From: Dehalococcoidia bacterium
Lineage (GTDB): Bacteria > Chloroflexota > Dehalococcoidia > Tepidiformales > Tepidiformaceae
NCBI GenBank assembly: GCA_022826585.1
Contig: JAJDUR010000055.1
Span: 1 to 64,000, forward strand
DNA length: 64,000 bases
Direction of reading: 5' to 3'
A program made the translations under genes and the position numbers. Shown one piece after another: positions 1 to 64,000 of the stretch; within the stretch, counting starts at the first letter, position 1, and every line of letters starts with the position of its first letter. The notes under the pieces were generated by a model. That model searched no databases. It saw nothing but the letters and a program-made list of their open reading frames with translations, and had not been told where the DNA came from.

Positions 1-263
1 TTCTTCAGGAATTCCGGATCCAGATCCAGAATACGGTCCAGCTCGAATGCACCACGATCCAGAACATCACCGATCTCAATCTGGCAGCGCTCTGTATGGT
101 GGATCTTCGCATATGGGTTGATCTTGCGGATCGCCGCTTCAACACCAACAAGCTCCTCAGCAGAAACAAGGTCGGTCTTGTTCAGCAAAATCACGTCAGA
201 AAACGCGATCTGGTCTTCAGCTTCCTTGGTGTCTTTCAGGCGCTGCTGAACGTGGCGGGCATC
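1..263 (-). pseudogene. CobW/G3E-family GTPase, internal fragment (likely foreign contig end)
   Basis: Read on the minus strand, the whole stretch is open and gives a convincing piece of a CobW/G3E metallochaperone-type GTPase. It contains the sequence QIAFSDVILLNKTDLV, whose NKTD is the G4 guanine-specificity motif, followed by a typical helix (AAIRKINPYAKI). The N-terminal half, with the Walker A motif, is missing because the frame stops making family sense near base 263, and the C-terminus runs off the window start. Base composition is close to half GC, far below everything to its right. The residue pattern resembles alphaproteobacterial homologues, which is inference from memory. I read it as the end of another organism's DNA joined to this contig, not as a decayed resident gene. 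Confidence 0.75.
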
Positions 264-461
264 CTGAACCGGCCCCTGCACTACTTCCTGGGCGCCCTGG
301 ACGTGGTGCTGTACGTGCGGGACAGCCGCATCGCCAACCTGGCGAACGAGCTGGAGAAACGGCCACAGGACATCGAGGAGCTCATCGACTACTGGGAGTT
401 CGTGCAATGGCGGAACACCCGGGAGCGGGAGCAGGCGATGGAGTTGGTCGGCGGCAGCTAA
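264..461 (+). CDS. C-terminal fragment of an unrecognised protein
   Basis: An open frame with the high GC and codon use of the main contig ends at the stop at 459-461. The visible residues include a hydrophobic stretch (ALDVVLYVRD) and a charged helical C-terminus ending in ELVGGS. The frame stays open to base 96, but the upstream part is antisense to the CobW fragment and is not believable as protein, so the true 5' end of this gene was lost at the junction near 240-263. I do not recognise the family. The next gene starts 53 bases downstream on the same strand and has its own Shine-Dalgarno sequence. Confidence 0.4.
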   Translation: MNRPLHYFLGALDVVLYVRDSRIANLANELEKRPQDIEELIDYWEFVQWRNTREREQAMELVGGS

Positions 462-514
462 CATAGCCGCACGCGCACGCAAGGCGGGCGCGACACCAGG
501 CCAGGAGCACCGCG

Positions 515-1204
515 GTGGGGCGTCGCCTCTACGATCCCACGGATGCCCGGAGACTCTTGAATCCCGGGCCGGTCAGCATCGTGACGGCGAGCTGGCGGGG
601 CGACGCGAACGCCGCCCCCGTGGCGTGGACTGCGCCCCTCTCGATGGAGCCGCCGATGGTGGGGCTGGTGCTGCATCCGGTGCGGCACACGGCAGACATG
701 ATCCGCTTCAGCGAGGAGTTCGCGCTGAACATCCCGGGACCGGAGCTCCTGCGGGAGACGGCCTACTTCGGGAGCCGTACGGGGGCGGACGAGAACAAGG
801 TGGAGGGCAGCAAGCTCGATGCGTTCACCGCCCTGCGCGTGGACGCGCCGCTGCTCGACGGGTGCCTGGCGTGGATCGAGTGCGGCCTTCGGGACGTGAT
901 CCCGACGGGGGACCACGTCCTCTTCGTGGGGGAGGTGGTGGCCGTGCAGGCGCTGGAGGAGGCGTACGCCGAGCGCTGGCTACTGGAGGAGCGGAACTTC
1001 AGCCCGCTCACGTTCCTGGGGGGAAGCTGGTACGCGCAGGTGCGGGAGGCACGGGAGGCGGAGTTCGAGGTCGACGCGCAGGGCGGGCTCGAAGCGGAGA
1101 GCGCCGAGCAGCGCGAGGAGCGCGAAGAACTGGAGGCGCAGGAAGCGGAGCTGCGGGAGCAGGAAGGCGACGAGGGCTACGAGGAGATGGTCAGCGAGGA
1201 GTAG
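515..1204 (+). CDS. Flavin reductase-like FMN-binding split-barrel protein with acidic tail
   Basis: The 229-residue protein matches the flavin reductase/split-barrel flavoprotein family: it opens with the characteristic block ending in NPGPVSIVTA, then APVAWTAPLSMEPP and FALNIPG, where FMN contacts lie in this family. Such proteins reduce or bind flavin and often feed monooxygenases; the partner here is unknown. The GTG start is chosen because an AGGAG lies seven bases upstream. Residues from about 178 to the end form a strongly acidic, Glu-rich helix-like tail absent from ordinary family members, which are about 170-190 residues long. Its last 14 bases overlap the end of the convergent citrate synthase gene, and the tail codons lie partly there. 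The fold is likely; the substrate is not assignable. Confidence 0.8.
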   Translation: MGRRLYDPTDARRLLNPGPVSIVTASWRGDANAAPVAWTAPLSMEPPMVGLVLHPVRHTADMIRFSEEFALNIPGPELLRETAYFGSRTGADENKVEGSKLDAFTALRVDAPLLDGCLAWIECGLRDVIPTGDHVLFVGEVVAVQALEEAYAERWLLEERNFSPLTFLGGSWYAQVREAREAEFEVDAQGGLEAESAEQREEREELEAQEAELREQEGDEGYEEMVSEE

Positions 1205-2354
1205 AGCGCTCGCCCTGACCCCTGGCCTCGATCGGTTCGTAGGCGCGGAACTTCTCACCGGCGTAGACGGCATTGGGCCGCACGAGGCGGTTGTCGGCGT
1301 ACTGCTCGAGCAGGTGGGCGCTCCAGCCGGCGATGCGGGCAACGGCGAAGATGGGCGTGTAGAGGTCGTGGGGGATGCCCAGCATGCGGTAGACGGAAGC
1401 GCTGAAGAAATCGACGTTGGGGTAGAGGGGGCGGCCGCTGAGGCGCTCGGCCAGGTAATCGCGCACCTTGCGGGAGAGGTCGAAGTAGTGGCGATCGGGG
1501 GAGGTCTCGGCAAGCTCCTCGCCGAGCTCCTCGAGGATGATGGCGCGGGGGTCGGTGGTCTTGTAGACGCGGTGCCCGATGCCCATGACACGCTCGCCGC
1601 GGGCCAGCATGGCCTCGATGTGGCTCTCGATGTTGGACTCGTCGCCGATGGCCTCGAGCATCTCGAAGACGGCGCTGTTGGCGCCGCCGTGGAGGGGCCC
1701 CTTGAGCGTGCCGATGGCGGAGGCGATGGCGGAGTACATGTCGCTCATGGTGGAGGCGGTGACGATCGCCGAGAAGGTGGAAGCGTTCATCTCGTGCTCG
1801 GCGTGCAGGGTCATGGCGACGTCGAAGACCCGGGCCTGGAGCTCGGTGGGCTCCTCGCCGGTGAGGGTGTAGAGGAAGTTGGCGGCGTGGCCGAGGTCGT
1901 CTCGCGAGGCGAGGATGTCGAGGCCCTGGCGCTGGCGATGGAAGGCGGCGACGACGGTGGGCATGCGGGCGGTGAGGCGGGCGGCGATCCACTGGAGTTG
2001 CTCGGGGGCGAAGTCGTGCGCCTTGGGGTCGAGGGCCCCGAGGGCGGTCACGCAGATCTCGAGGGCGCGCATGGGGAGGGCCTTGCCGGCGAGCTCGGTG
2101 ATGAGCGTGCGGTTGAGCTCAGAGAGGGGACGCTCCTCGATCAGGAGGTCGTTGAGGTCGCTGAGCTCCTGGCGGGTGGGAAGCTGGAGATTCCAGAGGA
2201 GGTAGGCGGTTTCCTCGAAGGAGGCGTGCTCGGCCAGGTCGTAGATGTCGTAGCCGGCGTAGATGAGCTGGCCCTTCTGGCCGTCGATGGTGCAGAGCTT
2301 GGTGGCGGCGACGTTGACGCCTTCAAGGCCACGCTGGATTTCCGTAGTGGTCAT
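1191..2354 (-). CDS. gltA: Citrate synthase
   Basis: This condenses acetyl-CoA and oxaloacetate into citrate, the entry step of the TCA cycle. At 387 residues it has the short form typical of Gram-positive and archaeal-type citrate and 2-methylcitrate synthases. Family hallmarks are in place: EHEMNAS with the first catalytic-region His, GPLHGGAN with the active-site His, MGIGHRVYK for oxaloacetate binding, and PNVDFFSASVY with the catalytic Asp. ATG is preceded by GAGG. It lies 110 bases downstream of leuB on the same strand; a TAGGAT hexamer at 2425-2430 may be its own promoter. 2-Methylcitrate synthase activity cannot be excluded from sequence alone. Confidence 0.93.
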   Translation of the reverse strand: MTTTEIQRGLEGVNVAATKLCTIDGQKGQLIYAGYDIYDLAEHASFEETAYLLWNLQLPTRQELSDLNDLLIEERPLSELNRTLITELAGKALPMRALEICVTALGALDPKAHDFAPEQLQWIAARLTARMPTVVAAFHRQRQGLDILASRDDLGHAANFLYTLTGEEPTELQARVFDVAMTLHAEHEMNASTFSAIVTASTMSDMYSAIASAIGTLKGPLHGGANSAVFEMLEAIGDESNIESHIEAMLARGERVMGIGHRVYKTTDPRAIILEELGEELAETSPDRHYFDLSRKVRDYLAERLSGRPLYPNVDFFSASVYRMLGIPHDLYTPIFAVARIAGWSAHLLEQYADNRLVRPNAVYAGEKFRAYEPIEARGQGERSTPR

Positions 2355-2464
2355 GGGAGACCTCGCTCTCGTCAGGGTTGCAGGGGCGCGGATGAGCGCC
2401 CCGGGAGGTGCGATGTGAGCGCCCTATCCTACCAATTCGGCAGGGGGCATGGCGTTCCGGTCGA

Positions 2465-3559
2465 TCACCCGGCGAGGCGCTCGGCGACGAGCGTGCCCAT
2501 GCGCGCGGTGTCGACCGTGGCGCCACCACCGGATTCGATGTCGGGCGTGCGGTAGCCCTCGGCGAGCACCTCATCGACGGCCTGCTCGATGGCGGCGGCC
2601 TCCTTCTCGAGGGCGAGCGAGTGGCGCAGCATGAGGGCGGCGCTGAGGATCATGGCGAGGGGGTTGGCGATGCCCTGGCCGGCGATGTCGGGGGCGGTGC
2701 CGTGGATGGGCTCGTACATGCCGATACCCGTTCCGTCGCGGCGGCGGCGTCCGAGGCTGGCGCTGGGCAGCATGCCCATGGAGCCGGCGAGCACGGAGGC
2801 CTCGTCGGTGAGGATGTCGCCGAACATGTTGCCGGTGACGATGACGTCGAAGGTGGCGGGGTGGGTGATGAGGTGCATGGCGCAGGAGTCGACGAGCACG
2901 TGCTCGAGCTCGACGTCGGGGTACTCGGCGGCGAGCTCGGTGGCGATCTCACGCCAGAGCCGGCTGGTATCGAGGACGTTGGCCTTGTCCACGCTGGTGA
3001 GCTTGCGGCGGCGGCCGCGGGCGAGCTCGAAGCCGGTGCGGAGGATGCGCTCGATCTCGCGTTCGCTGTAGCGCATGGTGTCGACGGCCTGGCGGCCGCG
3101 GGTGTTCTCCCAGCGCTTCTGGGGCCTGCCGAAGTAGATGCCCCCGGTGAGCTCGCGGATGACGACCATATCGACGCCTTCGAGGACCTCGCGCTTGATG
3201 GCGCTATCGCCGAGCAGGAGCGGGTTGACGCGGACGGGGCGGATGTTGGCGAAGAGGCCGAGCCCCTTGCGCAAGCCGAGGATGGCCTGCTCGGGACGGA
3301 CCGTGGCCTGGGGGTCGTCCCATTTGGGGCCGCCGACGGCGCCGAAGAGGATGGCGCGGGACCGGGAGGCGCTTTCGAGCGTCTCCTCGCGGAGGGCGAT
3401 GCCGTACTCGTCGATGGCGGCGCCGCCGACGACGGCGTTCTCGTACTGGAACTCGTGGCCGAAGCGGCGCTCGACGACGTTGAGCACCTTGAGCCCTTCT
3501 TCGAGCACTTCGGGGCCGATGCCGTCGCCGGGGGCGAGGACGATGGGATAGGAAGGCAT
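2465..3559 (-). CDS. leuB: 3-isopropylmalate dehydrogenase
   Basis: LeuB oxidatively decarboxylates 3-isopropylmalate with NAD+ to give 2-oxoisocaproate, the third step of leucine synthesis. The 364-residue protein starts with [11 protein letters not shown], the nucleotide-site opening of the family, has [10 protein letters not shown], and carries the metal-binding Asp region [18 protein letters not shown]. It is the last leucine gene of the run leuC-leuD-aat-leuB, 25 bases after aat. A TAGACT hexamer exactly six bases before the ATG suggests it also has its own leaderless transcript. leuA is not in the window. Confidence 0.95.
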
Positions 3560-3565
3560 GCATCG

Positions 3566-3571
3566 AGTCTA
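3566..3571 (-). promoter_or_regulatory. -10 element of leaderless leuB transcript
   Basis: TAGACT reads on the minus strand, separated from the leuB ATG by six bases. That places the expected transcription start at or one base from the start codon. The same arrangement recurs at about ten other genes in the window. Confidence 0.55.
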
Positions 3572-3584
3572 CTGCGTCGCCGCC

Positions 3585-4271
3585 TCAGGAGCGCGCGGCG
3601 GCGACCAGCTCGAGGTAGCGGTCGCGGGGGACGGCCTCGGCGCCGAGGGAGTCGAGGTGGGGCGTGGGCAGCTGCACGTCGATGAGGGAGATGCCGGCGC
3701 GGGGGGCGTACCGGCAGAGCGCAAGCAGGGCGATCTTGGAGGCGTCGGTGGCGCGGTGGAACATCGACTCGGCGCCGAAGAGGCCGTCCACGCGGAGGCC
3801 GTAGAGCCCGCCCACGAGCGCTCCCTCGAGGTTCCACACCTCGAAGCTGTGGGCCCAGCCGAGGATGTGCAGGCGGAGATAGGCGCGCATGATGCCGGGG
3901 GTGATCCAGGTGCCCTCGGGACGGACGGCGCAGGCGGCGATGACCTGGGGGAAGGCGGCATCGAGGGTGACGCGGAAGCGCCCCTGGCGGACGCGGCGGG
4001 CAAGCCGGCGGGAGACGTGGAAGCGCGCGGGGGGAAGGATGGCGCGGGGGTCGGGCGACCACCAGAGGGTGTCGACGCCGTCGTGGGGCCAGGGGAAGAG
4101 GCCGGCGCGGTAGGCGGCGACGATGGTCTCGGGGGCGAGGTCGCCGCCGGCGGCGACGAAGCCGCTGGCGGGCGCGGCGCGGGGGTCGGGGAAGCCAAAG
4201 CGGGGCGGCGGGAGGAGCTGGGGCGGGAGCCGCGTATGGACGTGGAGCTCCAGATCGGGCGGGGAGGGCAT
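3585..4271 (-). CDS. aat: Leucyl/phenylalanyl-tRNA--protein transferase
   Basis: Aat transfers Leu or Phe from its tRNA to proteins with N-terminal Arg or Lys, marking them for ClpS/ClpAP degradation (bacterial N-end rule) in the cytoplasm. The 228-residue protein has the family signatures GLFPWP, WWSPDPRAI and AYLRLHILGWAHSFEVW, and GLYGLRVDGLFGAESMF. It sits between leuD and leuB, same strand, so it probably shares the leucine transcript; using Leu-tRNA makes that placement suggestive. No clpS or clpA is present in the window. The ATG has no strong Shine-Dalgarno and the nearest hexamer is poor, so expression by read-through from leuC/leuD is plausible. Confidence 0.93.
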   Translation of the reverse strand: MPSPPDLELHVHTRLPPQLLPPPRFGFPDPRAAPASGFVAAGGDLAPETIVAAYRAGLFPWPHDGVDTLWWSPDPRAILPPARFHVSRRLARRVRQGRFRVTLDAAFPQVIAACAVRPEGTWITPGIMRAYLRLHILGWAHSFEVWNLEGALVGGLYGLRVDGLFGAESMFHRATDASKIALLALCRYAPRAGISLIDVQLPTPHLDSLGAEAVPRDRYLELVAAARS

Positions 4272-4299
4272 GCCCGGCTAGCTTGCCGCGTTCCCGGGA

Positions 4300-4316
4300 C
4301 CGTCCGCAACGGACGG
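4300..4316. other. Short perfect hairpin between leuD and aat
   Basis: A 7-bp perfect inverted repeat (CCGTCCG/CGGACGG) with a three-base loop lies in the 123-base leuD-aat gap. There is no T-run on either side, so it is not a classical terminator; it could protect or trim mRNA ends. The remainder of the gap shows nothing else I can support. Confidence 0.35.
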
Positions 4317-4394
4317 CGGTGGCTTATGCCGGCGCTCAGCGGCTGCCGAGGATGACCCGGCCTCTCTCCAGGTACGCAAGGCGACGGCTGCGCC

Positions 4395-5006
4395 TCATGC
4401 CGGCGCGTCCCCCGGGGCGGTGGAGGGGTAGCGGTCCGGGCGGTTCGCCTCGAAGGCGTCGATGTCGGCCTCGTGCTGGAGGGTGAGGCCGATGGCATCG
4501 AGCCCTTCGAGCAGGTTGCGCTTCACGGCGGGGTCGATCTCGAAGGAACGGACGAAGGCGCCGTCGGCGGTGGCGACGGTCTGGGATTCGAGGTCGACGA
4601 TGGTCTCGGCCTCGGGCAGCTCCTCGGCGCGGGCGATGAGGAACTCGACGTCCTCGGGGGCGAGGGTGATGGTGAGGAGGCCGATCTTGGCGCAGTTGTT
4701 GCGGAAGATGTCGGCGAAGGAGGGGGCGATGAGGGCGCGGAAGCCGTAGTCCTCGAGGGCCCAGGGGGCGTGCTCGCGGGAGGAGCCACAGCCGAAGTTA
4801 TCGCCCGCCAGGAGGATGCGGGAACCCTGGAAGACTCCCTCATTGAGGATGAATGCGGGATCCTTGCGCCAGTCATCGAAGAGGAACTGGCCGAAGCCGC
4901 TGCGTTCGATCCGCTTGAGGTACTTGGCGGGGATGATCTGGTCGGTATCGACGTCGGCGCGGTTGAGGGGCAGGGCCTTGCTGCGAACGGTCTCGAATTT
5001 TCTCAT
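4395..5006 (-). CDS. leuD: 3-isopropylmalate dehydratase small subunit
   Basis: LeuD is the swivel subunit that completes the aconitase-like isomerase converting 2-isopropylmalate to 3-isopropylmalate. The 203-residue protein has the expected N-terminal NRADVDTDQIIPAKYLK and the conserved GDNFGCGSSREHAPWAL substrate-loop region. The start ATG overlaps, as ATGA, the stop of a 27-codon micro-ORF that fills the leuC-leuD gap, so its translation may be coupled to that short reading frame. The last residues (about 15 beyond the usual family end) are not conserved-looking. Confidence 0.95.
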   Translation of the reverse strand: MRKFETVRSKALPLNRADVDTDQIIPAKYLKRIERSGFGQFLFDDWRKDPAFILNEGVFQGSRILLAGDNFGCGSSREHAPWALEDYGFRALIAPSFADIFRNNCAKIGLLTITLAPEDVEFLIARAEELPEAETIVDLESQTVATADGAFVRSFEIDPAVKRNLLEGLDAIGLTLQHEADIDAFEANRPDRYPSTAPGDAPA

Positions 5007-5086
5007 GCGGGCGCCCCCTCGTTCTCACTCCTGTCGGAGGTGCTCATGCGGGCGCCTCCCCGCTGCGGTTTTGCAGGCCTGCTCAT
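5003..5086 (-). CDS. Micro-ORF linking leuC and leuD (27 codons)
   Basis: Begins with ATG 14 bases after the leuC stop and ends with a TGA sharing ATGA with the leuD start. The peptide starts MSRPAKPQRGG, has a second in-frame Met at residue 14, and has no recognisable domain. The 14-base context GGCGCCCGCATGAG occurs twice, 41 bases apart: once before the internal Met and once before leuD. That looks like a small tandem duplication of a start region. It may be only a translational coupler and not a functional peptide. Confidence 0.3.
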   Translation of the reverse strand: MSRPAKPQRGGARMSTSDRSENEGAPA

Positions 5087-5099
5087 GGGGACAGCTTCC

Positions 5100-6515
5100 T
5101 CAGGACGAGGCATCGCGCATCTCCCAGTCGCGGATATCGACGAAGTGGCCGGCGATGGCGGCGGCAGCGGCCATCTGCGGGCTGACAAGGTGGGTGCGGC
5201 CGCCGGGCCCCTGGCGCCCCTCGAAGTTTCGGTTGGAGGTGGAGGCGCAGCGCTCGCCGGGGAGGAGGATGTCGGGGTTCATGCCGAGGCACATGGAGCA
5301 GCCGGCGTCGCGCCACTCGAAGCCGGCCGCGCGAAAGACCTCGTCGAGCCCTTCGGCCTCGGCGGCGGCCTTCACGAGCCCGGAGCCAGGCACGACCATG
5401 GCGCGTACGCCGGAGGCGACCTGGCGGCCGCGCACGGTGGCGGCGGCATCGCGCAGGTCGGCCAGGCGGGAGTTGGTGCAAGAGCCAATGAAGACGCGGT
5501 CGAGGGGGATGTCGGCGAGGGCCGTACCCGCTTCCAGATCCATGTAGCGGAGGGCGCGCTCGGTCTGCTCGCGGCCGGCCTCGCTGGGGGCGTCGGCGGG
5601 GTCGGGCACGTGGCCGGAGACGGGCGCGCTCTGGGCAGGGTTGGTGCCCCAGGTGACGCAGGGCTCGATGTCCGCGCCTTCGAGGGTGACGGTCGTATCG
5701 AAGTGGGCGTCCTCGTCGGTGGCGAGGTCGCGCCAGTGATCGAGGGCGCGCTCCCAGGCGGCGCCGGCGGGGCTGGAGGGACGGCCTTCGAGGTAGGCGA
5801 AGGTGGTGTCGTCGGGAGCGACGAGGCCGGCGCGGGCGCCCGCCTCGATGCTCATGTTGCAGATGGTCATGCGGCCCTCCATGGAGAGGGAACGGATGAC
5901 CTCGCCGCGGTACTCGACGATATGGCCGGTGCCGCCGCCGACACCGATGGTGTTGATGATGGTGAGGATGACGTCCTTGGCGGTGACGCCGGGGGAGAGC
6001 TCGCCGTCGACCTCGATAGCCATGGTGCGCTGGGCGGCCTGGGGGAGGGTCTGGGTGGCGAGGACGTGCTCCACCTCGGAGGTGCCGATGCCGAAGGCGA
6101 GGGCGCCCATGGCGCCGTGGGTGGAGGTGTGGCTGTCGCCGCAGACAATGGTCATGCCGGGCTGGCTGAGGCCCTGCTCGGGACCGACGACGTGGACGAT
6201 GCCCTGGCGGGGGTCGTCGATGTCGTAGAAGGGCACCTCGAACTCGGCGCAGTTGGCGCGGAGGGTCTCGACCTGCTGGATGGAGAGGGGGTCGTCCCAG
6301 GGCCGGTCGCGGCCCTCGGTAGGCACGTTGTGATCGACCGTGGCGAGGGTTCGGTCGGGGCGGCGGACGGGGCGGCCGGCGAGGCGCAGGGACTCGAAGG
6401 CCTGGGGAGAGGTAACCTCGTGGACGAGGTGGAGGTCGATATAGAGGAGGTCGGGGAGGCCTTCCTCGCGGCGGACGAGGTGCTCTTCCCAGATCTTCTC
6501 GGCGATCGTCGGCAT
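5100..6515 (-). CDS. leuC: 3-isopropylmalate dehydratase large subunit
   Basis: LeuC carries the 4Fe-4S cluster and, with LeuD, isomerises isopropylmalate. The 471-residue protein shows the cluster cysteines in [10 protein letters not shown] and in GCSMCLGMN, plus [10 protein letters not shown] and [10 protein letters not shown] found in this aconitase branch. Length is the usual bacterial one. The ATG follows a GAGGGAAA Shine-Dalgarno; a CACAAT hexamer about 45 bases upstream is the likely promoter of the whole leucine run. It is the first gene of leuC-leuD-aat-leuB. Confidence 0.96.
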
Positions 6516-6598
6516 CGGTTTCCCTCGGGCGGCGAAGGGGTGGGCGGGCCGCGGGCGCTATTGTGGCCCGCCGCGGCGAATCCCGCACGTGGGGCGGC

Positions 6599-7705
6599 CT
6601 ACGAGAGGGGGCAGGCGCCGCAGTTGCCGCGGGAGCAGTGGCGGGCGTGGAGCTGGAGCGCGCCCTGGAGGGCGGCGGCGCGGGCGAGGGGATCGCCGCC
6701 GGCGGCGCCGAGCCAGCCGGCGAGCGAGCGGAGCTGGCCGTAGGGAGCGGGGGCGGGGAGGGAACGGAATCGCTCGAGCGTAGCTTCCTCCTGCCAGAGG
6801 CGGGCGCCGAGGGCGACGGGAAGGACGGCGTTGACGGCGAGCTCGACGGCGGCGCCGGCGCCGATGCCGGGCGCGCGCAGGGCGCGGGGGATGGAGCCGG
6901 GACCGGCGAGGGGCTCGGGCCAGGCGGGCGCGGGGCCGGGCCAGAGGCGGGCGGCGAGACCGCCGAGGGCTTCGAGCCGGCGCTCGGGGGAGGCGGCGGG
7001 GCGGCCGCCGTGGCGGACGAGGGGCAGGTCACGAGCGGCCTCGTGGAGGGCGGCGGCGAAGGCGGCCGCGCGCGCCTCGCCGGGGGCGGGAGCGCGATCG
7101 AGGAGGGCGGGCAGGGGGAGGCGGCGGGCGACCTCGGCGAAGGCCTCGCGGTTGCGGCGGCCGGCGAGGGTTTCGAGGGCGAGGGCGTAGAGGACGGGAG
7201 CGGGGCCGCGGGCGGCGGCCCAGTTGGCCGCGCGGGAGGCCTTCGCGCGGAGGCGCTCAAGGCCGAGGCGCTCGAGCGCGGGCGCGGGGGAGGTATGGGC
7301 GGCGGTGGCAGCGCAGGGCGGAGAGAAGCCGGGCAGGGGCGGCGCGGCGGCCGGCGGCGCGACGGCAAGGGGGATGGCGCGGCCGCTGGCGTGGGGCGTG
7401 ACGAGGGCGGCGCCGTCGTTCTCCTCGACGACGTGGAGGACGACGCGGGCGTAGGCGGGGTCGTCGTGGTGGCCGTGGGCGCGCCAGCCGCTGGCGCGCA
7501 GGTGCAGCTCGACATCGCCGCAGAGCTCGGCGCCGTCGAGCTCGATGACGGCGTCGCGGGCATCGGGGCCGTAGCCGGGGGCGGGGACGCCGGGGAAACG
7601 GATGCGCAGGCGGCGGCCGTCCTCGACGCGGGAGGGGGCGCGCAGGCCGGCGAACCACCGCTCCGCCAGGGCGGCCTCGCCACGGGCGGGGGCGAGCACG
7701 CTCAC
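6599..7705 (-). CDS. DUF2851-family protein of unknown function
   Basis: The protein has the DUF2851 core GDVELHLRASGW followed by AHGHHDDPAYARVVLHVV, which I recognise as a conserved block of that uncharacterised family. It is about 368 residues long and ends in a Cys-rich tag (CSRGNCGACPLS) that could bind metal. I place the start at the GTG overlapping the upstream regulator's stop as GTGA; the open frame continues further upstream inside that regulator but is out of phase with real protein there. The tight coupling to an XRE-type regulator suggests shared expression. No function is assignable. Confidence 0.75.
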   Translation of the reverse strand: MSVLAPARGEAALAERWFAGLRAPSRVEDGRRLRIRFPGVPAPGYGPDARDAVIELDGAELCGDVELHLRASGWRAHGHHDDPAYARVVLHVVEENDGAALVTPHASGRAIPLAVAPPAAAPPLPGFSPPCAATAAHTSPAPALERLGLERLRAKASRAANWAAARGPAPVLYALALETLAGRRNREAFAEVARRLPLPALLDRAPAPGEARAAAFAAALHEAARDLPLVRHGGRPAASPERRLEALGGLAARLWPGPAPAWPEPLAGPGSIPRALRAPGIGAGAAVELAVNAVLPVALGARLWQEEATLERFRSLPAPAPYGQLRSLAGWLGAAGGDPLARAAALQGALQLHARHCSRGNCGACPLS

Positions 7706-7932
7706 GGCTCCTGCTCCTGCCCGGACTGGGGCGGGGAGGCGTCGTAGGGGGCGATCTCCTCCTCGAACATCCGCAAGACGGTCAGGCTCGCGCCGCGGGG
7801 CGCGTAGCGGCCCGTCTCCCACTCGCTGACCGTCTGCTGGCGCACGCCCAGGCGGCGGGCGAAGGCGGCCTGGCTCAGCCCGGAGCGCCGCCGAATTCTC
7901 TTAACCCACTCCCCGGGAGGCGTCTCAGGCAC
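7702..7932 (-). CDS. Small XRE-family helix-turn-helix regulator
   Basis: This 76-residue protein is almost entirely a Cro/C1-type helix-turn-helix: SGLSQAAFARRLGVRQQTVSEWETGR covers the scaffold and recognition helices (about residues 18-43). The GTG start is favoured because a TAGACT -10 element lies exactly six bases upstream. A perfect palindrome overlaps that -10, which would let the protein shut off its own promoter. Its stop overlaps the DUF2851 start, so the two genes form one unit. The tail after residue 60 is acidic and unstructured. Confidence 0.85.
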   Translation of the reverse strand: MPETPPGEWVKRIRRRSGLSQAAFARRLGVRQQTVSEWETGRYAPRGASLTVLRMFEEEIAPYDASPPQSGQEQEP

Positions 7933-7938
7933 AAGGCC

Positions 7939-7944
7939 AGTCTA
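7939..7944 (-). promoter_or_regulatory. -10 element of XRE gene
   Basis: TAGACT on the minus strand, six bases before the GTG start, giving a predicted leaderless transcript. Its first two bases lie in the adjoining palindrome. Confidence 0.6.
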
Positions 7945-7958
7945 CACGTTACCGTGTA
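7943..7958. promoter_or_regulatory. Palindromic operator, probable autoregulatory XRE site
   Basis: TACACG-TTAC-CGTGTA is a perfect 6+6 inverted repeat with a 4-base spacer. It abuts and overlaps the upstream end of the -10 hexamer of the XRE gene. Size and position fit a dimeric Cro-type repressor binding its own promoter; this is inference from position, not proof of binding. Confidence 0.6.
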
Positions 7959-7991
7959 TCTGGACAGGGAACGCGTAGAAAGCGTAGCCAG

Positions 7992-9401
7992 TCAGGACGT
8001 CGCGGCGGGGATTCGCGTCCCGGAGGATTCAGAAAACGCGCCACGGCGGGCAAGCTCCGCGCGCAGGTCGAGGAGGGCCGTGTAGGTCAGCAGCACGGTG
8101 ACGGGACCGTCGCCGGAGCGGTGGGCGAGGGCCTCGAGCAAGGCGGCGGGGCGGCTGGCGGCGGCGACGGGCTCGGGCCAGCCCGCGTAGCGCAGGCGGA
8201 GGGCGGCGTCCTCGGCGCGGACACCGCCCGCCCAGCAGCGCTTCACGCGTCCGGCGAGGCGCTCGAAGTCGACGTCCCAGATCCAGCTCACGTCGCGGCC
8301 GTCGGCATGGCGATCGTTGAGGACGAAGGCGACCTCGACGGCGCCCTCCCCGTCCTCGACGAGCCGCAGGGCCTCGCTGGCGCCGGCGGGGTTCTTGCAG
8401 AGGAGCAGCCGCAGGCGGCGGCCGTCGAGGGCGACGAGCTCGCCCCGCCCGAAGGCGGGGCGGGCGGCGGCGAGGCCGTCGCGGATCGCGGACTCGGGAA
8501 GGTCGAGGGCGCGGGCGAGGGCGATCGCAGCCAGCGCGTTGCCGGCGTTGTAGAGGCCGCCCAGGGGGAGGTCGAGATCGCCGAGGCCGGGGACGGTGAG
8601 GCGCAGGCCGTCGGGAGCGGACTCGACGGCAGCGGCGGCCGTGTCGGGCTCGGGGCGGGCGCGGTCGCAGCCCGAGCAGCTCCAGCGGCCGAGGTGGGCG
8701 GCGTAGCGCGCCTCGTAGCGGTAGGCGCCGCCGCAGGCCCGGCACCAGCGCGCGTCGGCGGGACCGGGGGAGGAGGAGGCCCCACGGGCGGCGGCGAGGG
8801 AGTACCAGTGGAGCGGGCCGGACCAGTCGAGGACGAGCTCGGCGACGGAGGGGTCGTCGGCGTTGAGCACGAGCGTCGTCGTCGGGGGCAGGAGGGCGAG
8901 GGACTCGCGCCAGCGGGCGGCCACGGTGTCGACCTCCCCGTAACGGTCGAGCTGATCGCGGAAGAGGTTGGTGAAGGCGACGGCGCGGGGCCGGAGGGCG
9001 ACGGCGGCGGCGGGAAGGGTCGCCTCGTCCGTCTCCATGAGGGCGAGGGCGCGCCGGTCGCGGGGGCGGCCGCGCCAGTCGGAGGCGGCGGCGAGGGCGG
9101 AGGCGACGCCGCGGGTGAGGTTGGAGCCCTCGCGGTTGTGGACGGCGCCGCGGCCGGCGGCGGCGAGCATCTCCGCGAGGAGGCGGGCGGTCGTGGTCTT
9201 GCCGTTGGTGCCGGTGACGAGAACCGCCCCACCCTCGAGCCGTCCGGCGAGGGTCGCGACGAAGGCGGGGTCGAGGCGCTCGGCGAGGAGGCCGGGGAGC
9301 GCGGTGGCGCCGCCCCCGCGCAGGCGCGCACTGAGGAAGGCGGCGGCTTTCGCAACCCAGAGGGCGAGGAGGAACCGGGGGCGAGGGAGCGTCAGGGCCA
9401 T
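7992..9401 (-). CDS. murT: MurT-like Mur ligase (lipid II isoglutaminyl synthase catalytic subunit type)
   Basis: MurT with GatD amidates the D-Glu of lipid II in peptidoglycan. The 469-residue protein has the Mur-ligase ATP loop VLVTGTNGKTTTARL, the ESTD-like METDEATLP region, FTNLFRDQLDRYGE, and, specific to the MurT branch, a four-cysteine zinc ribbon (CRAC and CSGC around residues 219-243) and the C-terminal DUF1727 block (FVLNDRHADGRDVSWIWD). A hydrophobic N-terminus may contact the membrane. MurT is normally encoded next to its glutaminase partner GatD; no gatD lies on either side here. The ATG has a GGGAA upstream. Confidence 0.88.
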   Translation of the reverse strand: MALTLPRPRFLLALWVAKAAAFLSARLRGGGATALPGLLAERLDPAFVATLAGRLEGGAVLVTGTNGKTTTARLLAEMLAAAGRGAVHNREGSNLTRGVASALAAASDWRGRPRDRRALALMETDEATLPAAAVALRPRAVAFTNLFRDQLDRYGEVDTVAARWRESLALLPPTTTLVLNADDPSVAELVLDWSGPLHWYSLAAARGASSSPGPADARWCRACGGAYRYEARYAAHLGRWSCSGCDRARPEPDTAAAAVESAPDGLRLTVPGLGDLDLPLGGLYNAGNALAAIALARALDLPESAIRDGLAAARPAFGRGELVALDGRRLRLLLCKNPAGASEALRLVEDGEGAVEVAFVLNDRHADGRDVSWIWDVDFERLAGRVKRCWAGGVRAEDAALRLRYAGWPEPVAAASRPAALLEALAHRSGDGPVTVLLTYTALLDLRAELARRGAFSESSGTRIPAATS

Positions 9402-9468
9402 GTCCGTTCCCGATCGGCGCGGAGGCGGACGGCCATGGTACGGAACGAGGGGAGCGGGCGGGGAGGGG

Positions 9469-9732
9469 CTAGGTGCCCGTGGCGCTCGCCACCGGGAGTG
9501 GCTGCGCGGGCACGAGGCCCGCGAGCACGCGTTCGATCGCCATCGTGTGGCTGCAGATCGACCACTCGGCGAAGAAGCCGCAGGTGCAGGACCAGGCGTC
9601 GTCGGCGAACTCGACGCGGTGGTCGGTGTTGTCGCCCCGGACGGTCACGGTGAACCCTTCGATGCAGAAACGCTCGGGCTCGGCTGCGTAGCGCCTGGCT
9701 TTCTCGATCTTGCCGATGATGCTCGACTGCAT
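9469..9732 (-). CDS. Small SWIM zinc-finger protein
   Basis: This protein of 87 residues has a SWIM-type zinc motif, CxCx8CxH, in CTCGFFAEWSICSH near its C-terminal half. SWIM domains bind DNA or protein; the small size leaves little else. I choose the ATG at 9732 with AGGAGG upstream (spacing slightly long, about 12 bases). A GTG at 9771 is also in frame, but it would place the start inside the terminator hairpin of the preceding transporter operon. The role is unknown. Confidence 0.75.
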   Translation of the reverse strand: MQSSIIGKIEKARRYAAEPERFCIEGFTVTVRGDNTDHRVEFADDAWSCTCGFFAEWSICSHTMAIERVLAGLVPAQPLPVASATGT

Positions 9733-9774
9733 GTTCGCTGGAACCCTCCTGGCGCGGGCGGCTTCGAACACGAA

Positions 9775-9797
9775 AACGGCGCCCTATCGGCGCCGTT
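9775..9797 (-). terminator. Rho-independent terminator after tupABC
   Basis: A perfect 9-bp inverted repeat (AACGGCGCC/GGCGCCGTT) with a five-base loop, followed on the minus strand by a short T-run (GTTTTCG). It lies 36 bases past the tupC stop and before the SWIM gene start, so it closes the transporter operon. Confidence 0.65.
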
Positions 9798-9833
9798 GGG
9801 ACGTGGGTGCCGCTCGCGCATCCATCGCGACAA

Positions 9834-10820
9834 TCACGCTACGGAAACGCGGGAGGGCCTGTCAACAGTTTCGGGCCCGGGAACCGTAAAGGACACGACC
9901 ATCTCCGTGGGCGCGCTCACCGGGACCTGCTCGCCGGGGGCGGGAAGGGGCTGTCCCGGGGGGTAGCGGACGGCGATGCGCCTCCCCCCGCTGCTCCCGA
10001 TCACGTCGACACCCGTGACGATGTCGACGACCTCCTCGACCTCGAGGGAGAACGTGACGTCGCCGAGGCCGGGGCGGAGGGCGCCCGGAGCGACGCCCGC
10101 CAGGCCGGCCTCCGCCGGCAGAAGGGTGTAGCCGAGGAGCTCGGCGGTGTCGGGGTCGGGGGGCGAGGCGAAGACCTCGCGCCCTGGGCCGGCGGCTCGG
10201 ACGGTGCCTTCGCACAGCACGACGAGGTCCGCGGCGAGGCGCAGGGCCTCGTCACGATCGTGGGTGACGAGCACGGTCGTGCCGGCGAAGCGGCGCAGGA
10301 GGGCGGGGAGCTCCTCGCGCATCCGGCCGCGGCCGCGCTCATCGAAACCGGCGAGGGGCTCGTCGAGGAGGGTGAGGGGGGCGCGCAGGGAGAGGGCGCG
10401 GGCGAGATTGGCGCGCTGCGCCTCGCCCCCGGAGAGGCGATTGGCGGGGCGGTCGAGGAGGTGCCCGACGCCGCAGGCCGTGGCCGCCTCGGCGAGGCGT
10501 GAGCGGCGCTCGCGAGGGGAAAGGCCGCGGAGGCGGAGGGCGAGGTCCAGGTTGGCGCGAAGGGAGCCGCTGAGGAAGACCGCCTCCTGGAAGGCATAGG
10601 CGACGGAGGCGCGGGCCTCGGGAGCGGGCTTCCCGCCGACGAGGACGCGTCCGGAGCGGGGGCGTTCGAGGCCGGCGAGCAGGCGCAGGAGGGTCGACTT
10701 GCCCGAGCCGTTCGGGCCGAGCAGGGCGGTGACGCGGCCCGCCTCGAAGCGCAAGTCGGGCACGTCGAGCACGAGACGGTCGCCGTAGGCGAAGCGAACG
10801 CCCTCGAGCCGCGCCTCCAT
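9834..10820 (-). CDS. tupC: Tungstate/molybdate-type ABC transporter ATP-binding protein
   Basis: This 328-residue ATPase powers import by the TupABC system. It shows Walker A (GPNGSGKST), the ABC signature (LSGGEAQRANLARAL) and Walker B (LTLLDEP), followed by the His switch (VTHDRDEAL). After residue ~215 there is an extra regulatory region with a TOBE-like beta domain (VEEVVDIVTGVDV), as in oxyanion importers that sense cargo or metabolites. Its ATG overlaps the end of the permease gene by one base. The tungstate rather than molybdate call rests on the binding protein. Confidence 0.88.
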   Translation of the reverse strand: MEARLEGVRFAYGDRLVLDVPDLRFEAGRVTALLGPNGSGKSTLLRLLAGLERPRSGRVLVGGKPAPEARASVAYAFQEAVFLSGSLRANLDLALRLRGLSPRERRSRLAEAATACGVGHLLDRPANRLSGGEAQRANLARALSLRAPLTLLDEPLAGFDERGRGRMREELPALLRRFAGTTVLVTHDRDEALRLAADLVVLCEGTVRAAGPGREVFASPPDPDTAELLGYTLLPAEAGLAGVAPGALRPGLGDVTFSLEVEEVVDIVTGVDVIGSSGGRRIAVRYPPGQPLPAPGEQVPVSAPTEMVVSFTVPGPETVDRPSRVSVA

Positions 10821-11515
10821 CAGCGGGGGCTCCGCTGCTGGACGACGGTGAGGACGGCGACGATGGCGAAGGCCATGGCGAGGAGCACGAGGCCGTAGGC
10901 GATGGCGCGCTCGGTGTCGGCGCGGCTCGTCTCCGTGACGATGGCGGTGGTGAGGACGCGGGTGTCGCCGGCGAGGTTGCCGCCCACGGCCATGGAGGCG
11001 CCCACCTCGGAGACGACGGCGCCGAAGCCGGCCATCACGGCGGCGAGCAGGCCGAGGCGGGCCTCCTTCGCGAGCAGCCAGAGCGCGTGCAGGCGACCCG
11101 CCCCGAGCACGGTGAGGAGGTCGGGGAGACGGGCGGGGAGGGCCTGGATGGAGGCGGCGGTGAAGGCGATGACGAGGGGCGTGGCGATGAGGAACTGGGC
11201 GATGATCATGGCCTGCTTCGTGTAGATGAGCTCGAAGCCGCCGAAGGGCCCGCTGCGCACGAGCAGGAGCCAGATGATCAGGCCGGCCACGACGGGGGGC
11301 ATGCCCATGCCGGTGCCCACACCGGCGAGGATGAGGGTGCGGGCGGGGAAGCGGGCGCGCCCGAGCAGGTAGCCGAGGGGCACGCCCACCACCATGGCCA
11401 GGGCGGTGGCGGAGCCGGAGACGAGGAGGGTGCGGCCGGCGATGGAGAAGAGCTCGCCATCGCCGGCGCCAATGAGGCGGAACGCCTCGACAAGACCGTC
11501 CCAGATGGCCTCCAT
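10820..11515 (-). CDS. tupB: Tungstate-type ABC transporter permease
   Basis: A 231-residue inner-membrane permease with several hydrophobic segments and the EAA-type loop (MAGFGAVVSEVGASMAVGGN, written here as the TupB/WtpB-like block) that docks on the ATPase. The reading frame remains open far upstream of the ATG, but that part is antisense-like Arg/Pro sequence. I take the ATG at 11515, which overlaps the tupA stop as TGATG and gives a normal-length permease. Small permeases of this kind act as homodimers. Confidence 0.9.
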   Translation of the reverse strand: MEAIWDGLVEAFRLIGAGDGELFSIAGRTLLVSGSATALAMVVGVPLGYLLGRARFPARTLILAGVGTGMGMPPVVAGLIIWLLLVRSGPFGGFELIYTKQAMIIAQFLIATPLVIAFTAASIQALPARLPDLLTVLGAGRLHALWLLAKEARLGLLAAVMAGFGAVVSEVGASMAVGGNLAGDTRVLTTAIVTETSRADTERAIAYGLVLLAMAFAIVAVLTVVQQRSPR

Positions 11516-12357
11516 CAGCCGCCTCCGACGGGGGACTCCAGGGCGGGGGTGAAGAGCGAGCGCCCGAACTCCTCGGCGCGGAAGCGCCCGATCAGGGCCT
11601 GGGTCGCGGGTTCGAGGAGGAAGGCGGCGAAGGCCTCGGCCTGCTCCGCCGCCACGCCGTCGTGCCGGTCGGGATTGACGACGTGGACGTGGTAGAGGTT
11701 GAGGAGGCTGCCGTCGCCCTCGACGAGGACGGTGAGATCGAGGACGTCGCGGAGGGCAAGGTAGGTGGCGCGGTCGGTGAGGGTGTAGGCGCGGCGCTCG
11801 GAGGCGATGGTAAGGGTGGCGCCCATGCCCTGCCCGGTCTCCTCGCGGGGGAGGGTTGCCCAATCGATGCCAACGCGCTCCCAGAGCGCGAGCTCCCTCT
11901 TGTGGGTGCCGGAGTCGTCTCCGCGGGAGACGAAGCGGCCACCGGCGGCGATGGCGGCGAGGGCGGCGGGGAGGTCGGAGGCGGAGGCGACGCGGGCGGG
12001 GTCGTCGGGGGGACCGACGATGACGAAGTCGTTGGTCATGACGAGGCGGCCGGAGACGAGGTCGCCGCTCGCGACGTAGGGGGCTTCGGCCTCCGGGGCG
12101 TGTACCAGGACGACGTCGGCATTGCCCTCGCCGGCCATGCGCAGGGCGGCCCCCGTGCCGACGGCGATGACCTTCACGGTGATGCCGGTGCGCTCCTCGA
12201 AACGGGGCACGATCTCATCGAGGAGGCCGCTGTCGTAGGTGGAGGTAGTGGTGGCGAGGATGAGCGTGCCGGGGTCGTCGTCGGAACCGCCGCAGGCAAC
12301 GGACAGGACGAGGGCGCAAAGCGGGGGGAGTACGAGCAGGCGTCGGGCGAAGGACAC
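11515..12357 (-). CDS. tupA: Tungstate-binding lipoprotein of ABC transporter
   Basis: The substrate-binding protein of the importer, 280 residues. It has a signal peptide ending at a cysteine (LSVACGG) that is likely lipidated, and the TupA/WtpA-type opening block LILATTTSTYDSGLLDEI, where oxyanion ligands Thr/Ser lie in the family. The motif points to the tungstate group more than to ModA. The GTG at 12357 is preferred over an in-frame upstream ATG because GGGAG precedes it at good distance and the signal peptide then starts with SFARRL. The -3 position of the lipobox is Ser, not the usual Leu. Confidence 0.88.
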   Translation of the reverse strand: MSFARRLLVLPPLCALVLSVACGGSDDDPGTLILATTTSTYDSGLLDEIVPRFEERTGITVKVIAVGTGAALRMAGEGNADVVLVHAPEAEAPYVASGDLVSGRLVMTNDFVIVGPPDDPARVASASDLPAALAAIAAGGRFVSRGDDSGTHKRELALWERVGIDWATLPREETGQGMGATLTIASERRAYTLTDRATYLALRDVLDLTVLVEGDGSLLNLYHVHVVNPDRHDGVAAEQAEAFAAFLLEPATQALIGRFRAEEFGRSLFTPALESPVGGG

Positions 12358-12411
12358 TGGCCGCTCCCGGGGATATGCTGGCGGCAGCATAGCGAGGCGG
12401 GGAGGGAGGGG

Positions 12412-13305
12412 CTAGCGGGGCGGACCGCGGAGGATGCGTCGGCGGAGGGGCTCGGGGTCGTCGGGAGCGCCCCACATCTCCCACCAGGCGTCGTCGAGCC
12501 ACCAGGTCGCGCCCGCTTCCTCCCAGCGGGCGACTTCGGCCGTGTCCACGTCGGGGAGGCTGCGCTCGACGACGATGTCGTAGGGCTCGCCGCCGTCCCG
12601 CTCGCGCTCGATCCAATCGCGCATGGCGCGGAGGTCGTCGCGGGCCTCCTCGGGGGAAGCGTCGAACACCATCTCGCCGTCGGCGCCAAAGACGTTGGGG
12701 AGGAGGCCGTCGTAGCGGATGGCGCGGCGCATCGACTTGCGGCGGGGCCACATGGCGGGGTCGCGGGGCCAGGCGCCGACGACCCAGACGGGGATGCGCG
12801 GCCGCTGGACGGGGGTGGGGAGGAAGGTCAGCTCCCGCACGTTGAAGTGGTCGCCCTCGAAGGCGAAGGACTCGCCGCTCCAGAGGCCGTCGAGGACGGC
12901 GAGGGCCTCGTCGAGCATGGCGGCGCGGGTGCGGCGGTCGAACTCGTCGACGCCGAACCAGGGTCCCTCGTCTGGCGGGGCGCCGAGGCCGACGGAGAGC
13001 GTGAAGCGCCCGCCGGAGAGACGGTCGATGGTGGCGGCCTGGCGGGCGATGAGCCAGGGTCGGTGCCAGGCGAGCGGGGTGAGCATGGTGCCGAGCCGGA
13101 TGCGCTCGGTGCGGTCGGCGATGGCGGAGAGCAGCACCCAGGCGTCGGCGAGGACCGGCGGGGGGTCGTCGGGGGCGGCGGCAAAGGGCGTGTCCCAGAG
13201 GAAGACGCCGTCCCAGCCGGCCTCCTCGGCGTCGACGGCGAACTGGATCAGGGTGGCGGGGTCGCCACTGTAGCCACCGTTGGGGAGGGTCACGCCGAAA
13301 CGCAT
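12412..13305 (-). CDS. LLM-class (luciferase-like) F420-type oxidoreductase
   Basis: The 297-residue protein belongs to the luciferase-like monooxygenase superfamily. It begins with the beta-strand MRFGVTLPNGG, then AEEAGWDGVFLWD, IRLGTMLTPLAWHRPW and LSGGRFTLSVGLG, the core of the TIM barrel. Many members in such high-GC organisms use F420 in place of FMN; the cofactor cannot be proved from these residues. A TACACT hexamer sits seven bases before the ATG, so the transcript is probably leaderless. Substrate unknown; it stands 54 bases past tupA and 40 before cysM. Confidence 0.85.
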   Translation of the reverse strand: MRFGVTLPNGGYSGDPATLIQFAVDAEEAGWDGVFLWDTPFAAAPDDPPPVLADAWVLLSAIADRTERIRLGTMLTPLAWHRPWLIARQAATIDRLSGGRFTLSVGLGAPPDEGPWFGVDEFDRRTRAAMLDEALAVLDGLWSGESFAFEGDHFNVRELTFLPTPVQRPRIPVWVVGAWPRDPAMWPRRKSMRRAIRYDGLLPNVFGADGEMVFDASPEEARDDLRAMRDWIERERDGGEPYDIVVERSLPDVDTAEVARWEEAGATWWLDDAWWEMWGAPDDPEPLRRRILRGPPR

Positions 13306-13312
13306 GAGGGGA

Positions 13313-13318
13313 AGTGTA
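13313..13318 (-). promoter_or_regulatory. -10 element of LLM oxidoreductase gene
   Basis: TACACT on the minus strand, seven bases before the ATG at 13305; predicted leaderless start. Confidence 0.5.
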
Positions 13319-13345
13319 GTGGGTAGGGCTACGACCGATCGGCCG

Positions 13346-14290
13346 CTACCACCAGATCATTTCGTCGACGTCCTCGGGGAGGTCGTCCCAGTCGGTCGTC
13401 CAGAGGCCGGAGCTGAGGTACTTCCAGCCGCCGTCGGCGAGGAGGCAGACGATGTGCTGCTCGCCCGGGAGGCGCTCGGAGACCTTGATGGCGGCGCGCA
13501 CGACGGAGCCGCTGCTGACCCCCGCGAAGATGCCTTCCTTTTCGGCGAGGTCGCGGGTGAAGGCGAAGCTGGTCTGGCTGTCGACCACGATCTTCCCGTC
13601 GAGGACGGACTCGTCGAGGATCTCGGGGATGAAGCCCTCTTCGAGGGCGCGCAGGCCCTGGACGTTGTCGCCGGGGTGGGGGGCGGCGGCGATGACGCGG
13701 ATGTCGGGGTTGCGGGCCTTGAGGCCGCGGCCGGTGCCGGTCAGCGTTCCTCCCGTGCCGAGCCCGGCGACGAAAGCGGTCGTTTCGGGGAGGTCGCGCA
13801 GGATCTCCACGGCAGTGCCGTGCTCATGGGCGGCGGGGTTGGCGTCGTTCCCGTACTGGTAGGGGAAGTGGTAGCGGCCGGGGTCGGCGGCGACGATCTC
13901 CTTGGCCTTCACGATGGCGCCGTTCGAGCCGAGCTCGCCGGGGGAGTAGATGATCTCGGCGCCGAGGGAGCGGAGCAGGAGCGAGCGCTCCTCGCTGACG
14001 TTCTCGGGCATCACGCAGACGACGTGGTAGCCGCGCAGCTTGCCGATAAGGGCGAGGCCAATGCCGGTGTTGCCGGAGGTGGGCTCGAGGATGGTGTCGC
14101 CGGGCTTGAGCTCGCCGCGCGACTCGGCCGCCTCGATCATCGCCTTCGCGATACGGTCCTTGACGGAGCCGGTAGGGTTCTGGCCTTCGAGCTTGGCGTA
14201 GATGTGGACGTCGGGGCGGGGGGCGAAGGCGCGCAGCTCGACGAGGGGGGTATCGCCGATGAGGTCGAGGATGGAGCGGTAGAGAGCCAC
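13346..14290 (-). CDS. cysM: CysM-type cysteine synthase (thiocarboxylate-dependent)
   Basis: A 314-residue PLP enzyme. The PLP lysine lies in PTGSVKDRIAK (Lys44) and the phosphate loop is SGNTGIGLA. It matches mycobacterial CysM in details absent from CysK: the QYGNDANPAAHEHGT loop, and LRALEEGFIPEI, where Arg214 aligns with the arginine that selects O-phosphoserine in M. tuberculosis CysM. The C-terminal GWKYLSSGLW also fits that branch. It should use sulfur delivered as a thiocarboxylate on the CysO-like carrier encoded 11 bases upstream, giving cysteine without free sulfide. The GTG start is set by that neighbour; upstream frame is not protein-like. Confidence 0.88.
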   Translation of the reverse strand: MALYRSILDLIGDTPLVELRAFAPRPDVHIYAKLEGQNPTGSVKDRIAKAMIEAAESRGELKPGDTILEPTSGNTGIGLALIGKLRGYHVVCVMPENVSEERSLLLRSLGAEIIYSPGELGSNGAIVKAKEIVAADPGRYHFPYQYGNDANPAAHEHGTAVEILRDLPETTAFVAGLGTGGTLTGTGRGLKARNPDIRVIAAAPHPGDNVQGLRALEEGFIPEILDESVLDGKIVVDSQTSFAFTRDLAEKEGIFAGVSSGSVVRAAIKVSERLPGEQHIVCLLADGGWKYLSSGLWTTDWDDLPEDVDEMIWW

Positions 14291-14301
14291 GGCGGGCGGG
14301 A

Positions 14302-14595
14302 CTAGCCCCCGGCGAGGGCGGGGAGGATGTCGAGGACGTCGCCGTCGCTGAGGGCGGTGGCGGCGCCGCCCATGTAGCGGATGTCCTCGTCGTTCAGATA
14401 CACGTTGACGAAGCGCTGGAGTTGCCCGTCGTCGCCGTACATCTGGGCCTTGAAGCCGGGGAAGCTGGCCTCGACATCGTCGACGACCTCGGCCACGGTC
14501 GCGCCTCGCGCCTCGATCTCCTTCTGCCCGCCAACGAGCTTCTGGAGGACGGCGGTAACGCGGATGCGGACGGTGGGCGCGGTGGCTGAGGTCAC
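14302..14595 (-). CDS. cysO: CysO/MoaD/ThiS-like sulfur-carrier protein
   Basis: A 97-residue ubiquitin-fold protein ending in Ala-Gly-Gly, the tail that is adenylated by an E1-like enzyme and loaded with sulfur as a thiocarboxylate. Beta-grasp features include VNVYLNDEDIRYMGG and DGDVLDILPALAGG. The GTG start has AGGAGA eight bases upstream. Directly between the E1-like gene and cysM, it is the obvious sulfur donor for CysM. No Mec-type protease gene, which frees cysteine from CysO in mycobacteria, is next to it. Confidence 0.87.
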   Translation of the reverse strand: MTSATAPTVRIRVTAVLQKLVGGQKEIEARGATVAEVVDDVEASFPGFKAQMYGDDGQLQRFVNVYLNDEDIRYMGGAATALSDGDVLDILPALAGG

Positions 14596-14625
14596 GGGCT
14601 GCTTCTCCTGATGCCGGGTTCGAGG

Positions 14626-15738
14626 CTAGACGGCGGCGGTTTCTTCTTCCTCCGGGTGGGGGAAGGGAGCGCCGCAGAACTCCTCGTAGTCGATGAGCTT
14701 CGTAAGAGTGGGGTTGTCGCCGCAGAGGGGGCAGTCGGGGTCGCGGCGGATCTTGACGGTGCGGAACTCGAGGGAGAGGGCGTCGTAGAGGAGGAGGCGG
14801 TTGACGAGGGGCTCGCCCTGCTCGAGCACGAGCTTGAGCACCTCGGTGGCCTGGATGCTGCCGATGGTGGCGCACATCGCGCCAAGGACGCCCGCCTCGG
14901 CGCAGCTCGGGACCATGCCGGGCGGGGGAGGGGCGGGGTAGAGGCAGCGGTAGCAGCTCTGGCCGGGCACGTAGGTCGTAGCCTGGCCGTCGAACATGAG
15001 GATGGAACCGTCGACCAGCTTCTTCTCGCGGAGGTAACAGGCGTCGTTTACCAGGTAGCGCGTGGCGAAGTTGTCGGCGCCGTTCACGACAATGTCGTAC
15101 TGGTCGATGATCTCGAAGGCGTTGTCGCTCGTGAGGGGCGCCTCGTGGAGGACGACGTCGATGTTGGGGTTGTGCGCGAGGAGGGTCTCTTTCGCCGACT
15201 GCACCTTGGGGCGGCCGATGTCGGCGGTCTGGTGGAGGATCTGGCGCTGGAGGTTGGAGCGGTCGACGATGTCGAAGTCGATGAGGCCGATCGTGCCGAT
15301 GCCGGCGAGGGCGAGATAGAGCGCGACCGGCGAGCCGAGCCCGCCAGCGCCGACGACGAGGACCTTCGCCTCGATGATCTTGCGCTGCCCGACGCTGGCG
15401 ACCTGGGGCATGATGAGGTGGCGGCTGTAGCGCTCGACCATCTCGGGCGTGAGGACGACATCGGAGCCGCCGGCGAGGGCGGGGATGAAGGCGACCTCGT
15501 CGCCGGCGGCGAGGGGGGTAGCTTCGCCGTCGAGCGTGTCGATCTCGACCTGGTTCACGTAGACGCCAATGTGGGTGGCGAGCTCGCCCTCAGCATCGCG
15601 CACCTGGGCGCCGAAACCGGGGAACTGTGAGTCGAGGTCGTCCATGACCTCGCGCAGGTTCGCGCCGGTGGCGCGCACCTGGACACGGTTACCCACGAGG
15701 TGGCGGAAGGGGGTGGGGACGTAGACGTTGACAGTCAC
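14626..15738 (-). CDS. moeB: MoaD/ThiS-like domain fused to MoeB/ThiF-type E1 enzyme
   Basis: About 370 residues. Residues 1-92 are a second ubiquitin-like carrier domain (LREVMDDLDSQFPGF, then IPALAGGSD), and the rest is an E1-like adenylating enzyme: RYSRHLIMPQVASVGQRKI, VVGAGGLGSPVALYLALAG (nucleotide loop), NLQRQILH, and the zinc cysteines CYRC and CPLC. There is no C-terminal rhodanese domain. In the fusion the Gly-Gly of the carrier is internal, so it cannot be adenylated unless cut; the free carrier encoded next door probably is the substrate. GTG at 15738 with GAGG upstream is preferred over an upstream in-frame extension of low-complexity Ser/Pro sequence. Confidence 0.85.
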   Translation of the reverse strand: MTVNVYVPTPFRHLVGNRVQVRATGANLREVMDDLDSQFPGFGAQVRDAEGELATHIGVYVNQVEIDTLDGEATPLAAGDEVAFIPALAGGSDVVLTPEMVERYSRHLIMPQVASVGQRKIIEAKVLVVGAGGLGSPVALYLALAGIGTIGLIDFDIVDRSNLQRQILHQTADIGRPKVQSAKETLLAHNPNIDVVLHEAPLTSDNAFEIIDQYDIVVNGADNFATRYLVNDACYLREKKLVDGSILMFDGQATTYVPGQSCYRCLYPAPPPPGMVPSCAEAGVLGAMCATIGSIQATEVLKLVLEQGEPLVNRLLLYDALSLEFRTVKIRRDPDCPLCGDNPTLTKLIDYEEFCGAPFPHPEEEETAAV

Positions 15739-15805
15739 TGGCTCTGCCTCGCTGTGGGGCCCACCGTTGGGGCCGTCGGATTGTGGGGCGGCTCCCGCCG
15801 CCGGG

Positions 15806-16738
15806 CTAGAGGTCGACACTGAGATACCGCTCCCCGGTGTCGCAGAGGATGGTGACGATACGGGCATCCTCGCCGAGGCGCTCGGCGACGGAGAGGGATG
15901 CGAGGACGTTGGCGGCGGCGGAGATGCCGACGAGGAGGCCCTCCTCGCGGGTGAGGCGGGCGGTCATGGCGAAGGCGTCCTTGTCCTCGATGCGGATGAC
16001 CTCGTCGTAGACCTCACGATCGAGGACGCCGGGGACGAAGCTGGCGCCGATGCCCTGGATGCCGCTGAGGCCGGGCCGCCCGCCGCTAAGGACGGGCGAG
16101 CGGGCGGGCTCGACGGCGACGATCTGGACGCGGTCGCCCAGCTCTTCGCGCAGCACCTGGCCGACGCCCGTGATGGTCCCGCCCGTTCCCACGGCGGCGA
16201 CGAAGGCGTCGATCCGGCCGTCGGTCGCGGCGAGAATCTCGCGGGCCGTCGTGCGGCGGTGGACGTCGGGATTGGCGGGGTTCTCGAACTGCTGGGGCAC
16301 GAAGACATCGGACTCCGTCTCGGCGAGCTGGCTGGCGGCGAAGACGGCGCCGGTCATGCCCTCGATGGCGGGGGTGAGGTGGACCTCGGCGCCGTAGCGC
16401 TCGAAGAGGCGGCGGCGCTCGACGGACATGTCCTCGGGCATGGTGAGTATGAGGCGGTAGCCCTTCACGGCGGCGACCATGGCAAGCCCGATGCCAGTGT
16501 TGCCGGAGGTCGGCTCGATGATGGTGGCGCCGGGGCGGAGCGCTCCGGAGCGCTCCGCTTCCTCGATCATGGCGAGGGCAATGCGGTCCTTGACGGAGCC
16601 TCCGGGGTTCATGCTCTCGAGCTTGCCGTAGATGGCGGCCGAGCCCTCCGGCACGATGCGGTTGAGCCGCACGAGGGGCGTCCCACCGACGAGGTCGAGG
16701 ATGGACTCGGCGATCCTGGGGCGTGTAGGCGCGGTCAT
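15806..16738 (-). CDS. cysK: Cysteine synthase A (O-acetylserine sulfhydrylase)
   Basis: A 310-residue PLP enzyme making cysteine from O-acetylserine and sulfide. PLP lysine in NPGGSVKDRIALAM, phosphate loop EPTSGNTGIGLA, and the CysK-specific IQGIGASFVPGVLD. It differs from the CysM gene in the same block by lacking the phosphoserine arginine. The ATG overlaps, as ATGA, the stop of a 31-codon micro-ORF whose own start overlaps the Rrf2 regulator's stop, so the three frames are chained. Control by the Rrf2 protein upstream is likely, as with CymR. Confidence 0.93.
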   Translation of the reverse strand: MTAPTRPRIAESILDLVGGTPLVRLNRIVPEGSAAIYGKLESMNPGGSVKDRIALAMIEEAERSGALRPGATIIEPTSGNTGIGLAMVAAVKGYRLILTMPEDMSVERRRLFERYGAEVHLTPAIEGMTGAVFAASQLAETESDVFVPQQFENPANPDVHRRTTAREILAATDGRIDAFVAAVGTGGTITGVGQVLREELGDRVQIVAVEPARSPVLSGGRPGLSGIQGIGASFVPGVLDREVYDEVIRIEDKDAFAMTARLTREEGLLVGISAAANVLASLSVAERLGEDARIVTILCDTGERYLSVDL

Positions 16739-16830
16739 ACCATCCCCCGCTCGACTGCTGCGGCTACGCCTTCGCGCTCGTCGATTCGAGGTCGCTCGAC
16801 TGCTCCGGCTGCGCCTTCGCGCTCGCTCAT
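16735..16830 (-). CDS. Repeat-containing micro-ORF between Rrf2 regulator and cysK (31 codons)
   Basis: Starts with ATG sharing ATGA with the regulator's stop and ends with TGA sharing ATGA with the cysK start. The peptide is two copies of a charged 15-residue unit (EREGAAGAVER and EREGVAAAVER), encoded by a 45-base tandem duplication. Nothing matches a known domain. It may be a small protein, or DNA duplicated to keep translation coupled across a gap. Confidence 0.4.
   Translation of the reverse strand: MSEREGAAGAVERPRIDEREGVAAAVERGMV
16749..16825. repeat. 45-bp-period tandem duplication
   Basis: 32 bases at 16749-16780 recur at 16794-16825 with two mismatches; the period is 45 bases, so the reading frame of the micro-ORF is kept. 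It lies wholly within the cysK-regulator interval. Confidence 0.8.
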
Positions 16831-17264
16831 ATCTGGTACCTCCCGGCGACCGCCTGGGGCTCCTTCGCGTGGAGATCGGCGATGGAGTAGCTGGCCAGGA
16901 TGGCGCTGGTCGATTCGCGGATGCGCTCCCAGATCTCGCGCTGGCCACAATAGTGGGGGTGGTCGGTGCGATCGGGGGGCTCGTCGAGCCAGGCGACCGG
17001 GGAGAGGCTGCCCTCGAGGGCGACGATGGCATCGCGGACAGTGATCTCACGGGGGTCGCGGGCAAGCTCGTGGCCGCCCGCGGGGCCGCGCTGGGACCGC
17101 ACGAGCCCGGCCTTGCGAAGGGTCGTGAGGAGCTGGTCGAGGTACTGCTCGGGGATATGGCGGCGGAGGGCGATCTCGGAGCACTGCAAGGGGCCCTGGC
17201 CGTAGTAGTCGGTCAGCTCGATGAGGGCCCGCAGCCCGTAGTCGCCCCGCGTGGAACAGCGCAT
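16827..17264 (-). CDS. Rrf2-family transcriptional regulator (CymR-like)
   Basis: A 145-residue winged-helix regulator of the Rrf2 family: STRGDYGLRALIEL opens the domain and LRKAGLVRSQRGPAGGHELAR is the recognition helix and wing. The three-cysteine iron-sulfur cluster of IscR is not present (one Cys, in HYCGQ, in that region), so it is more like CymR, which senses cysteine supply through CysK. Its place directly before cysK agrees. The ATG at 17264 is chosen over an upstream Arg-rich extension. A TTGACA at 17329-17334 is a candidate -35; I could not find a convincing -10 to match it. Confidence 0.86.
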   Translation of the reverse strand: MRCSTRGDYGLRALIELTDYYGQGPLQCSEIALRRHIPEQYLDQLLTTLRKAGLVRSQRGPAGGHELARDPREITVRDAIVALEGSLSPVAWLDEPPDRTDHPHYCGQREIWERIRESTSAILASYSIADLHAKEPQAVAGRYQI

Positions 17265-17489
17265 CTGACCCGTCCCGCGGCGGCGATGCCGCCGCAAGAG
17301 TCGCCTCCTGCCTAAAGTCGAGTAAGTCTGTCAACAATCGTAGGGGCCATGGCCGCGAGGGGCAAGCGGGGCGCGGGGGCGGAGCCAAGGGCGCGGCGCT
17401 GCTACCCTTGAACGGCAGCTTTCCGTGGGGTTGGACCGTTCTCGTACGTCGCGCGTGACCTTCCGTTCCTGAACCGGCTGCGCGAGCAG

Positions 17490-20400
17490 GTGCTGTTCGC
17501 GGCGGGTCCGATTGGGTCGACGATCCTCTCCCTGAAGCCGACGCCGGAGGACTACGGCGGGCTCGACGGCTGCAACGAGTACCTCGTTGTCTCGAAGCCG
17601 GAGCTGCTGGAGGGCATCCAGCGGAGCTTTTACGAGGCGGGCTGCGACGCAGTCGACTCGGCCACGTTCGGGGCGAATCGCGTGGTCTTCGCCGAGTACG
17701 GCATCGAGGACCGCGTGCGCGAGATCAACCGGCTCGCGGCGGAGCAGCTCGGGCGCGTGCGGGACGAGTACTCGACGCCGGAGTGGCCTCGCTACAGCTT
17801 CGGGACGATCGGGCCGGGGACGAAGCTGCCCTCGCTGGGGCACATCGACTACGACGAGCTGGTGGAGAGCTACCAGGAGCAGGCGCGAGGCCTGGTCGAG
17901 GGCGGCATCGACGTGCTCAAGGTGGAGACGTGCCAGGACCTGCTGCAGACGAAGGCGGCGCTGGGCGCGATCGAGGACATCTTCGGGGAGATGGGCACAC
18001 GCGTGCCGGTCATCGCGACGGTCACGATCGAGACGACGGGCACGATGCTGCTGGGCTCGGACATCGCCTGCGCGCTGACGACGCTGGAGGCGCTCGACAC
18101 GGTCGACGTGATCGGCATCAACTGCGCGACGGGTCCCGAGCAGATGGTGGAGCACGTGCGCCACCTCGCCCAGAACTCGCGGCGGCCGGTGTTCATCGGG
18201 CCGAACGCGGGATTGCCCGAGATCCGCGACGGGGAGACGTGCTACCCGCTCACGCCGGAGGCGTTCGCACGGTACCAGCGCATCTTCGTGGAGGAGCTGG
18301 GGACGAGCATCGCCGCCGGGTGCTGCGGCACGACGCCGGAGCACTTCGAGGCGGCGATCGCGGAAGTGGGGCGGCCCCAACCGAGGCCGCGCCCGGAGAC
18401 GATCGAGGCAGCCTGCAGCTCGCTCTACACGAGCGTGCCCTTCGAACAGGACACCTCGTTCCTGGTGGTGGGGGAGCGGATGAACGCGACGGGGTCGCGG
18501 GCGTTCCGCGAGCTGCTGCTGGAGGAGGACACGGAGGGCGTCGTGGCGCTCGCGCGGGACCAGGCGGCGGAGGGGGCCCACGTGCTCGACCTGATGGTCG
18601 ACTACGTGGGCCGGGAAGGCGCGCCGGACGTCGAGCGCTTCGCGCGGGAGCTGCGCACGCAGGCGACGCTGCCGCTCGTGTTCGATTCGACCGAGGTTCC
18701 GGTGATCGAGACGGCGCTGAAGCTGTACGGCGGCAAGGCGGTGGTGAACTCGATCAACCTGGAGGACGGAGAGCGGAAGATCACGAGGCTCCTGCCCTTG
18801 ATCAAGCGGTTCGGGGCGGCGGCGGTGGCGCTGGTGATCGACGAGGAGGGACAGGCACGCGACGTCGACTGGAAGCTGCGGGTGGCGCACCGCATCCATG
18901 AGCTGGCGGTCGAGCGGTACGGGATGGAGCCGGGCGACCTGCTGTTCGACATGCTCACCTTCCCCCTCGGGGGCGGTCAGGAGGACCTGCGCGGCGACGC
19001 GATGGCGACGCTGGAGGCGATCCGGCGGGTGAAGGCGGAGTTGCCGGGCACGCACACGATCCTGGGGGTCTCGAACGTGTCGTTCGGGCTGAAGCCGGTG
19101 GCACGGCGGGTGCTGAACTCGGTGTTCCTGGCGGAGGCGGTAGAGGCGGGGCTGGACGCGGCGATCGTGAACGCGCGCCAGATCCGGCCGCTGAGCCGCA
19201 TCCCGGATGAGCAGATCGAGGCGGCGCGCGACCTCATCTACGACAAGCGGCGGGACGACTACGACCCGCTGATCCACTTCCTCTCGCTGTTTGAGGACGT
19301 GGAGGCGGCGCCGAAGCGGGCGGAGGAGCAGGCGGCGCTGCCGGTGGAGGAGCGGCTGAAGCAGCGCATCATCGACGGGGACCGGCGGGGGCTGGAGGGG
19401 GACCTCGACGAGGCGCTCGGGGAGATGGAGGCGCTCACCATCATCAACGAGCACCTGCTGGACGGGATGAAGGTCGTGGGTGAGCTGTTCGGGTCGGGGA
19501 AGATGCAACTCCCGTTCGTGCTGCAGAGCGCGGAGACGATGAAGGCGGCGGTGAGCCACCTTGAGCCGCACATGGAGCGGATCGAGGGGTCGGGGAAGGG
19601 GCGGATCGTGCTGGCGACGGTGCGCGGGGACGTTCACGACATCGGCAAGAACCTGGTCGACATCATCCTCTCGAACAACGGCTACACGGTGGACAACCTC
19701 GGCATCAAGCAGCCGATCGCGACGATCATCGAAAAGGCGCTGGAGGTGGAGGCGGACGCGATCGGGCTGAGCGGCCTGCTCGTGAAGAGCACGGTCGTGA
19801 TGCGTGAGGACCTGGAGGAGCTGAACGCACGGGGGTTGTCGCGCTTCCCCGTGCTGCTGGGGGGAGCGGCGCTCAACCGGCGCTACGTCGAGCACGACCT
19901 GCGGGCGGTTTACGAGGGCGATGTCTACTACTGCCAGGACGCGTTCGAGGGGCTCGACACCCTGGGGCGGGTGGTGTCCGGGGAGGGGCCGGAACCGGCA
20001 CGGACGGCCCCCGCAGCGGCGCAGGTCGAGGCGGACGCGGGCGCACGCGAGGAGTACGTGCGGTCGGAAGTGGCGCGGGACGCGCCCGTGCCGCATCCGC
20101 CGTTCTGGGGGAGCCGGGTGGTGCGGGGCATTCCCCTGCGGGACGTGTTCCCCTACGTGAACGAGGTGGCGCTCTTCCGGGGGCAGTGGGGCTACCAGCG
20201 GGGGGATCGGTCGGAGGCGGAGTACGAGGCGTTTGTCGCCGAAGAGGTGCAGCCCGTGTTTCGGGGGTGGCAGGAGCGCGCGATCGGGGAGGGGCTGCTG
20301 ACGCCCCAGGTGGTGTACGGCTACTTCAAGTGCCGGGCGGAGGGGAACGACCTGCTGGTCTGGCCGGAGGTCGATGGGGAGGCGCCGGCGGGAGAGCCCG

Positions 20401-20891
20401 TGCGCTTCGAGTTCCCGCGGCAGTCCTCGGGGCGGCGGCTCTGCATCGCGGACTTCTTCAAGGACGGCGAGCGCGGGGAGTACGACACGGTCGCGTTCAC
20501 GCTCGTAACGGTGGGGGCGAGGGCGACGGAGCTGGCGCAGGAGCTGTTCGAGGCGGACGAGTACCGCGACTACCTGCACTTCCACGGGTTCGGGGTAGAG
20601 AGCGCGGAGGCGCTGGCCGAGCTCTGGCACAGCCGCGTGCGGGAGGAGCTGGGCATCGCGGGGCGGGACGCGACAGACGTGCGGGAGCTGTTCCGGCAGG
20701 GGTACCAGGGGTCGCGCTACTCCTTCGGATATCCGGCCTGCCCCGACCTGGAGCAGCAGGTGGGGATCGCGAAGCTGCTCCAGCCGGAGCGCATCGGGGT
20801 GGAGCTGGGGGAGACGTTCCAGTGGCACCCGGAGCAATCGACGAGCGCGATCGTGGTGCACCACCCGGAAGCGCGCTACTTCACGGTGTAG
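17490..20891 (+). CDS. metH: Cobalamin-dependent methionine synthase
   Basis: A complete four-module MetH of 1133 residues. Residues 1-300 are the homocysteine domain with zinc ligands in GINCATG and AAGCCGTTPEH; 320-590 the folate domain (VVGERMNATGSRAF, LDLMVDY); 640-830 the cobalamin domain with the His-on motif DVHDIGKN; 870-1133 the SAM-dependent reactivation domain ending with RYSFGYPACPDLEQQ. It methylates homocysteine to methionine. The start is uncertain: GTG 17490 is the only standard start, yet coding-like sequence (PFLNRLREQ) continues in frame to about 17457 without one, and a stop lies at 17409. Usual DGAMGT is AGPIGST here. The 225-base gap to the divergent regulator shows only promoter-like bits. 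Confidence 0.92.
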   Translation: MLFAAGPIGSTILSLKPTPEDYGGLDGCNEYLVVSKPELLEGIQRSFYEAGCDAVDSATFGANRVVFAEYGIEDRVREINRLAAEQLGRVRDEYSTPEWPRYSFGTIGPGTKLPSLGHIDYDELVESYQEQARGLVEGGIDVLKVETCQDLLQTKAALGAIEDIFGEMGTRVPVIATVTIETTGTMLLGSDIACALTTLEALDTVDVIGINCATGPEQMVEHVRHLAQNSRRPVFIGPNAGLPEIRDGETCYPLTPEAFARYQRIFVEELGTSIAAGCCGTTPEHFEAAIAEVGRPQPRPRPETIEAACSSLYTSVPFEQDTSFLVVGERMNATGSRAFRELLLEEDTEGVVALARDQAAEGAHVLDLMVDYVGREGAPDVERFARELRTQATLPLVFDSTEVPVIETALKLYGGKAVVNSINLEDGERKITRLLPLIKRFGAAAVALVIDEEGQARDVDWKLRVAHRIHELAVERYGMEPGDLLFDMLTFPLGGGQEDLRGDAMATLEAIRRVKAELPGTHTILGVSNVSFGLKPVARRVLNSVFLAEAVEAGLDAAIVNARQIRPLSRIPDEQIEAARDLIYDKRRDDYDPLIHFLSLFEDVEAAPKRAEEQAALPVEERLKQRIIDGDRRGLEGDLDEALGEMEALTIINEHLLDGMKVVGELFGSGKMQLPFVLQSAETMKAAVSHLEPHMERIEGSGKGRIVLATVRGDVHDIGKNLVDIILSNNGYTVDNLGIKQPIATIIEKALEVEADAIGLSGLLVKSTVVMREDLEELNARGLSRFPVLLGGAALNRRYVEHDLRAVYEGDVYYCQDAFEGLDTLGRVVSGEGPEPARTAPAAAQVEADAGAREEYVRSEVARDAPVPHPPFWGSRVVRGIPLRDVFPYVNEVALFRGQWGYQRGDRSEAEYEAFVAEEVQPVFRGWQERAIGEGLLTPQVVYGYFKCRAEGNDLLVWPEVDGEAPAGEPVRFEFPRQSSGRRLCIADFFKDGERGEYDTVAFTLVTVGARATELAQELFEADEYRDYLHFHGFGVESAEALAELWHSRVREELGIAGRDATDVRELFRQGYQGSRYSFGYPACPDLEQQVGIAKLLQPERIGVELGETFQWHPEQSTSAIVVHHPEARYFTV

Positions 20892-22991
20892 CTAGCCTTC
20901 CGCTTCCTCCTCGGGAGCGGCCACTTCGGTGCCGGGGACGGGCGTCCCGGGCCACCGCAGGAAGTCCGCATAGGCCCAGCCCTGCTCGCCGTCCTCGGTG
21001 AGCACGTAGGCCCAGACGCAGTTCCCGTAGAGGTCGTCCTCGACGCACGGACCCTCGACGACGTAGCCATCGGAGGGGTGGGCAACCAGCTCGACGACGC
21101 GCTCCGGCGGCAGGCAGACCTCGATGTCGGACTCGGTCGTGGGTTCCGCGCGGACGTTCAGACAGGAGTCGACGGTGACCTCGGCGGTCAGGGAGCCATC
21201 GAACGGCGGGAGCTGGGTTGCTGGGAGGACGGAGGGGGTGATTCCGAAGGCGGCCCTCAGCGCAGGAGGCTGGTAGATGCGCGCCTCTGCGCTTGTTTCG
21301 CCCCACGAACTGAAGAAGGCGACCTCCTCGAACTCCGCCGAGGCGAGTATCTGGCCGTTGAGGCCCGCGACCGTCTGCATGTCGTGAAGGAAACGAGCCG
21401 GGTCGTCGGGAGCGGGCAGGAGGACGCCCTCGGGGAGGAGGGAGGGCTGGGGGAGGAGCCACTGACCGTCGAGGCCCACGAGCTGGAGGCCGAGGACGGT
21501 ATCGAGCACGAGGGCGGACCCGTCGGCGAGCCAGACGCCGGAGGCACTTCCGGGACGGAGGGGGAAGGCGGTGCCGCTGAGCCGCAGCTGCTCCTCGCCC
21601 GTGGAGGCGTCGAAGACGGAGATGGTGGAGAGGGCAGGGAAGCGGGCTTCGGGAGGAGCGAGGGGGTCGCAGCAGTCGAGGCTCCGCGTGGTGGCGGCGA
21701 TCCAGCGGCCGTCGGGGGAGACGTGGACGCCGGTGCCAAGCACGTCCGGGGAACCGGCGCAGGGGAACGATGCGTCCGACAGGACGGATGTCGACCAGTC
21801 GTACCGCAGCACGCGACAGGTCTGGCCGCCGGCGCCCTCTGCAACTGGTCCGGAGACGAGGGCAAACCCACCTTCGACCCGGGAAGCGCGAACCGCCGAC
21901 GGGAGCGCCACGAGGGGTACCTGGGGCGTGCCGACCCCGAGAAGCCAGAGCTGGCCAGGCACTTCGGGATCGCGAACGAGGAGGAAACCCACGTCGAGCG
22001 CGGCCAACTCGATCTCGAAGCCCGCGGTGATGGCAAACGAGCCGGTCTGTTCCAGCGAGGAGTCGACGAGCACATAGCGGGCCTCACCCTGTGGCTCCGC
22101 ATCGAGGCGCTCGAAGACCACCCTGCCGCCGCCCCAGGCGGCGCGCCGGAGGACTGCGGGATCCCAGGAGAAGGTGCGGCCCTCCACGCGGTCGTGGAGG
22201 GCGCCCTCGACGGCGACGAAGCGGTTGCCGGGTGAGGGCTCGAGGGGAAGGCCCTCGACGCTCTGCCAGCCCTCGACGGCGCCGGTCGCGACATTGAGGA
22301 AGAAGAGCCCGGTGTCGCCTGGGATTTGCTCGCCGGCGGGGTACTCCAGCCGGGTGAACACCTCATCGGTGGGGACCTCGCGGATGCCGAGGGCGTTCGG
22401 GGCCGCCTCGGGGGTGGGGGCGGGCTCCGGCGTGGGGTCCGGCTCGGGTTCGGGGGCAGCCGTGGGGGTTGGCGTGGGCGTCGCCTGCGGGGAGGGGGTG
22501 GGAGTCGCGGTGGGGGTTGGGTCCGGTGGGGGGGAGGTCGTGGCGGGGACGGCGGGGGAGGGGGAGGGGTCGGGGGAGACCAGCAGGTTAACCGGCTCCT
22601 CCGTGGGGCGGGTGAGCAAGACGGCAACGACGATGGCGGGGATGGCCACGAGGGCGATCGCGGCGGCTACGGCAACGCCGAGGACCGGTTTCGGGAGGAA
22701 GCCAAAGGGGACGAGGAGCGGGCCGGCGAGGGCACGGAGGCGGGCGGCGGCCACCTGGGGAAGGCGGACGCGCTCGGGCTCGCGGCGCCAGGTGGCGATT
22801 TCCCGGCGGTTCCGCAGCCCCAGCTTCCCGAGGATGTTGGAGATGTGGTACTTGACGGTGAAGGGACTGACGCCGAGCCGCACGGCGATCTCGGCGTTGG
22901 TGGCGCCGGTACGCACTTCCTCCAGCACCCGCCATTCAGCGGGCGTGAGGATGTCAGGGTATGGCGGCCTCCCGCGACCCCGCCTGGTCAT
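20892..22991 (-). CDS. Membrane-anchored LuxR-type regulator with extracytoplasmic propeller and SH3-like domain
   Basis: The 699-residue protein has a GerE/LuxR helix-turn-helix at residues 15-68 (NAEIAVRLGVSPFTVKYHIS), one membrane helix at about 103-126, a Pro/Thr-rich linker to about 200, a region of short beta-rich repeats to about 590 that reads like a WD/NHL-style propeller (VSPDGRWIAATTRSL is one blade), and a bacterial SH3-like domain with LNVRAEP near 620. The DNA-binding part is thus inside and a large sensor outside, a one-protein signalling design like ToxR but with a LuxR head. Start: ATG with TAGGCT six bases before. Its stop abuts the metH stop with no base between. Confidence 0.8.
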   Translation of the reverse strand: MTRRGRGRPPYPDILTPAEWRVLEEVRTGATNAEIAVRLGVSPFTVKYHISNILGKLGLRNRREIATWRREPERVRLPQVAAARLRALAGPLLVPFGFLPKPVLGVAVAAAIALVAIPAIVVAVLLTRPTEEPVNLLVSPDPSPSPAVPATTSPPPDPTPTATPTPSPQATPTPTPTAAPEPEPDPTPEPAPTPEAAPNALGIREVPTDEVFTRLEYPAGEQIPGDTGLFFLNVATGAVEGWQSVEGLPLEPSPGNRFVAVEGALHDRVEGRTFSWDPAVLRRAAWGGGRVVFERLDAEPQGEARYVLVDSSLEQTGSFAITAGFEIELAALDVGFLLVRDPEVPGQLWLLGVGTPQVPLVALPSAVRASRVEGGFALVSGPVAEGAGGQTCRVLRYDWSTSVLSDASFPCAGSPDVLGTGVHVSPDGRWIAATTRSLDCCDPLAPPEARFPALSTISVFDASTGEEQLRLSGTAFPLRPGSASGVWLADGSALVLDTVLGLQLVGLDGQWLLPQPSLLPEGVLLPAPDDPARFLHDMQTVAGLNGQILASAEFEEVAFFSSWGETSAEARIYQPPALRAAFGITPSVLPATQLPPFDGSLTAEVTVDSCLNVRAEPTTESDIEVCLPPERVVELVAHPSDGYVVEGPCVEDDLYGNCVWAYVLTEDGEQGWAYADFLRWPGTPVPGTEVAAPEEEAEG

Positions 22992-22997
22992 GGGACA

Positions 22998-23003
22998 AGC
23001 CTA
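22998..23003 (-). promoter_or_regulatory. -10 element of membrane LuxR gene
   Basis: TAGGCT on the minus strand, six bases before the ATG; predicted leaderless transcript. Confidence 0.5.
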
Positions 23004-23018
23004 GGGGCTGAGGGTTCG

Positions 23019-23053
23019 AATTACCCCGTCCGTTTTCGGAATTTTCCCGTCCG
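23019..23053. promoter_or_regulatory. Two direct repeats upstream of membrane LuxR promoter
   Basis: On the minus strand CGGACGGGGTAATT (23032-23019) and CGGACGGGAAAATT (23053-23040) are two near-identical direct repeats, 21 bases apart, that is two helical turns on the same face. They lie about 28-62 bases upstream of the predicted start of the LuxR-type gene, where an activator would bind. Autoregulation is an inference. Confidence 0.45.
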
Positions 23054-23068
23054 CCGCGAAACGCCGTT

Positions 23069-24727
23069 CTAGGCGTCCAATTCGGCCACGATCTGGTCGC
23101 GGAGGCGGTATTTCTGGACCTTGGTGGCCGACATGGGCCAGTCGCCGGGGGCGACGAAGCGGATGTGGCGGGGCACCTTGAAGCTGGCGATGCGGCCTCG
23201 GCAGTGGTCGATGAGGTCGTCGGGGGCGATCTTGGCGCCGGGGACGAGCTCGACGAAGGCGGCGGGGACCTCGTCGTAGCGGTCGTCGGGGACGCCGACG
23301 ACCTGGGCGATGTTCACAGCGGGGTGGGTCTGGAGGTAGGACTCGATCTCGAGGGCGGCGACGTTCTCGCCGCCGACCTTGAGCATGTCCTTCACGCGCC
23401 CCATGAAGCTGACGCGGCCATCCTCGTCGAGGGCGCCGAGGTCGCCGGTGTTGAACCACCCGTCGGCGTCGAAGCACTCGGCGTTCTTGGCGGGGTCCTT
23501 GTAGTAGCCCTCGAAAACGCAGTAGCCGCGCATCCAGATCTCGCCGCGCGTGTTGGGCTCGGCAACGGGGCCGCCGGTTTCGGGGTCGCGAATCTGGAGC
23601 TCGATGCCGGGGAGGGGGCGGCCGGAGGTGACGGGGCGCTTCTCGGGCGGGTCATCGGGGTGGCTGAAACAGGCGACGCCGCCGCACTCGGTGAGGCCGT
23701 AGGCGTTGGTGTGCTGGGCGGTGGGGAGGGCGGCGTGGATGCGGCGGAGGGCGTCGGGCGGCGCGACGTTGTTCATGAGGCGGATGCGGGAGAACTCGGC
23801 GGGGTCCCACTCGGGGTGGTTGAGGAGGGCGGTCGTGATGGGCGGGAAGGTAGAGAAGCAGACGGTGGCGCGCTCGTCGCGGAGCTGGGAGATGCCGAGA
23901 TTCGCGTTGAAGTGTGTGAGGGTGATGTAGGCGGCGCCGGAGTCCAGGCAGCCGATTAGGGGGAGGATGGCGCTCATGTGGAAGAGGGGCAGGGGGTCCC
24001 AGAAACGGTCCTCGGCGGTGAGGCGGAAGCGGTCGCCGCAGGCGTTGACGGACGTGCGGACGAGGGCCTCGTGGGTGAGAGGGCAGCCCTTGGGGTCGGC
24101 GGTAGTGCCGGAGGTGTACATCATCATGGCGACGTCGCGGAGGCGGACGCGGGAGCGGAGGAGGTGGACATGGTCCTCGCTGACGCCTGCGGCGGCGGCC
24201 TCGAAGGCGGCGCGGTTAAGCATCCCGGCGGGAGAGGCCTGTCCGATGAGGACGACGCTCTGCAGCTTCGGGGCGGCGGGGAGGTCGAGGACCTCGGGGT
24301 CGGGGGCCTCGGCGAGGCCGGGGAGGCAGCGGTGCAGCAGCTCGACGAAGTCGACGTGCTCGTCGATCAGGTCGCTGGTGATGAGGAGCTTGAGGTCGGC
24401 GTTCTCGATGACGTAGGCGAGCTCGTGCTCCTTGTAGCGGGCGTTGATGGGCACCACCCAGGCGCCGAGCATGGCGGCGCCGAACATGACCTCGATGTAG
24501 TCCATGCAGTTGGGCATGAGGATGCCGAGGTGGTCACCGGGGCCGAGACCGAGACCGGCAAGGGAGCGGGCGGCGCGAACGGCGGCCTCGTTGAGGCTGG
24601 CGTAGGTATGGCGCCGGTCGGGGAAGATGACGGCGTCGGCCTCGGGGTAGCGGGCGGCGGCGCGGACGGGGAGGTCGCCGAAAGGCACGACCTCGGTCCA
24701 CTCGCGTGCGAAGACGGCGTCGCTCAT
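23069..24727 (-). CDS. AMP-dependent acyl-CoA synthetase (class I adenylate-forming)
   Basis: A 552-residue enzyme that activates a carboxylic acid as acyl-AMP and then acyl-CoA. The AMP loop MMYTSGTTADPKG, the adenine motif AYGLTECGG, TGDLG and the hinge/Lys motif GRVKDMLKVGGENV are all present, with the catalytic C-terminal Lys in SATKVQKYRLRD. ATG is four bases after the P450 stop, so the two are co-transcribed. It is nearest to the fatty-acid/carnitine-CoA-ligase type; the real substrate is unknown but may be the P450 product. Confidence 0.88.
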   Translation of the reverse strand: MSDAVFAREWTEVVPFGDLPVRAAARYPEADAVIFPDRRHTYASLNEAAVRAARSLAGLGLGPGDHLGILMPNCMDYIEVMFGAAMLGAWVVPINARYKEHELAYVIENADLKLLITSDLIDEHVDFVELLHRCLPGLAEAPDPEVLDLPAAPKLQSVVLIGQASPAGMLNRAAFEAAAAGVSEDHVHLLRSRVRLRDVAMMMYTSGTTADPKGCPLTHEALVRTSVNACGDRFRLTAEDRFWDPLPLFHMSAILPLIGCLDSGAAYITLTHFNANLGISQLRDERATVCFSTFPPITTALLNHPEWDPAEFSRIRLMNNVAPPDALRRIHAALPTAQHTNAYGLTECGGVACFSHPDDPPEKRPVTSGRPLPGIELQIRDPETGGPVAEPNTRGEIWMRGYCVFEGYYKDPAKNAECFDADGWFNTGDLGALDEDGRVSFMGRVKDMLKVGGENVAALEIESYLQTHPAVNIAQVVGVPDDRYDEVPAAFVELVPGAKIAPDDLIDHCRGRIASFKVPRHIRFVAPGDWPMSATKVQKYRLRDQIVAELDA

Positions 24728-24731
24728 GGGC

Positions 24732-26081
24732 TCAGCGCTTGTCGAACTCGAGGTGGAGTTCGTAGAGGCCGAGCATGATGCCGGGCTGGTGGGTGAAGTC
24801 GTTCTTGCCCGGCGCGAAGCGGATGTTGTCGAGCCGTTCGATGAGCACCTCGGTGGCGATGTTCTGCTCGAGGCGGGAGATGCCCTGGCCGGGGCAGTTG
24901 CGCGGCCCCATGGAGAAGGTGAGGTGGCGGCCGGGGTTCTTGCGGTCGAGCTTGAGCTCGCCCGGGGCGGGGCAGAGGTCGGCATCGCGGTTGCCGGCGC
25001 CGAAGCGGAGGTGGAGGAGCGAGCCCTTCGGAATCTGGACCCCGCGGATCTCCATGTCCTCGGGGACGTAGCGGCCACCGGCGCCTCCCTGGGTGGGGGC
25101 GTAGAGGCGGAGCGCCTCCTCGACGAAGAAGCGGATCTTGCCAGGATCCTCGCGCAGCTCCTTCACGAGCTCGGGATGCTGGGCGAGGAGCAGGGCCTCG
25201 GAGGTGAGCGCGTACTGGGTGGTCTCGTTGCCGCCGATGTGCATGAGGACGGCGATGCTGATGATCTCGCCGTCGCTGAGCCTGCGCCCTTCGTAGTCGA
25301 CCTGGGTGAGGAAGGAGATCATGTCCTCCTTCGGGTTCTTCCGCTTCTCGTCGACCTGGGCCTGGATGTAGCGGTGGAAGTCGACGAGGACGGCGGCGTT
25401 CTCGCGCTCGACATCCTCGGGGAGCTCGTTGCGGGGGCCATCGCCGTAGACGAAGCGGCGGACCTGGGCCTCCTCCATCTTCTTGAGCATGGGCATGTCC
25501 TCGAGGGGGAAGCCGAGGATGGTGGTGATGACCGTCTGCGGGAGGGGAGCGGCGAACTGGGTGACGTACTCGACCTCACCGTCGTCGATCCAGCGGTCGA
25601 TGAGGCCGTTGACGGCAGCTCGGACCATCTCGCGGTGGCGCTCGGCGCCCTCGGGGCCGACCCACGGATCCCAGAGCTGCATGCGGTAGCGCTTGTGCTG
25701 CTCGACGGTGGGGCGAAGGGTCTGGGCGGCGTCGACGGTGTCGCCGAAGCCCTCCTCGCGGAACATCTCGGACTCGATCTCGCTGGAGCCGGCGGAGGCG
25801 GCGGCGGAGAGGTCCTCGGGCATGAGGTCGAAGAAGCGGTGATCGCGGGTGATGGAGGCGATGTCCTCGAACTTCGAGACGATGAAGGCATCGGTGCCGG
25901 GCAGCCAGCCCTTGCCGGGGATGCGGGCGATTGGCGCCTCGCTGTGGAGCACCTTGTAGGACTCGAACCACTGCTCCTGGGAGCCCGGCTCGAAGAGCTC
26001 GGCGCCGATGTCGGCGGCGACGGGGCAGCCCGAGGCGGCAGCGGCGGCGGTGTGGGCGGTGTCAGTGGTCGTGTCGGTCAT
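24732..26081 (-). CDS. Cytochrome P450
   Basis: A soluble bacterial P450 of 449 residues. The heme cysteine is Cys396 in FSMGPRNCPGQG, the I-helix oxygen groove is HIGGNETT, and the ExxR pair is in EEALRL. The N-terminus has no membrane anchor. No ferredoxin or ferredoxin reductase gene is close, so redox partners must be elsewhere. It follows a class III aminotransferase (26 bases) and precedes the acyl-CoA ligase, which points to stepwise breakdown of an amine- or alkyl-containing compound. ATG is preceded by GGGAGGAAG. Confidence 0.93.
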   Translation of the reverse strand: MTDTTTDTAHTAAAAASGCPVAADIGAELFEPGSQEQWFESYKVLHSEAPIARIPGKGWLPGTDAFIVSKFEDIASITRDHRFFDLMPEDLSAAASAGSSEIESEMFREEGFGDTVDAAQTLRPTVEQHKRYRMQLWDPWVGPEGAERHREMVRAAVNGLIDRWIDDGEVEYVTQFAAPLPQTVITTILGFPLEDMPMLKKMEEAQVRRFVYGDGPRNELPEDVERENAAVLVDFHRYIQAQVDEKRKNPKEDMISFLTQVDYEGRRLSDGEIISIAVLMHIGGNETTQYALTSEALLLAQHPELVKELREDPGKIRFFVEEALRLYAPTQGGAGGRYVPEDMEIRGVQIPKGSLLHLRFGAGNRDADLCPAPGELKLDRKNPGRHLTFSMGPRNCPGQGISRLEQNIATEVLIERLDNIRFAPGKNDFTHQPGIMLGLYELHLEFDKR

Positions 26082-26107
26082 GCGTGCTTCCTCCCGGGGG
26101 TTGGGGC

Positions 26108-27496
26108 TTAAACGTAGCCGAGTTCACGCTCCATCGCGTCGATGGCGTCCTCGGCGATGTCGTACGCCTTCATGGCGGTCTCTTCGGAGCAGACGAGGGG
26201 CGGGCAGACGCGGGTCACGTTGCCGCCGCCGGAGACGACGAGGCCGCGCTCGAGGCAGTTCTTGTAGAAGAGGCGACCCGCCTCGAGGCTGGGCTCGCGG
26301 CTCTCCTTGTCCTTGACGAAGTCGAGGGCGAGGAGGAGGCCCCTGCCGCGGGCGTCGCCGACGGAGGGGTGGGTGTCGCGGATGCGCCGGAGGCGTTCGA
26401 GCGAGACCTCGCCGAGGTCGCGGGCGTGATCGAGGAGGTTCTCCTCGTCGACCGTGTCGAGGACGGCGATGGCGGAGGCGCAGGCGGCCGGCTGGCCGCC
26501 GTTGGTGGTCGAGGGCTGGGTCTCCTGGAGGGCGTCCTTGAGGCCCTCGCGCACGCAGAGGACGGAGATGGGGATGCCGTTCCCGAGCATCTTGCCGATG
26601 ATGACCACGTCGGGGACGACGCCGTAGTGCTCGGCGGCGAACCACGTGCCCGTGCGCCCGAAGGTAGCGAACTCGTCGAAGATGAGGAGCATGTCGTGGC
26701 GGTCGGCGATCTCGCGGAGCCGGGGAAGGAACTCGTCGGGGTAGGTGCGGGCGCCGCTGCCGTTGGTGATGGGTTCGACGATGATGCCGGCGAGCTTGCC
26801 ATGGCTGTTGGAGAGCATCAGGCGCTCGGCGAAGTCGGTGCAGTGCATACCGCAGTCGGGGTACGTCATCTTGTACTCGCAGCGGTAGCAGAAGGCGGCG
26901 GGCACGGTGAGGAAGCCGGAGGGGCGGGGGCCGGTGGCGGGATTGCCCATGCCCGTGGCGATGGCGCTGGTGGTGCGGCCGTGGTAGTCGCCGGTGAAGG
27001 CGAGGAACTCGTGGTTTCCGGTGGCGGCGCGGGCGACGCGGAGGGCGGCTTCGGTGGCCTCGGTGCCGGTGTTGAAGAACTGGAAGACGTTGAGGTCGCC
27101 AGGGGTGATGGCGGCGAGGCGCTCCATGAGCTGGACGCGCACGTCGGTGGGGAAGTCGCGCACGTTGAGGAGGCGGCCCGCCTGGTTGGCGACAGCCTCG
27201 GTGATGCGGGGATGGGCGTGGCCGAGGGCGGCAACCATGTGGCCCTGGGTGAAATCGATGTAGCGGTTGCCGTCGGCGTCGGTAAGGGTGACGCCCTCGC
27301 CGTGGGTGAAGGCCACAGGGAGGATGTTCACCATCTGGAAGTAGCTGCCGTACTGGTACTGCTGGGTCTTCTCGAAGAGCTCCCGGGAGCGGGGGCCGGG
27401 AAGGTCGCCGTCGATCAGGGGGGCGTCGGCGGCGGGCGCGTTCGCCCACTCGATGCTGTTAGCGAAGGTAGGACCCGACCGGGCTTGCGTCGCCAT
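26108..27496 (-). CDS. Class III PLP-dependent aminotransferase
   Basis: A 462-residue omega-type aminotransferase. The PLP lysine is Lys302 in VVIIGKMLGNGIPIS, after the conserved DEFATFGRTG that holds the pyridine Asp. It has a Cys-rich insertion (FCYRCEYKMTYPDCGMHC) seen in one branch of this family, probably structural. A TACAAT hexamer about 28 bases upstream plus GAGGAGG before the ATG suggest it heads the operon aminotransferase-P450-acyl-CoA ligase. Amino donor and acceptor cannot be told; 4-aminobutyrate-type and 2,2-dialkylglycine-type members share these motifs. Confidence 0.9.
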   Translation of the reverse strand: MATQARSGPTFANSIEWANAPAADAPLIDGDLPGPRSRELFEKTQQYQYGSYFQMVNILPVAFTHGEGVTLTDADGNRYIDFTQGHMVAALGHAHPRITEAVANQAGRLLNVRDFPTDVRVQLMERLAAITPGDLNVFQFFNTGTEATEAALRVARAATGNHEFLAFTGDYHGRTTSAIATGMGNPATGPRPSGFLTVPAAFCYRCEYKMTYPDCGMHCTDFAERLMLSNSHGKLAGIIVEPITNGSGARTYPDEFLPRLREIADRHDMLLIFDEFATFGRTGTWFAAEHYGVVPDVVIIGKMLGNGIPISVLCVREGLKDALQETQPSTTNGGQPAACASAIAVLDTVDEENLLDHARDLGEVSLERLRRIRDTHPSVGDARGRGLLLALDFVKDKESREPSLEAGRLFYKNCLERGLVVSGGGNVTRVCPPLVCSEETAMKAYDIAEDAIDAMERELGYV

Positions 27497-27562
27497 GCCT
27501 CGCTCCTCCTCGGGGGCGGAGCGGATTGTACGCGCCAGCGGGTGGCGACGGGCAGTGGCGGC

Positions 27563-27817
27563 CTAGGAGGGAATAGCGCCGATGCGCTCGGCCTCCGTCT
27601 CGCGAAGCTCCTGCGCCTCGGCGGGCGTGAAGGTGGCCCCGCAGGTGCCGCAGTCGTAACGCGAGGCCCTGTCCTCGTGCCCGATGTCATCCGGTTCGTC
27701 CCACTTGGGGACGAGGTTGGTGTGGGGACACTCGTCGCGCTCGATCGGCACATCGGCGTGAAGGCCCTCGGCCTCCGAGGGATCCCCGCGCTTGAAGACC
27801 CTGTCCAGGAAACCCAT
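27563..27817 (-). CDS. Small zinc-ribbon-like protein
   Basis: An 84-residue protein with CPH and, 30 residues later, CGTCGATF, a treble of Cys/His that looks like one zinc ribbon. The ATG at 27817 has GGGGAGG seven bases upstream; a longer frame exists but its extra N-terminus is not protein-like. Unknown role. It is 66 bases from the aminotransferase gene on the same strand and may be transcribed with it. Confidence 0.65.
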   Translation of the reverse strand: MGFLDRVFKRGDPSEAEGLHADVPIERDECPHTNLVPKWDEPDDIGHEDRASRYDCGTCGATFTPAEAQELRETEAERIGAIPS

Positions 27818-27945
27818 GCGTTGCCTCCCCTTGCAATGGGCTAAACAACGTAATCGTATACGGGTGGTCGGGGGGCACCCGAGACTGCATATCAGTTGCC
27901 TATTGGCGACAGTCTGGAAGCGGGTCGCGTAGCCTTTTCGCCGCC

Positions 27946-30366
27946 ATGCCTGGAGCGCTCGCGCCATACCGCATCATCGACCTGACCCGCGAGATGGGAG
28001 CGGTCTGCACGCGAATGCTGGCGGGGCTGGGCGCCGATGTCGTGCGGATCGAGCCGCCTGGAGGGGATGGGACGCGTCGGCGGGCGCCGCTGGTCGGGAG
28101 CGGGGACGGACTGAGCGCCTGGTGGGCGCAGATGCACGCCGGGAAGCGCAGCATCACGCTCGACGATGGGTCGGCGGCGGACGCAGCGTTCCTGATGGAC
28201 CTGTGCGCCAGCGCCGATGCGGTCGTGACCTCGCCGGACGACCGGGGAGGCGCGTGGGCGCTGGACCTCGATGAGCTGGCGAGGCGGGCGCCGCACGTGG
28301 TGCGGACGGTCATCACGCCGTTCGGGCTGGAGGGGCCGAAGGCGGGGTGGGCGGGTAGTGACCTGGTCGGGCTGGCCGCAGGAGGGCTGATGTCGCTCTG
28401 CGGCGACCCGGACCGGGCGCCGCTGCGGGTGGCGGTGGAGCAGGCGTACGCGCTGGTGGGCGCACAGGCGTGCGTGGGGACGTTGCTGGCGCTGCGGGCA
28501 CGGAGGCTGACGGGGCGGGGGCAACTGGTGGACGTCTCGACGCAGGCGGCGGTCGCGAACGCGCTGGGGAATGCGCGGCTCTACTCCGCGATGGGGGGCC
28601 TGGTGGCGAAGCGGGCGGGGGGAGGCCGCGCTTTCGGGACGCAGGGCACGCGGCTTATCTACGAATCGGCCGACGGGTACGTCGCGTACTGGCGGCAGCC
28701 GGACAGCATCCGGGCGCTGGCGCGCTGGTTCGACGACGCGGGAGAGCCGCGCACGTTCGACGCGGAGGCGTGGGCGGGGCGGGCGCTGGTCGGCGGGGAC
28801 ATGCCCCCACCGGAGGAGGTGGAGGCGCTGGAGTCGGAGATCCGGCGGTTCTTCGCCGCGCGGAGCACGCACGAGCTGGGGGAGGAGGGGCAGCCGCGGG
28901 GGCTCATGATCTACCCGGTCAACACGATGGCGGACCTGGTCGAAAGCGAGCAGCTTGCGGCACGCGACTTCTTCGGCGAGGCGGCGTCGCCGGCGGGAAG
29001 GCTGCGGATGGCGGGCGCGCCGATGAAGCTCTCGGGCACGCCCTGGCGGACGGGGGAGGTCGCGGCTGCGGGGGCGCACGGGGACGCGGTGCGGGCGGAG
29101 GTAGCGGCGGGGCGGAAGGCCCCGGAGGTGGCGGAGCGGGAGGGGGCCGTGGGGGCACGGGACCTGTTCAAGGGGATCCGGGTGGCCGACTTCTCGTGGG
29201 TGGGGGTGGGGCCGAACTCGGCGCAGGTGCTGGCCTGGCACGGGGCGGAGGTCGTCCGGGTGGAATCGACGTTGAAGCTGGACACGTTCCGCTCGGGCGG
29301 GCCGCGTCCGGGGAACGACACCAGTCCCGACGGGAGCGCCTACTGGGCGAACCACAACCGCGACAAGCTGGGCGTGCAGATCAACCTGCGGACGCCCGGG
29401 GGGCTGGAGGCGGCAAAGCGGCTGATCGCCGCGAGTGACGTGGTGACGGAGTCGTTCACGCCGGGGTTCATGCAGCGGGTGGGGCTGGACTACGAGTCGG
29501 TGCGGGCGATCAACCCGGACGTGATCATGATGTCGATGTCGATGGAGGGGCAGGACGGGCCGCACGCGCAGTTCCGGGGCTTCGGGCTGATCCTGCAGGC
29601 GGCGGCCGGCATCACGGGGTTCACGAGCTGGCCCGATCGGCCGCCGACGGGCACGGGGGTCGCGTACACGGACTGGGTGGCGATGCACTTCGCGGCGACC
29701 TCGCTGCTGGCCGCGCTGGACCACCGGGAGCGCACGGGCGAAGGGCAGTACATCGACCTCTCGCAACTGGAGGCGATGACGTACGCGCTGGACGGGGCGC
29801 TGGTGGCGGCGCTCAACGACGGCGCGGAGACGGTCGCAAACGGCAACCGGCACCCGGAGGCGGCTCCACACGGGGTGTTCGCCTGCCGGGGAGACGACCG
29901 CTGGTGCGCGATTTCGGTGATGAGCGACGAGCAGTGGGCGAGCCTGTGCGGCGCGGTCGGGCGGAAGGACTGGGCTGGGGACGAGGGGCTGCGGGAGGCG
30001 TCGGGGCGGAAGCGTCGGGAGGAGGAACTGGAGGCGGGGCTGGCGGCGTGGTGCGGGGAGCGGACGGCGGAGGAGGCACAGGAGGCGCTACAGGCGGCGG
30101 CGGTGCCGGCGCACCTCGTGGCGACGATGGCGGACGTGGAGGAGGATCCGCAGCTGAATGCGCGCGGTCACTTCTGGGAGACGGACCACCCGGTCATCGG
30201 GCCGCTGCGGTACGACGGCGCGGCCTACCTGCTGAGCGAGACGCGGGCGGGGCCGCGCAACCCCGCGCCCTTGCTGGGGCAGCACACGGAGCAGGTGTTC
30301 CGCGAGGTGCTGGGCTACAGCGAGGAACAGCTGGCGGAGCTGGTCGCCGGCGGCGCGCTCGAGTAG
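27946..30366 (+). CDS. Double-domain CaiB/BaiF family (class III) CoA-transferase
   Basis: 806 residues, two class III CoA-transferase units in one chain (about 1-390 and 391-806). Family marks appear twice: RIIDLTREMGAV with GADVVRIEPP, and RVADFSWVGVGP with GAEVVRVES. In the second unit Asp576 (VAYTDWVAMHF) lines up with the catalytic Asp169 of formyl-CoA transferase. In the first unit the matching place is Tyr168, so that half may be inactive and structural. Such enzymes move CoA between acids. ATG follows a TAGCCT hexamer by ten bases. Divergent from the zinc-ribbon gene; convergent with the Rieske gene. Confidence 0.9.
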   Translation: MPGALAPYRIIDLTREMGAVCTRMLAGLGADVVRIEPPGGDGTRRRAPLVGSGDGLSAWWAQMHAGKRSITLDDGSAADAAFLMDLCASADAVVTSPDDRGGAWALDLDELARRAPHVVRTVITPFGLEGPKAGWAGSDLVGLAAGGLMSLCGDPDRAPLRVAVEQAYALVGAQACVGTLLALRARRLTGRGQLVDVSTQAAVANALGNARLYSAMGGLVAKRAGGGRAFGTQGTRLIYESADGYVAYWRQPDSIRALARWFDDAGEPRTFDAEAWAGRALVGGDMPPPEEVEALESEIRRFFAARSTHELGEEGQPRGLMIYPVNTMADLVESEQLAARDFFGEAASPAGRLRMAGAPMKLSGTPWRTGEVAAAGAHGDAVRAEVAAGRKAPEVAEREGAVGARDLFKGIRVADFSWVGVGPNSAQVLAWHGAEVVRVESTLKLDTFRSGGPRPGNDTSPDGSAYWANHNRDKLGVQINLRTPGGLEAAKRLIAASDVVTESFTPGFMQRVGLDYESVRAINPDVIMMSMSMEGQDGPHAQFRGFGLILQAAAGITGFTSWPDRPPTGTGVAYTDWVAMHFAATSLLAALDHRERTGEGQYIDLSQLEAMTYALDGALVAALNDGAETVANGNRHPEAAPHGVFACRGDDRWCAISVMSDEQWASLCGAVGRKDWAGDEGLREASGRKRREEELEAGLAAWCGERTAEEAQEALQAAAVPAHLVATMADVEEDPQLNARGHFWETDHPVIGPLRYDGAAYLLSETRAGPRNPAPLLGQHTEQVFREVLGYSEEQLAELVAGGALE

Positions 30367-30380
30367 ACGCGGGCACGAAA

Positions 30381-30408
30381 AAGCCGTGGCGCCTGGGCGC
30401 CACGGCTT
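30381..30408 (-). terminator. Rho-independent terminator of Rieske gene
   Basis: Perfect 11-bp stem (AAGCCGTGGCG/CGCCACGGCTT) with a six-base loop, followed on the minus strand by TTT, so five T in a row with the stem end. It lies between the convergent CaiB and Rieske genes, 25 bases past the Rieske stop, and may also slow the opposite strand. Confidence 0.75.
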
Positions 30409-30433
30409 CCGCTGGTGCCTGTCGGGCCTCGAC

Positions 30434-31711
30434 CTAGCGGTCGGGGCCTTCGAGGTAGTTATCGAGCACCTTGTGCATGTGGCGGATGCGGCGCTCGCGG
30501 TAGTTGATGAGGAGCCCCTTGTAGGCCCGCGAGTTCATGCCCTTCTGAACGCGCGGCAAGTTGTAGGAGTCCTGGTCCATCACGAGGCCGATCGAGATCT
30601 CGCCATGCTTGTACTGCGCGTGGATCGGACGCGGAGGATGGTCCACCCCCGGCGGGATGCGCACGTAGGTCTGCATGTCGAAGAACATCTTGTTCGGATC
30701 CGTCGGGTGCGGGCGCTGACGGAAGAACAGGAAGTTGAGGGCGTTCGTGTTGAACGTGAGGCTGGGGAAGATGTAGTAGTGGTAGTCGTCGGAGAGCTGA
30801 TCATCGTTCAGCTCGGAGACGTCCAGCCCCTGGGCGGCGGCCGACTTCTTGGTGGCGGCCTGCATGGCGGGGCGAACATCGCCCATACCACCCTCGAACG
30901 TGTCGGGGTCGATGCCAGCGGCGACCATGAACTCGCGCAGCGGCTGCGTCACTTCCTTCTGGTTCGGGTAGCGCGGGCTGACAAGACCGAACGGGACGAG
31001 ATAGCGGTTGTGCCGCTCGTACAGGTCGATCTGCACGTGGATGTCGTCAAGCGACTCCAGCAGCTGCGGGTGGATGCCCTGCACGTGGTAGACCTCGTTG
31101 AAGGCATCGACGGAGGCCTTCCAGTTCGTGTCCCACTCCACGGTCAGGTCCTGGACGATGGCGTACTCCTCGAAGTGGTAGGGATCGAGGTGCCAGTTGA
31201 CCGGCTCGAGGAACTCGAGCAGGGGCTCGGCGTCGGGGTTCATGTTGAACCAGACGAAGCCGCCCCACGTGTCGCAGGGAATCTCGGTCAGGGCGGTCTC
31301 CTGGGGGACGCCCTGGGTGAACGTGTCCTCGTCCGGCACGAACTTCTTGGAGCCATCGAGATTGAACTCGAAGAAGTGGTAGGCGCACTGGAACGACTCC
31401 GCGTGGCCCATGCCCGGGTTGCGGATCTGGTTCCCGCGGTGGGGGCAGACGTTGTAGAAGGCGCGGACCTTGTCCTCCGCCTCTCGCACGATCAGGAAGG
31501 ACTCGGGCCCCAGCTCGGTCGTAAAGTAGTCGCCGACGTTGGGGATGTCGGACTCGCGGCCGGCCATGTTCCAGACCTTGGTCCACATGCGCTCCCATTC
31601 GAGCTGCATGTACTCCTTCGAGATGTAGCGCTCCTTGGGGATGAGCTCGGTGCCGAGGAGAGGCTCCGGGGCCTTCTCCGTGGGGGTTCCCTGACGGACG
31701 GACGTGGTCAT
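30434..31711 (-). CDS. Rieske non-heme iron oxygenase, catalytic subunit
   Basis: A 425-residue ring-hydroxylating-type oxygenase. Rieske 2Fe-2S ligands are in CPHRGN and CAYHFFEF; the mononuclear iron ligands are in DAFNEVYHVQGIH with an Asp later. It hydroxylates or demethylates a small organic compound with electrons from a reductase not seen here. ATG at 31711 with GGAG upstream; the 450 codons open upstream are not protein-like. A clear terminator follows. Substrate unknown, but it shares the neighbourhood with P450, CoA-transferase and acyl-CoA ligase genes. Confidence 0.92.
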   Translation of the reverse strand: MTTSVRQGTPTEKAPEPLLGTELIPKERYISKEYMQLEWERMWTKVWNMAGRESDIPNVGDYFTTELGPESFLIVREAEDKVRAFYNVCPHRGNQIRNPGMGHAESFQCAYHFFEFNLDGSKKFVPDEDTFTQGVPQETALTEIPCDTWGGFVWFNMNPDAEPLLEFLEPVNWHLDPYHFEEYAIVQDLTVEWDTNWKASVDAFNEVYHVQGIHPQLLESLDDIHVQIDLYERHNRYLVPFGLVSPRYPNQKEVTQPLREFMVAAGIDPDTFEGGMGDVRPAMQAATKKSAAAQGLDVSELNDDQLSDDYHYYIFPSLTFNTNALNFLFFRQRPHPTDPNKMFFDMQTYVRIPPGVDHPPRPIHAQYKHGEISIGLVMDQDSYNLPRVQKGMNSRAYKGLLINYRERRIRHMHKVLDNYLEGPDR

Positions 31712-31850
31712 GCGGCTGCTCCGGGTTCGGGATTCGCGCGCGTATCGCGCAGACACGGGAAAGGTACCCGGAATCGGGCTGCGGGGGAACCCCGAAGGGG
31801 TACGAAGGCCCGTTCCGGCGTGCCCGAAAGGCCCGAGGCCGTCGCTGCGA

Positions 31851-31856
31851 TAGAAT
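31851..31856 (+). promoter_or_regulatory. -10 element of apt operon
   Basis: TAGAAT, eight bases before the GTG of apt; predicted leaderless transcript for the whole apt-mtnA operon. It lies in the 153-base gap divergent to the Rieske gene, which otherwise shows only short GC-rich inverted repeats. Confidence 0.55.
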
Positions 31857-31864
31857 CGCTCGCC

Positions 31865-32377
31865 GTGGACCTGCGACGAAGCATCCGAGACGTTCCCGAC
31901 TTCCCAAAGGAAGGCGTGCTCTTCCGCGACATCACGCCGCTGCTGGGGGACCCGCTGGCGTTCCGCTACAGCATTGACGAGCTGTGCGTGCACGCGGCTC
32001 GGCGGGACGCTTCGGCGATCGTGGGCATCGAGTCGCGCGGGTTCGTGTTCGCGGCGGCGATGGCGGACCGCATGCGGCTGCCGTTCGTGCCGCTGCGGAA
32101 GCCGGGGAAGCTGCCGGCCGCACGCATGTCGATCGAGTACTCGCTGGAGTACGGCGACAGCCAGCTCGACATCCACGAGGATGCGCTCTCGGTGGGGAAG
32201 CGGGCGTACATCGTCGACGACCTGCTGGCGACGGGGGGGACGGCGGCGGCGGCGGCGAAGCTGGTGGAGCTGGCAGGCGGTGAGGTCGTGGGGCTGGGAT
32301 TCGTGATCGAGCTGGAGGAGCTGGGAGGACGGGCGAAGATCAGCGGCTACGACGCCATGAGCCTCGTCCGCTACTAG
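31865..32377 (+). CDS. apt: Adenine phosphoribosyltransferase
   Basis: Converts adenine and PRPP to AMP. The 170-residue protein has LRRSIRDVPDFPKEGVLFRDITPLL at its N-terminus in the usual order, GIESRGFVF, and the PRPP motif AYIVDDLLATGGT. The GTG start is supported by the TAGAAT hexamer eight bases upstream and by family alignment. As first gene of the operon it recycles the adenine released by MtnP two genes further on. Confidence 0.95.
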   Translation: MDLRRSIRDVPDFPKEGVLFRDITPLLGDPLAFRYSIDELCVHAARRDASAIVGIESRGFVFAAAMADRMRLPFVPLRKPGKLPAARMSIEYSLEYGDSQLDIHEDALSVGKRAYIVDDLLATGGTAAAAAKLVELAGGEVVGLGFVIELEELGGRAKISGYDAMSLVRY

Positions 32378-32386
32378 GGGCGAGCG

Positions 32387-33418
32387 GTGAGCGGCTACAC
32401 GCCGATCCGCATCCTGCCGGGCGAAGGCATCGAGATCCTGGACCAGACCCTGCTGCCGCACGAGGAGCGGTACCTGCGGCTGGGCACGGTGGCGGAGGTA
32501 GCGGAGGCGATCCGCTCGCTGCGGGTTCGGGGAGCGCCGCTGCTGGGCGTGACGGGCGCCTCCGGGATGGCGATCGCGGGGGAGGAGCGCGGAGCGGGGG
32601 CGGCGGCACTGGCCGAGGCGGCGACCGAGCTGAAGGCGACGCGCCCAACCGCCGTCGACCTGGGTGCGACGATCGACGAGGCGCTGGCGGCGGCGGAAGG
32701 GGCAGCCAGGCAAGATCAACGGCGAGCCGTACTCTGGGAGTTCGCGGAACGGGCGCTCACGCGGCAACGGGAGCGGGACACCGCACTCGCGCGGCACGGG
32801 CGGGAGCTGCCGGGGCTGGAGGGGGCGGTGCTCACGCACTGCAACACGGGCGGCCTCGCGACGGGAGGGGCGGGGACAGCGCTGGCGGTAATCGCGGAGG
32901 CCTGGCGGGCGGGGAGAATCGAGCGCTGTTTCGCGACGGAGACACGTCCATTGCTGCAGGGGGCGCGGCTGACGATGTGGGAGCTGGGAGCGCTGGGCAT
33001 CCCCGGCACGCTGCTGCCGGACACGGCTGCCGCCTCCCTGATCGCATCGGGAGCGGTGAGCGCCGTGATCACGGGGGCGGACCGGATCGTGGCGAACGGG
33101 GACGGGGCGAACAAGGTCGGGACGTACGGACTGGCGGCGGTCGCCGCCCGGCACGGCGTGCCGTTCTACCTCGTGGCGCCGATCAGCACCTTCGATGCGA
33201 ACACGCCGTCGGGGGAGGCAATCCCGATCGAGTTCCGGGGGGACGGCGAGGTGGGGGGCTTCGGCGACGAGCGCTGGAGTCCGGACGGGGGCGGGGCCTA
33301 CAACCCCGCGTTCGACGTGACGCCGGCGGAGCTGATCGCGGGGATCGTGACCGAAACGGGCGTGCTCCGGCCCCCGTACGGACCGGCGATCGCCGCGCTG
33401 ACCGCCCGGAACGGGTAG
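32387..33418 (+). CDS. mtnA: S-methyl-5-thioribose-1-phosphate isomerase
   Basis: 343 residues of the eIF2B-like MtnA family, isomerising methylthioribose-1-phosphate to methylthioribulose-1-phosphate. The catalytic Cys is in LTHCNTGGLA and the Asp in VITGADRI; RVRGAPLLGVTGA binds phosphate. GTG start nine bases after apt. The later salvage genes mtnB, mtnC, mtnD are absent from the window, so the sulfur may return to methionine by another branch or by genes elsewhere. Confidence 0.94.
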   Translation: MSGYTPIRILPGEGIEILDQTLLPHEERYLRLGTVAEVAEAIRSLRVRGAPLLGVTGASGMAIAGEERGAGAAALAEAATELKATRPTAVDLGATIDEALAAAEGAARQDQRRAVLWEFAERALTRQRERDTALARHGRELPGLEGAVLTHCNTGGLATGGAGTALAVIAEAWRAGRIERCFATETRPLLQGARLTMWELGALGIPGTLLPDTAAASLIASGAVSAVITGADRIVANGDGANKVGTYGLAAVAARHGVPFYLVAPISTFDANTPSGEAIPIEFRGDGEVGGFGDERWSPDGGGAYNPAFDVTPAELIAGIVTETGVLRPPYGPAIAALTARNG

Positions 33419-33421
33419 CGG

Positions 33422-33427
33422 TAGACT
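33422..33427 (+). promoter_or_regulatory. -10 element before mtnP
   Basis: TAGACT eight bases before the mtnP GTG, in the 17-base gap after mtnA; a possible internal leaderless promoter. Confidence 0.4.
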
Positions 33428-33435
33428 CCGAGCCA

Positions 33436-34314
33436 GTGCCTGAATCGATCGATCTCGCGGTCCTTGGCGGGAGCGGCTTCTACGAGATGCCGGGCCTACT
33501 CGGGGTTGAGGAGCTGGCCATCGACACGCCGTTCGGGCCGCCGAGCGACGCGATCCGGGTGGGGGAGCTTGAGGGGCGGCGGGTCGCGTTCCTGGCCAGG
33601 CACGGCCGGGGGCACCGGCTGCTGCCCTCGGAGATTCCCCAGCGGGCGAATTTCTGGGCGCTCAAGTCCCTGGGCGTGCAGCTGGTGCTGGCGGTGTCGG
33701 CGGTGGGGTCGCTGCGGGAGGAGTACGCGCCGGGACACCTGGTGGCGCCGGACCAGCTCATCGATCGGACGCGCGGGGACCGGCCCGGCACGTTCTTCGG
33801 CGAGGGCGTGGTCGCGCACGTGTCGTTCGCGGAGCCGTTCTGCGAGGACCTGCGGAGGCGGGCGCTGGCGGCGGCGCGGGAGGCGGGGGCGACGGCGCAC
33901 GACGGGGGCGCCTACGTGACGATCGAGGGTCCGGCCTTCGGGACGAAGGCCGAGAGCGAGCTGTACCGCTCGTGGGGCGCGAGCCTGGTGGGGATGACGG
34001 CGATTCCCGAGGCGAAGCTGGCCCGCGAGGCGGAGCTCTGCTACGCGATGCTCGCGGCCGTGACCGACTACGACGCCTGGCACGAGGCGGAGGAGGCGGT
34101 CGACGCCACCACCGTCATGACGCGGCTGGCGGAGAACGTCGAGGTCAGCCGGGAGGCGGTGGCGAGGCTGGCGGCGGCGCTGGGGGCCGAGGTTTGCGAC
34201 TGCGGCCGGGCGCTGGACGCGGGGCTCGTCACACCCCCCCGGGCAATCCCGGCGAAGGCGCGGGATCGGCTGGCGCCCATCCTCGCCAGGCGGCTGGGGG
34301 CGGACGACGCATGA
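33436..34314 (+). CDS. mtnP: S-methyl-5'-thioadenosine phosphorylase
   Basis: 292 residues. Splits methylthioadenosine with phosphate to adenine and methylthioribose-1-phosphate. LAVLGGSGFYEM (phosphate loop), RHGRGHRLLPSEIPQRANFWALKSLGV, TIEGPAFGTKAES, and VGMTAIPEAKLAREAELCYAMLA with VTDYD (purine site Asp) follow the MTAP pattern. The GTG start fits both alignment and the upstream TAGACT. Its last bases overlap the kinase start as ATGA. Confidence 0.94.
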   Translation: MPESIDLAVLGGSGFYEMPGLLGVEELAIDTPFGPPSDAIRVGELEGRRVAFLARHGRGHRLLPSEIPQRANFWALKSLGVQLVLAVSAVGSLREEYAPGHLVAPDQLIDRTRGDRPGTFFGEGVVAHVSFAEPFCEDLRRRALAAAREAGATAHDGGAYVTIEGPAFGTKAESELYRSWGASLVGMTAIPEAKLAREAELCYAMLAAVTDYDAWHEAEEAVDATTVMTRLAENVEVSREAVARLAAALGAEVCDCGRALDAGLVTPPRAIPAKARDRLAPILARRLGADDA

Positions 34315-35225
34315 CGCTGCTGGTCGCGGGCTGGGTGGCGCTGGACGAGATCGAGACGCCGTTCGCGAAGGTCGAGCAGTCGCTGGGGGGCTCGGCGACA
34401 TGCGCGGCGCTGGCGGCGGCGCAGTTCACCGATGTGCGGTTGCTGGCGGCGATCGGCGAGGACTTCCCCGAGGGCGAGCGAGCGAAGCTGGAGGGCCGGG
34501 GCATCGACCTTGCGGGGCTGACGACGATCGCGGGCGGGACGACGAGCCGCTGGGGCGCGCGCTACCACTACGACATGAACACGCGGGACACGCTCTACAC
34601 GCACCTGGGGGTGAACGACGGCTGGCAGCCCGTCCTGCCAGAGGGGTGGGAGGATTGCAGCACGGCGTTCATGGCGGCGGACGACCCCGCCGCCCAGCAA
34701 GGGCTGCTGGCCGCGCTCACGGCGCCGCGGGCGACGATGGTCGACACGATCCAGATCTACATCGACACGGCACGGGAAGGGGTGGAGGCGGCCATGCGGG
34801 AGGCGGACTTCGCCTCGATGAACGAGACGGAGGCGCGGCAGCTGACGGGGATAGCGAGCATCGCGAAGGCTGGGCGGGCGCTGGTGGAGGCGGGGACACG
34901 GGCGGCGTTGATCAAGCTGGGCGAGTACGGGGCGGTGTACGTGAGCGAGGACGACTACTTCGTGGCGCCGGGCTACCCGCTGGAGGAAGTGGTGGACCCG
35001 ACGGGAGCGGGGGACACGTTCGCGGGCGCGTTCCTGGGCTACCTGGACACGGCCGCGGAGGTTTCGGCGCGGGAGATCCGGCGGGCGATCATCTACGGAT
35101 CGACGGTGGCGTCGTTCGCGGTGGAGGGGTTCGGGCCCAACCGGCTGCTGGAGCTGACGCGCGAGGAGGTCGAAGCGCGGTATCGTGAGTTCCGTACGCT
35201 TACGCATATCGAGGAGAGCGACTAG
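34311..35225 (+). CDS. PfkB-family carbohydrate/nucleoside kinase
   Basis: 304 residues. The C-terminal PfkB signature DPTGAGDTFAGAFLGYL carries the catalytic Asp, and the N-terminal part has the substrate lid region (SLGGSATCAALAAAQF). Placed between mtnP and ahcY it may phosphorylate adenosine from SAH hydrolysis, but ribokinase-like and other sugar specificities are equally open. ATG overlaps the mtnP stop; the next gene's GTG overlaps its own stop by one base. Confidence 0.85.
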   Translation: MTLLVAGWVALDEIETPFAKVEQSLGGSATCAALAAAQFTDVRLLAAIGEDFPEGERAKLEGRGIDLAGLTTIAGGTTSRWGARYHYDMNTRDTLYTHLGVNDGWQPVLPEGWEDCSTAFMAADDPAAQQGLLAALTAPRATMVDTIQIYIDTAREGVEAAMREADFASMNETEARQLTGIASIAKAGRALVEAGTRAALIKLGEYGAVYVSEDDYFVAPGYPLEEVVDPTGAGDTFAGAFLGYLDTAAEVSAREIRRAIIYGSTVASFAVEGFGPNRLLELTREEVEARYREFRTLTHIEESD

Positions 35226-36130
35226 TGGCGGAACGGGGACTTCCCTGGGCAGCAAGCGCGGAGGAGCGCCAGTACGTCGTGAAGGCGCTGCGCAGTCGCG
35301 AGGCGATCCGGGAGCTGCTGCAGCCGCAGCGAGAGCACGCGGCCTACGCCCTGGCGCAGCTCGAGCCGGGGCTGTACGAGCGGACGCGGTGGTTCACGGC
35401 GGAGGGGCCCGGTGGCCGGGGACTCGTCACGCACAGCCGGGGAGGGCTGGGGGACGCGACGTTCGTCATGGGCGATCCGGAGGCGGTTGCCGCCATCCTC
35501 GCGATCGAGCCGGGGCCCGCGCGCAGCTACCTTAGCTGCCGGCGCGAGCACGTCGACGCGGTGCGAACGGTGAGCAGCCTCTCGAACAGCCAGCCGATGC
35601 TGCGCATGGCCGTGACTGCCGCCAGGTTCCAGCCACGGGAGCCCGTTCCCGCGGTCCGGCTCCTGGGGATCGACATCCGGCGCATCAACCAGCTTTACGG
35701 TTCCGACGGCAATCCGACGTACTACGAGTCCGGGCACATCGACGCGGGGGTGTATCGGGGGGTGGTCATCGGCGGGCGGCTGGTCGCGATCGCGGGGACG
35801 CACGCGGTCTCGCCGCGGGAGCGGGTGGCGGTGGTGGGAAACGTGTTCACACACCCGCGTCACCGGGGGCAGGGCTACGCGACGGCGGCCACAAGCGCGG
35901 CGACCGGGGCGCTGCTCGAGACCTGCGACACGGTCGTGCTCACAGTCGACCCCGCGAACGCGCCCGCCGTCACGGCGTACCGGCGGCTCGGGTACCGCGA
36001 CGCGGGGGAGATGATCGAGGCGACGGCAACGCGCCGGGACTCGGCGGCGCTGCTGGCGCTGCCGCGCAAGCTGCTGGGGCGGATACGGGGGCGCGAGCGC
36101 GGCGGAGCGCTTGTCTCCGTTCGCTTGTAG
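35225..36130 (+). CDS. GNAT-family N-acetyltransferase
   Basis: 301 residues; the acetyl-CoA loop is VFTHPRHRGQGYATAATSA around residue 210, with a typical final beta strand AVTAYRRLGYRDAGE. The N-terminal half has no clear relation. Starts on GTG sharing one base with the kinase stop. In an operon for SAM recycling it may acetylate a metabolite or protein; nothing in the sequence says which. Confidence 0.82.
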   Translation: MAERGLPWAASAEERQYVVKALRSREAIRELLQPQREHAAYALAQLEPGLYERTRWFTAEGPGGRGLVTHSRGGLGDATFVMGDPEAVAAILAIEPGPARSYLSCRREHVDAVRTVSSLSNSQPMLRMAVTAARFQPREPVPAVRLLGIDIRRINQLYGSDGNPTYYESGHIDAGVYRGVVIGGRLVAIAGTHAVSPRERVAVVGNVFTHPRHRGQGYATAATSAATGALLETCDTVVLTVDPANAPAVTAYRRLGYRDAGEMIEATATRRDSAALLALPRKLLGRIRGRERGGALVSVRL

Positions 36131-36139
36131 TCTCTCTAG

Positions 36140-38628
<2,489 letters not shown>

Positions 38629-38640
38629 CGTTCGAGGAGC

Positions 38641-39645
38641 ATGGACGCGATCATCCTCGTCGGAGGGCAGGGAGCGCGGCTGCGGCCGCTGACCCTGACG
38701 CGCCACAAGAGCCTCATCCCGGTCGCGAACCGCCCGGCGCTCGATCACCTGCTGGATTGGCTGGGGGGCCACGGCATCGAGCGGGTCGTGCTGGCGTTGG
38801 GCCAGCACCAGGACGACCTCGTGGACGCGTACCCGGAGGGGGATCGGGGGGCGCTCACGATCACGCACGTGGTGGAGCGGGAGCGGTTGGAGTCGGGGGG
38901 CGCGATCCGGAACGCGGTGCGGTTGGCGGAGGTGGAGGGGCGGTTCCTGGTGCTGAACGGAGACGTGTACGTGGACTTCGACCTGGGGGCGGCGCTGGCG
39001 GCGCACGACGAGACGGGCGCGCGCCTGACGCTGGCGCTCTGCAGGGTGGGGAATCCGTCGGCCTTCGGGGTGGCGGTGGTGGACGGGGATTCACGGATTA
39101 CCGGGTTCGTCGAGAAGCCGCCGCCGGGGACGGCGCCGAGCGACCTCGTGAACGCGGGCGTGTGGGTGTTCGAGCCGGACCTGGTGGGGGATATCCCGCC
39201 GGGGGCGGTGCGGGTGGAGGAGACGCTGTTCCCGTCGCTGGTGGGGCGCGGGGAAAACGTGCTGGGCTACCGCTTCGAGGGGCTGTGGGCGGACCTCGGC
39301 ACGCCGGGGCGCTACCTCGAGCTCTCGCGAGCGCTGGTGGAGCGGGACGGGGCGCCGTTGGTCCCCGGGGACGCCGAGGTGGCGGACGACGCGACCATCG
39401 AGGGCACCGCGCTGGGGGCGGGGAGCGCCGTGGGCAAAGGCGCGCGCGTGACCGGGTCGGTGCTGTGGGAGGATGTGCGGGTGGAGGCGAACGCGCAGGT
39501 GCGGGACTCGGTGGTGGCCGACGGCGTGACGATCGGGGAGGGAGCGGTCGTGCGCGGGGCGGTGCTGGGGCGGGGGGCGAGCGTGGCTCGGGGCGCCCGC
39601 CTGCGTCCGGGCGAGATCGTTGAGCCGGGGGAGCGGCGGGGGTGA
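38641..39645 (+). CDS. Sugar-phosphate nucleotidyltransferase
   Basis: 334 residues. N-terminal Rossmann nucleotidyltransferase (AIILVGGQGARLRPLT, RHKSLIPVANRP, LVLNGDVYVDFD) and a C-terminal left-handed beta-helix of hexapeptide repeats (VADDATIEGTALGAGSAVG). The closest functional type is mannose-1-phosphate guanylyltransferase, but glucose-1-phosphate thymidylyl- or uridylyltransferase is possible. GAGGAG precedes the ATG. Followed after four bases by a phosphohexomutase, so together they would make a nucleotide sugar. Confidence 0.85.
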   Translation: MDAIILVGGQGARLRPLTLTRHKSLIPVANRPALDHLLDWLGGHGIERVVLALGQHQDDLVDAYPEGDRGALTITHVVERERLESGGAIRNAVRLAEVEGRFLVLNGDVYVDFDLGAALAAHDETGARLTLALCRVGNPSAFGVAVVDGDSRITGFVEKPPPGTAPSDLVNAGVWVFEPDLVGDIPPGAVRVEETLFPSLVGRGENVLGYRFEGLWADLGTPGRYLELSRALVERDGAPLVPGDAEVADDATIEGTALGAGSAVGKGARVTGSVLWEDVRVEANAQVRDSVVADGVTIGEGAVVRGAVLGRGASVARGARLRPGEIVEPGERRG

Positions 39646-39649
39646 GCCG

Positions 39650-41077
39650 ATGACGGAGAACCCTGTGCGATTCGGGACGGACGGCTGGCGCGCCATCATG
39701 GGGGAGGCGTTCACGTTCGAGAACGTGCGCGCTTGCGCGCAGGCGGTGGCGGAGCACTTCGCGGAGACGCGGGGGCGGGGCGAGCCGCTGATCGTCGGGT
39801 ACGACACGCGGTTCCAGTCGGACGAGTTCGCGCTGGCGGTGGCGCGGGTGCTGGCGGGGAACGGCTTCCAGGTGCAGCTGACGGACCGGCCCGCGCCGAC
39901 GCCCGCACTGAGCTACCGCATCATCGAGGCGGGGGCGGGCGGCGGCGTGATCGTGACGAGCAGCCACAACCCCTTCCGCTGGAACGGGATCAAGGTGAAG
40001 CCGCACTACGGCGGCAGCGCCAGCCCGGAGATCGTGGCGGACATCGAGCGGCGCGTGCCCGCCATCCTCGCGGACCCGGCGGGGCCGAAGCTGGCGCCGG
40101 CGGACTCGGATGCGATCACGCGCTTCGACCCGATCCCGGGGTATCTGGCGGGCCTGGGACGGCAGGTCGACCTCGCGCGCATCCGCGGGGCGGGGCTGCG
40201 GGTGGCCGTCGACCCCATGTACGGGGCGGGGGCGGGGCTGCTGCCGGAGCTGCTCGACGGCGGCAGCACGACCGTCGAGGAGATTCACGCGGAGCGGAAC
40301 CCCCTCTTCCCCGGGCTGCGAGCGCCGGAGCCGATCGCTTCGAACCTTGACGCGCTGCTGTCGCTGGTTGCGGGCGGGAGCTTCGACGCGGGCGTCGCGA
40401 ACGACGGGGACGCCGACCGGGTGGGGCTGGTCGACGGGTCGGGGGCGTACGTCGATCAGCTGCGGACGTTCGCCCTGCTGGTCGAGTACCTGCTGGGGGC
40501 GCGGGGGCTGCGGGGGGCGGTGGTGAAGTCGGTGACGACGACGGCGATGGCGCGACTGCTGGCCGAGCACCACGGCGCGGACTGCATCGAGACGCCGGTC
40601 GGGTTCAAGCACATCGGGCCGGTGATGATGCGTGAGGACGCGCTCATCGGGGGCGAGGAGAGCGGGGGGTACGGCTTCCGGGGGCACCTTCCGGAGCGCG
40701 ACGGCATCCTCTCGGCGCTCTACCTGCTGGACGCAATGGCGATCAGCGGGAAGGGTCCGACCGAGCTGCTGGAAGACGTGTTCGCGATCACGGGGCCGCA
40801 CTTCTACGAGCGGGTCGACACCGAGTTGGAGCCGGGCGCGAACGCCGCCGTGAAGGCGGCGCTCGACGCGGCCTCGCCCACGGAGTTCGCGGGGCTGCCG
40901 GTGACGGGGGTCGACACCACGGACGGGTGGCGCTTCCTGCTGTCGGAGGGGTGGGTGCTGTTCCGGCTCTCGGGAACGGAGCCGCTGCTGCGCATCTACA
41001 CGGAGCTGCGGGACGAGTCGAAGGTGGGGCCGGTGATCGAGGCGGGGCAGGCGCTGGTGGGGGATGCGCTCGCCTGA
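39650..41077 (+). CDS. Phosphoglucomutase/phosphomannomutase
   Basis: 475 residues of the alpha-D-phosphohexomutase family. Phosphoserine loop VTSSHNPFRWNGIK, metal loop NDGDADRVG, sugar loop GGEESGGYG and phosphate loop FRLSGTEPLLRIY are all in order. ATG at 39650 is preferred over a GTG 30 bases upstream, which lies inside the preceding gene. Supplies hexose-1-phosphate for the adjoining nucleotidyltransferase. Confidence 0.93.
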   Translation: MTENPVRFGTDGWRAIMGEAFTFENVRACAQAVAEHFAETRGRGEPLIVGYDTRFQSDEFALAVARVLAGNGFQVQLTDRPAPTPALSYRIIEAGAGGGVIVTSSHNPFRWNGIKVKPHYGGSASPEIVADIERRVPAILADPAGPKLAPADSDAITRFDPIPGYLAGLGRQVDLARIRGAGLRVAVDPMYGAGAGLLPELLDGGSTTVEEIHAERNPLFPGLRAPEPIASNLDALLSLVAGGSFDAGVANDGDADRVGLVDGSGAYVDQLRTFALLVEYLLGARGLRGAVVKSVTTTAMARLLAEHHGADCIETPVGFKHIGPVMMREDALIGGEESGGYGFRGHLPERDGILSALYLLDAMAISGKGPTELLEDVFAITGPHFYERVDTELEPGANAAVKAALDAASPTEFAGLPVTGVDTTDGWRFLLSEGWVLFRLSGTEPLLRIYTELRDESKVGPVIEAGQALVGDALA

Positions 41078-41099
41078 GGCCCGTGTGCACGGGGCGTGC

Positions 41100-41128
41100 T
41101 TCACGTAAGAAGGGATCGGGCCTACACT
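41100..41128 (+). promoter_or_regulatory. Promoter of ilvBN
   Basis: TTCACG (41100-41105) and TACACT (41123-41128) are 17 bases apart, the ideal spacing for a sigma-70-type promoter. The transcript would start near 41135, leaving about 170 bases of leader before ilvB, in contrast with the leaderless genes elsewhere in the window. Confidence 0.6.
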
Positions 41129-41140
41129 CGGGGTGGCTCA

Positions 41141-41264
41141 CTGGAGGGACAGCGGCTTACCGGTCGCGCCTCCGCTCGCTGAAACGCCCGGGGCGAGGCG
41201 CCACCGCCAAACCCAGGGCCGCCACGACCGAATGGCGTGGCAGGCACCGGTCAGCCCCTACCAG
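41141..41264 (+). ncRNA. Candidate structured leader RNA upstream of ilvB
   Basis: The leader folds by eye into a closed multibranch structure. 41154-41164 pairs with 41246-41256 (10 pairs, one mismatch); outside it 41141-41148 pairs with 41257-41264 (seven pairs, one mismatch). Inside are two hairpins: 41166-41172/41195-41201 (7 bp, extended by 4 bp) and 41220-41224/41233-41237 (5 bp, eight-base loop). A five-base bulge (ACAGC) lies on the 5' side. It fits no riboswitch class I can recall. Amino-acid sensing for ilvBN would be sensible, but no ligand can be named, and no leader peptide rich in Ile, Val or Leu codons is present. Confidence 0.45.
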
Positions 41265-41305
41265 GGCACAGGCCGGCAAATCAGAGCCGTTGGAAGGACT
41301 CGACC

Positions 41306-42997
41306 ATGGTTCGGATGACGGGATCCCAGATCCTGCTGGAGTGTCTCCAGCGGGAGGGCGTATCGACGATATTCGGGTACCCGGGCGGGGTGGTGCTACC
41401 GCTCTACGACACGCTGCCGCAGTTTCCCGCGATCCAGCACGTGCTCGTCAGGCACGAGCAGGGCGCGGCGCACATGGCCGACGGCTATGCGCGAGCCTCG
41501 GGCGAGGTAGGCGTCTGCCTGGCGACGAGCGGGCCGGGAGCGACGAACCTGGTGACGGGCATCGCCACCTCGTTCCTGGACTCGACGCCGATGGTGGCGA
41601 TCACCGGGAACGTGGCGCGCACGCTGCTCGGCAAGGACGGCTTCCAGGAAGCCGACATCACGGGAATCACGCAGCCCATCACGAAGCACAACTACCTCGT
41701 GATGCGGGCCGAGAACATCGCCATGACGATCCGGGAGGCGTTCCACATCGCCCGGTCGGGCCGGCCCGGACCGGTACACGTCGACATTCCGAAGGACGTG
41801 TTCCAGGAGGAGGCGGAGTTCGAGTGGCCGGAGGAGATCAACCTGCGGGGCTACCGTCCCACGACGAAGGGGCACGCGGGGATGATCCGGCGGGCCGCCG
41901 ACGCGATTAACGGGGCGGAGCGCCCGATCATCATCTCCGGGCACGGGATCGTGTGGGGCGACGCCTCGGACGAGCTGGTCACGCTCGCGGAGAAGGCGCA
42001 GATCCCCGTGATCACGACGTTCCTCGGGATCGGGGGCTTCCCCGAGACGCACAACCTGAGCTACGGGTTCCTGGGCATGCACGGCATGTACCACGCGAAC
42101 ATGGCGGCGGACGAGGCGGACGTCGTGATCGGCATCGGGATGCGGTTCGACGACCGCGCGATGGGCCGGTTCAACGACTTCAACCCGGACGCGACGATCG
42201 TGCATATCGACATCGACCCGGCGGAGATCGGCAAGAACCTGCCGACGGCGATCCCGGTGGTCGGCCACGTGAAGCGCGTGCTTCCGGAGCTGACCGAGCG
42301 CATCGAGCGTCGCGACCGGTCGAAGTGGCTGGGTTGGATCGACAAGGTGGAGGAGGAGCACCCGAGTCTGGAGATCCGGGAGACGCGGCGCCTCATCCCG
42401 CAGGAGATCGTGCGCACGCTGTACGACGAGACGCAGGGCACGGCGACGCTGGTGACGGGCGTGGGCCAGCACCAGATGTGGGCCGGCCAGCACTACTTCT
42501 ACGACAGTCCGCGCAAGCTGGTCTCGTCGGGCGGGCTGGGCACGATGGGGTTCGAGCTGCCCGCGGCCATCGGGGCGCAGATGGGCATGCCGGACTCGGA
42601 AGTCTGGGCAATCTGCGGAGACGCGGGTTTCCAGATGACGATGCAGGAGCTGGCCGTCTGCGTGGACGAACGGCTGCCCGTGAAGATCGCGATCATGAAC
42701 AACGGCTACCTGGGCATGGTTCGGCAGTGGCAGGAGCTGTTCTACGACGAGAACTTCGTCTCGGTGGCGGTGACGCAGCCGGACTTCTGCAAGCTGGCGG
42801 AGGCGTACGGCATCCGCGCGCTGCGGGTGGAGACGAAGGGGGACGTGCTTCCCGCCATCCAAGAGGCGCGCAACTACGACGGCCCGATCCTGATCGACTT
42901 CCATGTCGACCAGGACGAGAACGTGTGGCCGATGGTTCCGGCGGGGGCTGCCCTCTCGGAGACGATCGAGATGCCGGAGAAGGAGCTCGTGCGATGA
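41306..42997 (+). CDS. ilvB: Acetolactate synthase large subunit
   Basis: 563 residues, thiamine-diphosphate enzyme for the first common step of valine, leucine and isoleucine synthesis. GYPGGVVLPLYD, HEQGAAHMADGYARASG (with the catalytic Glu), GPGATNLVTGIA, and the ThDP motif CGDAGFQMT...NNGYLGMVRQW are present. ATG at 41306 has GGAAGG eight bases upstream; the open frame upstream lies in the structured leader and is rejected. Its stop overlaps the ilvN start as ATGA. Confidence 0.96.
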   Translation: MVRMTGSQILLECLQREGVSTIFGYPGGVVLPLYDTLPQFPAIQHVLVRHEQGAAHMADGYARASGEVGVCLATSGPGATNLVTGIATSFLDSTPMVAITGNVARTLLGKDGFQEADITGITQPITKHNYLVMRAENIAMTIREAFHIARSGRPGPVHVDIPKDVFQEEAEFEWPEEINLRGYRPTTKGHAGMIRRAADAINGAERPIIISGHGIVWGDASDELVTLAEKAQIPVITTFLGIGGFPETHNLSYGFLGMHGMYHANMAADEADVVIGIGMRFDDRAMGRFNDFNPDATIVHIDIDPAEIGKNLPTAIPVVGHVKRVLPELTERIERRDRSKWLGWIDKVEEEHPSLEIRETRRLIPQEIVRTLYDETQGTATLVTGVGQHQMWAGQHYFYDSPRKLVSSGGLGTMGFELPAAIGAQMGMPDSEVWAICGDAGFQMTMQELAVCVDERLPVKIAIMNNGYLGMVRQWQELFYDENFVSVAVTQPDFCKLAEAYGIRALRVETKGDVLPAIQEARNYDGPILIDFHVDQDENVWPMVPAGAALSETIEMPEKELVR

Positions 42998-43596
42998 CGA
43001 CCAGCAACGGAACGAAGCCGAGCCATCACACGGTCGTCGCCATCGTCGAGGACAAACCGGGCGTGCTGCAGCGCGTGGCGGGGCTGTTCCGGCGGCGGGG
43101 CTTCAACATCGAGTCGCTGGCGGTTGGCCCCACGGAGCTCGACGGCCTGAGCCGCATGACGATCATCGTCGACGGAGCGAGCGCGCCGGTGGAGCAGGTG
43201 GAAAAGCAGCTCTACAAGCTCATCGACGTGGTGAAGGTGAGCGACCTGACCCACGACGACGCGATCAAGCGGGAGCTGGCGTTGCTGAAGGTGCGCTGCA
43301 ACAACGTGAACCGGCACGAGCTGCTGGACATCGCGAACGTGTTCCGGGCGGACGTGATCGACATGGCGACGAACTCGCTGATGCTCCAGGTCGTCGGCGA
43401 TGACGACAAGATCGACGGGCTCATCAAGATGTGCGAGCCCTACGGCATCCGGGAGCTCTCGCGGACGGGCACGATCGCGATGACGCGCGGGCAGAAGACG
43501 ACGACGGTGCACGAGTCGGAGCCGGAGGCGATCGCGCGGGTGCACCAGAGCCAAGGCCGTCGCGTGGAGGCGGACCTGCCCTTCAGCAGCGACTAG
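42994..43596 (+). CDS. ilvN: Acetolactate synthase small (regulatory) subunit
   Basis: 200 residues. N-terminal ACT domain (VVAIVEDKPGVLQRVAGLFRRRGFNIESL) that binds valine as feedback inhibitor, then the ALS_ss C-terminal domain (LALLKVRC, VIDMATNSLMLQVVG, GIRELSRTGTIAMTRG). Translationally coupled to ilvB, as usual. The last 25 or so residues are longer than in most homologues. Confidence 0.95.
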   Translation: MTTSNGTKPSHHTVVAIVEDKPGVLQRVAGLFRRRGFNIESLAVGPTELDGLSRMTIIVDGASAPVEQVEKQLYKLIDVVKVSDLTHDDAIKRELALLKVRCNNVNRHELLDIANVFRADVIDMATNSLMLQVVGDDDKIDGLIKMCEPYGIRELSRTGTIAMTRGQKTTTVHESEPEAIARVHQSQGRRVEADLPFSSD

Positions 43597-43605
43597 CGCC
43601 GGTCG

Positions 43606-44040
43606 CTACGCCTGCCCCGGCGTGGGCCCCGACTCATCCGGGAAGGGGTTGAACACCGGCACGGCTGCGGGTTCGAAGTGCCTCACATTGCGAGTCACGA
43701 CCGTGAGGCCATGCTCCAGCGCCGTGGCCGCAATCAGCAGGTCGGCACTCTCGTAGCCGAGAGCGGCGGAGAGTCGACCCCAGCGCTGGGCGGTGGGGAG
43801 ATCGACAGGTAGGACGCGGTCGCCGTACCAGGCGAGTACGCGCTCAAGCCAGACGGACAACTCGTGTGCGAAGACCGGGTCCCTGCGCTGCTGCCGCTCG
43901 ACGCCACGCTCGACCTCACCGACCGTTACGACGCTGAGAAAGAGCTCGGACGTGCGCTGGGCGGTCAGCCAGCGGGCGGCGTCGGGGTGGCGGTCACCTC
44001 GACGGAGCGCGGACAGCACGTCGGTATCGACCAGGAACAT
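43606..44040 (-). CDS. vapC: PIN-domain toxin of VapBC type
   Basis: 144 residues, probable RNase. PIN acidic residues in MFLVDTDVLSAL, the Glu in VTVGEVERGV, and the Asp pair in YESADLLIAATALEHGL and VTRNVRHF. Its ATG overlaps the antitoxin's TGA (TGATG), the classic toxin-antitoxin order antitoxin-toxin. Convergent with ilvN, nine bases apart. Confidence 0.92.
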   Translation of the reverse strand: MFLVDTDVLSALRRGDRHPDAARWLTAQRTSELFLSVVTVGEVERGVERQQRRDPVFAHELSVWLERVLAWYGDRVLPVDLPTAQRWGRLSAALGYESADLLIAATALEHGLTVVTRNVRHFEPAAVPVFNPFPDESGPTPGQA

Positions 44041-44294
44041 CAGAGGTCGGGCGACCGGGCAGGAACCGAGAGGCGATCGAATTCGCGGCCGTCCTGGGGG
44101 ATGTCGAGCAGGAGTTCCGCGAAGGTGGGGGCGTTCGCCTTCTCGATGTCGCGGAGGCGTTCGTATTCATCGACCGCCACCACCACCACGGCGGGCCGGC
44201 CCCGGCGGGTGACCCGCTGCGGATCGCCCGCGAGGGCGGCATCGACGACGGCACTGAAGCGGTTCTTGGCGTCCTGGAGGGGCCAGTCAGTCAT
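44040..44294 (-). CDS. vapB: Phd/YefM-type antitoxin of VapBC pair
   Basis: 84 residues. The N-terminal MTDWPLQDAKNRFSAVVDAAL and RVTRRGRPAVVVVAVDEYERL follow the Phd/YefM antitoxin DNA-binding fold; the C-terminus would wrap the toxin. The promoter directly upstream has a perfect TATAAT with an inverted repeat just after it, fitting self-repression by the antitoxin-toxin complex. Confidence 0.92.
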   Translation of the reverse strand: MTDWPLQDAKNRFSAVVDAALAGDPQRVTRRGRPAVVVVAVDEYERLRDIEKANAPTFAELLLDIPQDGREFDRLSVPARSPDL

Positions 44295-44306
44295 GTCCGT
44301 AACCAG

Positions 44307-44323
44307 CTAGATGTTCTGTCTAG
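44307..44323. promoter_or_regulatory. Inverted-repeat operator of vapBC
   Basis: CTAGA-TGTTCTG-TCTAG is a perfect 5+5 inverted repeat that begins directly after the -10 hexamer and would cover the transcription start, a normal place for a VapBC complex to block RNA polymerase. Confidence 0.6.
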
Positions 44324-44329
44324 ATTATA
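44324..44329 (-). promoter_or_regulatory. -10 element of vapBC promoter
   Basis: Consensus TATAAT on the minus strand, 29 bases before the vapB ATG; the only perfect consensus -10 at a gene start in the window. Confidence 0.65.
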
Positions 44330-44390
44330 CGCCACTCCGACGGCCAGTGAGTCGCTCGCGCCCACCCCCACCCGGCTGACGCGGCTACAG

Positions 44391-44415
44391 GCCCGGAGCC
44401 TTGCAGCCTCCGGGC
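44391..44415 (-). terminator. Hairpin directly after carboxylase alpha gene
   Basis: Perfect 8-bp stem (GCCCGGAG/CTCCGGGC) with a nine-base loop, starting one base past the stop on the minus strand. No T-run follows, so it is a weak or Rho-assisted terminator, or a 3'-end protector. Confidence 0.4.
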
Positions 44416-44416
44416 G

Positions 44417-46303
44417 CTACTCGAGCTCGACGAGGAGGGCGCCGGCCTCGACGACCTCGTCGGGGGCAACGTGCACGGCCTTCACCGTTCCCGCACCGGG
44501 GGCGGTAATGGCGTGCTCCATCTTCATGGCGTCGAGGACGGCGACGGTATCGCCGTCGCCAACGGAGTCGCCCTCGCGCACGTTCACGGCGGCGACGCGT
44601 CCCGCGAGCGGCGCGCGAACTTCGCCGGCAGGTCCCTCGCCGGCGCGGGCGGCGGCGGACGTGGCGGGCGGGCGGACCAGGCGGAGAGAGTAATCGCCAG
44701 CCGGCGTGTCGACGGTGACGCTGCCATCGGGCTCGAGGGTCGCGGAGGCGGAGGCCACCTCCTCGGCGGCGATGGGCGCGCCGTCGACACAGGCCTCCCC
44801 GACGCCGACCGAGACGGCACGCGGGCCGACGCCGTCGTCCACCCAGAGCGTGCGGGACCCGGGGGCGAACCAGGCGGCTCCGGCGAACCCGGTCCCCTCG
44901 CGTCCGGCGAGCAGCATGGCGGCCGCAACGAGGTCGGCGGGTCGGGGTCGCGCGGCATCGAGCAGGGCAGGAAGCTCGCGTTCGAGCCACTGGACGCTGG
45001 CCTCGCCGGCGCCGAAGGCGGGGTGGGCGACAACGGCGCGGTAGAGGGGCAGGTTCGTGCGGAGGCCGTCGAGGGAGGCGACGCCGAGCAGGGTGGCGGC
45101 GAGCGGCAGCGTCTCGCGGCGGCGGGGACCGTGGACGACGAGCTTGGCCACGAGCGAGTCGTACTCGCTGGGTACGGTGTCGCCGGCCTCGTAGCCGGTG
45201 TCGAGGCGGGCGCCGGGCGCGGCGAGGGTGGCGAGGCGGCCGGCGGCGGGGAGGAAGTCCCGCCACGGGTCCTCGGCGTTGAGCCGGAACTCGATGGCGT
45301 AGCCCGCGAAGCGCACATCGTCCTGGCCAAAGGGGAGGGGCTCGCCGGCGGCGACGGCGAGCTGGAGGGAGACGAGGTCGAGGCCCGTGACGGCCTCGGT
45401 CACGGGGTGCTCGACCTGGAGGCGGGGGTTCACCTCGAGGAAGTAGAAGGGGCGGCGGCCGTCTTCCGGCTCGCCGACGAGGAACTCGACGGTACCGGCG
45501 TTCACGTAGCCGGCGGCGCGCATGAGCCGGAGGGCGGCGGATGTCAGCTCGTCGCGAAGGACGGGATCGACGACGGGGCTGGGCGTCTCCTCGACGAGCT
45601 TCTGGTGGCGCCGCTGGACGGAGCAGTCGCGCTCGCCGAGGTGGACGGCGTTGCGGTGCGTGTCGGCGAGAACCTGGACCTCGACGTGGTGGGCGTTCTC
45701 GACGTAGCGCTCGACGAAGAGGCGGTCGTCGCCGAAGGCGCCGGCGGTCTGGCGGCGGGCGGCCTCGATGGCGGGAGGAAGATCCTCGGGTGTCGCCACG
45801 ACGCGCATCCCCAGGCCGCCTCCTCCACCGCGGGCCTTGAGCATGAGGGGGAAGCCCACCTCACTGGCAGCCTCGGCGAGTTCCGCATCGGTCGAGCCCT
45901 CGGCGCCGGGCGCGACGGGCACTTCGTTGGCGGTGGCGAGGTCGCGGGCGGCGACCTTGTCGCCCAGGAGCGTCAGGGCTTCGGGGGAGGGGCCGACGAA
46001 CGTGAGACCGGCATCGGCGCAGGTGCGGGCGAAGTCGGGGCGCTCGCTGAGGAGGCCGTATCCGGGGTGGACGGCCTCGCAGCCGGTGGCTGTCGCCGCG
46101 GCGATGACGGCCTCGACATCGAGGTAGGTGTCGGCAGCCGTGTGGCCTTCGAGGAGCACGACCTCATCGGCGAGGCGGGCGGCCAGGCTGCGGCGGTCGG
46201 GAACGGAGGCGGCGAGGACGGCGCGCACACCGAGCGTTCGCAGGGTGCGGATGATGCGCACGGCGATCTCGCCGCGGTTCGCCACGAGGACCGCATCGAA
46301 CAC
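44417..46303 (-). CDS. Acyl-CoA carboxylase alpha subunit (biotin carboxylase + biotin carrier)
   Basis: 628 residues. Residues 1-445 are biotin carboxylase (VANRGEIAVRIIRTL, ARGGGGGLGMRVV ATP loop, RDCSVQRRHQKLVEE, EVNPRLQVEHPVTE); the C-terminus is a biotin carrier domain with the biotinylated lysine in LDAMKMEHAI. It carboxylates biotin for the beta subunit encoded 1.7 kb upstream. The beta subunit's sequence points to 3-methylcrotonyl-CoA. GTG at 46303 is chosen because a TACAAT hexamer ends exactly six bases before it; an in-frame upstream extension is rejected. Confidence 0.92.
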   Translation of the reverse strand: MFDAVLVANRGEIAVRIIRTLRTLGVRAVLAASVPDRRSLAARLADEVVLLEGHTAADTYLDVEAVIAAATATGCEAVHPGYGLLSERPDFARTCADAGLTFVGPSPEALTLLGDKVAARDLATANEVPVAPGAEGSTDAELAEAASEVGFPLMLKARGGGGGLGMRVVATPEDLPPAIEAARRQTAGAFGDDRLFVERYVENAHHVEVQVLADTHRNAVHLGERDCSVQRRHQKLVEETPSPVVDPVLRDELTSAALRLMRAAGYVNAGTVEFLVGEPEDGRRPFYFLEVNPRLQVEHPVTEAVTGLDLVSLQLAVAAGEPLPFGQDDVRFAGYAIEFRLNAEDPWRDFLPAAGRLATLAAPGARLDTGYEAGDTVPSEYDSLVAKLVVHGPRRRETLPLAATLLGVASLDGLRTNLPLYRAVVAHPAFGAGEASVQWLERELPALLDAARPRPADLVAAAMLLAGREGTGFAGAAWFAPGSRTLWVDDGVGPRAVSVGVGEACVDGAPIAAEEVASASATLEPDGSVTVDTPAGDYSLRLVRPPATSAAARAGEGPAGEVRAPLAGRVAAVNVREGDSVGDGDTVAVLDAMKMEHAITAPGAGTVKAVHVAPDEVVEAGALLVELE

Positions 46304-46309
46304 GGGGGC

Positions 46310-46315
46310 ATTGTA
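46310..46315 (-). promoter_or_regulatory. -10 element of carboxylase alpha gene
   Basis: TACAAT on the minus strand, six bases before the GTG start; predicted leaderless transcript. Confidence 0.55.
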
Positions 46316-46378
46316 GGGGGAGACAGAGGGCACTCGGCGCCGATCAGGTGCCGCCGGGTGACGGTTGGGCGGACCGGG

Positions 46379-47893
46379 CTATCCCCCGGGGGCGTCCCGC
46401 TTCGAGAGTTCCTTCCGCCCGAAGCGCTCGACCGCTTCAAGCGTCTCGCGGACGTCGTCCCAGGTGGTGGTGTGATTGATGATGCACATCCTCAGCGCGA
46501 ACGCGCCGTGCAGCCTGGTGGAGGACATGAAGGCGGGATCGTCCCAGAACATCTGCGCGAGCACGGTCCGGTTGACATCCTCCAGGGCCGCCTCATCAAG
46601 GAGGCCGCCGGCGGGATTGACGCGGAAGCACACGATCCCGAGGGGCGGGGTGTTGAGGGGTTCGAGGATCGGGCTGGCGCGGACGTAGTCGTGGGCGCGG
46701 GCGGCGAGCTCCATGCCGCTCTCGACGGCGCGGCGGAAGGCGTCCATGCCGAAGGTCTGGACGGACATCCAGACCTTCAGGGCGCGGGCGGAGCGACTCA
46801 GCTGCAGGCCGATGTCCGCGAAGTTGGGGTGATCGGCCCCCCACACCGTGTCCTGGAGGATGTCGTGCGGCATGTGGAAGGCGTCGCTGAGCGTCTCCCT
46901 GTCCTTCACCAGCAGGCAACCGGCCTCGTAGGGCTGGAAGAACCACTTGTGCGCATCAAGCCCGACCGAGTCGGCGCGCTCGATGCCGCGCAGGAGTTGT
47001 CTGCCCCCCTCGGTCACCACCGCGAAACCGCCGTAGGCGGCATCCACATGAAGCCACAGGCCTTCGTTCGCACAGAAGTCCGCCATTTCGTCGAGAGGGT
47101 CGACGGAGCCGGTGCTGGAGGTACCGGCAGTAGCGCAGACGGCGATGGGGTGCAAGCCGGCGGCGCGGTCGGCGGCGACAGCCCTGGCAAGTGCCTCCAT
47201 GTCGAGTTGGAAGCTGCTGTCGCTCGGGATCGTGCGGATGTGGTCGCGGCGGACGCCGACGATCACGGCGGCGCGGGGGAGGGCGCTATGGCTCTGGTCG
47301 CTCATGTAGACGGTGGCTCGTTCGGGGTGGCCGGCGGCCTCGCGAGCGGCGACGAAGGCGTCGACGCTGGCGGCGGAGCCGCCGCTGGTGAAGAGACCGC
47401 CGGCCCCCTCGGGATACCCGATCCAGCGCCTGAACCAGTCGATGACGACGAGTTCAAGCTGGCTGGGTCCGCTCGCGACGAGCCACGTGCACTGGTTGAT
47501 GAGGTAGCCCGCGGCCAGGAGGTCGGCGACGACGCCGGGCCAGGTGGGCGAGGTGGGAATGAAGCCGAAGAAGCGAGGGTGATCGAGGCGCGCGGTGAAG
47601 GGGAGCACGTCCCGCGCGAGCCTGTCCAGCACCTCAGAGGCGGGGTTGGGGCCCTCGGGGGGATCCTCCGAGAGGTGGGCTTCGAGCACCTTCCGGAACT
47701 CGCCGTCCCAGGCCTGCTCCGCGGACAGGTTCTCGAGGCGATCCACGACGAGATCGAGGGCCTTGCGCCCGAGCTCGAGCATTTGCTCGTGCGACATCTG
47801 GAGTCCGTTGGTCGGGGAGCTTTCGACACTTGCCTCCCTTCCATCGTGGGAGGTGGAGGCAGCTGCCTTGCCGCTCTCCGGTCCTTCGGGCAT
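46379..47893 (-). CDS. Group II PLP-dependent amino-acid decarboxylase
   Basis: About 504 residues. The PLP lysine is in LDAHKWFFQPYEAGCLLV, with HVDAAYGGFA before it holding the ring Asp; TSGGSAASVDAFVAAREAA and HFGF-like HPRFFGFIPTSPTW match the aromatic-L-amino-acid decarboxylase family (dopa, tryptophan, tyrosine and related). Similar bacterial proteins have varied substrates. ATG at 47893 has GGAGGAAGG upstream and is preferred over two further upstream starts; a TAGACT hexamer at 47941-47946 would give a 40-base leader. It separates the two carboxylase subunit genes. Confidence 0.87.
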   Translation of the reverse strand: MPEGPESGKAAASTSHDGREASVESSPTNGLQMSHEQMLELGRKALDLVVDRLENLSAEQAWDGEFRKVLEAHLSEDPPEGPNPASEVLDRLARDVLPFTARLDHPRFFGFIPTSPTWPGVVADLLAAGYLINQCTWLVASGPSQLELVVIDWFRRWIGYPEGAGGLFTSGGSAASVDAFVAAREAAGHPERATVYMSDQSHSALPRAAVIVGVRRDHIRTIPSDSSFQLDMEALARAVAADRAAGLHPIAVCATAGTSSTGSVDPLDEMADFCANEGLWLHVDAAYGGFAVVTEGGRQLLRGIERADSVGLDAHKWFFQPYEAGCLLVKDRETLSDAFHMPHDILQDTVWGADHPNFADIGLQLSRSARALKVWMSVQTFGMDAFRRAVESGMELAARAHDYVRASPILEPLNTPPLGIVCFRVNPAGGLLDEAALEDVNRTVLAQMFWDDPAFMSSTRLHGAFALRMCIINHTTTWDDVRETLEAVERFGRKELSKRDAPGG

Positions 47894-47996
47894 CTGCCTT
47901 CCTCCAGCCGCCGCCTCCATCGCGAAACGGGCCGCCGGCGAGTCTAGCACGCAGGAGTTGCGCAGCCGCCAAAAGCGCGAGCCTTGCCCCGGCTCG

Positions 47997-49607
47997 CTAC
48001 ATGCGGAAGACGCCCCAGTCGGTCTCGGGGATTGGGGCGTTGAGGGCGGCGGAGATGCCCATGGAGAGGACGCGGCGGGTGTCGAGCGGGTCGATCACGC
48101 CGTCGTCCCAGAGGCGGGCGCTGCTGAAGTAGGGGGAACCCTCGCGTTCGTAGGTCTCGAGGGTGGGGGCCATGAAGGCGCGCTGCTCCTCCTCGCTGAG
48201 CTCTTCGCCGCGGTCGAGACGGACCTGGAGGAGGACGTTGGCGGCCTGTTCGCCGCCCATCACGCTGATGCGGGCGTTGGGCCACATCCAGAGCTGGCGG
48301 GGGGAGTAGGCGCGTCCGGCCATGGCGTAGTTGCCGGCGCCGAAGCTGCCGCCGATGACGACGGTGAACTTGGGAACCGCGACGCTGGCGACGGCGGTGA
48401 CCATCTTGGCGCCGTCGCGGGCGATGCCGGCGTTCTCGTACTGGCGTCCCACCATGAAGCCGGTGATGTTCTGGAGGAAGACGAGGGGGACGCGGCGCTG
48501 GCCGCAGAGCTCGACGAAGTGGGCGCCCTTGAGGGCGCTCTCGCCGAAGAGGATGCCGTTGTTGGCGATGATGCCGACGGGGAAGCCGGTGATGCGGGCG
48601 AAGCCGCAGACGAGGGTCGTGCCGTAACGGGCCTTGAACTCGTGGAAGCGGGAGCCATCGACGAGGCGAGCGATGACCTCGCGCACGTCGTAGGTGCGCC
48701 CGTAGTCGGGCGGGACGACGCCGTAGAGCTCCGCGGGGTCGTGGAGGGGCGGCTCGGGGGCGGAGACCTCCCAGGGCGGAGATTTCGTGGCGGGGATGCT
48801 GGCGATGACGCTGCGGACGATGCGGAGGGCGTCGTCGTCGTCCTCGGCGAAGTGGTCGGCGACGCCGCTGATGCGGGTGTGGACGTCGGCGCCGCCGAGC
48901 TCCTCGGCGGTGGTCTCCTCGCCGGTGGCGGCCTTCACGAGGGGAGGGCCGCCGAGAAAGATGGTGCCGGTCCCACGGACGATGACGGTCTCGTCGCTCA
49001 TGGCGGGGACGTAGGCGCCCCCGGCGGTGCAGGAGCCCATGACGGCGGCGACCTGGTAGATGCCCTTCGCGCTGAGGTTGGCCTGGTTGAAGAAGATGCG
49101 GCCGAAGTGGTCGCGGTCCGGGAAGACGTCGTGCTGGAGGGGGAGGAAGGCGCCGCCCGAGTCGACGAGGTAGATGCACGCGAGGTGGTTCTGCTCGGCG
49201 ATCTCCTGGGCGCGGAGGTGCTTGCGCACGGTGAGGGGGTAGTAGGAGCCGCCCTTGACGGTGGCGTCGTTGGCGACGATGACGCAGTCGCGCCCGCTGA
49301 CGCGCCCGATGCCGGTGACGATGCCGGCAGCGGGCACGTCGTCGTCGTAGACGCCGTCGGCGGCGAGGGCGCTCAGCTCGAGGAACGCGCCGTCGGGGTC
49401 GATGAGGCGCTGGATGCGTTCGCGGGCGAGGAGCTTGCCGCGGGCGTGGTGGCGCTCGACGTAGCGTTCGCCACCCGCCTGCTCGACGCGCGCGAGGCGG
49501 GCGCGGAGGTCGGCAAGGAGGGCGAGGTTGGCCTCGCGGTTCTCCCGGTAGCGTTCGTCGAGGATGTCGACACGGGTGGGGAGGAGGGGGAGGTCGTCGA
49601 GGGCCAT
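47997..49607 (-). CDS. Acyl-CoA carboxylase beta subunit (methylcrotonyl-CoA carboxylase type)
   Basis: 536-residue carboxyltransferase. [19 protein letters not shown] followed by [30 protein letters not shown] is the 3-methylcrotonyl-CoA carboxylase pattern more than the propionyl-CoA one, and [18 protein letters not shown] and [17 protein letters not shown] carry the oxyanion glycine pairs. With the alpha subunit it would carboxylate methylcrotonyl-CoA in leucine breakdown. TACCCT lies six bases before the ATG (leaderless). Confidence 0.9.
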
Positions 49608-49613
49608 GGCGGA

Positions 49614-49619
49614 AGGGTA
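49614..49619 (-). promoter_or_regulatory. -10 element of carboxylase beta gene
   Basis: TACCCT on the minus strand, six bases before the ATG at 49607; predicted leaderless transcript. It is divergent from the islet promoter 47 bases away. Confidence 0.45.
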
Positions 49620-49665
49620 CGCGGGGGAGGGGGAGGGGTGCGAGGGGCTAGCGTTAGCCAGGTGC

Positions 49666-49671
49666 TACAAT
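49666..49671 (+). promoter_or_regulatory. -10 element of AlbA_2 islet
   Basis: TACAAT six bases before GTG 49678; predicted leaderless transcript for the two-gene islet. Confidence 0.5.
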
Positions 49672-49677
49672 TGTTGC

Positions 49678-50271
49678 GTGGCGGTGTTCGACGACCTAAT
49701 TCTGGCCGGGCGCGAGTCTGCCAGCCTCGAGTACAAGCGGTCCGCAACGTGGAGCGAGTTACGGGTGAGCCTAATCCGAACCGTGTTGGGGATGTCTAAC
49801 ACACGGAACGGCGGCAGCATCGTCGTTGGAATGGTCGAGGAAGAGGACGGAACCTTCACACCCCAAGGATTAGGCTCAGACGACCTGGGAACGTTCCCAG
49901 CCGAAGAGGACTTCCAAGCAGCCATCAACGGGTTTGCTGAGCCCTTCGTCGAGCCCGCGATGGACATCCACGAGCATCAGGGGAAGCAGTTCCTGATCGT
50001 TACGGTCCCTGAGTTTGAGTACGAGCCCGTGCTTTGCACCAAAGCTGAAGACAGGCTGAAGGAAGGGGCGCTATACGTAAGGTCGACCAGAAAGCCGGAG
50101 ACGGTCGAGGTCCGCACGACGACAGACATGCGAGCACTCATGCGTCTCGCTACTGATAAAGCCCTAGGCCGAGAGGTAGAGCGCCTCCGAGCCCTTGACC
50201 TCTTGCCCGCGGCGCCAGTGACGGGCGACACTGATGCCGAAGCGTTCGCCAGGCAGATCGAGGACATTTGA
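49678..50271 (+). CDS. AlbA_2/Schlafen-type domain protein
   Basis: 197 residues. ESASLEYKRSATWSELRVSL then GMSNTRNGGSIVVGM form the AlbA_2 (Schlafen core) motif, a domain linked to nucleic-acid cutting or binding in several defence proteins. The rest of the protein (PFVEPAMDIHEHQGKQFLIVTVPEFEYEPVL is one stretch, here quoted in part) completes that fold; there is no helicase or winged-helix extension. GTG 49678 fits the hexamer upstream. GC content and third-base use are clearly lower than in the flanks. One base separates it from a partner gene. Confidence 0.75.
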   Translation: MAVFDDLILAGRESASLEYKRSATWSELRVSLIRTVLGMSNTRNGGSIVVGMVEEEDGTFTPQGLGSDDLGTFPAEEDFQAAINGFAEPFVEPAMDIHEHQGKQFLIVTVPEFEYEPVLCTKAEDRLKEGALYVRSTRKPETVEVRTTTDMRALMRLATDKALGREVERLRALDLLPAAPVTGDTDAEAFARQIEDI

Positions 50272-50272
50272 G

Positions 50273-50956
50273 ATGGTTACCCAGACGGTCAGGCCAGATT
50301 TCCTCTCGGACCTGCGGACCGGCCCACACTGGCGTGTCGTGATTCACCCCCGGGAGTTCAACAAGGATCGCATCGCATCGCTTGGCGAGTGCTGGGCGGC
50401 AGTCTTGGACGCACAGGTCAGCCTGCGGGGCTGGCCCTATCCATACGTGAACCATGACTGCAGAAAAACTGGTAGCGACTGGGTGGGCTCCGAGGTTGAT
50501 GGCATCCGCCATCGGGAGCACTGGCGCCTCTACCAGAGCGGACAATTCGCGCACTTCTTCTCGTTCTGGGAGGACAAGGCTGAGCGACAGGCGCCGGGCG
50601 GACAACTGAGGGTGATCGGAGCTCTGTACACCTTCACAGAGATCTTCGAGTTCGCAGCCCGACTCTCCGCAGCAGGAGTGCTCGACGACGCCCCTGTGGT
50701 GGAGATTAGGATGGAGCAGGTCCGTGATCGCGAACTCTCAGGGGGCGGGGTTGTGTGGTTGTCGTCGGGCTTTCGAGCGGGCCAAGAGGCGATCGTGGGT
50801 AGCTGGCAGATGCAGGGCCCAGGGCTGTACACCGAAGCGGCGAGACTCGGACGAGAAGCCGCGATCTACTTCATTGAGCGCTTTGGCTGCCTCGACTTCT
50901 CCAAGGAAACGCTGGAGCGCACCCAGGAAGACTATCTGGCTCGCCGGGGACAATAG
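50273..50956 (+). CDS. Unrecognised partner of AlbA_2 protein
   Basis: 227 residues with no family I can name. Visible parts: an N-terminal LSDLRTGPHWRVVI, a central aromatic patch HREHWRLYQSGQFAHFFSFWED, a helical stretch FEFAARLSAA, and a C-terminal FIERFGCLDFSKETLERTQ. No signal peptide or membrane helix. The ATG is one base after the AlbA_2 stop, so they are one unit. Composition is the same lower GC as its partner. Function unknown; a role as antitoxin, sensor or substrate-binding partner is speculation. Confidence 0.7.
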   Translation: MVTQTVRPDFLSDLRTGPHWRVVIHPREFNKDRIASLGECWAAVLDAQVSLRGWPYPYVNHDCRKTGSDWVGSEVDGIRHREHWRLYQSGQFAHFFSFWEDKAERQAPGGQLRVIGALYTFTEIFEFAARLSAAGVLDDAPVVEIRMEQVRDRELSGGGVVWLSSGFRAGQEAIVGSWQMQGPGLYTEAARLGREAAIYFIERFGCLDFSKETLERTQEDYLARRGQ

Positions 50957-50959
50957 CCC

Positions 50960-51688
50960 CTAGCCGAGGAAGGCGGTCACGAGGGCGGTGAGGGCGGTGG
51001 CGACGAGGAGGACGGTCACGAGGCGGCGGAACCAGCGTTCGCTCACGCGCCCGGCGAAGGCTGCCCCGAGGCCGGTGCCGATGGCGACGCCGGGGATGGC
51101 TGCGCCGACGGCGAGCCCAATGTCGCCATCGAGGCGGCCGGTGGCGGCGTAGAGGACGATGGCGACGGCGGCGGTCGCCATGAGGAAGAAGGAGCCGGTG
51201 GCGCGAAAGGGATCGGCGGGCAGGCTTCTGGCCAGGAGGTAGAGGATGACTGGCGGACCGGCGGCGCTGGTGCTGGTGCGGAGGAAGCCGCCGGCGACGC
51301 CGGCGGCGGCGGCGATGGCGGAGCTGCTGCCAACGGTGAGCCCGCGGGCAGGGGCCAGCGTCCCGCCGAGGACGGCGAGGGCGATGAGAACCTGGATTAC
51401 CGTCGGGTCGACGGCGAGGAGGACGAGGAGTCCAAGGGGCATCCCGAAGAGTGACGCGACGAAGAGAACGCCAACCGTTCGCCAGACGACGGCCCGGCGC
51501 AGGCGCCAGACGACGGCGGTGGCGGAGAGCATGGCCAGGATGTTGACGATGATGACGGTCTCCTCCGGGTCCATGAAGAGGACGAGGAGGGGGGCGAGGA
51601 CGAGGGCGAAGCCGAAGCCGGCCATGTTCTGGGGCAGGGCGGCGACCGCGCCGAGCACCGAGATGAGGACGAGGTCGAGAGGGCTCAC
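50960..51688 (-). CDS. TauE/SafE-family membrane permease
   Basis: 242 residues with about eight hydrophobic segments. The family's two-fold repeat is visible: GFGFALVLAPLLVLF near the start and VAGGFLRTSTSAAGPPVILYLLA in the second half. Such carriers export sulfite, sulfonates or organic acids. GTG start. Convergent with the islet, three bases apart; divergent from the MBL gene. Confidence 0.87.
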   Translation of the reverse strand: MSPLDLVLISVLGAVAALPQNMAGFGFALVLAPLLVLFMDPEETVIIVNILAMLSATAVVWRLRRAVVWRTVGVLFVASLFGMPLGLLVLLAVDPTVIQVLIALAVLGGTLAPARGLTVGSSSAIAAAAGVAGGFLRTSTSAAGPPVILYLLARSLPADPFRATGSFFLMATAAVAIVLYAATGRLDGDIGLAVGAAIPGVAIGTGLGAAFAGRVSERWFRRLVTVLLVATALTALVTAFLG

Positions 51689-51741
51689 GGGGCGGGCCCG
51701 GCGTGGTTGACGGGGTGGCGGCGTGCGGGGAAGCTCCGCGC

Positions 51742-52422
51742 ATGGACGTCGCGAACGAGATCATGGTGCGGGGGATCGTGGTGGGGGTCTTCGCCGAGAA
51801 CTGCTGGGTGGTGGGAAACCGCCGCACGGGCGAGGCGATCTGCATCGACCCGGGGGACCAGCCGGAGGAAGTGCTGGCGCTGGCGAAGGACATGGGGGTG
51901 ACGATCAAGGCGATCGCGAACTCGCACGCGCATATCGACCACATTCTGGGGGTTCGCGGGGTACAGGCGGCGACGGGCGCGAGCTTCCTCCTGCACCAGG
52001 GCGACCTGGAACTGCTCCAGAACGGGTGGCAGGGCGCGGCTTCGAGTTTCGGCATGGACGAGTCGCAGGCGCCGCCGGACCCGAGCGCCTTCGTCTCGAA
52101 CGGGGACGAGGTGGAGGTGGCGGGGCTGAAGCTGCAGGCAATCGCGACGCCGGGGCACACGCCGGGAAGCGTGAGCTACTACGCGGAGGGGTTGCTCTTC
52201 AGCGGGGACACACTGTTCCGGGGGTCGATCGGGCGGACGGACCTTCCGGGGGGCGACTTCGACCAAGAGATGCGGAGCATCACGAACGAGCTGCTGACCC
52301 TTCCAGAAGAGACGATCGTGCTGCCGGGGCATATGCAGGAGACGACGGTGGCGTTCGAGCGGGACCACAACCCGTTCGTGCAGGACTGGCTGCGGCGGCA
52401 GCGAGAGGCGGCAGGGGAGTAG
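51742..52422 (+). CDS. Metallo-beta-lactamase-fold hydrolase (glyoxalase II-like)
   Basis: 226 residues. Metal ligands HAHIDH, then GHTPGS, FSGDTLF and PGH; the pattern and size fit hydroxyacylglutathione hydrolase-like thioesterases. ATG 51742 has GGGGAAG upstream; in-frame starts at 51703 and 51763 remain possible. The true thioester substrate is unknown in an organism that may lack glutathione. A TauE gene is divergent, glnA lies 69 bases downstream. Confidence 0.85.
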   Translation: MDVANEIMVRGIVVGVFAENCWVVGNRRTGEAICIDPGDQPEEVLALAKDMGVTIKAIANSHAHIDHILGVRGVQAATGASFLLHQGDLELLQNGWQGAASSFGMDESQAPPDPSAFVSNGDEVEVAGLKLQAIATPGHTPGSVSYYAEGLLFSGDTLFRGSIGRTDLPGGDFDQEMRSITNELLTLPEETIVLPGHMQETTVAFERDHNPFVQDWLRRQREAAGE

Positions 52423-52491
52423 CGTGGCGCAACCTGTCTGTAACATCGGGCGGGTACGGTGGACGGGCGGATGTGTCCGCAGGACGGGGCC

Positions 52492-53814
52492 ATGAACGAA
52501 TCTGCGAGCTACGTGATCTCGGCATGCCGCGAGAACGACGTGAAGTTCGTGCGCCTCTGGTTCACGGACATCGTGGGCACGCTGAAGAGCTTCCAGATCA
52601 CGGTAGGGGAGCTTGAGAACGCCCTCGACGAGGGGATGGGGTTCGACGGGTCGAGCATCGAGGGGTTCGCACGCATCGACGAGTCGGACATGGTGGCGCG
52701 GCCGGATCCGGCGACGTTCCAGCTGGTGCCCTGGCGGCCCCGGGAGCAGGGCGTGGCGCGGATGTTCTGCGACATCTACCGGCCCGACGGGGAGCCGTTC
52801 GAGGGGGATCCGCGCTGGGTGCTGCGCCGCCAGCTCGAGCGAGCGAAAGCGCTGGGCTACACGTTCTACGTGAGCCCGGAGCTTGAGTACTTCTACTTCC
52901 GGGACGCGGAGAGCACGGTTCCGCTGGACAAGGGCGGCTATTTCGACCAGATCGCGGACAAGGGTTCGGACCTGCGGCGAGACACGGTACTGACGCTGAG
53001 CGCGATGGGGATCGAAGTCGAGTCGAGCCACCACGAGGTGGCGCCCAGCCAGCACGAGATCGCGCTGCGCTACACCGACGCGCTGACGATGGCCGACAAC
53101 GCCATGACGTACCGCGCGGTGGTGAAGGAGATCGCGGCCGCAAACGACGTGTACGCGACCTTCATGCCGAAGCCGCTGGAGGGCGAGAACGGCAGCGGGA
53201 TGCACGTGCACCAGTCGCTGTTCAAGGGGGAGCGGAACGCGTTCTTCGACGAGGACGACGTGTACCACCTGAGCGCGCTGGCGAAGGGATACGTGGCGGG
53301 GCTGCTGGCGCACGCGCGGGCGATGACGCTGGTGACGAACCAGTGGGTGAACAGCTACAAGCGGCTGCAGCCGGGGTTCGAGGCGCCGGTGTACCTGAGC
53401 TGGGCGCGGCGCAACCGGAGCGACCTGGTGCGCATCCCCGAGTACTCCCCCGGGGACGAGGTGCATACGCGCATCGAGTACCGCTCGCCGGACCCGGCCT
53501 GCAACCCGTACCTGGCGTTCGCGGTGATGCTGGCGGCGGGGCTCGACGGGATCGAGCAGGAGCGTGCGCTGCCGCCGCCAGTCGAAGAGAACGTCTTCGA
53601 GATGTCGGACGGGGAACGCGCCGACCTCGGAATCGCGACGCTGCCGGGGAACCTGCGCGAGGCGATCGACGTGGCGGCGGAGTCGCCGCTGCTGCGGGAA
53701 GCGCTCGGGGACCACGTGTTCGACACGCTGCTGAAGAACAAGCGCATCGAGTGGGAGCGCTACCAGCGGCACGTTTCGGACTTCGAGCTGTCGGAGTACC
53801 TGCCGCTGCTCTAG
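52492..53814 (+). CDS. glnA: Glutamine synthetase, type I
   Basis: 440 residues. Beta-grasp N-terminus (VRLWFTDIVGTLKSF), DGSSIEGFARIDESDM at the subunit active site, metal ligands in SPELEYFYF and VESSHHEVAPSQHE, NGSGMHVHQSLF, and R-rich substrate loop RRNRSDLVRIP. The adenylylation Tyr loop of the beta class is not present, and the length is that of the alpha (Firmicutes-like) type. ATG 52492 is preferred to GTG 52459 on family length. Its TAG and the stop of the convergent ligase share CTAG. Confidence 0.93.
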   Translation: MNESASYVISACRENDVKFVRLWFTDIVGTLKSFQITVGELENALDEGMGFDGSSIEGFARIDESDMVARPDPATFQLVPWRPREQGVARMFCDIYRPDGEPFEGDPRWVLRRQLERAKALGYTFYVSPELEYFYFRDAESTVPLDKGGYFDQIADKGSDLRRDTVLTLSAMGIEVESSHHEVAPSQHEIALRYTDALTMADNAMTYRAVVKEIAAANDVYATFMPKPLEGENGSGMHVHQSLFKGERNAFFDEDDVYHLSALAKGYVAGLLAHARAMTLVTNQWVNSYKRLQPGFEAPVYLSWARRNRSDLVRIPEYSPGDEVHTRIEYRSPDPACNPYLAFAVMLAAGLDGIEQERALPPPVEENVFEMSDGERADLGIATLPGNLREAIDVAAESPLLREALGDHVFDTLLKNKRIEWERYQRHVSDFELSEYLPLL

Positions 53815-54995
53815 CCGGAGGCGGCGACGGCGCGCGCGGCAGCCTCATCGATGCTGACGGTGCGGTCGCAGGCGGTGACGCCGTAGTGGCGCAGGAGGGC
53901 GACGCACTCCTCTTCCCACGCCCCGGGAACGCGGAACACGGCGATGGCCCGCGCGGGTTCGAGGCCGGCATCGAGGCAGCCCCGGATGACGCCACGGGCG
54001 ATGAGGTCGGCGCGGGTGTTGTTGACCACGTTCATGATGACAGCGATGCGCTCGATGCCGGGCTGCCCGAGGAGCAGGCGCGTGAGCGCCGCGACCTTGC
54101 GGACGCTGGGGTTGCCGCCGATCTCGCAGTAGTTGGCGGGGCTGCCACCGTGAGCGCGCACCGCATCGAAGGCGGTGAGGCTGGCGCCGCCACCGCCGAT
54201 GAGCAGCGCGAGCGTGCCATCGAACTGGACGACCCGCCCGGCGACTCCGCGGTGGTCGGAGCGGTCGATGCGGGCCGCTTCCAGCTCGAGGTCGCTGGCC
54301 TCGCGGTCGCTCCGGGTGGCGGGGTCGATGCCGAGGTCGCGGACGGTTTCGGCCTGGCGGAAGAGGGCGTCGTCGTCGATCTCGACGCGGGCGTCGAGGG
54401 CGACCCAGCGGCCATCGGCCGTGCGGGCGAGGGGGTTAATCTCGGCGAGGAGCAGGTCCCCCTCGGTGAAGAGGTGCCAGAGCCTGCCGAGGATGCCGGT
54501 CAGCTCGACGAGCTCGCGCCCGGAGAGGCCGAGCGACGACACGGCCTCCTTGAGGCGGAAGTCCTGGGCCGGGTCGAGGGCGGAGAGGGGGACGCGGGCG
54601 GCGGCCGACGCCTCGTCCTCGACATCGACGCCGCCGGCGAGGGAGGCGACGGCGGCGGGGCCGCGCGAGCGGTCGTCGTAGACGATGCCGAGATAGCGCT
54701 CGGCCTCGATGTCCAGGGCCTCCTCGACCAGGAGGGCGGTGACAGGCTGATCGGAGACTCGCGTGTCGAGGACGGCGCGCGCTGCCTCCTCAATCTCGGC
54801 GGGACCTTCGGCGAGGCGCACGGCGCCGGCCTTCGCGCGGCCGCCGGAGCGCACCTGCCCCTTAACGGCGACGCGCGGGCCGAGCTCGGAAGCGGCGAGC
54901 ACGGCCTCGGCGGGCGTCTCAGCGAGGAGCCCGCGAGGCGTTTCGAGGCCGGCGCGGCGGAAGAGCGCCTTGGCCTCGTGCTCGAAGAGGCGCAC
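53811..54995 (-). CDS. Succinyl-CoA ligase (ADP/GDP-forming) beta-subunit-like protein
   Basis: 394 residues. ATP-grasp N-terminus (LFEHEAKALFRRAGLETPRG, VKGQVRSGGRAKAGAV) and CoA-ligase C-terminus (LIGGGGASLTAFDAVRAHGG, NYCEIGGNPSVRK, MNVVNNTRADLIA). Identity as SucC is likely, but the usual GGGASLxxMD and the adjacent sucD are not seen; ATP-citrate lyase, malate-CoA ligase or other acyl-CoA ligase beta chains share this fold. GTG with GGGAG upstream, 13 bases after pnp, so it may share the rpsO-pnp transcript. Confidence 0.75.
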   Translation of the reverse strand: MRLFEHEAKALFRRAGLETPRGLLAETPAEAVLAASELGPRVAVKGQVRSGGRAKAGAVRLAEGPAEIEEAARAVLDTRVSDQPVTALLVEEALDIEAERYLGIVYDDRSRGPAAVASLAGGVDVEDEASAAARVPLSALDPAQDFRLKEAVSSLGLSGRELVELTGILGRLWHLFTEGDLLLAEINPLARTADGRWVALDARVEIDDDALFRQAETVRDLGIDPATRSDREASDLELEAARIDRSDHRGVAGRVVQFDGTLALLIGGGGASLTAFDAVRAHGGSPANYCEIGGNPSVRKVAALTRLLLGQPGIERIAVIMNVVNNTRADLIARGVIRGCLDAGLEPARAIAVFRVPGAWEEECVALLRHYGVTACDRTVSIDEAAARAVAASG

Positions 54996-55008
54996 GGGGG
55001 ACTCCCGG

Positions 55009-57717
55009 CTAGTCCTCGTAGTCGCCGCCACCACCGAGTCCGCGGCGGGGCGGGGGCGGCGGGGCGGGGGGAACCCCGCCCTCGGTGGGTGTGCTGCGGC
55101 GGGTCCAGCCACGGCTGGCGCCGCCACGGCTGCTGCCGCCACGGTTGATCTCGCGCTGCTCGGGCTGGCGGGAGCCGCCACCCTCGCGACCACCACCACT
55201 GCGGGAGCGGCGGCGCCGGCGGCGGCGGGGAGCACCGTCGCCGCGATCGTCGCGATCGTCGCGGTCGTCGGAGCGGTCTTCGACCGCGACGGGCTCAACG
55301 CCGTCGTAGTCGAGGCCCTCGTCAATGTCGTCTTCGACTGCGCCGTTCACCTCGGCGACGGGCGCCTCATCCTCGATCTCGGGCTCGCGCTCGGGAGCAC
55401 GGCCGCGAGGTCGCTCGCGGTCACGGTCTCGGTCACGGTCTCGATCGCGGTCCCGGTCCCGATCACGGTCGCGGTCACGACCACGCGGGCGGTCCCGGTC
55501 GCGGTCGCGATCCCGGCCACGCGGGCGGTCCCGGTCGCGGTCGCGGTCACGACCGCGCGGGCGGTCGCGGCCACGGTCGCCCCTGTCACGAGGAGGCCGG
55601 GCTTCCCGGCTTTCGCCATCGGGAGCGGCGCCGACGCGACCGCTGCGGGCGGTGAGGTTGACGCGACCGAGGGAGTCGATCTCGGTAACGGTCACGGTGA
55701 GCTCGTCGCCCACGGAGACGACGTCCTCGACGCGCTCGACACGCTCCTCGCTGAGCTCGGAGATGTGCACGAGGCCGTCCTTGCCGGGAAGGATCTCGAC
55801 GAAGGCGCCGAAATTGAGGATGCGGGTGACGGGACCGGTGTAGGTCTCGCCGACGCCGATCTCCTTGGTGAGGCCCTCGATCATGCGAATGGCGGTGTCG
55901 GCGGCATCACCCTCGACGGCGGAGACGAAGATGGTGCCGTCTTCCTGGATGTCGACATTGGCGCCGCCGGAATCCTCCTGGATCTTGCGGATGACGCGGC
56001 CGCCGGGACCGATGACGGTGCCGATCTGCTCCTGGTCGATCTTGATGATGTAGACCTTGGGCGCGTGCTCGGACACGGACTCGCGCGGCTTCTCGATGAC
56101 CTCGCCCATGCGCTCGAGCAGGAACATGCGAGCATCGCGGGCCTGGGAGAGGGCGGTCTCGAGCAGTTCGCGCGAGACGCCGCCGATCTTGATATCCATC
56201 TGCAGGGCGGTGATGCCCTCTTCGGTGCCGGCGACCTTGAAGTCCATGTCGCCCATGAAGTCTTCCTGGCCGGCGATGTCGGTGAGGACGGCGTACTCGC
56301 CGTCGTCGCCCATGATCAGGCCCATCGCGATACCGGCGACGGGGGCCGAGAGGGGCACGCCCGCGTCCATGAGGGCGAGGGTGCTGCCGCAGACGCTGGC
56401 CATGGAGGTTGAGCCGTTGGAGGAGAGGACCTCGCTGACGAGGCGGAGAGCGTAGGGGAACTCCGTCTCGGGGGGGATGACGGGGAGGAGGGCGCGCTCG
56501 GCGAGGGCGCCGTGCCCGATCTCGCGGCGGCCCGCGCCGCGCATGGGGCGCGCCTCACCGACGGAGTACGGCGGGAAGTTGTAGTGGTGCATGTAGCGCT
56601 TCGACTCGTCCGGCGAGAGGGTGTCGAGCTTCTGCGCCATGTTCATGCCGCCCAGGGTGGCGATGGTGAGCACCTGCGTCTCGCCGCGCTTGAAGAGGCC
56701 GGAGCCGTGGGTGCGGGGCAGGGTGCCGACGTGGATGTCGAGCGGGCGGATCTCGGTGGTTTCGCGGTCGTCGGCGCGGCGGCCGTCGCTGAGGATGCGA
56801 TCGCGCATGGCCTTCTTGATGACGGCGTAGAGGGCGTCGCCGATGTCGCGCGACTCGAAGCGGTCCTCGAACTGCTCGGTGAGCTCGGCGCGGATGCGCT
56901 TGTTCTCGTCGCTGCGCTCGCTGGCGGCGTTCGCCACGATCTCGTCGAGGCGGTCGGCGAGGGCGTCGTGGACGGCCTGAATGGCCTCTTCGTTGTCGAC
57001 GGCGGGGGTGTAGTCCTTCTTGACGGGGGCGGCATCGGCGGCGATCTCTTCGATGAGACCGTTGATGGCGGAGTTCGCCTCCATGGCGATCTCCATCGCC
57101 TCGATGACGGCGTCCTCGGGAACCTCGGAGGCGCCCGCCTCGACCATCATGACGGCGTCCTTCGTGCCGGCGACGATGAGGTCGAGGTCGCCTTCGGCCG
57201 CCTCGGCGAAGGTGGGGTTGACCACGTACTCGCCGTCGATGCGGCCGACGCGGACGCTGCTGACGGGGCCGTTGAAGGGGATGTCGCTGATGCTGAGGGC
57301 GGCGCTGGCGCCGACGGTGATGAGGGTGTCGGGCTGGTGCTCGCGGTCGGAGGAGAGGGTGGTGGCGACGATCTGGATCTCGTTGCGGAAGCCCTTGGGG
57401 AAGAGGGGGCGGATGGAGCGGTCGGTGAGGCGCATGGCGAGGATGCCATCGGAGGAGGGGCGGCCCTCGCGGCGGGGGAAGCCGCCGGGGATCTTGCCCA
57501 CCGCGTAGAGGCGCTCTTCATAGTCGACGGTGAGGGGGAAGAAATCGATGCCCTCACGGGGGTCGGCCATACAGGCGGTGACGAGGACGACGGTATCGCC
57601 CTGGCGGACGGTAACGGCGCCGTTGGCGAGGCCGGCGAGGGCGCCGTGCTGGATGAGCAGGGGCTTGCCGCCGATCTCGACTTCGTAGGTACGGATACTG
57701 GATTCGGTTGCTGTCAT
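55009..57717 (-). CDS. pnp: Polyribonucleotide nucleotidyltransferase (PNPase) with long Arg-Asp tail
   Basis: 902 residues. Two RNase PH cores ([21 protein letters not shown] in quoted part, [31 protein letters not shown]), a KH domain ([16 protein letters not shown]) and an S1 domain ([18 protein letters not shown]) ending near residue 692. The remaining ~205 residues are low-complexity: a block of Arg-Asp dipeptides and RPRG, an acidic stretch, then Arg/Gly/Ser-rich sequence. Normal PNPases end soon after S1. It degrades RNA 3' to 5'. ATG 57717 is chosen; GTG 57729 is also in frame. rpsO lies 123 bases upstream, the classic order. Confidence 0.95.
55405..55590. repeat. Hexamer-like low-complexity repeat coding Arg-Asp
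   Basis: Runs of GGTCGC/GGTCAC/GGTCTC and similar six-base units, coding alternating Arg-Asp on the minus strand with RPRG breaks. Copies are imperfect in third positions but likely prone to slippage and assembly error. Confidence 0.8.
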
Positions 57718-57840
57718 GACTTTCTTCACGCTTTCTCTGGCGGCCCTTGGCCGCGGACTCGATGGGTTCGGGAGGGCTCAGTGGCAGGCTTTCGCTCGGC
57801 GCGGCGCGCGTGGGCGAGGCCGGAGAGGAAAGAGGTAGGG

Positions 57841-58107
57841 CTAGCGACGCAGCCCGAGGCGCCCGATGAGCGTGCGGTACCTGTTGACATCCCGCTTGTT
57901 GAGGTAGCGCAACAGCCGGCGACGCTGGCCGACGAGCTTCAACAGCCCGCGGCGCGTGTGGTAGTCGTGCTTGTGCTCCTGCAGGTGCGCGGTCAGGTAC
58001 TTGATGCGCTCGGTGAGGAGCGCCACCTGTACTTCAGGGGAGCCTGTGTCGCCGTCGTTGCGGGCGTACTCCCGGATCAGGGCCTCTTTCGTTTCCTGGG
58101 CCAGCAA
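57841..58107 (-). CDS. rpsO: 30S ribosomal protein S15
   Basis: 88 residues; the family sequence [19 protein letters not shown] and [22 protein letters not shown] are complete. Binds the central domain of 16S rRNA. The start appears to be TTG, the first standard start in frame that gives the normal length, with AAGGAAG about 15 bases upstream. The gene precedes pnp; the gap holds no hairpin I can support. Confidence 0.96.
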
Positions 58108-58143
58108 ACTTGCTCGTTCGACTTCCTTTACCTGTCTTCAGGG

Positions 58144-58680
58144 GTGAAAGTAGCACGAGGGGGAGGTAGCAGCAATTTGGCGGCGCTGGTAGTGCTCAGC
58201 GGATTGCCGGGAACGGGAAAGACCACGTTCGCGGCGGAGCTCGCGCCGAGGCTGACCGCCCTGGTGCTGGAGAGCGACCGCGTGCGCCGCGAATTGTTCC
58301 CGCGGCGGCGGTACACTCGCAAGGAGAGCGGGCAGGTGTTTGCGGTCGTGCGCGAGCGGGCGGAGGCGGCCCTCGAGGAGGGGCGGACGGTGATCATCGA
58401 CGCCACGAACCTGCGGGAGGGGGAGCGCCACGGCTTCCGGGAGCTGGCGGAGGGGCAGGGGGCGCGGGTGGTGGCAGTACGGCTGACGGCGCCGGACGCC
58501 GTCGTCCGGGAGCGGCTCTCGGGGCCGCGGGAGGGCGCCTCGGAGGCGAACATCGGCGTGTACAACCGCATGCGCGGCGAGGAGGAGCCGTTCGGGATTC
58601 CCTGCGTGCAGGTGGATTCGCGATACTGTCTGGAGGCGAGCGTGGCCCTGGCGGCGGCGCTCTGCCGGGGAGAAGCATGA
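58144..58680 (+). CDS. P-loop kinase/AAA-type ATPase, small
   Basis: About 167-178 residues. Walker A LSGLPGTGKTTFAAEL, then LESDRVRRELF and VIIDATNLREGERH, the pattern of polynucleotide-kinase or zeta-toxin-like small-molecule kinases. Start is either GTG 58144 or TTG 58177; GGGGGAGG about ten bases before the TTG favours the latter, length does not decide. The next gene is coupled through ATGA. Substrate unknown. Confidence 0.8.
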   Translation: MKVARGGGSSNLAALVVLSGLPGTGKTTFAAELAPRLTALVLESDRVRRELFPRRRYTRKESGQVFAVVRERAEAALEEGRTVIIDATNLREGERHGFRELAEGQGARVVAVRLTAPDAVVRERLSGPREGASEANIGVYNRMRGEEEPFGIPCVQVDSRYCLEASVALAAALCRGEA

Positions 58681-59003
58681 AGGGCCAGCAGCCGTTCATC
58701 CTGTTGCGGGCGCGGGTGCGGGACGATCGCCAGACGTTCGCGGCGTGGTTCCGCTCCCAGCACCTGCGCGAGGTCGCGAAGATTCCCGGCATGGCGAGCG
58801 TGCACTGGGGCGAAACGCGGGAGGGGACCATGCTGGGCGTCTACTGCTTCGAGGACGCGCGCTCGATGCAGGGAGCGTTCGGAAGCGCAGAGGCGGCATA
58901 CGCGCGGGGGATGTGGGCAAGCTGGTCGGACAAGCTCGATGAGTTCTCGGTAGAGATGCACTTCGCCCTCACCCCACCGACGATGACGCTCTCGGTGAAC
59001 TAG
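58677..59003 (+). CDS. Small protein, possible dimeric alpha/beta-barrel (EthD-like)
   Basis: 108 residues. ATGA overlap with the kinase gene. The pattern strand (PFILLRARV), helix (FAAWFRSQHLREVAKIPG), strand (MASVHWGE), LGVYCFED, helix (AYARGMWASW), strand looks like the stress-responsive/EthD type alpha-beta barrel, where two chains form one barrel. I cannot prove the family. No catalytic motif is visible. Confidence 0.65.
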   Translation: MKGQQPFILLRARVRDDRQTFAAWFRSQHLREVAKIPGMASVHWGETREGTMLGVYCFEDARSMQGAFGSAEAAYARGMWASWSDKLDEFSVEMHFALTPPTMTLSVN

Positions 59004-59074
59004 CGGGCGGGGCGTTCGTCCGAGCGCAACAGTTCGGAAGCACTACGACAGTGGGGCATAGACCCGGGGTCCTG

Positions 59075-59080
59075 TAGGCT
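59075..59080 (+). promoter_or_regulatory. -10 element of surface protein gene
   Basis: TAGGCT six bases before ATG 59087; predicted leaderless transcript. Confidence 0.45.
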
Positions 59081-59086
59081 CGCGAC

Positions 59087-60184
59087 ATGGGGCAACAGCG
59101 AGGGTGGCGGTTTCACGCGTCCCTCGCGGCGCTGACGCTCTGGCTCGGGTTCGCGGTGGCGGTTGTGGCAGTGGTGGCGGGAGGGCCGCTGGCTGAGGGT
59201 CAGACGACGCCTCCGACGCCTCCCTCGACGTTCCAGGGGACGGTGACCGCGCCCGACGGCGATGTCGAGGGTGGACTGAACGTGATCGCGTACATCGGCG
59301 ACACGGTCTGCAGCGAGGATGCGCCTGAGCCGACGCTTCAGGAGGCGACCAACGGCACGACGGTCACGAGCTACCGGGTGAAGGTGGTCTCGGACGAGCA
59401 GAAGGCCGGGTGCGGGGTGGACGGAGCGGAGGTGCGGTTCGAGGTCGGCGGACGGCGGGCCGTGCAGACGGGGATGTGGAGCCAGCAGGCGCAATCGCTG
59501 GACTTGACGCTGGAGGCGGCTACCGTCGGGACCGCAACCCCGACTCCGGGCCCGACCGAGCCGGACATCAACGGCACACCGGAAGGGACGGCAACGGAAG
59601 GCCCGACCGAGCCGGACATCAACGGGACGCCGGAAGGGACGGCGACGGAGGGGCCGACCGAGCCGGACATCAACGGCACGCAAGAAGCGACGGCCACGCC
59701 CGAAGCGACGGAGGCCCCGGAAGCAACCGCGACTCCTGAAGCGACGGCGACCGCTCCTCCCACCGAGGCAGCGACGGCAGCGCCCACGGCTACGCCCGTC
59801 GCGACGGCGACGCCAACCCCGGCGGCGACACAGGCGCCAACCCCCACCGAGGTCCCCGCACCGACGGAGGCGCCAACAGAGGCAGTGCCGCCCGAGCCCG
59901 AGGCAACGGCGGCGCCCAAGGCGACAGCGGAGAGCGGCGACGGGGCCGGGGGCGGCACGACAGACGACGGTGGCGACGGGGCGACGGTGGTCATCATCGT
60001 GCTGGCGGTGGTGGCGGGGCTTGCGGCGATCGGGGTGGTGGTGTTCTCGTGGCTGGGCAGGCCGCCGCAGTCGGGTGGCGGCGAGCCGGTCATCGGGGGC
60101 GGTCCTTCCCGGTCGCGGACCTCGATGCGCGAGTGGCTGGAATCCACGGTGAGGCGGCTGCGGTCCATCGTGCGGCGAACGTAA
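59087..60184 (+). CDS. Thr/Pro/Ala-rich membrane-anchored surface protein
   Basis: 365 residues. A signal-peptide-like hydrophobic segment (residues 12-32), a small beta domain with two cysteines (to about 150), then three 17-residue repeats starting GPTEPDINGTPEG, a long Pro/Thr/Ala/Glu linker, a single membrane helix at about 302-325 (VVIIVLAVVAGLAAIGVVV) and an Arg-rich cytoplasmic tail of some 40 residues. No LPxTG-like sorting motif precedes the membrane helix, so it should stay membrane-bound. Two sortase genes follow. Leaderless-type start. No known family. Confidence 0.75.
   Translation: MGQQRGWRFHASLAALTLWLGFAVAVVAVVAGGPLAEGQTTPPTPPSTFQGTVTAPDGDVEGGLNVIAYIGDTVCSEDAPEPTLQEATNGTTVTSYRVKVVSDEQKAGCGVDGAEVRFEVGGRRAVQTGMWSQQAQSLDLTLEAATVGTATPTPGPTEPDINGTPEGTATEGPTEPDINGTPEGTATEGPTEPDINGTQEATATPEATEAPEATATPEATATAPPTEAATAAPTATPVATATPTPAATQAPTPTEVPAPTEAPTEAVPPEPEATAAPKATAESGDGAGGGTTDDGGDGATVVIIVLAVVAGLAAIGVVVFSWLGRPPQSGGGEPVIGGGPSRSRTSMREWLESTVRRLRSIVRRT
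59549..59701 (+). repeat. 51-bp tandem repeat, three copies
   Basis: Units at 59549-59599, 59600-59650 and 59651-59701, coding 17 residues each; the first two are almost identical, the third diverges at its end. In frame within the surface protein. Confidence 0.85.
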
Positions 60185-60214
60185 AGATCACGCGACAATC
60201 AAAACGCTCAGACG

Positions 60215-60220
60215 TATACT
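60215..60220 (+). promoter_or_regulatory. -10 element of first sortase gene
   Basis: TATACT about 40 bases before the GTG of the first sortase; this gene has a short leader with GGAGAG, unlike its neighbours. Confidence 0.45.
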
Positions 60221-60259
60221 CAGTAGTGGTGGGCCACTGCGGGGTGTCCGGAGAGCGTC

Positions 60260-61054
60260 GTGCGCGGCTGGCAAGTGACAAGGCGATTCCTGATCCTGGG
60301 CGTGGCGCTGTTGCTCGTGGGCACGGCATGCGTCAGCGCCAGACCCGAACCGGGGCCGGCGCCTGAGCCGACTCCCGAAGCACCACCGCCGGCGACGCCG
60401 GTAGCCACGTCAGCGACCCCAACGCAGGCGCCTGCCACGCCAACCCCAACCGTCGCGCCCCCGACCCCCGAACCCGGGCCGGCGGTCGAGCTCGAGCCGT
60501 ACGACGGCAAGCTGGTCTCGATGCGGCTGCCCTCGCTCGGGGTGGAGGCGGCGATCGAATCGATCGGAATCATCGAGGAGCTCAACGAGCTCGACGTGCC
60601 GGAGTGGGACAACATCGGCTGGTACGAGATCCTGGACAGGCCGGGCTTCGGCAAGCCCGGGTTCGGGGAGACTTCCCTCTTCTCCGCCCACAAGGACTAC
60701 TGGCCGAAGAAACAGGGGCCGTTCTACGCGCTGACGGAGTTGAGGAACGGCGACAGGGTGGTGGTGGTGATGGATGACGGACGGGAGTACGTCTACGAGG
60801 TGTTCTTCCAGCAGCGCTACCGGGCCGAGGACCTGCCGATCGGCGACCTGCGACGGCCGCATGAGGCCGAGGATCCGGTGTTCCAGCGCCCGACCGGTGA
60901 GGAGTGGATCGCCCTCTACACGTGCGGCGGCGAATTCGTGCCGAGCAGGCCGGGCGGGCCGGGCGAATACGTGCACCGGGACCTGGTGCTGGCGAGGCTC
61001 GTGCAGACCGTCCCGCCGGAGGCGGCACGGGCCACGAGTGGGTGGCAGCCGTAA
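60260..61054 (+). CDS. Sortase-family protein, probable lipoprotein (copy 1)
   Basis: 264 residues. Signal peptide ending at Cys24 (LVGTACVS), which may be lipidated; Pro/Thr-rich linker to about 78; sortase domain with catalytic His144 (FSAHKDYW), Cys222 (ALYTCGGEF) and Arg240 (YVHRDLVL). All three catalytic residues are present, so it is probably active as transpeptidase outside the membrane. It belongs with the class D/E-like sortases by the TCGG after the strand. GTG start. No sorting-signal substrate is visible in the window. Confidence 0.86.
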   Translation: MRGWQVTRRFLILGVALLLVGTACVSARPEPGPAPEPTPEAPPPATPVATSATPTQAPATPTPTVAPPTPEPGPAVELEPYDGKLVSMRLPSLGVEAAIESIGIIEELNELDVPEWDNIGWYEILDRPGFGKPGFGETSLFSAHKDYWPKKQGPFYALTELRNGDRVVVVMDDGREYVYEVFFQQRYRAEDLPIGDLRRPHEAEDPVFQRPTGEEWIALYTCGGEFVPSRPGGPGEYVHRDLVLARLVQTVPPEAARATSGWQP

Positions 61055-61056
61055 GC

Positions 61057-61062
61057 TAAGCT
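61057..61062 (+). promoter_or_regulatory. -10-like element of second sortase gene
   Basis: TAAGCT six bases before ATG 61069, just after the first sortase's stop; possible internal leaderless promoter. Confidence 0.3.
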
Positions 61063-61068
61063 GGACCG

Positions 61069-61812
61069 ATGGTATGGGGCTCCCGGCCGGCCACGGGCAG
61101 GCGCGGCGCCCGCGTGGGATGGCTTCTCGCGGCGGCGCTGGCGCTGACCGCAGCGGCCTGCGCGAGCATCGAGCCGGGGGTGGAGTCCGAGCACGTTCCG
61201 CGGACTGCGTCCGCGACGCCGAGCCCAACGGCCGTGGCGACCCCCACGCCTACTGCCACACCGGAACCCACGCCCTACGACGGCGAGCTGGCCATGATGC
61301 GCATTCCCGCACTGGGAGTAGAGGCGCCGATCGAGGCGATCGGCATCATCGAGGAGATCAACGAGCTCGACGTGCCCTCGCCGCGGAACGTGGGCTGGTA
61401 CTACATCTACGACAAGCCGGGGTTCGGCACGAACTCACTCTACTCGGCGCACAAGGACTGGTGGCCGGACATCCTGGGACCGTTCAACCGGCTAACGGAT
61501 CTCGAGGACGGCGACCATGTGATCGTGGTGATGGACGACGGGCGGGAGTACGTGTACGAGGTGTTCTTCCAGCGGCGCTACGAGACGGGCGGAGTACCGA
61601 TGGGGGACCTCATCAGGCCACACGAGGCAGAGAATCCGGAGCTCCTGCGCCCGCCCGACGAAGAGTGGGCGATCCTCATCACCTGCGGGGGCGACTTCAT
61701 CCCGACGGAGGAGGGCGGCGCGGGGTACTACGTGCACCGTGACGTGGTGATCGCGAGGCTCGTCGAGACGCGATCCGGGGACTCGGTCCGGGCCGTCGAA
61801 AGCGCGAACTGA
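61069..61812 (+). CDS. Sortase-family protein, probable lipoprotein (copy 2)
   Basis: 247 residues, a paralogue of the preceding gene from about residue 68 on. Signal segment ending in Cys31 (LTAAACAS), shorter Pro/Thr linker, then His128 (YSAHKDWW), Cys206 (LITCGGDF) and Arg224 (YVHRDVVI). Tandem duplicates with different linkers could serve two substrates or two layers of the envelope. Fourteen bases after copy 1, so co-transcribed. Confidence 0.86.
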   Translation: MVWGSRPATGRRGARVGWLLAAALALTAAACASIEPGVESEHVPRTASATPSPTAVATPTPTATPEPTPYDGELAMMRIPALGVEAPIEAIGIIEEINELDVPSPRNVGWYYIYDKPGFGTNSLYSAHKDWWPDILGPFNRLTDLEDGDHVIVVMDDGREYVYEVFFQRRYETGGVPMGDLIRPHEAENPELLRPPDEEWAILITCGGDFIPTEEGGAGYYVHRDVVIARLVETRSGDSVRAVESAN

Positions 61813-61849
61813 GGCGAGGCAGGCAGGGGTTCCGAACGGGGTGGCCCCC

Positions 61850-63079
61850 CTACGGGGCGCGCGAGTAGGGGAAGTGGATGTAGTCCGCCGGGTTGAGGTA
61901 CTGGCCGTTGTAGCGGATCTCGAAGTGGAGGTGCTCACCGGTGCTGTAGCCGGTTGAGCCGGAGATGCCCAGCACGGTCTCGCCCTTGGTCACGCTCTGG
62001 CCCCGGTGCACGATGATCTCGCGGAAGTGCGCGTAGAGGGTTTCCCAGCCCTCGCCGCAGTCGACGATGACGTAGTAGCCATAGCTCCAGGTCAACCACT
62101 CGACGCGCGAAACCCACCCATCGCAGGAGGCATAGATGGAGGAGGCGGCGGTGACGCCGCCGAAGGCGAGGTCGATCCCCGTATGGATGCGCCCGCCGCC
62201 GCGGTCGGTGCCGAAGGGATCGCTGATGAAGCTCCACCCGGCCACGGGGAGGCCGAAGCGGCTGGCGGAGACGGGAGGCGGAGGCCCGATGACGTATCCC
62301 GCGGGGGTCTGAACGGGAGGCTCGGCGCCGGGGAGCAGGATGTATTCGCCGACCAGGAGACTGCGGCCACCGTAGAGGTTGTTGGGGCGGTGGTCGATGA
62401 CATCCTGGACGGTGACGTAGAGGAACCTGCTGACGATCCTGGCGATGGTGTCGCCGTGGCCCACCTTGTAGAGAATGCCCTCGACCTCACCAAGGGGGAC
62501 GAGTATCTGCTGGCCGACGGGGATGGAGCCGGCATCCACGACCTCGGCATTGTTGAGCAGGATGTTGTCGACGGTGGTGTCGTAGGTGAGGGCGATGGCG
62601 AGGAGGGTATCGCCGCCGCGAACGGTGTAGAGCTCGTAGGGACGCGTGGGGTCAATAATCTCGGCCAGGCTGCGGCTCTCGTAGCCAGAGTCCTGGCTTG
62701 CCGCGTAGACATCGGCGACCTCGTCGGAGAGGGTGTCGTCGGTCTCGACGTTCCCGGTGGGGCGGAGCGACGCGGCGAAGCTGGCCAGGGACGCTCTGAG
62801 GGGCGAGGCGAGGGTCTCGTGGCTCACGCCGGGGCGGAGAAAGGCCTCGCCGGTGGGCGCGATGGCGCGCACACCCGAGAGGGGCACGGGAGGGATGTGG
62901 GAGACGGGCGCGGGCTCGGCGTCGGTGACGAGGTGGGCGGTGAGGAGAGCGGCGAGCGCGGCCATGCCGATGAGGAGCAGGTGGAAGACGGCGCGGACGG
63001 GAAGGCGACCGTGGACGTGGGATCGCGCCCGCAGGGACGAGCGCGCGCCGAGCAGCCCGAGCAGCCGATCCCTTAGCAC
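61850..63079 (-). CDS. LysM and M23 peptidase-domain envelope protein
   Basis: About 409 residues. An N-terminal membrane helix (residues ~31-51), two LysM domains (YELYTVRGGDTLLAIALTY and ILYKVGHGDTIARIVSRF), and a C-terminal M23 domain with zinc ligands in HTGIDLAFGG and HLHFEIR. All M23 ligands are present, so it can cut peptidoglycan cross-bridges, or activate other hydrolases as NlpD-type proteins do. GTG 63079 with GGGAAGGG upstream is taken; GTG 63130 is also open. Convergent with the second sortase. Confidence 0.88.
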   Translation of the reverse strand: MLRDRLLGLLGARSSLRARSHVHGRLPVRAVFHLLLIGMAALAALLTAHLVTDAEPAPVSHIPPVPLSGVRAIAPTGEAFLRPGVSHETLASPLRASLASFAASLRPTGNVETDDTLSDEVADVYAASQDSGYESRSLAEIIDPTRPYELYTVRGGDTLLAIALTYDTTVDNILLNNAEVVDAGSIPVGQQILVPLGEVEGILYKVGHGDTIARIVSRFLYVTVQDVIDHRPNNLYGGRSLLVGEYILLPGAEPPVQTPAGYVIGPPPPVSASRFGLPVAGWSFISDPFGTDRGGGRIHTGIDLAFGGVTAASSIYASCDGWVSRVEWLTWSYGYYVIVDCGEGWETLYAHFREIIVHRGQSVTKGETVLGISGSTGYSTGEHLHFEIRYNGQYLNPADYIHFPYSRAP

Positions 63080-63199
63080 GGCTCCTGGTCCCTTCCCGGC
63101 GCCGGGCGCACCCCAACCCGGCGCTTGCACCGATTGTCACGACCTAAACTGCCGCAGTCAGGTGCGAAACGCAAGGATCGGCGGGGAACCGTGGGTTCC

Positions 63200-64000
63200 C
63201 TAGACCTCGGTCCGGAGGCTGGAGAGGAACTCCTCGTTGGTCTCGGACCTGCCGAGGCGCTCGAGGAGCCGCTCGGTGGCCTCGAGGGAGTTGGGGGAGT
63301 TCTGCGAAATCATGGCGGTCATGCGCCGGACGAGCCACACGCCCTTGAGGGTGGACTCGTCGAGCAGGAGCTCCTCGCGGCGGGTGGAGCTGGCCTGGAT
63401 GTCGATGGCGGGATAGAAGCGGCGCTCGGCGAGCTTCCGGTCGAGGCGGAGCTCCATGTTCCCGGTGCCCTTGAACTCCTCGAAGATGACCTCGTCCATG
63501 CGGCTGCCGGTATCGATCAGGCAGGTGGCGATGACGGTCAGGGAGCCGCCTTCCTCGCACTTGCGGGCGGCGCCGAAGAGTCGCTTGGGGGGGTAGAGGG
63601 CGACGGGGTCGACGCCACCGGTGAGGGTGCGGCCGCTGGGGGGAAGGGCGAGGTTGTAGGCGCGGGTGGCGCGGGTAATGGAATCCATGAGGATGACGAC
63701 ATCCTGGCCGCCTTCCACGAGCCGCTTGGCCCGCTCGAACGCCATCTCGGCGACCCGGGTGTGGTCCTCGACCGGCTCGTCGAAGGTGCTGCTGGCGACT
63801 TCGCCGCGCACGCTCCTGCGCATGTCGGTGACCTCTTCGGGACGCTCCCCGATGAGGACGACCATCAGGTGGACATCGGGATGGTTGGTGGTGATGCCGT
63901 TGGCGATGTTCTGGAGGAGCATCGTCTTGCCCGCCTTGGGCGGCGAGACGATGAGCGCGCGCTGGCCCCGACCGATCGGCGCGATGAGGTCGATCAGGCG
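63200..64000 (-). CDS. rho: Transcription termination factor Rho (3' part, start beyond window)
   Basis: The visible C-terminal 266 residues hold the Rho ATPase: [19 protein letters not shown] (Walker A), [32 protein letters not shown] (Walker B), [13 protein letters not shown] (Q-loop region) and [19 protein letters not shown] (R-loop side). It runs in frame to the window's edge at 64000, so the N-terminal RNA-binding domain is outside. Terminates untranslated transcripts; few strong intrinsic terminators in this window fit a Rho-reliant genome. Confidence 0.97.

Follow-up and report, generated by a model that had tools for sequence, protein, structure and literature searches.

Membrane one-component regulators of the ToxR/CadC/TcpP type (reviewed in PMC5936718) consist of an N-terminal cytoplasmic DNA-binding domain, a single membrane helix and a C-terminal outer domain, and have no phospho-acceptor. 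The same arrangement is predicted for a 699-aa protein encoded in 64,000 nucleotides of a Dehalococcoidia bacterium (Chloroflexota, Tepidiformaceae; assembly GCA_022826585.1, contig JAJDUR010000055.1, positions 1 to 64,000), which was analysed as a whole and is called the window below. However, ToxR, CadC and TcpP bind DNA through an OmpR-type winged helix-turn-helix (HTH), whereas the window protein has a GerE (LuxR-type) domain preceded by a GRP arm, belongs to a paralogous set and is accompanied by a site in the -35 region that is found family-wide. Because its head is GerE, the window protein lies outside the ToxR/CadC family by the winged-HTH criterion, and the OmpR/PhoB-type winged HTH (Trans_reg_C) had no match in it at E values up to 1.

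LuxR-type heads are found in membrane-bound as well as soluble regulators. In Eggerthella lenta, DadR, CadR and HcdR are membrane-bound LuxR regulators with 10-12 transmembrane helices (PMC9734109). The window protein and its relatives resemble them in forming a large paralogous set of probable membrane-bound LuxR-type activators, but the helices of the Eggerthella proteins are N-terminal and their HTH is C-terminal, whereas the window protein has one predicted helix, an N-terminal head and a large outer domain. With the soluble NarL/FixJ/LuxR regulators it shares the GerE domain; unlike them, it is predicted to be membrane anchored and has neither a receiver nor an autoinducer domain. SCO4117/ECF52, an ECF sigma factor fused to a transmembrane segment, a Pro-rich stalk and an outer binding domain (PMC8999054), is similar in its cytoplasmic promoter-recognition part, membrane segment and Pro-rich stalk, and its outer domain is carbohydrate-binding. 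The window protein, in contrast, has no detected sigma region 2 and is not a sigma factor. In BlaR1 and MecR1, the sensor domain is related to an effector under the control of the same protein, and signalling proceeds via proteolysis of a separate repressor. A putative sensor domain related to a probably controlled effector is also seen here, but the DNA-binding head is part of the same chain.

A literature search that covered a minority of subscription journals turned up no account of single-pass membrane regulators with an N-terminal LuxR head in Chloroflexota. We regard as new the single-pass N-terminal-LuxR family, its helix-dependent site in the -35 region, and the outer domains that are common to regulators and their likely targets.

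Domain architecture and predicted topology

The regulator gene (20892..22991; ATG start) was delimited from the ORF list and from orthologues in six congeneric genomes; like all the features described below, it lies on the minus strand. Its GerE HTH (22791..22952, residues 14-67) is supported by a strong Pfam match (PF00196, E 1.2e-15) and by predicted helices, and the nearest solved structures are the heads of VraR, NarL and ComA. The head stands at the extreme N-terminus, and no REC or autoinducer-binding domain was matched by Pfam in the window protein. Sigma-70 region 2 was likewise not found in it, with a weak cross-match to region 4 only (E 0.004).

AlphaFold prediction of the head alone, from a single sequence, gave the expected HTH helices (block pLDDT 85-95) and a long helix at residues 101-126. 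This prediction, together with hydropathy and charge bias, defines a predicted single membrane helix at about residues 103-127 (22611..22685). There is a single hydrophobic peak, at residue 108 (Kyte-Doolittle 2.99), and nine K+R residues lie N-terminal of the helix versus one between the helix and residue 200; an N-in/C-out orientation, with the head inside and the remainder outside, is therefore predicted. The earlier note on this DNA had proposed that a LuxR head is coupled via a membrane helix to an outer domain, and this is borne out by the GerE match, the hydropathy and the charge bias, with the topology a prediction. The helix is followed by a Pro/Thr-rich linker (22392..22610, residues 128-200), which is evident from the sequence and is of a type similar to that in many target lipoproteins.

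Immediately N-terminal of the HTH lies RGRGRP (22965..22982, residues 4-9), an arm like those of AT-hooks and Hin recombinase. GRP, in the form RGRP or GGRP, directly precedes the HTH in 41 of the 42 family heads. In AT-hooks and Hin recombinase, GRP arms enter the minor groove at A/T pairs, and by analogy the arm may contact the invariant A/T-rich core of the site described below. Since Pfam reported no AT_hook on N-terminal fragments, this role is one that we infer; a literature check on GRP arms found nothing.

The outer part comprises about 500 aa. Its middle domain (21192..22391, residues 201-600) is fast evolving, as seen from orthologue identities and from a homologous lipoprotein in a sister genome, and is a putative propeller; residues 201-600 had no Pfam family match and no PDB sequence match, and AlphaFold prediction of the outer part, from two sequences only, had a mean pLDDT of 35.7. 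The C-terminal domain (20952..21170, residues 608-680) is SH3-like, contains four cysteines and is 82-89% conserved in orthologues. Its SH3_3 match is weak in the window protein (residues 611-678, E 0.0009, 19.8 bits versus a Pfam cut-off of 27), and SH3_3 was matched in 8/8 aligned homologues, at best with E 5.7e-6; one homologue scored 26.9 bits. Orthologue identity is 83% in the head and 82-87% in the SH3 part, versus 40-57% in the middle domain. In a closer partial copy (L178), the middle domain is 79% and the SH3 part 89% identical, and one congener, from a set that probably derives from a sponge metagenome, carries an 80%-identical outer part. The weak SH3_3 match makes the domain a candidate cell-wall sensor; penicillin-binding transpeptidases are present, and a cell wall is therefore plausible.

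A homologous outer part is also found in five sister proteins of about 600 aa (L240-L244, in G007, G003, G001, G004 and G008), which have a degenerate HTH (AEIAVRLGIS) and a twin-arginine-like membrane segment (SRRAFL). Their genes have a leaderless -10 and no site.

A site on the -35 region of leaderless-looking promoters

Two direct repeats 21 bases apart had been reported in front of the gene. They are indeed present, 21 nt from start to start, and are the sole exact CGGACGGGRWAATTC matches in the window. The repeats had been placed upstream of the promoter, which is not so: the proximal copy (CGGACGGGGTAATTC, 23018..23032), assigned from pattern searches and promoter position, occupies the -35 region of a leaderless-looking promoter. 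The distal copy (CGGACGGGAAAATTC, 23039..23053) was found by pattern search and has weaker copies in orthologues. The layout at the proximal repeat is GGGGTAATTC-N13/14-CTANNNT-~6 nt-start codon, and in the window gene 13 nt separate the proximal copy from the -10 element CTAGGCT (22998..23004), which lies 6 nt before the ATG, as in a leaderless promoter.

The bacterium's own genome is a 2.7 Mb draft of 127 contigs, 93.7% complete and 5.1% contaminated, and the genome-wide scans consisted of pattern searches and chosen stretches. A genome search for the repeat, as the earlier note had suggested, was productive: GGGGTAATTC-N10-20-CTANNNT-N2-15-RTG gave 10 match rows (8 loci) versus 0 in the reversed search, and nine places versus 0 in the reversed control when the start-codon requirement was dropped. 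The repeat had been put forward as a binding site of the regulator upstream of its own gene. As a candidate binding site it is supported, but it is not private to that gene and marks a regulon.

Of 53 collected sites, 49 have a 13-nt spacer to the -10 and the other 4 a 14-nt spacer; the start codon follows 6-7 nt past the -10 in 38. The fixed spacer and the nearby start codon therefore identify leaderless-looking promoters in which the motif fills the -35 region. The information profile over the collected sites is AAACGGACGGGGTAATTC. An AATT element is present 19-23 nt upstream in 16/53 sites, versus 6 at 45 other offsets tested, and the distal repeat is therefore a strong example of a second, optional element. 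The exact 21-nt spacing was rejected as a general rule, as the AATT element stands 19-23 nt away, and at some sites only.

The window gene is flanked by a convergent metH on one side and an AMP-ligase gene on the other. The orthologues lie between the same two neighbours, both of which are more than 91% identical between orthologue genomes. Whether the repeats recur upstream of orthologues had been set as a test, and the proximal copy was found in 5/5 orthologues with an available start, with the -10 element and its 6-nt distance from the start codon unchanged; the distal copy is present in weaker form. Over 60 genomes, the promoter pattern occurs in 7/7 genomes with an orthologue versus 1/53 without (Fisher p 2e-8), a co-occurrence that is partly inherited because the genomes of one genus are related, and relatedness inflates such tests. 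Two congeners have neither orthologue nor site (G005 and G008). In the exception without an orthologue (G013), the site is directly upstream of a related head. This head (L089, G013:C22) stops after 67 aa with promoter and site intact, and is possibly a frameshifted copy.

A paralogous family whose sites covary with the recognition helix

Seven further genes in the same genome have the same head-helix arrangement, giving at least eight family members in total. The outer parts of the paralogues contain RCC1 repeats, RCC1 with leucine-rich repeats (LRR), or carboxypeptidase-regulatory and peptidase-like domains. The family was analysed as a set of 42 distinct heads from several genera. A G[AT]AA anchor is found on the gene's own -35 region in 38/42 family genes, with four heads having no anchored site, and in 35/42 heads the distance from a G-N-A-A-N-Y-C core to the start codon downstream is 33-35 nt. 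The nine bases preceding the core form a variable half that differs by head class: ACGGACGGG in the window clade, TCGGGTAGG for SPDAVKYH, GGGGCTGGG for SLATVKFH, TCGGGGGAG for GPETVKTH and TCGGGTGAT for SPETVKTH.

If each head binds before its own gene, covariation of the variable half with the recognition helix is expected. In Mantel tests, the recognition helix correlated with the variable half (r 0.547, p 0.0005; partial r 0.545), a result that is partly inherited among related genomes and that depends on site registration, with r 0.26 for poorly registered sites and 0.55 after re-anchoring on G[AT]AA. Against the core, r was 0.002 for the recognition helix and 0.135 for the post-HTH region, and the post-HTH/TM region gave r 0.068 against the variable half. 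Control columns tested against the recognition helix reached 0.18 (upstream) and 0.13 (spacer), much below the variable half, and flanking DNA correlates weakly with the HTH (r 0.13-0.29). There is overlap between the site classes of the paralogues (GGACGGGG, GGGTGGGG and GGATGGGG), so the assignment of targets to paralogues is uncertain and partly resolved.

Family members are sometimes found next to each other or next to related surface-protein genes. At L046:3674-8494 (minus strand), an RCC1 lipoprotein gene adjoins the gene of a membrane LuxR regulator of the RCC1 type. Each of them has a separate site variant, and the repeats of the two are about 42% identical. At L045 (G000:C118), two membrane LuxR regulators with peptidase-like outer domains are neighbours, and the first (503 aa) is among the few heads without a recognisable site.

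Genes behind the sites

In nine congeneric genomes, a broader pattern gave about 85 rows versus 4 in controls. Judged by a simple signal-peptide or lipobox rule, 43/53 non-regulator genes behind sites look exported, versus 7/45 window genes (p 6e-11). Targets in the bacterium's own genome include a LysM lipoprotein, a 1273-aa LRR protein, RCC1 lipoproteins and carboxypeptidase-regulatory proteins. Another own-genome target, at L050:690-6947 (minus strand), is a 2086-aa bacterial alpha-2-macroglobulin whose gene follows a site identical to that in the window.

The targets and the regulators have domains in common. A domain in common with the outer part of some regulator was detected in 19/29 targets of at least 200 aa, versus 0/111 window ORFs. 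Two of these pairings are specific: the C84 regulator (site GGGTGGGGTAACTC) resembles the C103 secreted protein behind GGGTGGGGTAAATC, with 37% identity over 737 aa, and a G006 lipoprotein with the outer part of the window protein (31% over 575 aa) sits behind GGGTGGGGTAATTC.

Proposed mechanism and alternative explanations

Computation has revealed the domains, the paralogy, the site and its position, the co-occurrence of site and regulator, the covariation of helix and site, and the bias towards exported targets. The explanation that we consider probable is that these proteins, as predicted from sequence, are one-component activators that are anchored in the membrane and control both their own genes and a cell-surface regulon in a genus of Dehalococcoidia. 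In such a protein, the GerE head would stay in the cytoplasm, one helix would span the membrane, and the Pro/Thr stalk would hold the fast-evolving and SH3-like domains outside. The head would bind GGACGGGGTAATTC at the -35 position in leaderless promoters with a TANNNT -10 but without a usual -35. Once bound, it would recruit RNA polymerase at its own promoter, resulting in autoregulation, and at about 5 to 12 further promoters in each genome. The majority of these would drive lipoproteins and other exported proteins of the RCC1, LRR, LysM, alpha-2-macroglobulin and carboxypeptidase-regulatory or peptidase-like types. Of the two parts of the site, the variable GC-rich half is probably read by the recognition helix, and the A/T core may be read by the conserved GRP arm. 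Paralogues that differ in outer domain and site variant would then form parallel surface-sensing circuits. Binding itself, activation in preference to repression, the role of the GRP arm, the topology in the cell and the external signal are the inferred parts of this scheme.

Other explanations differ in what they make of the motif. An alternative sigma factor could recognise it as a -35 element, with the membrane LuxR gene just one of the targets; the motif does lie exactly at -35, the spacer to the -10 is fixed, and a set of exported proteins is driven from it, as is often the case with ECF sigma factors. We consider this very unlikely, as the variable half at each paralogue tracks the recognition helix of that paralogue but not the remainder of the chain, and the motif accompanies the orthologue and is missing from congeners without one. 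Moreover, the -10 has the common TANNNT form, and other leaderless promoters here have it without the motif. If the regulator itself binds the motif, it could act as an autorepressor, blocking the -35 region at its own promoter and at those of its targets until it is released by a signal from outside. The overlap of the site with the expected place of sigma region 4 would suit such a repressor, and looping or cooperative binding could be aided by the second, distal site, but the promoters have no recognisable -35 besides the site, an arrangement suited to an activator. Activation from near -40 is also frequent among GerE proteins, for instance LuxR and NarL. Activation is the more likely of the two, and the repressor is unlikely.

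The remaining alternatives concern the outer domains and the reality of the repeats. The same domain types exist as plain lipoproteins behind the same sites, and the middle domain is fast evolving, as might be expected if the outer domains were surface effectors instead of sensors and the head only autoregulated the production and dosage of the surface protein. This is unlikely, as the fusion of head and outer domain is kept in every orthologue with an available start, and the target genes are far off in the genome. Short sequences also recur by chance, and several loose matches are expected per window, but reversed controls give 0 and the position of the motif is fixed relative to the -10 and the start; furthermore, the flanks beyond the site differ among copies, and repeats due to chance or to a mobile element are scarcely conceivable.

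Beyond membrane-anchored activators of a surface regulon, a fuller picture can be offered tentatively, as possible and not yet probable. These proteins may be single-pass membrane activators with an N-terminal LuxR head and form a family not described before, whose GRP arm and recognition helix read a two-part -35-region site with a specificity code readable from sequence. Their sensor domains would come from the same pool as the controlled surface proteins, providing uncultured, probably sponge-associated Dehalococcoidia with a rapidly diversifying sensor-effector repertoire.

For these uncultured bacteria, the analysis provides a testable signalling system, with the sensing proteins, the DNA that they probably read and the surface proteins that they probably switch on. 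The variable halves of the sites, tracking recognition helices across paralogues, are a natural data set for the DNA-recognition code of the GerE fold. In addition, the modular design of head, stalk and exchangeable outer domain is attractive for biosensors. Leucine-rich-repeat proteins have been proposed as mediators of contact between sponge symbionts and their host (PMC6306507), and the targets include such proteins, so control of symbiont-host contact becomes testable.

Very short genes also occur behind the sites. At six loci (L016, L094, L097, L098, L129 and L135), the site is followed by a tiny lipoprotein-like ORF (45-66 aa, MGRRTR...ACGGG). In six congeneric genomes, this ORF lies closely in front of a citramalate-synthase-like gene; it may encode a small lipoprotein or serve as a leader.
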